32,982 bases of DNA from a bacterium (lineage in GTDB: Bacteria > Patescibacteriota > Saccharimonadia > Saccharimonadales > Saccharimonadaceae): the NCBI GenBank assembly GCA_030431855.1, contig JAUIII010000010.1, forward strand, positions 1 through 32,982, in the 5' to 3' direction. Shown here in pieces: positions 1 to 32,982 of this stretch. The translations under genes and the position numbers were made by a program. The notes below the pieces were generated by a model. The model ran no database searches. It was not told the origin of the DNA and saw nothing but the letters and a program-made list of their open reading frames with translations. Position 1 is the stretch's first letter. Each line of letters begins with the position of its first letter.

Positions 1-298
1 CCGAACCTACGAGCAGCAGCATAATGGTGGTAGAAACAACAGACACTTTTCCAAGGCTTCTCACGACAGTAGCGTTAAGTCCGAGCCCAATAATAAATAG
101 CAGAAGAGCGATACCAATCTCAGAAAATGTGTCAAATGTATCTTTAGCGTGCACTACGTCAAGCATGCTTGGTCCTACTAAAATACCAGTCAAGATATAG
201 CCAAGTATCAAAGGCTGGCGTAGTGCACGCATAATTAACGCAATTATCGCTGCAACAGCGATAACCAAACTAATTTGTGTGAAAACGCTCAGTTCCAT
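1..298 (-). CDS. Kef-type cation/proton antiporter, N-terminal part (truncated by window edge)
   Basis: Reverse-strand translation MELSVFTQISLVIAVAAIIALIMRALRQPLILGYILTGILVGPSMLDVVHAKDTFDTFSEIGIALLLFIIGLGLN...; typical KefB/CPA2 N-terminus (QPLILGYILTGILVGP, FSEIGIALLLF.IGL). Runs off the window, so absent from the ORF track. Confidence 0.85.
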   Translation of the reverse strand, partial: MELSVFTQISLVIAVAAIIALIMRALRQPLILGYILTGILVGPSMLDVVHAKDTFDTFSEIGIALLLFIIGLGLNATVVRSLGKVSVVSTTIMLLLVGS

Positions 299-370
299 GT
301 TTATTTCAAGTCGCTTATGCATCTATTATGACATATCCAGTACTAGTGGACAACTGATACACTATATATA

Positions 371-1021
371 GTGACCGAACAATTAAACCCAGATGACTTT
401 GTGATTAGCAGAAAACGCAAAAAATATAAGTTTGCGAAATTTCATAATGCTGAAAACTGTTTTGAGTTTGATCAGTGGCAGCAGCAGGCAGTTAACGTGC
501 TGGAGCTTGGCGCGGGAACAGCAGCATTTAGCGTCGAGCTAGCAAGTCGGTACCCAGACAAGACATTCGCAGCAGTGGATGTAAAAGCGGATCGTTTGCA
601 AAAAGGCGCGTATGAAGCGCTCGAACGTGGGCTAACAAATATCTCATTCATCCGAGCAAGAGCAGACCAAATTGTCGATCTATTTCCTCCTTCGTCGCTT
701 ACGGAAGTATGGCTCACTTTTCCCGATCCGTTTCCGCGTGATAGAAGCGCGCGCCGTCGTATGACGCACGGGCTTTATTTAGAAAAGTACGCCAGCTTAC
801 TAAACAAGCGTGGCCATTTCTTTTTAAAGCACGACGACCCACGCTTCTTTGCCTGGAGCCTTGAACAATTAGTAGGCAATGGATGGCATATTCAGGAACT
901 ATCATTCGACCTTCATGAATCAGAACTATCAAGCGACTACAAAATAAAAACCACCTACGAAACACGGTGGCTAGATGAAGGATTGAAAACGAATTTTGTA
1001 AACGCAACGAAAGGAACGTAG
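371..1021 (+). CDS. trmB: tRNA (guanine-N7-)-methyltransferase
   Basis: SAM motif VLELGAGTAAFSVELA and WLTFPDPFPR..RRRMT motif of TrmB; GTG start. Confidence 0.88.
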   Translation: MTEQLNPDDFVISRKRKKYKFAKFHNAENCFEFDQWQQQAVNVLELGAGTAAFSVELASRYPDKTFAAVDVKADRLQKGAYEALERGLTNISFIRARADQIVDLFPPSSLTEVWLTFPDPFPRDRSARRRMTHGLYLEKYASLLNKRGHFFLKHDDPRFFAWSLEQLVGNGWHIQELSFDLHESELSSDYKIKTTYETRWLDEGLKTNFVNATKGT

Positions 1022-1024
1022 CAC

Positions 1025-1351
1025 ATGCAACTAAACGATTATCAGAAAAAGGCACTCCGTACAGCACGCCCAAAAACCGCGAATGATGAATTGATGCACT
1101 TGCTACTAGGGCTTGTGGGTGAGTCTGGTGAAATTGCTGAAAAAGTAAAAAAAGTTATCCGCGATCAGAACAGTGATTTTTCACATCTGGATGAGCTGTT
1201 TGAGAAAGAACTCGGCGACGTGCTGTGGCATATCGCCGTACTAGCTGCTTATTTTGATATACCACTAGAAGCAATCGCTCAACAAAATATCGATAAGCTG
1301 GCGAGTCGTCAGGCACGTGGCAAAATCGGTGGCAGCGGTGACGATAGATAA
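1025..1351 (+). CDS. MazG-like nucleotide pyrophosphohydrolase
   Basis: LLLGLVGESGEIAEKVKKVIRD...EKELGDVLWHIAVLA matches the MazG/all-alpha NTP-PPase EExxE...ExxD pattern. Confidence 0.85.
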   Translation: MQLNDYQKKALRTARPKTANDELMHLLLGLVGESGEIAEKVKKVIRDQNSDFSHLDELFEKELGDVLWHIAVLAAYFDIPLEAIAQQNIDKLASRQARGKIGGSGDDR

Positions 1352-1372
1352 TAACGTGTAAATACTTGGACT

Positions 1373-1410
1373 CGGGAGGGAGCCCGCGCTGTTCGCGCGG
1401 GTCCCTCCCG
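1373..1410 (-). terminator. GC-rich hairpin downstream of the lipoprotein gene
   Basis: CGGGAGGGA(G)CCCGCGC-TGTTC-GCGCGGGTCCCTCCCG: 16 bp stem with one bulged G, immediately 3' of the 1416 stop on the minus strand; no T tract. Confidence 0.6.
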
Positions 1411-1415
1411 TTGTG

Positions 1416-1991
1416 TCACGCTGCTGTGGTCGAACCGTCCTCGACCATCATCAGGTCGAGGGGCCACCCATCTGAGTCGCCGCTGCATCCGCTGCGGTAC
1501 TCGTCGAGGTTCACGGCGACGTCCTGGATGTGCACCCAGGGGATGGTGATCGCGAGCTCGTTGTTGTACCGGCTCACGATCTCCAGGTCCGTGTAGTCCT
1601 CGTTCTCGGGGTCGTCGAGCGCGATGCCGACTGCCACGATGCAGTACTGCTCGAACCGCGCGACTGCGAACCACCCTTCGGCCATGTACTGCTCGTTCGG
1701 GACGTGCAGCTTGCTAGTTCCCCAGAACTCCTGAAGGATCAGCAGCTCGGGCGGCGTCCGGCTGGACGGCCAGTCGTTCCAGGCGTCGTAGTCACCGTCG
1801 TGAACGGTGATGTCGGGCACCAGGACGTCCAGGCTTTCGGGTTCAGCCGGGATGGTGACCTCCGTGGGGGAGGTCTCGGACGGACGGTCCAGGATGCTTG
1901 CGCACCCCGAGAGCGTCATGACGATCACCAGAGCGATCGACGTGGCGAGGGTGCCTCTGGGGCGCACCACACCCGTGACAATGCTGCGCAT
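1416..1991 (-). CDS. Putative lipoprotein, high-GC
   Basis: N-terminus MRSIVTG...TSIALVIVMTLSGCASIL: signal peptide with lipobox LSGC; strongly G/C-biased codons compared with neighbours. Upstream GTG at 1994 is an alternative start. Confidence 0.75.
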   Translation of the reverse strand: MRSIVTGVVRPRGTLATSIALVIVMTLSGCASILDRPSETSPTEVTIPAEPESLDVLVPDITVHDGDYDAWNDWPSSRTPPELLILQEFWGTSKLHVPNEQYMAEGWFAVARFEQYCIVAVGIALDDPENEDYTDLEIVSRYNNELAITIPWVHIQDVAVNLDEYRSGCSGDSDGWPLDLMMVEDGSTTAA

Positions 1992-2061
1992 CACCCACTA
2001 CCTACTAAGTGCGTATAGGCAATGGGTGACGCACAGTTAATATATTATAACACGTTTTTAA

Positions 2062-3300
2062 CTATAATGCTAGTCTAGATCGTATCCAACCATCAATCGA
2101 ACCGGCGCCCATGCATACAACCAGGTGTCCTTCACTACGATGACGCTGAATATCATCCCATAGCATATCGTCGAGATTGCTGAAATGGACACGGTCTTTG
2201 TGTGTAAGCTTTTCAGTGAGCTGCTGCGGCGTCAACACCTCAAGTTCTGAGTTCTCACGACTAAGGTAGGTAGGGAGCCAATACACCGCCTCTGCTACAT
2301 CCATACAATCAGTATATAAATCACGCACTTCGTGCTGTCGTACGTTCTGATGAGGCTGATATACTAGCACAACGTGGCTCGAAATCTCACCTGCCATTTG
2401 CAATGTTGCGGCGATTTCAGCGGGATGATGACCATAATCGCTGTATAGATTATCGGCAAGTTTTTCAAACCGACGATTTGTACCAGGGAAGGTAGCGAGT
2501 GCTGTGATAGGGTGGGTAAGGTTCAGATATTCACATGTCTTTACTACCAACGTTGCATTGCGGCGGGTATGTTCTCCGGCAAGAGATACATCGATGACCT
2601 CGTTATCCTCTAGTTGCCAGGTCGACCCTTCGGCTATGTTAGCGATATCACGTTTCCAGCCAATAGTGTGAGCTGACTGCCGAGTAAACTCATGAAATGC
2701 ACCACGGTACTCGGCTTCACTCTCATACGTATCCGGGTGGTCATACCCAAGACTCGTGATGATAGAAAGATGTGGGTGAAATTGCAGCATGTTTCGGTCG
2801 AACTCGTCGCATTCGTACACGAAATACTCAGCCGCAGGGTCGAATTTCCCACTTGGCCCAAAGCCAATGGTCGTACCGACTTGGTAACTGATGGGTACGC
2901 CAAGCTGCTGTAGTGTCCATATCAACATTCCGGTCGTCGATGTTTTGCCATGAGTACCGCTCACTGCAATCAGCTTCAGTGTATGTTCATCAATGATGTG
3001 TTGCAGTAAGGCATCGCGTTTTGACACGCGAATACCGAGCTGTCTTGCCACCAGCAGTTCAGGGTGATCGTCTGGCAGGGCAGCGGTGTATACAAGCCAA
3101 TCAATCGGCTGGGCGTCATGCTGTTGTTGTAGCCACGAACCATCTTGGTCTGTGTGCACGTCTATGCCACGCTCGCCTAGCTGAGTAGTCATTAGGTTAG
3201 GGGTGGGTTCACTGCCAAGCACGTCATAGCCTGCATCCTGGCAGATTTCAGCAAGTGGCCCTAATGCGACGCCGCCCAACCCAGAGAAATAAATTCGCAT
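2062..3300 (-). CDS. murC: UDP-N-acetylmuramate--L-alanine ligase (Mur ligase)
   Basis: MRIYFSGLGGVALGPLA...SGTHGKTSTTGML (P-loop), ECDEFDR, DNLYSDYGHHPAEIAATL motif. Start placed at MRIYF (3300), 6 nt after a TATACT box, not at the longer ORF start. Confidence 0.85.
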   Translation of the reverse strand: MRIYFSGLGGVALGPLAEICQDAGYDVLGSEPTPNLMTTQLGERGIDVHTDQDGSWLQQQHDAQPIDWLVYTAALPDDHPELLVARQLGIRVSKRDALLQHIIDEHTLKLIAVSGTHGKTSTTGMLIWTLQQLGVPISYQVGTTIGFGPSGKFDPAAEYFVYECDEFDRNMLQFHPHLSIITSLGYDHPDTYESEAEYRGAFHEFTRQSAHTIGWKRDIANIAEGSTWQLEDNEVIDVSLAGEHTRRNATLVVKTCEYLNLTHPITALATFPGTNRRFEKLADNLYSDYGHHPAEIAATLQMAGEISSHVVLVYQPHQNVRQHEVRDLYTDCMDVAEAVYWLPTYLSRENSELEVLTPQQLTEKLTHKDRVHFSNLDDMLWDDIQRHRSEGHLVVCMGAGSIDGWIRSRLAL

Positions 3301-3358
3301 GTCTGTAGTATAATGAAAACACACCGAAATAACCAAATAAACACCAGTTCGAAACTAC

Positions 3359-4579
3359 ATGATTCAAGCGCTCATTCATCGCCTATTCGCGCGGCGCCAT
3401 TTCTGGCGCCATGCTACGTTTGGCGAGGTTGCCGAGCTGTATGCGTCACGCATGATGCGCATATTCGCGCTTCGTATTGTCACAGTATTCACGTCTATTT
3501 ATCTTCTACAGCTTGGCTTCCCACTACTCTTCATTGCATTATTTTGGCTCGGATTCTACGTTATGAGAATCGTATTTTCTTGGCCGTCGGCACTGATGGT
3601 CGCTCGACTTGGTCCGAAGCATGCCACGCTGATTAGTAATGTTGTTTCGGCTGCCGCCATGGCACTACTGCCACTATCAGCACATCCGCGTATTGGTTTA
3701 CTCGCGCTTATCGCATGGGCGGCACTACACGCGTATTCTGGCGTAATGAATGACATTGCCTATTTGGTGGACTTTTCAAAAGTAAAACACGCCGCGCACG
3801 CTGGCAAAGAACTTGGCTTCATGAATATTATCGAAAAGGTAGCTACCGGGCTCAGCCCTTTCCTTGGCGGTGCCATAGCGTTTCTACTTGGCCCGCAAGC
3901 AATCATGGTACTGTCTGCTGTACTGTTTCTACTTTCAGCCATGCCGCTGCTTGCTACCGCCGAGCCGACAGAAACTCATATCAAACTGCGCTTCCGTGGT
4001 TTTCCGTGGCGCACTACCTGGCGCTCTTTGGTCGCTCAGGGCGGTGTTGGTATTGATATTTTCACCACTACGACCGTATGGTCAATCTTCTTAGCACTCG
4101 TCGTATTTGGCTTTAGCAGCAACCGCGTGTATGCCGAGATAGGTCTCGTAACATCTATCACGCTGTTTGTAACCATCATTATCTCTTACAGCTTTGGCAG
4201 ACTTATCGATGGTCAAAAGGGCGGCACGCTGCTTCGGGTGGGAACACTGTTAAATAGTTTGGTGCATGTGCTGCGTGTTTTTGTGCGCACACCACTAGAG
4301 GTAGTTGCTACCAATATCGCCAATGAATTTTCTACCGCTGGCTATAATATGCCGTTCCTACGCGGCATGTTCGACACGGCCGACTACAGTGGTAGGCGCA
4401 TAGAGTATATGTTTTTTATGGAGGTAGCCATGAATATTGGGGGACTGGTCGCCTCATCAATACTAGCTATCCTGCTGCTATGGATCTCGCCAGTCGAAAG
4501 TTTGCAAGCATTTTTCGTGGTAGGCGCCATACTAACGCTACTCATCGCTACCCCTCGGTTTGCGCTATATAAGAAATAA
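3359..4579 (+). CDS. MFS-type multi-pass membrane transporter
   Basis: About 10-12 hydrophobic segments, basic inter-helix loops; MFS-like layout. Confidence 0.65.
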   Translation: MIQALIHRLFARRHFWRHATFGEVAELYASRMMRIFALRIVTVFTSIYLLQLGFPLLFIALFWLGFYVMRIVFSWPSALMVARLGPKHATLISNVVSAAAMALLPLSAHPRIGLLALIAWAALHAYSGVMNDIAYLVDFSKVKHAAHAGKELGFMNIIEKVATGLSPFLGGAIAFLLGPQAIMVLSAVLFLLSAMPLLATAEPTETHIKLRFRGFPWRTTWRSLVAQGGVGIDIFTTTTVWSIFLALVVFGFSSNRVYAEIGLVTSITLFVTIIISYSFGRLIDGQKGGTLLRVGTLLNSLVHVLRVFVRTPLEVVATNIANEFSTAGYNMPFLRGMFDTADYSGRRIEYMFFMEVAMNIGGLVASSILAILLLWISPVESLQAFFVVGAILTLLIATPRFALYKK

Positions 4580-4612
4580 CCAGCCGTGCTATACTAAACA
4601 CTAGTAGCATAG

Positions 4613-5263
4613 GTGGGATTTCTAAATTTTGTGGCAGACAAACGAAGAGTAAAAAAGAGTATAAAACAACTGCAGCGTGTAAAAACCTGGCAATTGCTGC
4701 TGCTGTTAATTTTCTCCGTACTACTAACGGCCACATTCCTGCGCCTAAATAACATTGGTATGATTGAACGCCGTACGGCCGTGCTGAATTCGGACAAGCG
4801 GGGAATCGATCGCATCACAGAAGAGCGACTGTTTGATTTGCAGCGATACAGCGCCGCCCATATGAACGCGGATAGTGGAGTATTCTACCTGGAAGCCGCG
4901 TATCAACGCGACGTAAAGAAGGCGAGCGAGAAGCGTGACTCCCAGGCAAGCACTGAGGCCGATCGCGCCAAGGCAGACGCCATATGTAAAGCACGGTATC
5001 CAGGCGGCTGGTCGCTTGCATACGTATATTGCTTTACCGACCAGCTTGCTGCTGCCGTAAAAAAGCGCGGAGGTACCTATGACGCCACGAAACTACCAAG
5101 CCCAGAACTGTATCGTCATGAATTTTCTAGCCCTTTGTGGTCGCCGGATTTTGCCGGCTTTTCCTTCCTGGTAAGCGTGCTCATAACAGTAGTGATTCTG
5201 CTTCGGTTTGTCAGCTTAGGCTTACTGCGTCTGATGCTCCGTAGACACTACAAATCAATTTAA
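4613..5263 (+). CDS. Hypothetical protein with N- and C-terminal TM helices
   Basis: TM at LLLLLIFSVLLTATFL and FSFLVSVLITVVILLRFV, charged domain with two Cys between; start uncertain (GTG 4613 or GTG 4631). Confidence 0.65.
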   Translation: MGFLNFVADKRRVKKSIKQLQRVKTWQLLLLLIFSVLLTATFLRLNNIGMIERRTAVLNSDKRGIDRITEERLFDLQRYSAAHMNADSGVFYLEAAYQRDVKKASEKRDSQASTEADRAKADAICKARYPGGWSLAYVYCFTDQLAAAVKKRGGTYDATKLPSPELYRHEFSSPLWSPDFAGFSFLVSVLITVVILLRFVSLGLLRLMLRRHYKSI

Positions 5264-5329
5264 GTGTTGACAGGGGCGACCAGAGGCGGTAATCTAACAG
5301 ATGTAACCAGTAATAGGAGGTATAACCAC

Positions 5330-5536
5330 ATGGCTTACAGTCACACAAACTCGAAGGGTGTTACGTACTACCTGCACAAAACAGAAGTCACACTACGTGG
5401 CGGCAAACCACAAACTATCTACTTCTTTGCACGTGTAGAGAAGAACGACAAGGGTACTCCTTGTGACCTACCAGCAGACCGCGTGGTAAAAGAAAACCAA
5501 CGCAACGGTTTCTTGGTTGTTTCAAAGAAAAAATAG
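5330..5536 (+). CDS. Small basic conserved-type protein, 68 aa
   Basis: MAYSHTNSKGVTYYLHKTEVTLRGGKPQTIYFFARVEK...; strong Shine-Dalgarno AGGAGG 8-9 nt before ATG 5330; ORF-track start at 5264 is too early. Confidence 0.8.
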   Translation: MAYSHTNSKGVTYYLHKTEVTLRGGKPQTIYFFARVEKNDKGTPCDLPADRVVKENQRNGFLVVSKKK

Positions 5537-5554
5537 TTTTATTTGAACAATTCT

Positions 5555-5587
5555 ATCAGGTCGTGCCTCGAGCGCGGCCTGATTTTT
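5555..5587 (+). terminator. Rho-independent terminator
   Basis: ATCAGGTCG...CGCGGCCTGATTTTTAT stem followed by T tract, right after the 5536 stop. Confidence 0.75.
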
Positions 5588-5680
5588 ATGGGTAAGTGTT
5601 GTAGAACCTATAACGACCCTTGCACCATAAGCGGGTTTAATGCTACGCTAAGAGTACAAACAAACAGGTGCCAAAAATGT

Positions 5681-5721
5681 CCCCAGTATGGTCCTGTTTA
5701 TGGCCCGCTGGGGGCTTTTTT
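5681..5721 (+). terminator. Rho-independent terminator
   Basis: CCCCAG...CTGGGGGCTTTTTTG stem followed by T6. Confidence 0.65.
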
Positions 5722-5753
5722 GTTTCCGTTTACTAGCTGCTATACTGAGAGTA

Positions 5754-6506
5754 ATGAGGATGGTAGTAGCGAAAGAACTTGTAAAAACATATGATGGCAT
5801 CAATGTTGTCGACCACATAAGCTTTGAAGTGAAGAAGGGCGAGATTTTCGGTATTTTAGGGCCAAATGGCGCCGGAAAAACCACTACGCTTGAAATGCTA
5901 GAAACACTGCGCCCAATCGATGGCGGCAGTGCCACAATCGACGGAGTAGATGTTACCAAAAAGCCCGATGTGATTAAACGAATCATTGGCGTACAACCAC
6001 AAAGCCCAGCATTTCAGGATAAAACAAAACTCCGTGAAGTTATAGAACTATTCGCGGCCGCGTATGGCGAAAAGGTTGATCCATACGAATTTCTGCGTGA
6101 TGTTGAGCTAGAAGACAAGGCCAATAGCTATGTCGAGCAACTATCGGGTGGCCAAAAACAGCGGCTGAGTATCACGACAGCACTAGTGCATGGCCCAAAG
6201 GTATTCTTTTTAGACGAGCCAACGACAGGTCTTGACCCCCAAGCGAGGCGTAATCTATGGGATTTAATTGAAAAAATTCGTGACAAAGGCGTCAGCGTAA
6301 TTCTGACGACGCACTATATGGATGAAGCCGAGATACTGTGTGACCGGATTGCGATTATGGACAAAGGTAAAATCATCGCGCTCGATACACCGAAAAATCT
6401 GATAAAAGCACTGCTCAAGCGTGGCTTTACCAAAAAGCGCGAAGTCGAACAAGCAAATCTCGAAGATGTCTTTATTGACCTAACAGGAAAGGCGCTGAGA
6501 GATTAG
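5754..6506 (+). CDS. ABC transporter ATP-binding protein
   Basis: Walker A GPNGAGKTT, signature LSGGQKQR, Walker B VFFLDEPTTGLDP, H-loop TTHYMDEAE. Start at 5754, 7 nt after TATACT. Confidence 0.93.
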   Translation: MRMVVAKELVKTYDGINVVDHISFEVKKGEIFGILGPNGAGKTTTLEMLETLRPIDGGSATIDGVDVTKKPDVIKRIIGVQPQSPAFQDKTKLREVIELFAAAYGEKVDPYEFLRDVELEDKANSYVEQLSGGQKQRLSITTALVHGPKVFFLDEPTTGLDPQARRNLWDLIEKIRDKGVSVILTTHYMDEAEILCDRIAIMDKGKIIALDTPKNLIKALLKRGFTKKREVEQANLEDVFIDLTGKALRD

Positions 6507-6507
6507 C

Positions 6508-7617
6508 ATGAATAGCTCGCTATATACAATCATCACTTTCGCGCGTATCAACACCAAGCGCTTTTTCCGCGACCGGCTTTCAATCTTCTTCGGCATCCTT
6601 TTTCCGCTTATCTTTCTGTTTGTCTTTGGTGGCATATTTGGTGGTAGCGACGGCGTATCGTTCCGTGTCGCCTTGATAAATCAGTCGGATAGCTCGTTCG
6701 CGCAAGATTTCGCGAAGAATCTGGAAAAACAGAAGGTATTCAATATCGACACCGAATCGAAGACACTCGAGGCTGCCAAAGAAAAAATGATTCGATCGCA
6801 GCTCGACGCAGCAATTATACTGCCAGAAGATTTTGGTCAGGTTGCCGCCACAAGCCAGAAGCCCTCAGGTCAGGCGGTCGTCTACTATACGCAAAACAAC
6901 GACCAAGCTGGGCAAACATTACAGAGCTTGCTACAAGGTAGTTTCAAGCAAATTAACCAAGAACTCACGGGTGCTACAGATCTATTTACCGTAAAAGGCG
7001 AGGCGCTAAAAAACCAGTCGTTATCTCAGTTTGACTACACCTTCGCAGGCTTGCTAGGCTTTAGCTTGCTTGGTATCGGCGTGTTTGGCCCCGTCAATGT
7101 ATTCCCCGAGCTAAAAAAGCAGGGGATTCTACGTCGACTTTCCACGACCCCTCTAAAAGTGTGGCAATACTTTAGTTCAATTGCTATATCACAGAGTATT
7201 ATCGGCATCGTATCGCTAGCGGTCATGTTCGCGGTTGCTATCACTGTTTTCCAATTGCAAATAGCGGGCAATCCACTTGAACTAGTTGGCTTCTTACTGC
7301 TCAGTATTGTGCTGATACTAGGTATTGGCCTGGCAATAGGGGGGTGGGCAAAGAACGAGCGACAAGCCGCGCCACTATCAAATATAGTGGTCTTTCCGAT
7401 GATGTTCCTCTCCGGTACGTTCTTCCCTCGTTTTCTCATGCCAGAATGGCTACAAAACGCGTCGGCCTTTCTGCCGCTTACCCCTGTTATCGATGGTATT
7501 CGGCTGATTATTACCGAAGGCGCACATTTCGTAAACCTGCTACCACAACTTGGCTTGATGGCAGCGTGGTTGGTGGTTGTGTACGTCATTGCATTTCGTG
7601 TATTCCGCTGGGAATAG
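6508..7617 (+). CDS. ABC-2 type transporter permease
   Basis: Adjacent to ATPase; N-terminal TM, large extracytoplasmic region, C-terminal TM bundle with ABC-2 style FPMMFLSGTFFP motif. Confidence 0.9.
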   Translation: MNSSLYTIITFARINTKRFFRDRLSIFFGILFPLIFLFVFGGIFGGSDGVSFRVALINQSDSSFAQDFAKNLEKQKVFNIDTESKTLEAAKEKMIRSQLDAAIILPEDFGQVAATSQKPSGQAVVYYTQNNDQAGQTLQSLLQGSFKQINQELTGATDLFTVKGEALKNQSLSQFDYTFAGLLGFSLLGIGVFGPVNVFPELKKQGILRRLSTTPLKVWQYFSSIAISQSIIGIVSLAVMFAVAITVFQLQIAGNPLELVGFLLLSIVLILGIGLAIGGWAKNERQAAPLSNIVVFPMMFLSGTFFPRFLMPEWLQNASAFLPLTPVIDGIRLIITEGAHFVNLLPQLGLMAAWLVVVYVIAFRVFRWE

Positions 7618-7627
7618 CACAAGCATA

Positions 7628-7656
7628 TTGACTTTTATTACTGTTTATGGTAATGT
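7628..7656 (+). promoter_or_regulatory. Sigma70-type promoter, leaderless arrangement
   Basis: TTGACT (7628-7633), 17 nt, TAATGT (7651-7656), then AGAAAC and ATG 7663. Confidence 0.7.
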
Positions 7657-7662
7657 AGAAAC

Positions 7663-8343
7663 ATGACGACTCACGTTCATGCAGCAGAAACCCTCGGCAA
7701 TGGCGATACCGGCGTCCTAGACGACGACGGCGACATTCGTGTAGTTGATGACGTGACCGAAGGCGGCATACCGCGCCCAAATGACCACCGCATCGCTCTC
7801 ATGCACCCGCACCAAGTCGTACCAGAAACAGAACCAGAACCAGAACATGCAGAACCGACTGCTTCAGAGGCTTCGGTTGATCTTGGTATGGTTGCTGCGC
7901 GCGGCGCCGGTATTAGCCAGGAAGCCTACGACGAAGCCAGTGGCGGCGTGGCAGGATTTGTAGAATCGTTAACTAGTGAACAAAAGCAAGCAGTACTCGA
8001 CATCGTGCACCATATCAATGCCGTTCGCATTGCCGTCCTCAGCGCAAAGAAAAAGGGTGTGTATCATAAAACACGTCAGATGTACCGGTCTAAAGCTAAA
8101 GAGCATGCACAATATGCGGCCGAATGTATTGAAGAGCTTACTGGCACGAGTTCAAATAGTGACGACGACCAGTTCCCGCGATATCTATGGTGGAAAACGT
8201 TTTTTACGAATAACCGTACTTCGTTAGAGGCAGCGATTCACGAAACTGAAGATGACACTACTACTATTTCTGATGAGGAAATAGAGCAAGCTCTAGAACA
8301 AAAAGAACGCTTTGGTGACTTAGGCGTTAGTTGGCGACAATAA
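7663..8343 (+). CDS. Hypothetical soluble acidic protein
   Basis: 226 aa ORF with consensus promoter TTGACT-17-TAATGT ending 6 nt before ATG; no recognised domain. Confidence 0.75.
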   Translation: MTTHVHAAETLGNGDTGVLDDDGDIRVVDDVTEGGIPRPNDHRIALMHPHQVVPETEPEPEHAEPTASEASVDLGMVAARGAGISQEAYDEASGGVAGFVESLTSEQKQAVLDIVHHINAVRIAVLSAKKKGVYHKTRQMYRSKAKEHAQYAAECIEELTGTSSNSDDDQFPRYLWWKTFFTNNRTSLEAAIHETEDDTTTISDEEIEQALEQKERFGDLGVSWRQ

Positions 8344-8351
8344 ACTTATTT

Positions 8352-8388
8352 TGGTGGGGGTGGCTGGGATCGAACCAGCGACCAACAG
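8352..8388 (-). repeat. Exact 37-bp duplicate of the tRNA 3' half (T arm, acceptor 3' strand, CCA)
   Basis: TGGTGGGGGTGGCTGGGATCGAACCAGCGACCAACAG is identical to 8407-8443 within the adjacent tRNA. Confidence 0.9.
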
Positions 8389-8406
8389 TAGGTAAAGACT
8401 TTCCTC

Positions 8407-8482
8407 TGGTGGGGGTGGCTGGGATCGAACCAGCGACCAACAGGTTATGAGCCCGCTGCTCTAACCGCTGAGCTACACCCCC
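8407..8482 (-). tRNA. tRNA with CAU anticodon, probably tRNA-Ile2 (lysidine type); CCA encoded
   Basis: RC: GGGGGTGTAGCTCAGCGGTTAGAGCAGCGGGCTCATAACCTGTTGGTCGCTGGTTCGATCCCAGCCACCCCCACCA; full cloverleaf. D-arm to T-arm resembles E. coli Ile2 (GGTTAGAGCAG...TTGGTCGCTGGTTC) more than Met. Confidence 0.85.
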
Positions 8483-8530
8483 GCTACCAGAGGAAAATCT
8501 TTACAACTTGTTAATATGCTCGCTCGGGGT

Positions 8531-8556
8531 CCCCGCGAAATTCTGATTTCGTGGGG
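8531..8556. repeat. Hairpin-forming inverted repeat
   Basis: CCCCGCGAAATTCTGATTTCGTGGGG: near-perfect stem. Confidence 0.7.
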
Positions 8557-8663
8557 TGGGGCAGTTGAGCTACACCTCCCATGGTTCTGTTGGGTATTGT
8601 AGCACAGCGCCAGAGTATTTTACAGAGGTGAAAGCCAAGATGATATAATATATACGAAATATC

Positions 8664-9110
8664 ATGAAAAACAGAAACCTACAAAAATTCTACTACCGCC
8701 TACGGCACGATTACCTCACCATGAACAATGTGGTGTTAGGCGTGGCGTTGTTGGTGGCTGCTGGGTGGACGTGGGGATCTATGCAAGCGATGCAGCGTAA
8801 TTACGCACTGCAGAAAGACCTCGATAATAAGCAGCGCCAGGTAACCCTGCTGCAGCTCGAAGCAGATAAACTAAAGTACGAGCAGAATTATTATCGTAGC
8901 GACGAATATAAAGAGTTGGCCGTGCGCGAACGGCTTGGGTTGGTATTCCCCGGCGAGAAGGTGTTGATATTGCCGCCAAATTCAGAAGAAGCCAAAGCCG
9001 CTGATGCCGCGTATACCGACAAAAGGGTAGATAGGCCGGCACAACCGAATAATCTTGAACAGTGGGTAAACTTTCTATTTGGCGGTACCTACCGCGACTT
9101 GAACAAATAG
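8664..9110 (+). CDS. Septum formation initiator (DivIC/FtsB-like)
   Basis: Single TM, coiled-coil (ALQKDLDNKQRQVTLLQLEADKLKYEQNYY), then SDEYKELAVRERLGLVFPGEKVLILP, typical of DivIC/FtsB. Confidence 0.8.
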   Translation: MKNRNLQKFYYRLRHDYLTMNNVVLGVALLVAAGWTWGSMQAMQRNYALQKDLDNKQRQVTLLQLEADKLKYEQNYYRSDEYKELAVRERLGLVFPGEKVLILPPNSEEAKAADAAYTDKRVDRPAQPNNLEQWVNFLFGGTYRDLNK

Positions 9111-9189
9111 CCTACATCTGTTAGAATAGTAGTAGAAATGAGCAATCTAGTCGGCTCTAATGACTAGGTCATGATACATATACCCATAT

Positions 9190-9268
<79 letters not shown>

Positions 9269-9271
9269 GTA

Positions 9272-9303
9272 ATCACTCTGAGCATCTGCTCGGAGTTTTT
9301 ACT
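9272..9303 (+). terminator. Rho-independent terminator after tRNA-fMet
   Basis: ACTCTGAGC-atct-GCTCGGAGT followed by TTTT. Confidence 0.8.
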
Positions 9304-9348
9304 TGGCGCCTACCATGCCAGCAAAACGCTCATGGTAAAATAGTATAA

Positions 9349-10851
9349 GTGAACAGTTTTATGAAACTATCAAAAATGAGTGCCGCTACACTTATATTCG
9401 CCTTACTTTTATACCCAAGTGCGAATGCGTCTGCCATTATATTTCCTGTGATTGGTTCGTCGTCTTTTAGCAATGATTTTTATTCACCGCGGGGCAACGA
9501 CATACACCATGCCACCGATATTCTGGCCAACAAACGGCAGCGTGTCGTGTCCGCAACCGATGGTGTTGTACGCTACGTTGAGTATCCGCAAAAGGGTAGT
9601 CAAGGCTATATGGTAATCGTGCAGAGTACGTCCGGTAATATGATTTACTATATTCACCTCAACAACGACACTCCCGGCACCGACGATGGCAAGGGTGGGG
9701 GTATGAAAGCCTACGCACCGGATATAGAGGTAGGAAATGTTATCAAGAAGGGTCAGTTAATTGGCTGGGTAGGTGATTCGGGTAACGCTGAAAACACGGT
9801 GCCTCACCTGCATTTTGAGATTCATAAAGATGGCTACAATGGCGCAGCGTTGAACCCCTACCCACTTTTAAAAAACGATGCCGTTTACTTGAAAAAGCAA
9901 GCTAGTTACCCACAACTCGCAAAAGAAATACTACCATTCGGCACTGGCTTTAAAGGTAAGCTCAATGTCGCGCGTGGTGATGTGACAGGTGATGGTGTGG
10001 AAGACGTGATTGCTGGTGCGGATGGCATAGGCAAAGGCGCACGAGTGCGAGTGTTTAATCCTAATACCAAACAGCGCCTCGCGGATTTTTATACGTTGAG
10101 CAGTAAACTATCGAATGGTGTAGATGTGGCATCGGGTGACGTGGATGGTGACGGCAAGCAAGAATTGATTACCGCAGTGAAAGGTAAATACAGCCCGAAA
10201 GTTGCAATACACAAATATAACACTACTACAAAAAAATTTGACCTAGTGAATAATTTCGTGGCTTTCGATAGTTTTAACACAATACCACGCGTATCAACAG
10301 GTGATATAGATGGCGACGGCACCGATGAGATTATTGTGGGTACAGGTGAAGGGGCGTTGCCAATCGTCAACGTGTTGTCTGCCGACGGAACACTTCTAAA
10401 AACATTCCAACCGTTTCCATCGCACTATCTGGGTGGAGTAGACGTCGCGGGTGGTGACACGGTGAATGGTATCACGCCAAATGTAGACGAAATCGCTGTT
10501 GCACCACTTACGAAAGCATCCTCGCGCGTTGTACTGTACGATGCCGACAAACCGCTCAACGAGGTGTCTAAGCTAACCCAGTTCTATGCCTACGGTCCGA
10601 ATTACAGGGGCGGTATACGACTGAGTATTGGCGAACAAAGTGGTGCAAACGCAAAACATGAAATAGCAACGAGCGCCAATAATAGCAACAGAGGCGTGTA
10701 TCGGGCGTTTAGCCATAACGCAACAGTACTGAAGACAACTGTGGTACTAGAGGAATGGTGGCGTGGCTATCATGACGTGGCTGCGGGCCGCGATGGCTCG
10801 TATGACTACTCGTTTGGTACTGGTGGCAACCGCCGAGCTTCAATTCGTTAG
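9349..10851 (+). CDS. Secreted M23 peptidase with FG-GAP/VCBS-like repeats
   Basis: Signal-like N-terminus; M23 motifs HHATDI... and HLHFEIH; repeats GDVTGDGVEDVIAGA, GDVDGDGKQELITAV, GDIDGDGTDEIIVGT. GTG 9349 or ATG 9361 start. Confidence 0.85.
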   Translation: MNSFMKLSKMSAATLIFALLLYPSANASAIIFPVIGSSSFSNDFYSPRGNDIHHATDILANKRQRVVSATDGVVRYVEYPQKGSQGYMVIVQSTSGNMIYYIHLNNDTPGTDDGKGGGMKAYAPDIEVGNVIKKGQLIGWVGDSGNAENTVPHLHFEIHKDGYNGAALNPYPLLKNDAVYLKKQASYPQLAKEILPFGTGFKGKLNVARGDVTGDGVEDVIAGADGIGKGARVRVFNPNTKQRLADFYTLSSKLSNGVDVASGDVDGDGKQELITAVKGKYSPKVAIHKYNTTTKKFDLVNNFVAFDSFNTIPRVSTGDIDGDGTDEIIVGTGEGALPIVNVLSADGTLLKTFQPFPSHYLGGVDVAGGDTVNGITPNVDEIAVAPLTKASSRVVLYDADKPLNEVSKLTQFYAYGPNYRGGIRLSIGEQSGANAKHEIATSANNSNRGVYRAFSHNATVLKTTVVLEEWWRGYHDVAAGRDGSYDYSFGTGGNRRASIR

Positions 10852-10855
10852 CAAG

Positions 10856-11755
10856 CTATAGTTTTGTAACATAACTCGACGTCGTGCTGACCAGCGCTTC
10901 ATCGTAGGCAGTTTGTAATTTCTTGGTAATGCCATCACTCGAAATGTGACGACTATCAATCACGGTAACGGGTGAGAGGTATGAACTCGTGCCAGTTACA
11001 AACACCTCATCTGCTATGTAGAGTTCAGTAAGATCAATCGGTCGTTCCTCGGTTTCGATGCCGAGTTCTTTCGCAAGCTCTAGTACAGTACGGCGGTTGA
11101 TACCCTCTAGAATATCCATGTTTTGCCCAGGTGTAATCAGCTTGCCACCACGCACAATAAAAATATTTGCAGCCGATAGCTCTGCCACGTGCCCGTGACT
11201 ATCTAAGAAGATGCAATCATCGTATCCGCTGTCGATAGCATCTTGGCGGGCAAGCACAGAGTTTACATAGGCTCCATTTACTTTTGCGCGAGAGGGAATA
11301 GAGAAGTCTGGGGTACGACGCCATACGCTTGTTTTTAACTTTACGCCATCGCGCGGCACAATGCTGGCTGCTTCGTATACAAAAGCACTGAGTACAGTAT
11401 TGAGACCACGTGACCTGGTGCCTGGTAGCTTTTCATCGATGTGAAAACTTGCACGTACAAACACATGCTCCGACGGCTTGTTTGCCGCTAGCAGCTCTTT
11501 CATTGCCTTCTCGAACATTTCGTATGACCACTGCTCAGCAAACGTATCCATGCCAATAATCTTGCATGAATCTACTAGCCGCTGGTAGTGGTCGGGCAGG
11601 CGAAAACAGTAATATTCACCATTGTGCACAGCAACATGAAACACAGTGTAAACGCTCAACCCATATAATACGGCCGAGCTTGCTACAGAAAGATTTGCTT
11701 CTTTTTCAGGTACAAGCTCACCGTCAAAATAAACAGTAGGGTAGAGGTACGCCAT
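10856..11755 (-). CDS. ilvE: Class IV aminotransferase (branched-chain aminotransferase-like)
   Basis: PLP fold-type IV pattern: SRAKVNGAYVNSVLARQDA, DCIFLDSHGHVAELSAANIFIVRGGKLITP, EVFVTGTSSYLSPV. Confidence 0.8.
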   Translation of the reverse strand: MAYLYPTVYFDGELVPEKEANLSVASSAVLYGLSVYTVFHVAVHNGEYYCFRLPDHYQRLVDSCKIIGMDTFAEQWSYEMFEKAMKELLAANKPSEHVFVRASFHIDEKLPGTRSRGLNTVLSAFVYEAASIVPRDGVKLKTSVWRRTPDFSIPSRAKVNGAYVNSVLARQDAIDSGYDDCIFLDSHGHVAELSAANIFIVRGGKLITPGQNMDILEGINRRTVLELAKELGIETEERPIDLTELYIADEVFVTGTSSYLSPVTVIDSRHISSDGITKKLQTAYDEALVSTTSSYVTKL

Positions 11756-11761
11756 ACTTCC

Positions 11762-13138
11762 CTACTGCCCCAATCTGGTGGCTGCAATACGGATAGCTTC
11801 GCTCCAACTGAGGAATGCGTGGGGGGTGGTTGCAAGGTCTGCCGCTGTAAGATGGTATTTTATTGCTAAGCCAAGTTCGTGAATAATTTCAGCCGCATGT
11901 GGAGCAACAACCGTGGCGCCAAGTAGGGTGCCGTGTTTGTCGCTAATGAGTTTTACGAACCCGTCACGAAAATCACTGGTATTGCTACGTGCCACCATAT
12001 TCAGCGGTACCAGCGCTTTTTTAATATCAAGATCGCGCTTCAAACAATCATCCTCTGTCAGCCCAACAGTCGCAATGCCTGGGAATGTGAAGGCGAGGCG
12101 AGGCGAGGCGGTGTAATCAGGCGACACCTTTTGCTTGTATAACAAATTGTGCGCAGCGACACGGCTTTCAAGTAGGGCAACATGCGCCTGGCCATTGTGA
12201 CCCAGTACGTCACCAGCCGCGTAAATATGCTTTGTGTTGGTTTGCAGGTGTTCATTCACCTCAATACCTTTCGGCGAATAGCGTACTCCAGCATTGTCGA
12301 GTCCGAGATCAACATTTGGAGTTCGACCAGCAGCGACCAATACTTCATCAACCCGAACAGATTTTTCAACGCCACCACGTAGGTACGTCACTTTTTTACC
12401 AAGCCCATCTTTTTGCACCACCAGTACCTTTGTTTGGGTCAGAGGCGTCACGCCCTTGTTCTCCTTCAGCAGACGCTCCATTAGTACGCCAACTTCTTCG
12501 TCTTCTTTTGGCAGCAGGCGGCTTGCAACTTCGCCAATGTATACCTTCGTGCCAAATATTGCCATCAGCTGTGCTATTTCTACGCCTACCGTACCACCAC
12601 CGATAATAAACAAACTTTTTGGTGGGCGAATCGACTCTAAAATAGTTCGAGGAGTGAGGTAAGAAACATCAGCCAGGCCTTGAATATCAGGAGCAACCCA
12701 ATGAGAGCCAGTTGCAATAAGGAACGAAGCGGCAGATAGGTGACGGCGATTTACGCTAATTTCATTTGGGCTAATAAAGTGCGCTGCGCTATTGTAGGTG
12801 GCAATACCCTCGTTTTCGTAAAATTTTCGATTGCCCCCTGCCCCCGTACGTTTTACAGCCAGCTCTTTCCAGGCACGCAAAGAAGGGTAGTTATAGCTGA
12901 GTGTGCTAGAGCGCAGGCCGAACCGCGCGCCGTGACGTGCTTCGTCGTACAGCTGTGCCGCGTGCAGCAATGCTTTGGTTGGAACATCGCTCCAGTTGGG
13001 CGAGTCGCCACCGAAAGTATCGGCTTCAACAATAGCGACTCGTTTGCCACTACGAGCGGCGATGGTGGCTGCGGCGCTACCGGCAGCACCACTACCGATA
13101 ACTATGAGGTCGTAATCGAACGATGATTTTCTGGCCAT
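11762..13138 (-). CDS. Dihydrolipoyl dehydrogenase-family flavoprotein lacking the redox disulfide
   Basis: FAD GxGxxG (VIGSGAAGSAAATIAA), NAD site (IIGGGTVGVEIAQL), AAGDVLG, C-terminal dimerisation domain; canonical CxxxxC replaced (GGDSPNWSDVPTKALL). Confidence 0.88.
   Translation of the reverse strand: MARKSSFDYDLIVIGSGAAGSAAATIAARSGKRVAIVEADTFGGDSPNWSDVPTKALLHAAQLYDEARHGARFGLRSSTLSYNYPSLRAWKELAVKRTGAGGNRKFYENEGIATYNSAAHFISPNEISVNRRHLSAASFLIATGSHWVAPDIQGLADVSYLTPRTILESIRPPKSLFIIGGGTVGVEIAQLMAIFGTKVYIGEVASRLLPKEDEEVGVLMERLLKENKGVTPLTQTKVLVVQKDGLGKKVTYLRGGVEKSVRVDEVLVAAGRTPNVDLGLDNAGVRYSPKGIEVNEHLQTNTKHIYAAGDVLGHNGQAHVALLESRVAAHNLLYKQKVSPDYTASPRLAFTFPGIATVGLTEDDCLKRDLDIKKALVPLNMVARSNTSDFRDGFVKLISDKHGTLLGATVVAPHAAEIIHELGLAIKYHLTAADLATTPHAFLSWSEAIRIAATRLGQ
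12091..12110. repeat. Perfect (AGGCG)x4 pentanucleotide tandem repeat
   Basis: aggcgaggcgaggcgaggcg inside the coding region of the flavoprotein. Confidence 0.95.
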
Positions 13139-13150
13139 ATCTACGTGCTC

Positions 13151-13435
13151 CTATAACACCGAATGGTGATGTTTATACATATACGCGGCGTCAGGGTGAA
13201 TGCGTTGTAAGTGATGAGCTGCTACGCGGCGCACATCGGCAGAGGTAATTTCAGGACGGTCACTAACCCAGATAAGCACGGCATCGCAAACGCTCGAAGC
13301 GGCAGTTTCGGCCTCACCTTCAGGACTCCGTACACTTAAACAAGCAGCTTTCAAGCTTTTGTGTAGCTTATCACGGTTGAACTGCTCACTACTGCGCGTA
13401 CCACTACGTTTTACGACGTCAATAAGTTGGCTCAC
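13151..13435 (-). CDS. Stand-alone ATP-cone domain protein
   Basis: VVKRSGTRSSEQFNRDKLHKSLKAAC... VSDRPEITSADVRRVAAHHLQRIHPDAAYMY resembles the ATP-cone of NrdR/ribonucleotide reductases. Confidence 0.75.
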   Translation of the reverse strand: MSQLIDVVKRSGTRSSEQFNRDKLHKSLKAACLSVRSPEGEAETAASSVCDAVLIWVSDRPEITSADVRRVAAHHLQRIHPDAAYMYKHHHSVL

Positions 13436-14160
13436 TACAAGCCCCCCGCGGCGCTAGCAACAGCAGGTGCGAGCACCTCAGCGACATACAGGTAAAAGCC
13501 AAGGATAAACAAGCCAGTCCCAGCGATGAACTGTAAAAATTGTTTATTGTCTTCACGCCATTTCTGAATACGACTAATCTTCCTGCCGCTGCCGATAAGA
13601 GCATTAACGAGTAGCAGGGGCAACAGTGAAATAAATGCATACAAGGCGATGCCGGCGAGTTGCCATAGAGGCGCAAGTGATACGAGCACGAAGGCAGCAA
13701 TAAGCACCGGCGCAGCAACAAATAGCAGTTCGCCCATAACGCTTGAGAGGCCAAGGCCAAATGCCTCGCCACTGTTTTTTGTGGCTTTTGTGCGATCATG
13801 CAGATACTGGGCTACATTCCTTGGTACCCACAGACTCGTGCCGCTTTCTTTGCGGTAGTAAAAAAGCCATACAGAAACACCAAGGCCGAATAACATGCCA
13901 CACAAGACAACCCATACGATACTGGGGATGGTTGTACCAAAAACATGGCTACCGACTAGTGCAGAAGTAGAAAGTAACAACACTGTCATCACGCCGACAC
14001 CCGACACAAATGAATTTGTCAGACGCAGTAGCTTGCCGTGAGATCGTTTTGAGCCCAATGTGTGACCGCTCAGCAATGTCAGTACGCTAATACTGAGCTG
14101 AAAGCTGGCGTGAATCAAGGCTGCCACCGAGATAATAACGAATGAAGACAGAAGTTCCAT
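13435..14160 (-). CDS. Polytopic membrane protein (about 6 TM, LysE/CcdA-like layout)
   Basis: Six hydrophobic stretches; stop overlaps start of the ATP-cone gene, consistent with an operon. Confidence 0.65.
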   Translation of the reverse strand: MELLSSFVIISVAALIHASFQLSISVLTLLSGHTLGSKRSHGKLLRLTNSFVSGVGVMTVLLLSTSALVGSHVFGTTIPSIVWVVLCGMLFGLGVSVWLFYYRKESGTSLWVPRNVAQYLHDRTKATKNSGEAFGLGLSSVMGELLFVAAPVLIAAFVLVSLAPLWQLAGIALYAFISLLPLLLVNALIGSGRKISRIQKWREDNKQFLQFIAGTGLFILGFYLYVAEVLAPAVASAAGGL

Positions 14161-14249
14161 AAGGGATAATTTTTATGTTGAATTAGAGTACCTCTGGTTA
14201 ATTTATACCATAACCGAGATAGATTTTGCAAAAAAGAGGGCAAAAGGTA

Positions 14250-14278
14250 TTGACTTTTTTTAGCGCTTATGCTAATAT
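14250..14278 (+). promoter_or_regulatory. Strong sigma70-type promoter
   Basis: TTGACT (14250-14255), 17 nt, TAATAT (14273-14278). Confidence 0.7.
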
Positions 14279-14325
14279 AGTATTACAAATCAATTAAAAC
14301 AAACAAAAAGCAAGGAAACCATCAC

Positions 14326-14448
14326 ATGAACCTTTCACAAGAAACCTCAGTAGATTTGACTACTTGGAATCGAGCACGCAGTATCGAAGAAATGCGTAGT
14401 TTTGTGAACACCCGCTTTTCTGCTCTCGCAGAAGTAGAAGTTGAATAA
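14326..14448 (+). CDS. Small ORF, 40 aa peptide
   Basis: MNLSQETSVDLTTWNRARSIEEMRSFVNTRFSALAEVEVE; promoter at 14250, SD AAGGAAA, hairpin/T-tract after stop. Below ORF-track cutoff. Confidence 0.65.
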   Translation: MNLSQETSVDLTTWNRARSIEEMRSFVNTRFSALAEVEVE

Positions 14449-14455
14449 CATACAG

Positions 14456-14507
14456 CATACCCATGTTCGTGCCACGTACAGGCAGAGTAGGGTATGTTTT
14501 ATTTTTC
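14456..14507 (+). terminator. Putative terminator after the 40 aa ORF
   Basis: CATACCC ... GGGTATG followed by TTTTATTTTT. Confidence 0.55.
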
Positions 14508-14881
14508 TATACTTCCCTATCGCCTAGCGTCAGCAACTTACCAACACCCGGAATCAATAGGGCGTAGATAACAAGAGCGACGACCGCACTGGTATCAAGG
14601 TGTGCTCGTCCATAGGTTGGTTCGCCAAAGATGCCGTTGAATGGCCATACTAATACGTCTGTCACTCCATAGAGAATCGAGATAAACGCATTGTCTGTGT
14701 TGGCGCCGAGTAGTTGAAAAATAATTCGCAAAACAAGTACCGTCGTGATTAATCCACCCAAATAGTACATGACTCGTGCAGCCATAATTCTACCGCTTGG
14801 TTTACGAGATTGTGTTACTGTTCGTGTTTGCACGTTTCCGTTGGTATCTACGCGCTCTGTGGTAGTGTGCTCATCTTGCAT
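14507..14881 (-). CDS. YggT-family membrane protein
   Basis: VLVLRIIFQLLGANTDNAFISILYGVTDVLVWPFNGIFG is typical YggT; start at MQDEHTTTE (14881) after AGGAGG-type SD, not the longer ORF start. Confidence 0.8.
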   Translation of the reverse strand: MQDEHTTTERVDTNGNVQTRTVTQSRKPSGRIMAARVMYYLGGLITTVLVLRIIFQLLGANTDNAFISILYGVTDVLVWPFNGIFGEPTYGRAHLDTSAVVALVIYALLIPGVGKLLTLGDREV

Positions 14882-14964
14882 GCAACTCCTCCTTTTAGTA
14901 GCTATGATGCCTATAGTATAACACCGGCAGTGAGTCATTCGCACCTGTATTGATCCACGCAAAA

Positions 14965-14984
14965 ACCCCACTTGTCGTGGGGTC
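14965..14984 (-). terminator. Terminator downstream of tRNA-Met
   Basis: Minus strand ACCCCAC-gacaa-GTGGGGTTTTTG. Confidence 0.75.
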
Positions 14985-14990
14985 CATACG

Positions 14991-15067
14991 TGGTAGCACC
15001 AGGTAGGCTTGAACTACCGACCTCAGGCTTATGAGTCCTGCGCTCTAACCAGCTGAGCTATGGTGCC
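14991..15067 (-). tRNA. Elongator tRNA-Met (CAU), CCA encoded
   Basis: RC: GGCACCATAGCTCAGCTGGTTAGAGCGCAGGACTCATAAGCCTGAGGTCGGTAGTTCAAGCCTACCTGGTGCTACCA; full cloverleaf. Confidence 0.88.
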
Positions 15068-15094
15068 TCGTCGAAACTCACTTTCGAGATCTCG

Positions 15095-15114
15095 TTTTGG
15101 TCTATAGACCAAAA
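15095..15114. repeat. Perfect 20-bp palindrome
   Basis: TTTTGGTCTATAGACCAAAA. Confidence 0.95.
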
Positions 15115-15258
15115 GCTTCGTCTCTTCGTTGTTTCTCCTCTACCTCATAAAACTGCAGGTGCAGGTTTGATGAGGTGGGCCTGTCTTTGACAGGCTAGCA
15201 TTACGAATTGTAGCAAAACAAGCGGGAATTTTCCAGAGGTGATTGGTATACTGATACT

Positions 15259-15855
15259 ATGAAACGAGTTATTTTAGCTAGTCAATCTGCCTGGCGCCGA
15301 CAGTTACTGGCAAGTATGGGCATTGAATTTGAGGTTATGCCTAGTAATTTTGATGAGCAATTAGATGAAAGTCGTGATGCTGTAACAGTGGCAAAAGAAC
15401 TTGCCCTTGGCAAAGCGCTAAACGTAGCTAAAAAACACCCCGACGCATATGTGATTGGCGCAGATACGTTTGTCGTTTATAAAGGTAAACAAATAGGCAA
15501 GCCAGCCTCACCTGCTCAGGCGCTTCAGACATTGAAAATGCTGTGTGGTAACACGCACCAAATCGTGACAGGCGTCGCTATTATCTCGGTAAACAACAAC
15601 GTTCACTTGGTTGATGCATCAGTCGCCGATGTGTCATTTGGCAAACACAGCGATAAAGAACTACAGGCATATGTAGATACGGGTGACCCAATGGATAAAG
15701 CAGGGGCATATGGCATTCAAAGCAAGGGTAACTTTCTGGTTGAGCGAATTACCGGTGACCCGAATACGGTGATTGGCTTACCTACCATGTTACTTGCTAC
15801 TATGCTTGAAAAAGCAGGCATTACACCTACCACGGCGCAAACAAAAGAGCTATAA
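15259..15855 (+). CDS. maf: Maf-like nucleoside triphosphate pyrophosphatase
   Basis: ILASQSAWRRQLLASMG, VIGADTFVV, MDKAGAYGIQSKG, VIGLPT motifs. Confidence 0.93.
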   Translation: MKRVILASQSAWRRQLLASMGIEFEVMPSNFDEQLDESRDAVTVAKELALGKALNVAKKHPDAYVIGADTFVVYKGKQIGKPASPAQALQTLKMLCGNTHQIVTGVAIISVNNNVHLVDASVADVSFGKHSDKELQAYVDTGDPMDKAGAYGIQSKGNFLVERITGDPNTVIGLPTMLLATMLEKAGITPTTAQTKEL

Positions 15856-16026
15856 TAAAACTATATCCCCGCGATACACACTATCCGCTCAGCTCGAGCG
15901 GAAAAGCGTCCCTCGCGGTAGGAATCATCGTTGTCTTCGGACTAATCGCTAAGAAACGGGCGAGATACACACGGGCAACACATTTCAATCACACGTTTCT
16001 CTTATAAATCTAAGAGGTATTTTGAA

Positions 16027-16167
16027 ATGAATGATGAATCTATGACCTACATAGCAACGCCGCGTAGTGAATCGCGACCGGTGCGTATTACCACTTTGCT
16101 TGAACAGCGAATGAAAGAATTTCTGCTGAGTCATCGCCAAAAACAATGGTACAAGGGCGAGGAATGA
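16027..16167 (+). CDS. Small ORF, 46 aa, first gene of the polymerase cassette
   Basis: MNDESMTYIATPRSESRPVRITTLLEQRMKEFLLSHRQKQWYKGEE*; its TGA overlaps the ATG of the next gene (ATGA). Confidence 0.6.
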   Translation: MNDESMTYIATPRSESRPVRITTLLEQRMKEFLLSHRQKQWYKGEE

Positions 16168-16430
16168 ACGACGAACTTCTTTTAAATGAACGCGTTGATG
16201 TAGTTGCCACGTTTGGCACGGGGCTAAATCCGTGTACGCCCATAAAATTTCGCCGCCCAAATGGACGGGAAGTTACGATTACAGAAATAGGTCTGCGGCA
16301 CCCAACAGTCCAAGGCAAGCGAATGGTACACATGTTTGACGTGACGGATGGCGGGGCAGACTATCGTTTAGAATTCGATAGTGAACGCCTAACGTGGCAT
16401 CTTAGGCTAGAGGCTGACCATGCTGAATAG
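16164..16430 (+). CDS. Hypothetical protein, 88 aa, second gene of the polymerase cassette
   Basis: MNDELLLNERVDVVATFGTGLNPCTPIKFRRPNGREVTITEIG...; overlaps both neighbours, so translationally coupled. Confidence 0.75.
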   Translation: MNDELLLNERVDVVATFGTGLNPCTPIKFRRPNGREVTITEIGLRHPTVQGKRMVHMFDVTDGGADYRLEFDSERLTWHLRLEADHAE

Positions 16431-17655
16431 TTCATACAACGCTTCCCTGCCTTTAGTGATGCATATTGATTTAAATAGCTGCTTTGCCACTGTCGAGCAG
16501 CAAGCCCGGCCGATGCTACGAGGAAAGCCAGTGGCAATCATGAATCGTCGCACTGAACACACTATGATAATCACTGCCAGCTACGAAGCAAAGGCCATGG
16601 GTGTAAAGCTTGGCATGCGGTTTCGCGACGCAAAGAAACTGTACCCAGAATTAATCGGACTTGAAAGTGACCCACCGAAGTATCGGTATGTGTATCATAA
16701 ACTGCTCGATATCATGAATGACTATTCGGCGCACGTACGCATGAAGAGTATCGACGAAGGAGTAATCGATTTTTCGGAAAGCACCGAAGTGCTAAAGGGA
16801 CGAGATTTGAGCGAAATTGGGTATGAAATAAAACAGCGACTCAAAGACGAAGTAGGCTGCGCCATGCGCTGCAACGTAGGTATTGCTACAAATCGATTTT
16901 TAGCTAAAACAGCGGCAGGGCTGCACAAGCCAGACGGGCTAGATGTCTTAACGTCGCACAATATACGGGAAGTATTTTCGACGCTGGAGCTGACTGACAT
17001 TACTGGCATTGCCGAGCGCATGGAGCGTCGACTCAACGCAGTGGGTATTTACACTCCCCTACAGTTTCTCGACGCCGACCCGGTGACGCTGCAAAAAATG
17101 GTCTATAAAAGTATTTGTGGACTCGAGTGGCATCAGCGCCTGCGGGGATGGGAAGTCGACAAACGTGACTTTCCCATTCGCACTGCCGGGAGGCAATATG
17201 TGCTCGAGCGGTTCGATTTGAATCATGAGCAAGTATTGCAGCGGCTGCATAATTTGTGTGAAAGTGTAGGCTATAAAGTACGATCACAGGGCCTAGTGGC
17301 GCGAGGTGTGGCAGTACATGCGCGCAGTCGCTCGCGAGGATATTGGCATAGCAGGCACATGGCCAGCGTGCCGTTTTTTAGCAACCAAACGATCTACACT
17401 ATTGCGGCCCAGCTGTTCGCCAACGCTCCCAGCGACCCAAAAGAAATCGGTGTGACCTGCTATGAACTCAGTGAAGCACATGAAAATCAGCTACACCTAT
17501 TTGGCGACGAACTGGTTCGTGAACACGAAATCGTCGACGCAATCGATGATATCAACAAACGCTATGGCGATCGTACAATCCATAGTGCCAATACCTTAAA
17601 CACTGGCCATTATGTAAAGCAGAAAATACCATTTGGCAGCACGCGGTATCTATAA
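16420..17655 (+). CDS. Y-family DNA polymerase (DinB/UmuC-like)
   Basis: HIDLNSCFATVEQQ, KPVAIM, MGVKLGMRFRDAKKL, KSIDEGVIDFS, IATNRFLAKTAAGLHKPDG, TDITGIAERMERRLNAVGI. Confidence 0.9.
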   Translation: MLNSSYNASLPLVMHIDLNSCFATVEQQARPMLRGKPVAIMNRRTEHTMIITASYEAKAMGVKLGMRFRDAKKLYPELIGLESDPPKYRYVYHKLLDIMNDYSAHVRMKSIDEGVIDFSESTEVLKGRDLSEIGYEIKQRLKDEVGCAMRCNVGIATNRFLAKTAAGLHKPDGLDVLTSHNIREVFSTLELTDITGIAERMERRLNAVGIYTPLQFLDADPVTLQKMVYKSICGLEWHQRLRGWEVDKRDFPIRTAGRQYVLERFDLNHEQVLQRLHNLCESVGYKVRSQGLVARGVAVHARSRSRGYWHSRHMASVPFFSNQTIYTIAAQLFANAPSDPKEIGVTCYELSEAHENQLHLFGDELVREHEIVDAIDDINKRYGDRTIHSANTLNTGHYVKQKIPFGSTRYL

Positions 17656-18159
17656 GAAAAATTCGATGTATGTTCTACGCATATTAGGAGAGAATAGCTC
17701 CGGCTGTTCTTGTATCAGTGCTGACAAATCATCCGCAGTGAACCATTTGGTTAATTCAACCTCATCCTTGTCAACACGAATGGGCGCGTCACGAGTAATT
17801 GTTCCAATGAACACCATGATAAACGCTTCGACAACCCCATGGTCGCCATGTTGGGTAGTTCGTATTTTTCCAAGCGACTGTAAATTATCTGGTTGAATGC
17901 CTATTTCTTCAAAACATTCGCGAGGGGCTGCTTCTTCGTACGTCTCACCTACATCAACATGTCCAGTTGCAGCCCATGTCCACTTGCCGGGATTCGATTT
18001 TTTCTTTTTGCTTCTTTGCTGGAGTAAAAAGTTGCCTGCATCGTCGCGCAGGACAATGTAAGCGTGACGTAAAATCCAACCATGCTTCCACGCTTCTTCG
18101 CGAGTGGCTACACGCACTGGCTGGTCATTCTCGTCAACAATTTGTAATCGCTCGGGCAT
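17650..18159 (-). CDS. NUDIX hydrolase (Idi-like subgroup)
   Basis: Nudix box GHVDVGETYEEAAPRECFEEIGI. Confidence 0.9.
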   Translation of the reverse strand: MPERLQIVDENDQPVRVATREEAWKHGWILRHAYIVLRDDAGNFLLQQRSKKKKSNPGKWTWAATGHVDVGETYEEAAPRECFEEIGIQPDNLQSLGKIRTTQHGDHGVVEAFIMVFIGTITRDAPIRVDKDEVELTKWFTADDLSALIQEQPELFSPNMRRTYIEFFL

Positions 18160-18165
18160 AGTAAG

Positions 18166-18173
18166 AGTATACT
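18166..18173. promoter_or_regulatory. Palindromic bidirectional -10 box shared by divergent genes
   Basis: AGTATACT reads TATACT on both strands; 7 nt to ATG 18181 (+), 6 nt to ATG 18159 (-). Confidence 0.65.
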
Positions 18174-18180
18174 AGATACT

Positions 18181-18357
18181 ATGAACAAATCAGTAATTCT
18201 ATTGTTTGCAGCGGTGTTCGGTACACTTGGCGCCTACGTGTCTGTGCTATTTGGTGACAATAGTTTACTAGGCGGTTGGAGTATCCTGTGTAGCACGCTT
18301 GGTGGCTTTTTCGGCATTTGGCTGGCGGTATGGCTTGCGAAACGTTTTGAGTGGTAA
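18181..18357 (+). CDS. Small two-TM membrane protein, 58 aa
   Basis: MNKSVILLFAAVFGTLGAYVSVLFGDNSLLGGWSILCSTLGGFFGIWLAVWLAKRFEW; stop TAA overlaps the tilS ATG by one base. Confidence 0.75.
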   Translation: MNKSVILLFAAVFGTLGAYVSVLFGDNSLLGGWSILCSTLGGFFGIWLAVWLAKRFEW

Positions 18358-19196
18358 TGAAATATATTGTGGCAGTCAGTGGCGGGGTGGACTCGGTAGT
18401 TTTGCTCGATATGCTAGCTGCATCAAATGAGCACGACCTGGTTGTCGCTCATTTCGATCATGGTATCCGCGACGACAGCAAAGATGACGCTCGTTTTGTA
18501 GCCGCGCTAGCTCATGCATATGGACTACCGTTTGAAACGAGGCGCGAAGAACTGGGGGCCAAGGCGAGTGAAGAAACGGCACGTCAGCGCCGCTACCATT
18601 TTTTGCACCAGCTGGCTAAGAAATATAGCGCAGAAATAGTAACCGCCCATCATGAAGACGATGTGATTGAAACTATCGCTATCAACATAGAACGGGGAAC
18701 TGGCTGGCGAGGGCTAGCGGTAATGAGCGGCAGCATCTACCGCCCCCTACTCGACATGACAAAATTTGAAATATATGAATATGCGCTGCGACACGACTTA
18801 GAGTGGGTAGAAGACGTAACGAACACGAGTCGGCAATATCTGCGCAATCGAATTCGTTTTCGCATTGCCCAGTATCTTACGCACGAAAACAAAAAACTAC
18901 TGGTTGCCGCCTGGCTACAGCAGCGCGAAATACGAGCTGCAATTGCAGGCGAATGCGACACAGTTCTTGGTACGCAAAATGTCTACTCGCGATATTTCTT
19001 TACGCACATCGACGAACAAACAGCACTAGAGTTACTGTGGTCGATTGTAGAGAAACACCATGCAAGTCTTACGCGCCCGCAGCGCAAACGACTACTTCAT
19101 GCAATAAAAGTTTTGCCAGCAGGCGCAACCTTTCAGGCGGGTAACGGTATTTCGCTTCATCTCACGAAGCGAGAATTCGTTGTCAAAACAGAGTAA
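18357..19196 (+). CDS. tilS: tRNA(Ile)-lysidine synthase
   Basis: PP-loop SGGVDSVVLLDML, VAHFDHGIRDDSKDDARFV, TAHHEDDVIETIAINIERGTGWRGL, YLRNRIR. Located upstream of ftsH as in many bacteria. Confidence 0.93.
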   Translation: MKYIVAVSGGVDSVVLLDMLAASNEHDLVVAHFDHGIRDDSKDDARFVAALAHAYGLPFETRREELGAKASEETARQRRYHFLHQLAKKYSAEIVTAHHEDDVIETIAINIERGTGWRGLAVMSGSIYRPLLDMTKFEIYEYALRHDLEWVEDVTNTSRQYLRNRIRFRIAQYLTHENKKLLVAAWLQQREIRAAIAGECDTVLGTQNVYSRYFFTHIDEQTALELLWSIVEKHHASLTRPQRKRLLHAIKVLPAGATFQAGNGISLHLTKREFVVKTE

Positions 19197-19279
19197 AAAC
19201 TGCTATTATTATAAGAAGTGAAACATTGAAATTACTCTTGTTAGTATGACGCTCGGAAAGGACGGACACACAATAATTT

Positions 19280-21145
19280 ATGGCAACTATGAATAAACCA
19301 CCCAAAGGTGGCATCAGCAATACACTCCGACTCACCCTGTTTTGGACGCTGCTCGTTGTGACAGTACTGGGTCTTATCGCAATCTTGTCGCCTCAAGACC
19401 CTTTGAAAGAGGTAAGCCTGAGTAGCGTTGTGAATCGCGCTAACGATGGTGAGATTAGCAAGCTAGAAGTAGAAGGCAACACGGTAAAAGTGACACCAAA
19501 GGGTAGCGACAAAGCGACTGAAGTTGCAATTAAAGATGACAGCGGAACACTGTATGATCAAGGTCTCGATGAAGATGCGAAGACCGAGATTACGTATGTA
19601 CAGCCATCTGGCACAAGCGACGCGTTGTGGACTATGGCCGGTATTTTGTTGCCGGTGCTGCTTATCGGTGCATTATTCGTTTTCATGATGCGACAAGCAC
19701 AAGGACAAAACAATCAGGCGATGGGCTTTGGAAAAAGCAAGGCAAAATTATACGGACTCGATAAAGAGCGAGTAACCTTTACCGATATAGCTGGAAATGA
19801 TTCGGCCAAACAAGATCTAGAAGAAGTTGTCGACTTCCTAAAGCATCCGAAAAAGTACCAACAACTTGGCGCAAAGATACCGAAGGGCGTATTGCTAGTC
19901 GGTAACCCAGGTACTGGCAAGACCATGCTTGCGCGTGCGGTTGCCGGTGAGGCAAATGTTCCATTCTTTAGTATCTCTGGTTCAGAATTCGTAGAAATGT
20001 TTGTGGGTGTGGGTGCATCTCGTGTGCGCGACCTCTTTGCAAAGGCAAAGAAAAACGCCCCGGCAATTATATTTATTGATGAGATCGATGCAGTTGGTCG
20101 TAAGCGCGGTAGTGGAATGGGCGGTGGCCATGACGAGCGAGAACAAACTTTGAACCAAATTTTGGTTGAAATGGATGGTTTCGAAACTGGCACAAATGTC
20201 ATCGTGCTAGCAGCAACCAACCGCGCAGATGTACTTGACCCTGCCTTGCTTCGTCCAGGCCGTTTCGACCGCCGCACAAATATTATGCTACCAGAGCGAA
20301 AGGACCGCGAAGCAATTTTAAAGGTTCACTTTAAAAACAAACCAACCGAAGCAAACGTAAACCTAGACAAGCTTGCGGCAAAGACTGCAGGTAGTAGCGG
20401 TGCGGATCTTGCCAATATTGCAAACGAAGCTGCCATTATTACCGCCCGTCGTAATGCTAAAAAAATCACGAACGCTGACATCACAGAAGCATTTGAAAAA
20501 GTTGCCATTGGTCCTGAACGTAAAGCTAAGGTAATGAACGAAAAAGAAAAAGAACTAACGGCATATCACGAGGCAGGACACGCGATTGTAGGACATGTGT
20601 TGCCAGACTCAGACCCAGTTCACAAGGTTACCATTATCCCTCGCGGTGGTACGGGTGGTGTCACATGGTTCTTGCCGCCTGAAGACAAAAGTTATACGAA
20701 TGTGTATGAATTTAAAGACATTCTTGCTCGCGCAATGGGTGGTCGTATTGCTGAAAAAATAAAGTATGGCAGCGATGGAATCACAACTGGTGCTGGCAAT
20801 GATTTACGTAAAGCAACCGAAATTGCACGTGACATGGTGATTGAACAGGGTATGGGCAAAAAGCTACGCGACCAAGTATTCCACGAAGACAATGGTGGCA
20901 TGGTGTTCGACAAGATTACGCACGAGCGACCATATAGTGATGACACCGCCAAGCAGATTGATAGTGAAGTCGAGCTACTAATCAAAGAGGCAGCAGGTCG
21001 TGCTGAAGCAGTGATCCGGGCTAACATGGCGGGGCTTGAAAAATTAGCAGGTGCACTGCTAAAGGAAGAGACAATTGAAGAAGAAATCGTTGAGCAGCTG
21101 CTTGCCGATACAAAGCTCCCGAAAGAGGCTATGCTACACGCATAA
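19280..21145 (+). CDS. ftsH: ATP-dependent zinc metalloprotease FtsH
   Basis: Walker [19 protein letters not shown] zinc site, two N-terminal TM helices. Confidence 0.98.
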
Positions 21146-21154
21146 GGACGCACA

Positions 21155-22786
21155 ATGGGCCGAGTACAAAGCGTCGTCGCACGAGCCAATAAAAAGCTAA
21201 CGGTCCAGTTTGCAGCAGTTTTGATAGCAGGCTCATCACTGATGGGGATGTTGTTTGGCTTCCTTCGCGAACGTCTGCTGAATGCGACGTATTTCGATAC
21301 ATATAAAGTCGGGCTAGACGCCTACACGACAGCATTTACAATACCCGACTTCATGTTTTTCATACTTGTCTCGGGTGCACTGAGTGTTACATTTATTCCC
21401 GTGTTTAACCAGCGACTTGCTGGTGGTAACAAAAAGTCGGCTTGGGAGCTTTCGACAAGCATGGTAAATATGATGGCTATTGCTACGTTTATAGCAAGCA
21501 TCCTAATTATCATATTTGCCGATCAACTTGCGTACCTACTAGCGCCTGGCTATTCAGAAACCGGACATGCCCTAACGGTCAGTATGATGCGAGTGATTGC
21601 TATCAACCCATTCTTGTTCGCAATTGCGACTGTGGTGGCGAGTGTACAGCAAGCAGTTGGTCGATTTACCTTTTACGCGCTCGCGCCAACCATCTATAAC
21701 ATCGGCATTATTATCGGCATTGTCTATTTCACGAACGGTATATCTATATTTGGCTGGGAGATATTTGATGGCGGTATTATGGGTGTCGCCCTTGGTGTTG
21801 TACTAGGTTCAATCATGCAGCTTCTTGTGAGTTGTATGGGACTCATTGGCCTCGGGTTTGACTATCGATTTAAGATTCACTGGAAAAATAAAGGTTTCCG
21901 TAAAGTGCTCACCCTGCTGCCAGCGCGCTCGCTCGACCAGGGCATGGACTACATCGTAGGCATGGTAGAAAACAACCTCGCGTCGCGAATGGCGCCTGGA
22001 ACTGTGCGTGCATTCAACCAGGCAACCATGCTGCATCTTGCACCGATTAACCTTATCGGCGTAGCGATTTCAACCGCAGCCTTCCCGAAACTTACTGAGC
22101 AGCTGAGCGAGGGAAAGCAATCACTCTTTAGAGACCAGCTACAAACGGTGCTTAGAGTCATTGTTTGGCTGGCGCTTCCAGTTGCAATGATAACGTTCTT
22201 TACTCGTGGGTATATCGTCAACTTTATTAAGCCTGGTGGTAACTCGCTCATGGCAGGTCTGCTGGCTATTTTAACCATCGCTATCGTGGCTCGATCGGTA
22301 TATTATATTGCCGCACGTAGTTTTTATGCACAGCAGGATACAAAGACGCCAATGTATGTATCGCTCTTTGCGATTGGTCTGAATATTGCATTGGCGATAT
22401 GGTTTACGCAGACGCTCCGCATGGGTGCGTATGGTCTAGCATTTGCGCAGTCTATTATGGCAGTTGTGGAAGTAGCGATTCTACTACAAATAATGAGCGT
22501 ACGCATAAATGGACTGCTTGATAGAAATTTTTGGCATGCGGTCGGCAGAATGGCCAGTGCAACAGGCATTATGTCTGTGGTGAGTTATGTGTTGGTAACA
22601 CTGATGCCGCTGCAAGCAGGTGATTACAGTAGTTTCTACATATCATTTCCAAAGTTCTTGTTCATCACAACGGTAAGCTTCAGCGTGTATGTTGTGCTTA
22701 GCAAATTATTTAAGCTAAGCGAAGCCAACCCAGTACTACACAGCATAAGTGCAGCATGGCGACGTCTGAATCGCCAAGCGAGCTAA
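21155..22786 (+). CDS. murJ: Lipid II flippase MurJ (MviN family)
   Basis: Polytopic; GFLRERLLNATYFDTYKVGLDAYTTAFTIPDFMFFILVSGALSVTFIPVF signature. Confidence 0.93.
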   Translation: MGRVQSVVARANKKLTVQFAAVLIAGSSLMGMLFGFLRERLLNATYFDTYKVGLDAYTTAFTIPDFMFFILVSGALSVTFIPVFNQRLAGGNKKSAWELSTSMVNMMAIATFIASILIIIFADQLAYLLAPGYSETGHALTVSMMRVIAINPFLFAIATVVASVQQAVGRFTFYALAPTIYNIGIIIGIVYFTNGISIFGWEIFDGGIMGVALGVVLGSIMQLLVSCMGLIGLGFDYRFKIHWKNKGFRKVLTLLPARSLDQGMDYIVGMVENNLASRMAPGTVRAFNQATMLHLAPINLIGVAISTAAFPKLTEQLSEGKQSLFRDQLQTVLRVIVWLALPVAMITFFTRGYIVNFIKPGGNSLMAGLLAILTIAIVARSVYYIAARSFYAQQDTKTPMYVSLFAIGLNIALAIWFTQTLRMGAYGLAFAQSIMAVVEVAILLQIMSVRINGLLDRNFWHAVGRMASATGIMSVVSYVLVTLMPLQAGDYSSFYISFPKFLFITTVSFSVYVVLSKLFKLSEANPVLHSISAAWRRLNRQAS

Positions 22787-22811
22787 AAACTGGTATAATT
22801 ACCTCTGATAT

Positions 22812-24590
22812 ATGGACCAGAACAACATTAGAAATTTTTGTATTATTGCTCATATCGACCATGGTAAATCAACGTTGGCCGACAGAATGCTTGAATTGAC
22901 CGGGACCGTACAGCAGCGCGACATGAAAACTCAGCTGCTCGACAGTATGGACCTAGAGCGCGAAAAAGGCATCACCATAAAACTTGCCCCAGTGCGGATG
23001 AGCTATAACGGGGTTGATTTGAATTTGATAGATACGCCTGGGCATGTCGACTTTAGCTATGAAGTAAGTCGTAGTTTACAAGCATGTGAGGGCGCCATCT
23101 TGGTGGTGGATGCGAGTCAGGGCATTCAGGCCCAGACACTCGCAAACGTGTACCTGGCACTTGAACAAGACCTAGAGATTATACCTGTGCTTAACAAGGT
23201 AGATTTGCCTGCGGCGGATGTACCGCGGGTTAGTGCAGAGGTAAAGAATTTGCTCGGGTGTAGTGATGAGGCAATTTTGAAAATTAGCGCAAAAACAGGC
23301 GAAGGTGTGACGGATGTGCTTGACGCAGTAATTGAACGCATATTGCCACCAATGGGCGAACCGACACGACCCACACGGTCGTTGATTTTTGATAGTTACT
23401 ACGATGATTATCGAGGCGTTATTTTGTATACCAGAGTCGTCGACGGTTCTATTAAAAAAGGCGACACGATTGAGATGTTAGCAACGGGCGCACACGGACT
23501 AGCGCTTGAAGTTGGGTCGCTAAGTCCCACGATGAAATCAGAAGCCGAGATTAGTACTGGCGAAATTGGGTACATTGTGACGAATCTAAAGACAACGCGA
23601 GACGCGAAAGTAGGCGACACTGTTACTATAAAGCGCGCACACGCTAGTGAACCCTTGCCTGGTTATAAAAACGTGCAACCTTTTGTATATGCGGGGTTCT
23701 TCCCCGTTTCAAACGAAGACTACAATGATTTGAAAGACGCGATTGAAAAATTATCACTCAGTGATTCGGCATTGCAGTTTGAGCCAGAAAATTCACCAGT
23801 ACTTGGGTTTGGTGTGCGGATTGGTTTCCTAGGCCTCCTTCATATGGATATTGTTCGTGAACGTTTGGAGCGTGAATATGATTTGGATTTGGTGGTAACC
23901 AACCCAAGCACGGACTACCAAATTACTATGACGACCGGCGAAGAGATAGACATAAAATCTGCAGCCGATTTACCGCCCGTAACCAAAATCAATGAAATTC
24001 GTGAGCCATGGATTGACGGTGAGATTGTTGTCCCCTCAGACTACATAGGTTCTGTTATTCAACTGATAGTCTCGAAGCGTGGCCGTCAAAAAAATCTTAG
24101 CTACATTGATGAAAGAGCACTTATTTCGTTTGAGGCACCGTTAGCAAACCTACTGACAGATTTTTACGATCAACTTAAAAGTGTCACTAGTGGCTACGGT
24201 AGTTTTAATTACGAACTGGCAGGCTATCATGCGGAAGACCTGGTGCGTGTAGATTTCTATGTAGGTGGTGAAATGGTAGATGCGCTTTCAGTGATGGCGC
24301 ATCGTTCTGAATCACAAAGCTTAGGCCGTGACGTTGTAAAGAAGCTTAAGGATGTCGTGCCGCGCCAAAGTTTCCAGGTCAGTTTGCAGGCTGCGATTGG
24401 TGGAAAGTTCATCGCCCGCGAGGACATATCTGCCTATAGAAAAGATGTCACCACAGGCCTGTATGGCGGTGATGTATCGCGCAAGAAAAAAGTACTTGCC
24501 AAACAAGCCAAGGGCAAAAAGCGCATGAAACGCTTTGGAAAAGTCGACATTCCCTCTGAAGCATTTACCGTAATGCTAAAGAGAGACTAG
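22812..24590 (+). CDS. lepA: Elongation factor 4
   Basis: IAHIDHGKSTLADRMLE, DTPGHVDFSYEVSRSL, NKVDLPAAD and LepA C-terminal domain. Confidence 0.98.
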   Translation: MDQNNIRNFCIIAHIDHGKSTLADRMLELTGTVQQRDMKTQLLDSMDLEREKGITIKLAPVRMSYNGVDLNLIDTPGHVDFSYEVSRSLQACEGAILVVDASQGIQAQTLANVYLALEQDLEIIPVLNKVDLPAADVPRVSAEVKNLLGCSDEAILKISAKTGEGVTDVLDAVIERILPPMGEPTRPTRSLIFDSYYDDYRGVILYTRVVDGSIKKGDTIEMLATGAHGLALEVGSLSPTMKSEAEISTGEIGYIVTNLKTTRDAKVGDTVTIKRAHASEPLPGYKNVQPFVYAGFFPVSNEDYNDLKDAIEKLSLSDSALQFEPENSPVLGFGVRIGFLGLLHMDIVRERLEREYDLDLVVTNPSTDYQITMTTGEEIDIKSAADLPPVTKINEIREPWIDGEIVVPSDYIGSVIQLIVSKRGRQKNLSYIDERALISFEAPLANLLTDFYDQLKSVTSGYGSFNYELAGYHAEDLVRVDFYVGGEMVDALSVMAHRSESQSLGRDVVKKLKDVVPRQSFQVSLQAAIGGKFIAREDISAYRKDVTTGLYGGDVSRKKKVLAKQAKGKKRMKRFGKVDIPSEAFTVMLKRD

Positions 24591-24628
24591 CAGCACTCGG
24601 TTCACCACGCCGATGATATACTACCTAC

Positions 24629-25237
24629 GTGCGAACAATCAAAAATATTCATCCAATCTTTACATTTTCAAGTATTGAATACTTGATAGGTGGCTTATTG
24701 GCACTGTGTATGACGGGTGTATTATTTTACCCCACCATTTATAACGACACCGCGATTTCTTCGTATATGTTATACGAGCAAGACCATCCCTCGGCACTCC
24801 GAAAATCATACACAGAAATACAAGACAGCGTGAATAGCAGTAAGTTTGCCGCGGATGCCACGCTGTTTATCGTGTGGGCGGCTGTAGGGCTACTACTATA
24901 CAGCCTCGCGGAAGTATTCATAAAGTTGTTCACGTTTTTTGTAGTGATAAAAAACAAGCAACGTACACAGCCTAGCGATGGCAGCAAATCGGTAATAGAT
25001 ATGGGAAAGCGTGCTTTCGTACGTTTCGCTGCAATTGGTGCAATATATATGCTCGGCCTAGTGACCATCGGCTACGGAGTCCCACTGGTTGTGTACGTTC
25101 TCTCGCTTATTTCGCCAGGCTGGGCGCTTGTGCTCGCAGCACTCCTGCTGTGGTTCGTAGTGCTAGCTTTAATTCATGCTTTGGTTGTTCTAACACGGCT
25201 AGTATTTTTAAGAACAAGGCTACTTGAATCTAAATAA
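24629..25237 (+). CDS. Multi-TM membrane protein, paralog A
   Basis: SVNSSKFAADATLFIVWAAVG and LIHALVVLTRLVFLRTRL shared with 26815-27447; GTG start 6 nt after TATACT. Confidence 0.8.
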   Translation: MRTIKNIHPIFTFSSIEYLIGGLLALCMTGVLFYPTIYNDTAISSYMLYEQDHPSALRKSYTEIQDSVNSSKFAADATLFIVWAAVGLLLYSLAEVFIKLFTFFVVIKNKQRTQPSDGSKSVIDMGKRAFVRFAAIGAIYMLGLVTIGYGVPLVVYVLSLISPGWALVLAALLLWFVVLALIHALVVLTRLVFLRTRLLESK

Positions 25238-26744
25238 ACCAGATGTGTTGCCATGTGAAAAAGCTGACGATGTTGTGAAGCACTAACCAGCTAGCCTGGC
25301 CCCATCCTTCCCAAAACCAATGCTCGTAACCCCGCACGATATAGGTAAAGACACCGCCACCTTGAATTGCCACGGTCACTAACATAAGCGACAGCCCAAG
25401 AACAGTGTAGTTATATATGCGGTAATAGCGCCCTGCGTGCAGCACGGCATATACGAAAATGGCAAAAAGTAACGGAATGACAGGCAACAAGTATCGACCG
25501 TTGATTGCCACTGGCACTGCGGTGATCAGATAGCTGCCATATAGTTTTACGGCCAGTACACCTACATAGACCGCGCTTATAAGCAAGGCTGGCGTTACAA
25601 ACGACCACCGTGTCACTAGCTGCCTCCAAAAACGCAGTAGGGCTAACATACCCGCCACGATAAACAATACACCAAGTGGCCACACAAGTGGAAGCGGCGA
25701 CCTTGTTTGGTAGCCATTTGTTGGTCCGGCAAGTGTAAAGACCAATCGCTGCATCATGCCTGGCACCCAATCATCATACATAAACTCTATAAATGATTTG
25801 GGCTGGAAGTCTGCAGACTTAGATTCAATCATACGATTGTTGCGTTGCCAGGGTCCATATGCTTGGCAGGCATCTTTATCGAACACGGTGTCGCACCCGG
25901 GTATAAAGCTGTCATACCGTATGTAATTATCAACGTATCGAATATTAAAGAACGACCCAAGAAGCACCAGGCCAATAAGGCTTACTTTGAGAGCTGTAGA
26001 CAGAGCGCCAAATAATGATGAAAGTTCTTTTATTGCCGACGTAAAACCATGCTTTTTTACAACCAGTACACAAAGCCATAGTAACCACAGGCCAGCTCCA
26101 AGAACCAACGGCATAGATGCATACTTCACAGGTAGCATTAAAAGCAGCGTGCCCACAAGCAGTATCGTATCTAGCACTGGCAAACGCACATGAGTTTTTA
26201 CATAGTTTGTAATACGAATGAGCAACCAAAAACTGATTGCCGTCAGAAGGAGTAGCAAGTTGTCATAATTAAGCTGCCCCGCCATGAGCGGAAGTATTGG
26301 AATCAACGAAAATGCAGCAATGACGCCGTTTGTGGCTGCCTTCGACAAGCGTCCTGCCAAGAAAGCTTTGCGGTAAAAAATGAGCGCACCAACTACCATG
26401 GCGATATTAAGTGTACGAAGTAAAATAATAGTAGTAATTTCAGAAAAGCCTAGGCTATCTAACAGTCGATACGGGAAGCTCATTAGGTAGTGAAACAAAT
26501 ACGATGGATCAGCCGTAGCCGCACCGTATTGAGCCATGTCGCGTGTCGGCTCAATTCCAAATGGTAGCAGATGGTCACCATATATCTTTATCAGGCCAAA
26601 ATGGAACTCTTCATCGAATGCCATGGGGTAGAGGCTTGCGGTTGCAACCCAAAGTGAACCGAGGACAAACCATACTATGACAAACACGAAGAATGTGTCA
26701 GATCGCAGTATGTTTGAAAAGAAATTGCCAAGCCGATGTACCAT
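25230..26744 (-). CDS. Polytopic membrane protein, DUF2142/GT-C glycosyltransferase-like
   Basis: About 11 TM; acidic motif PMAFDEEFHFGLIKIYGDHLLPFG in first loop as in membrane GT-C enzymes. Confidence 0.65.
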   Translation of the reverse strand: MVHRLGNFFSNILRSDTFFVFVIVWFVLGSLWVATASLYPMAFDEEFHFGLIKIYGDHLLPFGIEPTRDMAQYGAATADPSYLFHYLMSFPYRLLDSLGFSEITTIILLRTLNIAMVVGALIFYRKAFLAGRLSKAATNGVIAAFSLIPILPLMAGQLNYDNLLLLLTAISFWLLIRITNYVKTHVRLPVLDTILLVGTLLLMLPVKYASMPLVLGAGLWLLWLCVLVVKKHGFTSAIKELSSLFGALSTALKVSLIGLVLLGSFFNIRYVDNYIRYDSFIPGCDTVFDKDACQAYGPWQRNNRMIESKSADFQPKSFIEFMYDDWVPGMMQRLVFTLAGPTNGYQTRSPLPLVWPLGVLFIVAGMLALLRFWRQLVTRWSFVTPALLISAVYVGVLAVKLYGSYLITAVPVAINGRYLLPVIPLLFAIFVYAVLHAGRYYRIYNYTVLGLSLMLVTVAIQGGGVFTYIVRGYEHWFWEGWGQASWLVLHNIVSFFTWQHIWFI

Positions 26745-26814
26745 CTATGTACAGTATACCAGCCAGATAGGAAGAAGCTTGCAACCAAGCCACTAATTTG
26801 GTTACAGTAAGCGT

Positions 26815-27447
26815 GTGACACCATCTTCAAACACTGACTTGCAACAGATATTTCGTACTCTGCTACCTTCTCGTGGCGGAGTGTTAGTGACAATTCTGAT
26901 CAGTATACTATTGTCACTGTTTATTATGACTCCAATATTTATCCGGCAGCTCAATATTCAACAATATATTGACTACATCGCCCAAAACCCAACGCAAATG
27001 TCCGACCAAATTACCAATGCGAGTGACGCAATAAATAGTAGTAAACTTGCGGCGGATGCATCGGTATTTATTGTATGGGCGCTAGCTGGTGTTGCAGGCT
27101 ACTTGCTTATATCGAGTATTTTTCAAGCAGTAAAGCGAAGCATCGCCACTATTGATGACGTAGAACACGCAGTAGTCGACAGAAAATCGGCCGAGAGAGA
27201 GTTGTTTGAAAAAATCATTATTCAACTAAGCGCAGTTATATTGTTATATTGCCTTTATATTTTAGTAAAGACACTTATTTTGCCTACTTTGACGGTCTTG
27301 AGTTTGTATGCACTCACCCAAGGAGCCAGTACGGTTTTCGTGAGTTTGCTTGCTATGGTGGCAATTCTATTTCTTACGATTCATCTAGTAGTCGTTTTAC
27401 TAAGGTTCGCACTGCTTCGAACTCGACTATTTTTCGGCCCGTATTGA
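26815..27447 (+). CDS. Multi-TM membrane protein, paralog B
   Basis: AINSSKLAADASVFIVWALAG and IHLVVVLLRFALLRTRL match paralog A; GTG start. Confidence 0.8.
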   Translation: MTPSSNTDLQQIFRTLLPSRGGVLVTILISILLSLFIMTPIFIRQLNIQQYIDYIAQNPTQMSDQITNASDAINSSKLAADASVFIVWALAGVAGYLLISSIFQAVKRSIATIDDVEHAVVDRKSAERELFEKIIIQLSAVILLYCLYILVKTLILPTLTVLSLYALTQGASTVFVSLLAMVAILFLTIHLVVVLLRFALLRTRLFFGPY

Positions 27448-27506
27448 CATAACCGCTTTGACACTGAATAATCTAACATAAGTATGTTAAGAATAGGGGT
27501 AACTGT

Positions 27507-29084
27507 ATGAAAAAATCCAAGAAAACGAAAGGTGGCACAATGAATTGGCTGAAACCATCAAAAATGAGGGTGCTAACAGTAGCAGTAATCTTTGGATTTG
27601 TAGGAGCAGGCTATCTTCTGTACCAAACATTCGCGGCCTCAAATACGGTTCATTACTGGGGTGCATTAACCCGCACAAACCAAGCTGCTGTCTACAAGTT
27701 GACGACTGGTGCGGGAGCTCTCGATATAACATTTAGTAATAACACGGCCGACCTAGTGCTGACCGTACGCAACAGCGCTGGCAAGACTGTAGGATCGGTT
27801 GAAAGTATTGGTAAAAAAGATGTCTATCTAAAGCTTTCTGTTACTCCAGACACCTACACTCTCACGCTCACTCCGCAAAAAACGCGTAATTTTGGAAAAA
27901 AGAATAAAGGCTACTCGCTACACGTGACCTATCCGGTTGATGATATCGAAAGCCCAACAGCAGTTATTACTAAACCACTCAGTACAGAGGAACTTTCGGG
28001 TACGGTTGATTTCCTGGCTAATTCTCAAGATGACACAGGCGTCGTGAAGGTAGACTTTTATGTCGATGGCGTGCTACTTGGCACAGACGCATCTTCACCG
28101 TATGGCACAAAATGGGACACAACTGTCGCATCGAACGGCGTACACAAATTAGTAGTAAAAGCTTACGATGCTAAAGGCAATGTTGGCCAGGCACAGGGCG
28201 AAGCTACGGTAAAGAATGTAGTAGCACAAAAGCAGCGTTTCCCTGGCGACTCGAACCCCCTCGTAACAGGCAAAGCATACTGGGGTGCATCTGGCACTCA
28301 TATCAATGAACACGAGTCAGCTACTGGCAAATCAGTAGCAATCCACCGTTCGTTCTCTCCATCATGGCCTGGCACTACAAAACTTGTCAATGCTATCGAG
28401 GATGATAATGCAAACAACCGCCTCCCATGGGTGTCTACTAAAACAACTGGTTGGGGCACATTCGCCAATGGATCATACGATTCTGAAATCGACCAGTTCC
28501 TTCGCGACATCGACAAGGCCGCAAATGGCAACCCAGTATGGCTAACAATTCACCATGAACCCGAAAACGATAGTAGTTCAACTGGTCAGTACACAGCGGC
28601 AAACTTTCGTGCGATGCAAACAAAGTTCCGCCAACGCATGACCATTGTCGGTACAGAGAACATTGCCTTTATGCCAATCTTCCAGGGCTACAGTTGGGCA
28701 ACATCGAAATGGGACATCAACGACTTCTATGTAAAAGGTATCTGGGACGCAATCGGTTTTGACCACTACTCAGATTCAGCCGATAAGGATCTGCTGCGCA
28801 AACGATACTACGATGCAGTTGCTTGGATAGAGTCAAAGGGTCTGCCGTACGCAATAGGTGAGTTTGGTGTACGTGACTACGGCAACGCTACGCAGCAAGC
28901 ATCTGAACTCCGCGACTTCTGGCAATGGGGCTTTGCTAACAAAAAAGATGCTCTCGGCTACTCATACTTTGACTCGGGTCAAAACAGCCCGGCAGGTACG
29001 TGGGAGCTTGAGGGCGCACGTCTAAATGTATGGCGCGACATCCTAAAGAACGACAAGCGTGTTATTCGTACCGGTGACCTATAA
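27507..29084 (+). CDS. Cell-surface/secreted protein: TM anchor, Ig-like domain, GH26-like glycoside hydrolase domain
   Basis: TM VAVIFGFVGAGYLLYQTF; Ig-like GTVDFLANSQDDTGVVKVDFYVDGVLLGTD...HKLVVKAYDAKGNVG; hydrolase-like HHEPEND and AIGEFGV with conserved Glu. Confidence 0.8.
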   Translation: MKKSKKTKGGTMNWLKPSKMRVLTVAVIFGFVGAGYLLYQTFAASNTVHYWGALTRTNQAAVYKLTTGAGALDITFSNNTADLVLTVRNSAGKTVGSVESIGKKDVYLKLSVTPDTYTLTLTPQKTRNFGKKNKGYSLHVTYPVDDIESPTAVITKPLSTEELSGTVDFLANSQDDTGVVKVDFYVDGVLLGTDASSPYGTKWDTTVASNGVHKLVVKAYDAKGNVGQAQGEATVKNVVAQKQRFPGDSNPLVTGKAYWGASGTHINEHESATGKSVAIHRSFSPSWPGTTKLVNAIEDDNANNRLPWVSTKTTGWGTFANGSYDSEIDQFLRDIDKAANGNPVWLTIHHEPENDSSSTGQYTAANFRAMQTKFRQRMTIVGTENIAFMPIFQGYSWATSKWDINDFYVKGIWDAIGFDHYSDSADKDLLRKRYYDAVAWIESKGLPYAIGEFGVRDYGNATQQASELRDFWQWGFANKKDALGYSYFDSGQNSPAGTWELEGARLNVWRDILKNDKRVIRTGDL

Positions 29085-29122
29085 AGACCTACGACAGCAG
29101 TTTTTCGTGATATAAGTAGTAT

Positions 29123-29842
29123 ATGGAAGTTATACTACATAAAAGAGACGAATTTCAGAAGATTCTTCAGGCCTACAGGCCATCCAGCGAGGCCGAGCAA
29201 CTATTAAGTCAGATGCCGTTTGTGATTTTGCAAGGCATCACAGGTAGTGGCCGAAATGCAATTATAGACTATTTAGTTCAGCACAGTCATTTTCATCAGG
29301 TTGTCTCTGACACCACACGTCCGCCAAAGTTACGCGACGGTGTGATGGAGCAAAATGGCTTACAGTATTTCTTTCGTTCTGAAGATGAAGTGTTAACAGA
29401 CTTGAAGAACGGCATGTATCTAGAAGCAGAACTAATTCACAATCAGCAGGTGTCTGGAATTAGCGTTCGCGAATTGGAGCGCGCACACAAAAGCGGAAAG
29501 GTCCCCATTAATGAAGTAGCGAGAGAAGGTGTTTCTAATGTGCGTCGCGTGAAACAAGACACGACAATATTTTTTGTTGTTCCCCCGAGTTTTGACGAAT
29601 GGATGAAGCGTCTAACGGGTAGAGAACAGATGACAGAGCTAGAACTAAAGAATCGAAAACAGTCGGCTCGTGAAGAATTGGAGGAGGCGCTCAGCAAGGA
29701 CTACTTTCATTACGTCGTCAATGACACGCTTGAACGCGTATCAAAAACCATAGAGAAAATTGTAGATGGTGCCGACGACAACGAAGAAAATCAACGCGCT
29801 ATGCAAGCAGCCAAAGGAATATTAGCTCGACTAAAGAGTTAG
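29123..29842 (+). CDS. Guanylate kinase-like protein with atypical P-loop
   Basis: FVILQGITGSGRNAIIDYL, SDTTRPPKLRDGVMEQNGLQYFF, EVAREGVSNVRRV; GMP-kinase fold layout. Confidence 0.7.
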   Translation: MEVILHKRDEFQKILQAYRPSSEAEQLLSQMPFVILQGITGSGRNAIIDYLVQHSHFHQVVSDTTRPPKLRDGVMEQNGLQYFFRSEDEVLTDLKNGMYLEAELIHNQQVSGISVRELERAHKSGKVPINEVAREGVSNVRRVKQDTTIFFVVPPSFDEWMKRLTGREQMTELELKNRKQSAREELEEALSKDYFHYVVNDTLERVSKTIEKIVDGADDNEENQRAMQAAKGILARLKS

Positions 29843-29846
29843 CTGC

Positions 29847-29873
29847 CTGGCACTCGTTTGACGCGAGTGCTAA
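29847..29873. promoter_or_regulatory. CIRCE element (HrcA operator) upstream of hrcA
   Basis: CTGGCACTC-N9-GAGTGCTAA vs consensus TTAGCACTC-N9-GAGTGCTAA. Confidence 0.92.
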
Positions 29874-29894
29874 ATTTACGCTATAATGTCAGGT

Positions 29895-30599
29895 ATGACA
29901 GAGCGACAAATCGCAATTCTTTCATCTATTATCGAGCAATATGCTGAGGTGGCATCACCTGTAGGTAGTGTTACGCTCGCGAAGTTGTTCAATGTTTCTA
30001 GTGCGACAATTCGCAGCGAGATGGCTAAGCTAGAGGAGCTTGGTTTGATAGCTCAGCCACACACCAGTGCTGGCCGTATCCCTACAGACAAAGGCTATCG
30101 ATTTTACGTAAATTTACTGACGCAGCAGCAGGAGCAGCTACAAGCTCCAGACCGTAGCTCACGTGCTATCGAAGCTCGTGTAGCGACGCATGGTAGCAGG
30201 GCAGACCGGGCGATTCGTAGCGCAGTAGATAGCCTAGTAGACCTTACCTCAAACCTTGGCCTCGCAACGATTGGCGATGAACTATACCTCAGTGGAATGG
30301 GAAACCTATTTAGCCAGCCAGAATTTATGAACGGTAATCATGCGCAATCGGTTGCACGCTTGCTCGACAACCTTGAGCCATGGCTCCGCGAAGCAGCGCC
30401 AAACGAACCTTTGAATGTATTCATTGGTAGCGAAAACCCTATTGGCAAAAGCAGCGGCGCAACGCTAATCATCAGTCGTTTCCGTTCGCCGTTTTCAGAC
30501 AACAGCTACATTGGTGTACTTGGGCCAACCCGCCAGAGCTATGGCCGCGTCATGCGTTTGGTTAGACAGACTGGTGCGATGCTTGAAGAGGTACTATAA
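29895..30599 (+). CDS. hrcA: Heat-inducible transcription repressor
   Basis: [75 protein letters not shown] track starts at 29886 but that ATG overlaps the -10 box. Confidence 0.95.
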
Positions 30600-30769
30600 T
30601 GACAGATTTCATTGGCCGGATAATGTCAGGTGTGCCCCTGTGGGTTAGTCTTCCCGTCGTGACGGTTTTAGGTTTACTATGGATGTATTTCTTCGAAGTG
30701 GCGCCCTTCAAACCGGCCAAAGGCGAATCAGAATGGCAAAAAAAATGGAGGAAGCATGGCAAAAAGTAA
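30599..30769 (+). CDS. Small membrane protein, 56 aa, between hrcA and grpE
   Basis: [56 protein letters not shown]; start overlaps hrcA stop, end overlaps grpE start by 14 nt. Confidence 0.65.
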   Translation: MTDFIGRIMSGVPLWVSLPVVTVLGLLWMYFFEVAPFKPAKGESEWQKKWRKHGKK

Positions 30770-31220
30770 TAAGGCAGATAAACTAGATCAACAGATTGCA
30801 GAGCTCACGCTTGATTTACAACGCACAAGGGCGGACTTTGAAAACTTCCGTAAACGTATGGAGCAGGAAAAAGCCTTTGCACGAGACAGTGGTCAGTCCA
30901 GCGCGATATTGAAACTTCTTCCTGTTATAGACAACATCGAACGTGCAATCGCGCATATGCCGGCAGAGCTAGCAGATAACAAGTGGGCACAAGGTGTTGC
31001 AGGACTAGTGAAAAATCTTGAAAAATCACTCGAAGCATTGAATGTGAGGCGCATCAAAGCAGAGCCAGGCACAGCATTTAATCCAGAGCTACATGAAGCA
31101 ATTCAATTCGACGAAGATACCACCGGAGAACAAGAGGTGATTGCAGAAGAACTCCAGGCTGGCTATATGCTGAATGGCACACCGATGCGCCATGCAATGG
31201 TAAAAGTAACAAGAAAGTAA
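30756..31220 (+). CDS. grpE: Nucleotide exchange factor GrpE
   Basis: DLQRTRADFENFRKRMEQEK, LLPVIDNIERA, GTAFNPELHEAIQ, LQAGYMLNGTPMRHAMVKV. Confidence 0.96.
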   Translation: MAKSNKADKLDQQIAELTLDLQRTRADFENFRKRMEQEKAFARDSGQSSAILKLLPVIDNIERAIAHMPAELADNKWAQGVAGLVKNLEKSLEALNVRRIKAEPGTAFNPELHEAIQFDEDTTGEQEVIAEELQAGYMLNGTPMRHAMVKVTRK

Positions 31221-31227
31221 AAATAAA

Positions 31228-31535
31228 GTGGCAAAAACAGGGCATCATCTACACAAATACATCATGACAAAAAAAGAAATACGTACGATTGATCGTTTTA
31301 TGATGATCGCTTCGCTTGTGAACCCGCTCACTGCATTGCCGCAGCTATACTCAATCGTGATGATGGGCGATAGAGGGGGGTATCTCTCGCCACCTGGATA
31401 GGATTTGCAGTCTTTGCGACAATTTTTCTGGTATATGGTATCGCACATAAACTTTGGCCTCTTATAGTTGGAAATATCCTATGGCTGTTGATAGAGCTAG
31501 CCATTATAGCTGCACTCTTGGTTCGGCCCGCATAG
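31228..31535 (+). pseudogene. SemiSWEET/PQ-loop small transporter, frameshifted at G6 tract
   Basis: Frame 1 ...MTKKEIRTIDRFMMIASLVNPLTALPQLYSIVMMGDRGG; after 31375-31380 (GGGGGG) the sense continues in another frame: VSLATWIGFAVFATIFLVYGIAHKLWPLIVGNILWLLIELAIIAALLVRPA*. One extra G would restore the ORF. Confidence 0.75.
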
Positions 31536-31600
31536 CAAGAATGCGCTACAAACTATGCGAATTTTCAGCATTTCCTGTTTTGAATAGAGGTGACCATGTA

Positions 31601-31631
31601 AGTTAGCACTCTTGACATGAGAGTGCTAACT
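31601..31631. promoter_or_regulatory. CIRCE element 1 overlapping the dnaK promoter
   Basis: AGTTAGCACTC-TTGACATGA-GAGTGCTAACT; the N9 spacer contains -35 TTGACA, -10 TATTAT at 31635-31640 (17 nt spacer). Confidence 0.95.
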
Positions 31632-31650
31632 CGCTATTATGGAAGTAGAT

Positions 31651-31677
31651 TTGGCACTATCCTGCGAGGAGTGCCAA
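31651..31677. promoter_or_regulatory. Second CIRCE-like inverted repeat in dnaK 5' UTR
   Basis: TTGGCACTA-N9-GAGTGCCAA, same spacing as CIRCE. Confidence 0.75.
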
Positions 31678-31727
31678 GAAATTTACAAAGATTTTACATA
31701 CTTATCACAAAATAGGAGGAACCCCAC

Positions 31728-32982
31728 ATGGGTAAAATTATCGGAATCGACCTAGGAACAACTAACTCTGCAGTTGCCTACATGGTGGCAGGCAAGCCAG
31801 AGGTAATTGCCAACGCAGAAGGTAACCGCACGACACCAAGCGTTGTTGCTGTCACCAAAAAAGGCGAGCGAATTGTAGGCCAAGTTGCACAGCGCCAGCG
31901 AGTGACTAACGCAAAAAACACCATCTACGGTGTAAAGCGTTTGATTGGCCGTAAATTTAGCGACAAAGAAGTGCAAAAAGACCATGACATCATGCCATTC
32001 GAAATCGTGAAAAAGGGGACTGGCGTGGCGGTAAAGATGGACGGCAAAGACTACACCCCAGAAGAAGTATCAGCCATGATCCTCGGCAAGCTAAAAGCTG
32101 ACGCTGAAAAGCACCTAGGCGAACCTGTGACAGAAGCAGTCATTACGGTACCTGCGTACTTTGACGATTCACAGCGCCAGGCAACCAAAGACGCTGGCAA
32201 GATTGCTGGCCTCGAAGTGAAGCGAATTATAAACGAGCCAACCGCAGCTGCCCTAGCCTACGGTCTAGACAAAGGTAAAGAAGAAAAGATTGTGGTATTC
32301 GACCTCGGTGGCGGTACCTTCGACGTATCTGTACTAGAGCTTGGCGACGGTGTATTTGAGGTAAAAAGCACCAATGGTGACACACACCTTGGTGGTGAAG
32401 ATTTCGACAATCGTATTGTCGATCACTTCCTAGAAGAGTTCAAGAAACAAGAAGGCATCGACTTAAAGAAAGATAATGCTGCATTACAACGTCTAAAAGA
32501 CGAAGCTGAAAAAGCCAAGAAAGAACTTTCTAGCACGCCGCAGGTAGACATCAACCTGCCATTCCTCACCGCAGACGCGGATGGCCCAAAGCACTTCGAG
32601 TACACACTGACTCGTTCAAAGCTAGAAGACCTCGTAGCTGACTTGATCCAGAAAACAGTCGAGCCAGTTGAAAAGGCACTCAAAGACGCGAAACTTTCAG
32701 CCAAGGACATCAACGAAGTAGTGCTAGTGGGTGGTATGACACGCATGCCTGCGGTGGTCGAGAAAGTGAAAGAAATTTTCGGCAAAGACCCAATGCAGGG
32801 CGTCAACCCTGACGAAGTTGTGGCAATCGGTGCTGCGATACAGGGTGGTGTGCTAGCTGGTGACGTAAAAGACGTACTGCTGCTAGACGTGACACCACTA
32901 AGCCTTGGTATTGAAACCATGGGTAATGTAACGACCAAGCTAATTGAACGAAACACAACCATTCCTACCAGTAAGTCTGAGA
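31728..32982 (+). CDS. dnaK: Chaperone DnaK (truncated by window edge)
   Basis: [40 protein letters not shown]...; [38 protein letters not shown]. Open at the right edge so absent from the ORF track. Confidence 0.98.

Follow-up and report, generated by a model that had tools for sequence, protein, structure and literature searches.

We analyzed a window of 32,982 nucleotides, the whole stretch of DNA under study, which is contig 25 of the 28-contig, 830-kb genome of a Saccharibacterium (G000). Along its minus strand the locus comprises a worn 5' piece of a tRNA gene, a hairpin, a tRNA-Ile(CAU) gene and an exact 37-nt copy of the 3' half of that tRNA. All four pieces had been described in a sequence-only reading and were recovered at the same positions. 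Absent from that reading was a 19-bp inverted repeat, 8504-8486 with 8410-8392, that takes in the ACCA end of the tRNA. The features are:

8664-9110, plus strand: DivIC/FtsB-like gene, divergent; the syntenic anchor for comparing relatives
8596-8606, minus strand: extended -10-like box TGTGCTACAAT, upstream of the outer 5' piece, located by eye
8561-8580, minus strand: degenerate outer 5' piece, acceptor 5' strand to D-arm of a broken tRNA-Ile2
8531-8556, minus strand: strong hairpin CCCCACGAAAT-CAGA-ATTTCGCGGGG, inserted in the outer D-arm
8505-8525, minus strand: possible worn remnant of the outer anticodon arm, GAGCGAGCATATTAACAAGTT versus GAGCAGCGGGCTCATAACCTGTT, a weak likeness judged by eye
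8486-8504, minus strand: leader arm GTAAAGATTTTCCTCTGGT of the 19-bp CCA-embracing stem
8407-8482, minus strand: intact tRNA-Ile(CAU), CCA encoded
8392-8410, minus strand: trailer arm ACCAGAGGAAAGTCTTTAC, which opens with the 4-nt ACCA end of the tRNA itself
8352-8388, minus strand: outer 3' half, an exact 37-nt copy of tRNA positions 40-76
18351-19196, plus strand: PP-loop ATPase gene, best read as TilS (PF01171, 7e-47)

The 37-nt segment at 8388-8352 was identical to tRNA positions 40-76 (BLAST, whole genome, E = 1e-14) and is separated from the tRNA by a gap of 18 bp. The outer 5' piece at 8580-8561 is degenerate (GGGAGGTGTAGCTCA versus GGGGGTGTAGCTCA), and its similarity taken alone was marginal, at 15/22 against a background of about 10-14/22. 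It starts 16 nt past the -10-like box, the position at which the tRNA starts in clean relatives with a simple tRNA gene; these relatives carry TATAAT-like boxes at the place matching 8596-8606. Better 5' pieces were found at that position in relatives with the same nest, and one of them (G005) has a different hairpin at the place matching 8531-8556. The 37-nt 3' copy is exact whereas the 5' piece has decayed, and the outer parts therefore appear to differ in age. The 246-nt strand gave a folding z-score of -8, due in part to the tRNA and its duplicated half. Rfam searches at the nest matched tRNAs only, with no known RNA family or intron; a group I or other tRNA intron was rejected, as there was no Rfam intron match and the outer exons are worn.

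The genome contains three distinct CAU tRNAs, one each for Ile2, fMet and elongator Met, and a pattern search of the genome did not yield a second intact Ile2. The inner tRNA is thus a CAU tRNA additional to fMet and Met in a genome with a TilS-like gene, as expected of a lysidine-type tRNA-Ile2; TilS is the enzyme that turns a CAU tRNA into tRNA-Ile2. As the only Ile2 gene of the genome, with a TilS-like gene in the same window, the inner tRNA gene is probably essential.

The sequences of the CCA-embracing stem differ between members of the genus. Across five Ile2 genomes (G000, G001, G003, G005 and UBA6572), 11 of the 19 stem pairs were changed on both sides, with 0, 0, 0, 2 and 1 mismatches in the five stems. 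The pairs were aligned by hand from the CCA outwards because a MAFFT alignment moved G001 by one column. The comparison provides strong evidence that the stem is a selected helix. Among about 157 distinct tRNAs from the fetched Saccharibacterial loci, strong CCA-embracing stems were present only at Ile2 of these five genomes and at Gln(CTG) of G000, two further low energies being artefacts at contig starts. The Ala(GGC) gene of G000 has a weaker stem that does not include the whole CCA. Transfer RNAs fetched later added stems at Pro(GGG) of G011 and Gln(CTG) of G029. Among the tRNAs examined, strong stems are restricted to nested tRNAs and two likely relatives, UBA6572 Ile2 and G000 Gln. No stem was seen at loci that have copies of both ends with a terminator between the tRNA and the 3' copy, where the copies lie at about 160-176 nt.

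In G000, tRNA-Gln(CTG) (C20:11887, plus strand; locus L206) has a long CCA-embracing stem of about -32 kcal/mol and no outer halves; its nested counterpart is the G029 Gln locus (L292). As the stem is present in UBA6572 Ile2 and G000 Gln with no outer halves visible, it may have roles besides insulation, or the halves at these two loci may have decayed. By burying the CCA, such a stem could interfere with RNase P and the CCA end. RNase III is encoded in the genome (PF14622, E 2e-39), so that the long compensated helix (19 bp, 11/19 pairs) and the nuclease gene expected of a leader-trailer processing stem occur together.

The sequence-only reading had proposed a tRNA inserted into another tRNA and had pointed to related genomes as the place to check it. 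The comparison bore this out: three further species of the genus (G001, G003 and G005) carry a nest at the Ile2 locus, which is syntenic in the genus and adjoins the divergent DivIC-like gene. In G001, the outer 5' half is intact (36 nt); about 80 nt are inserted past the anticodon, followed by the inner tRNA with its stem and an outer 3' half that carries a 70-nt element (C) in its T-loop. G003 has no outer 5' half and carries the same 70-nt C element at the same T-loop site as G001. In G005 a hairpin occupies the D-arm of the 5' half, an outer 3' acceptor strand was not seen, and the inner tRNA looks foreign, matching a tRNA of another genus at 71/76 positions and its own genus at no more than 65/76. 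A pattern search of 394 genomes of the family found the Ile2 form of the nest in G000 and these three members of the genus only.

Nests of other isotypes were found elsewhere. At tRNA-Pro(GGG) of G011, another species of the genus, the outer tRNA (CGGGGTT to the anticodon loop) is followed by an element of a second family (H), a TATAAT box, the inner tRNA between its stem arms, and an outer 3' half ending AACCCCGACCA. At tRNA-Gln(CTG) of G029, from another genus, an outer 5' half has H in the anticodon loop and a second H-like element in the T-loop, with the inner tRNA again between stem arms and a partial outer 3' end. Similar nests are found in the interior of contigs of 845 kb, 623 kb and 198 kb that were assembled independently, which makes an artefact of assembly unlikely.

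We further evaluated the stem by partition-function folding, taking as the measure the probability of correct inner acceptor pairing with native or scrambled leader and trailer. Over six nests the native values ranged from 0.86 to 0.998 and the scrambled values from 0.04 to 0.85: G000, 0.997 versus 0.37; G001, 0.998 versus 0.74; G003, 0.993 versus 0.85; G005, 0.992 versus 0.83; Pro(GGG) of G011, 0.991 versus 0.04; and Gln(CTG) of G029, 0.863 versus 0.41. Pro and G000 showed the greatest effect. In G003 and G005, which have lost much of the outer tRNA, the fold is already mostly correct, the stem adds little and the effect was small. The earlier suggestion that the second 3' half could compete for the 5' acceptor strand thus found support in silico, in the drop from 0.997 to 0.37 at the G000 locus. 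Scrambling both arms may also create new mispairings, and the folding results are therefore support for the role of the stem rather than proof of it.

We consider it probable that the locus is a nested tRNA gene, broken by small loop-targeting elements, in which an intact copy insulated by the stem serves as the rescue. The original tRNA-Ile2 would have been broken by small structured elements in its arms, leaving the worn 5' piece and the 3' half, and the complete tRNA-Ile2 within the anticodon/variable region of the broken one would be the sole working copy. The inner tRNA and the outer halves would be transcribed as one RNA; no terminator lies between them, so the transcript would carry the competing halves. 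The 19-bp stem would draw the inner 5' and 3' ends together and lock the correct cloverleaf. It would then probably be opened by RNase III-type cleavage and trimming, ahead of RNase P and end maturation; a role for RNase III is suggested by analogy with rRNA processing. The nest may have arisen through elements that target loops, with a tandem duplication, or a recombination event at the tRNA, as the later step. Most likely, the added stem insulates and presents the only working tRNA-Ile2 among its own fragments.

Copies of tRNA ends were not confined to Ile2. About 10 of the 40 tRNA genes of G000 are adjoined by exact copies of one end. A BLAST search with the 40 tRNAs recovered exact 3'-end copies of 17-21 nt (T-loop to 3' end) located 135-151 nt downstream of their parents, Leu(TAA), Leu(TAG), Phe, Glu(TTC), Ser(TGA) and Asp, and exact 5'-end copies of 21-25 nt upstream of Arg(TCG) and, twice, of Ser(GGA); Ile2 also has a copy. 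The only tRNA-end match away from its parent in the G000 search was weak (90% over 20 nt, E 0.31). The tRNA and the 3' copy are separated by a terminator and a structured element. The 3' copies are on contigs C7, C8, C12, C15 and C26 (L193, L194, L198, L219 and L224), with a terminator, a T-arm piece in reverse complement and a structured element ahead of each. Broken tandem copies were seen upstream of intact tRNA-Ser, Arg and Leu.

At least three families of structured elements, all absent from Rfam, occupy the D-, anticodon- or T-loops of tRNA-end copies. The X element is a two-hairpin core ending GCGTTCATCC, without an Rfam match. A model (R1) built from three G000 copies, which match by construction, detected 39 copies, spread over 18 of 61 relatives; in 144 further genomes from the phylum sample it detected none. 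X sits in T-arm copies beside intact tRNAs: at 26 of 30 loci (L241-L270, including all five G000 matches) an intact tRNA on the same strand precedes the element by 48-63 nt, and 16 of the 30 terminate with at least 12 nt (mostly 18 nt) copied exactly from the 3' end of the adjoining tRNA. The tRNAs with exact terminal copies are Glu, Ser, Gly, Trp, Asn, Pro and fMet, and the Asp copy is exact save for its last two letters. G010 retains an intact terminal copy at the Glu locus, whereas that of its sister G001 has decayed, as expected of relics, not of conserved genes.

The H element (TGAGGACTGCC.GTGGCAGTCC.CAAGG..., not in Rfam) occurs in G000 at C7:15028-15106 (minus strand) and C14:27274-27352 (plus strand), and the analyzed loci are L284-L313. 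A model (R3) built from two copies found about 100 copies in 30 of 61 relatives. Most copies that could be placed on a tRNA start after position 22-25 (D-arm), 37 (anticodon loop) or 50-54, and after insertion past 50-54 the tRNA resumes at 53-57 (T-loop); a minority have no tRNA-like flank. Near-complete tRNA copies broken in the T-loop by H were observed at L294 (G081 Leu-CAG), which adjoins an intact tRNA copy, and at L300 (G063 Gln-CTG), near which none was seen. Derivation of H from HEARO, suspected from its TGAGGAC motif, was rejected, as there was no Rfam match. The C element was found in T-loop or D-loop copies, with one copy (L047) elsewhere, in a sample of loci largely drawn from around tRNAs; the C model gave no convincing copy in G000.

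The families are patchy, occur at many tRNA hosts and are associated with exact repeats matched to each tRNA, and we infer from these features that X, H and C are mobile. No clean empty site for X, H or C was obtained in the G001/G010 or G002/G007 comparisons. The flanks of the Ile2 locus are 93-97% identical between G001 and G010; the two genomes differ not by a clean insertion but by a replaced tract of about 0.8-1 kb, which starts at the tRNA 5' half and extends about 1 kb downstream. A recent clean gain in G001 was rejected because the whole tract differs, and loss in G010 is at least as likely; the G001 tract resembles G012 (69%), whereas no genome compared resembles the G010 tract, and the nest may therefore have been lost from G010. 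Similarly, a candidate empty site for X at Ser(TGA) in G002/G007 was rejected, as the 3' flank is replaced and not merely without X. Among nine element-bearing genomes tested, RVT_1 was found in G001, G011 and G028 and was not found in the other six (G000, G003, G005, G029, G080 and G081), so that a reverse transcriptase is not required in cis as mobiliser.

As a tentative proposal, which we consider less likely than not, gene-less structured elements of the X, H and C type insert in tRNA loops, leave an exact end copy together with an intact tRNA, and spread among tRNA genes, the nested tRNAs with clamps being a rescue state. If correct, they would represent a small mobile element of a new class, for which the RNA loops themselves may be the point of entry, and the clamp would be a new way of insulating a tRNA precursor.

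The sequence-only reading had also offered a relic of tyrosine-recombinase integration at a tRNA 3' end, in which the Ile2 3' end served as att and the island was lost, leaving the tRNA (attL) and the 3'-half repeat (attR). The exact 37-nt repeat beside an intact tRNA is the classical signature of such an event, and exact 3'-end repeats at six other G000 tRNAs look att-like; the same element families, however, recur at many tRNAs, each with its own end copied. This explanation was not supported as stated and is unlikely: the tRNA and the repeat are only 18 bp apart, none of 20 window proteins tested was an integrase, the outer 5' half and the CCA-embracing stem are left unexplained, and in G001 and G003 the C element breaks up the 3' half. 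The nested relatives already disfavour it. Viral contigs scanned with the intact-tRNA form of the repeat gave no match, and a broader scan gave generic tRNA matches.

A plain tandem duplication, by slippage or unequal crossing-over, with one copy worn by deletions and palindromic insertions and the stem incidental, would agree with the broken tandem copies at Ser, Arg and Leu and with the worn outer parts in G000 and G003. We regard it as unlikely, since the arrangement is nested rather than tandem, stems in five genomes with 11/19 pairs compensated are not incidental, and the G005 inner tRNA is closer to another genus than to its own. Another reading takes the whole nest, inner and outer parts together, as a single functional RNA, either a tRNA-like scaffold that has expanded or a second tRNA produced by splicing, and not as a relic. 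It is suggested by outer acceptor strands that are still complementary in G001 and G011 Pro and by elements that replace loops and leave the stems. It is nevertheless very unlikely: in G000 the outer 5' half is degenerate with an acceptor mismatch, in G003 it is absent, G005 has no visible outer 3' acceptor strand, and terminal copies decay in sisters.

The bacterial 16S and 23S rRNAs are enclosed by leader-trailer processing stems that are RNase III substrates. The nest resembles them in its long leader-trailer stem around a structured RNA, the compensatory changes and the encoded RNase III; in G000, unlike the rRNAs, the stem encloses a single tRNA, starts at the CCA end and is tied to nesting, and cleavage is only predicted. 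Mobile DNA classically lands at tRNA genes. Their role as attachment sites for integrative elements, and the tRNA fragments of such elements, have been reviewed (PMC9897764); att sites share with our loci an intact tRNA and a direct repeat of one tRNA end. In G000, however, both outer halves are present with no island and no integrase found nearby, and the Saccharibacterial loci add a tRNA within a tRNA, a stem around the tRNA and element families at many isotypes. The disrupted tRNA-Thr of Caldiarchaeum subterraneum has a 5' fragment as a direct repeat upstream of the intact tRNA with inserted DNA between (PMC3293823), an arrangement like ours; there the host is an archaeon and the insert carries a putative recombinase gene, whereas the Saccharibacterial inserts are gene-less structured elements of about 100 nt, with 3' and nested forms and a clamp stem as well. 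REP, RPE and MITE palindromic repeats (PMC3733652, PMC10969869) are likewise short, gene-less, patchy and repeated hairpin elements, but X, H and C lie mostly in tRNA arms beside the same intact tRNA, often with exact tRNA-end repeats.

Provisionally, in a literature search of mainly non-subscription journals, we did not find the combination of a nested tRNA, a CCA-embracing clamp and loop-inserted elements, nor a precedent for an essential single-copy tRNA inside its own broken predecessor with a compensated clamp at the CCA end. The locus makes two questions testable: how a tRNA precursor escapes misfolding with extra halves in cis, and how small gene-less elements invade essential tRNA loops without killing the cell. 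For annotation, tRNA fragments in Patescibacteria need not mark islands.

Beside tRNA-fMet, G001 has a 2.2-kb insertion, absent from its sister G010, that encodes a 608-aa reverse transcriptase (L316:3162-4988, minus strand) and is possibly a group II intron behind the tRNA terminator. Several assemblies of relatives break in or at tRNA-Ile2 (G018:C80 and C12, G008:C26, G024:C4 and C13), and in G018 the contig ends overlap; such breaks are a possible sign of repeated halves or strain variants.
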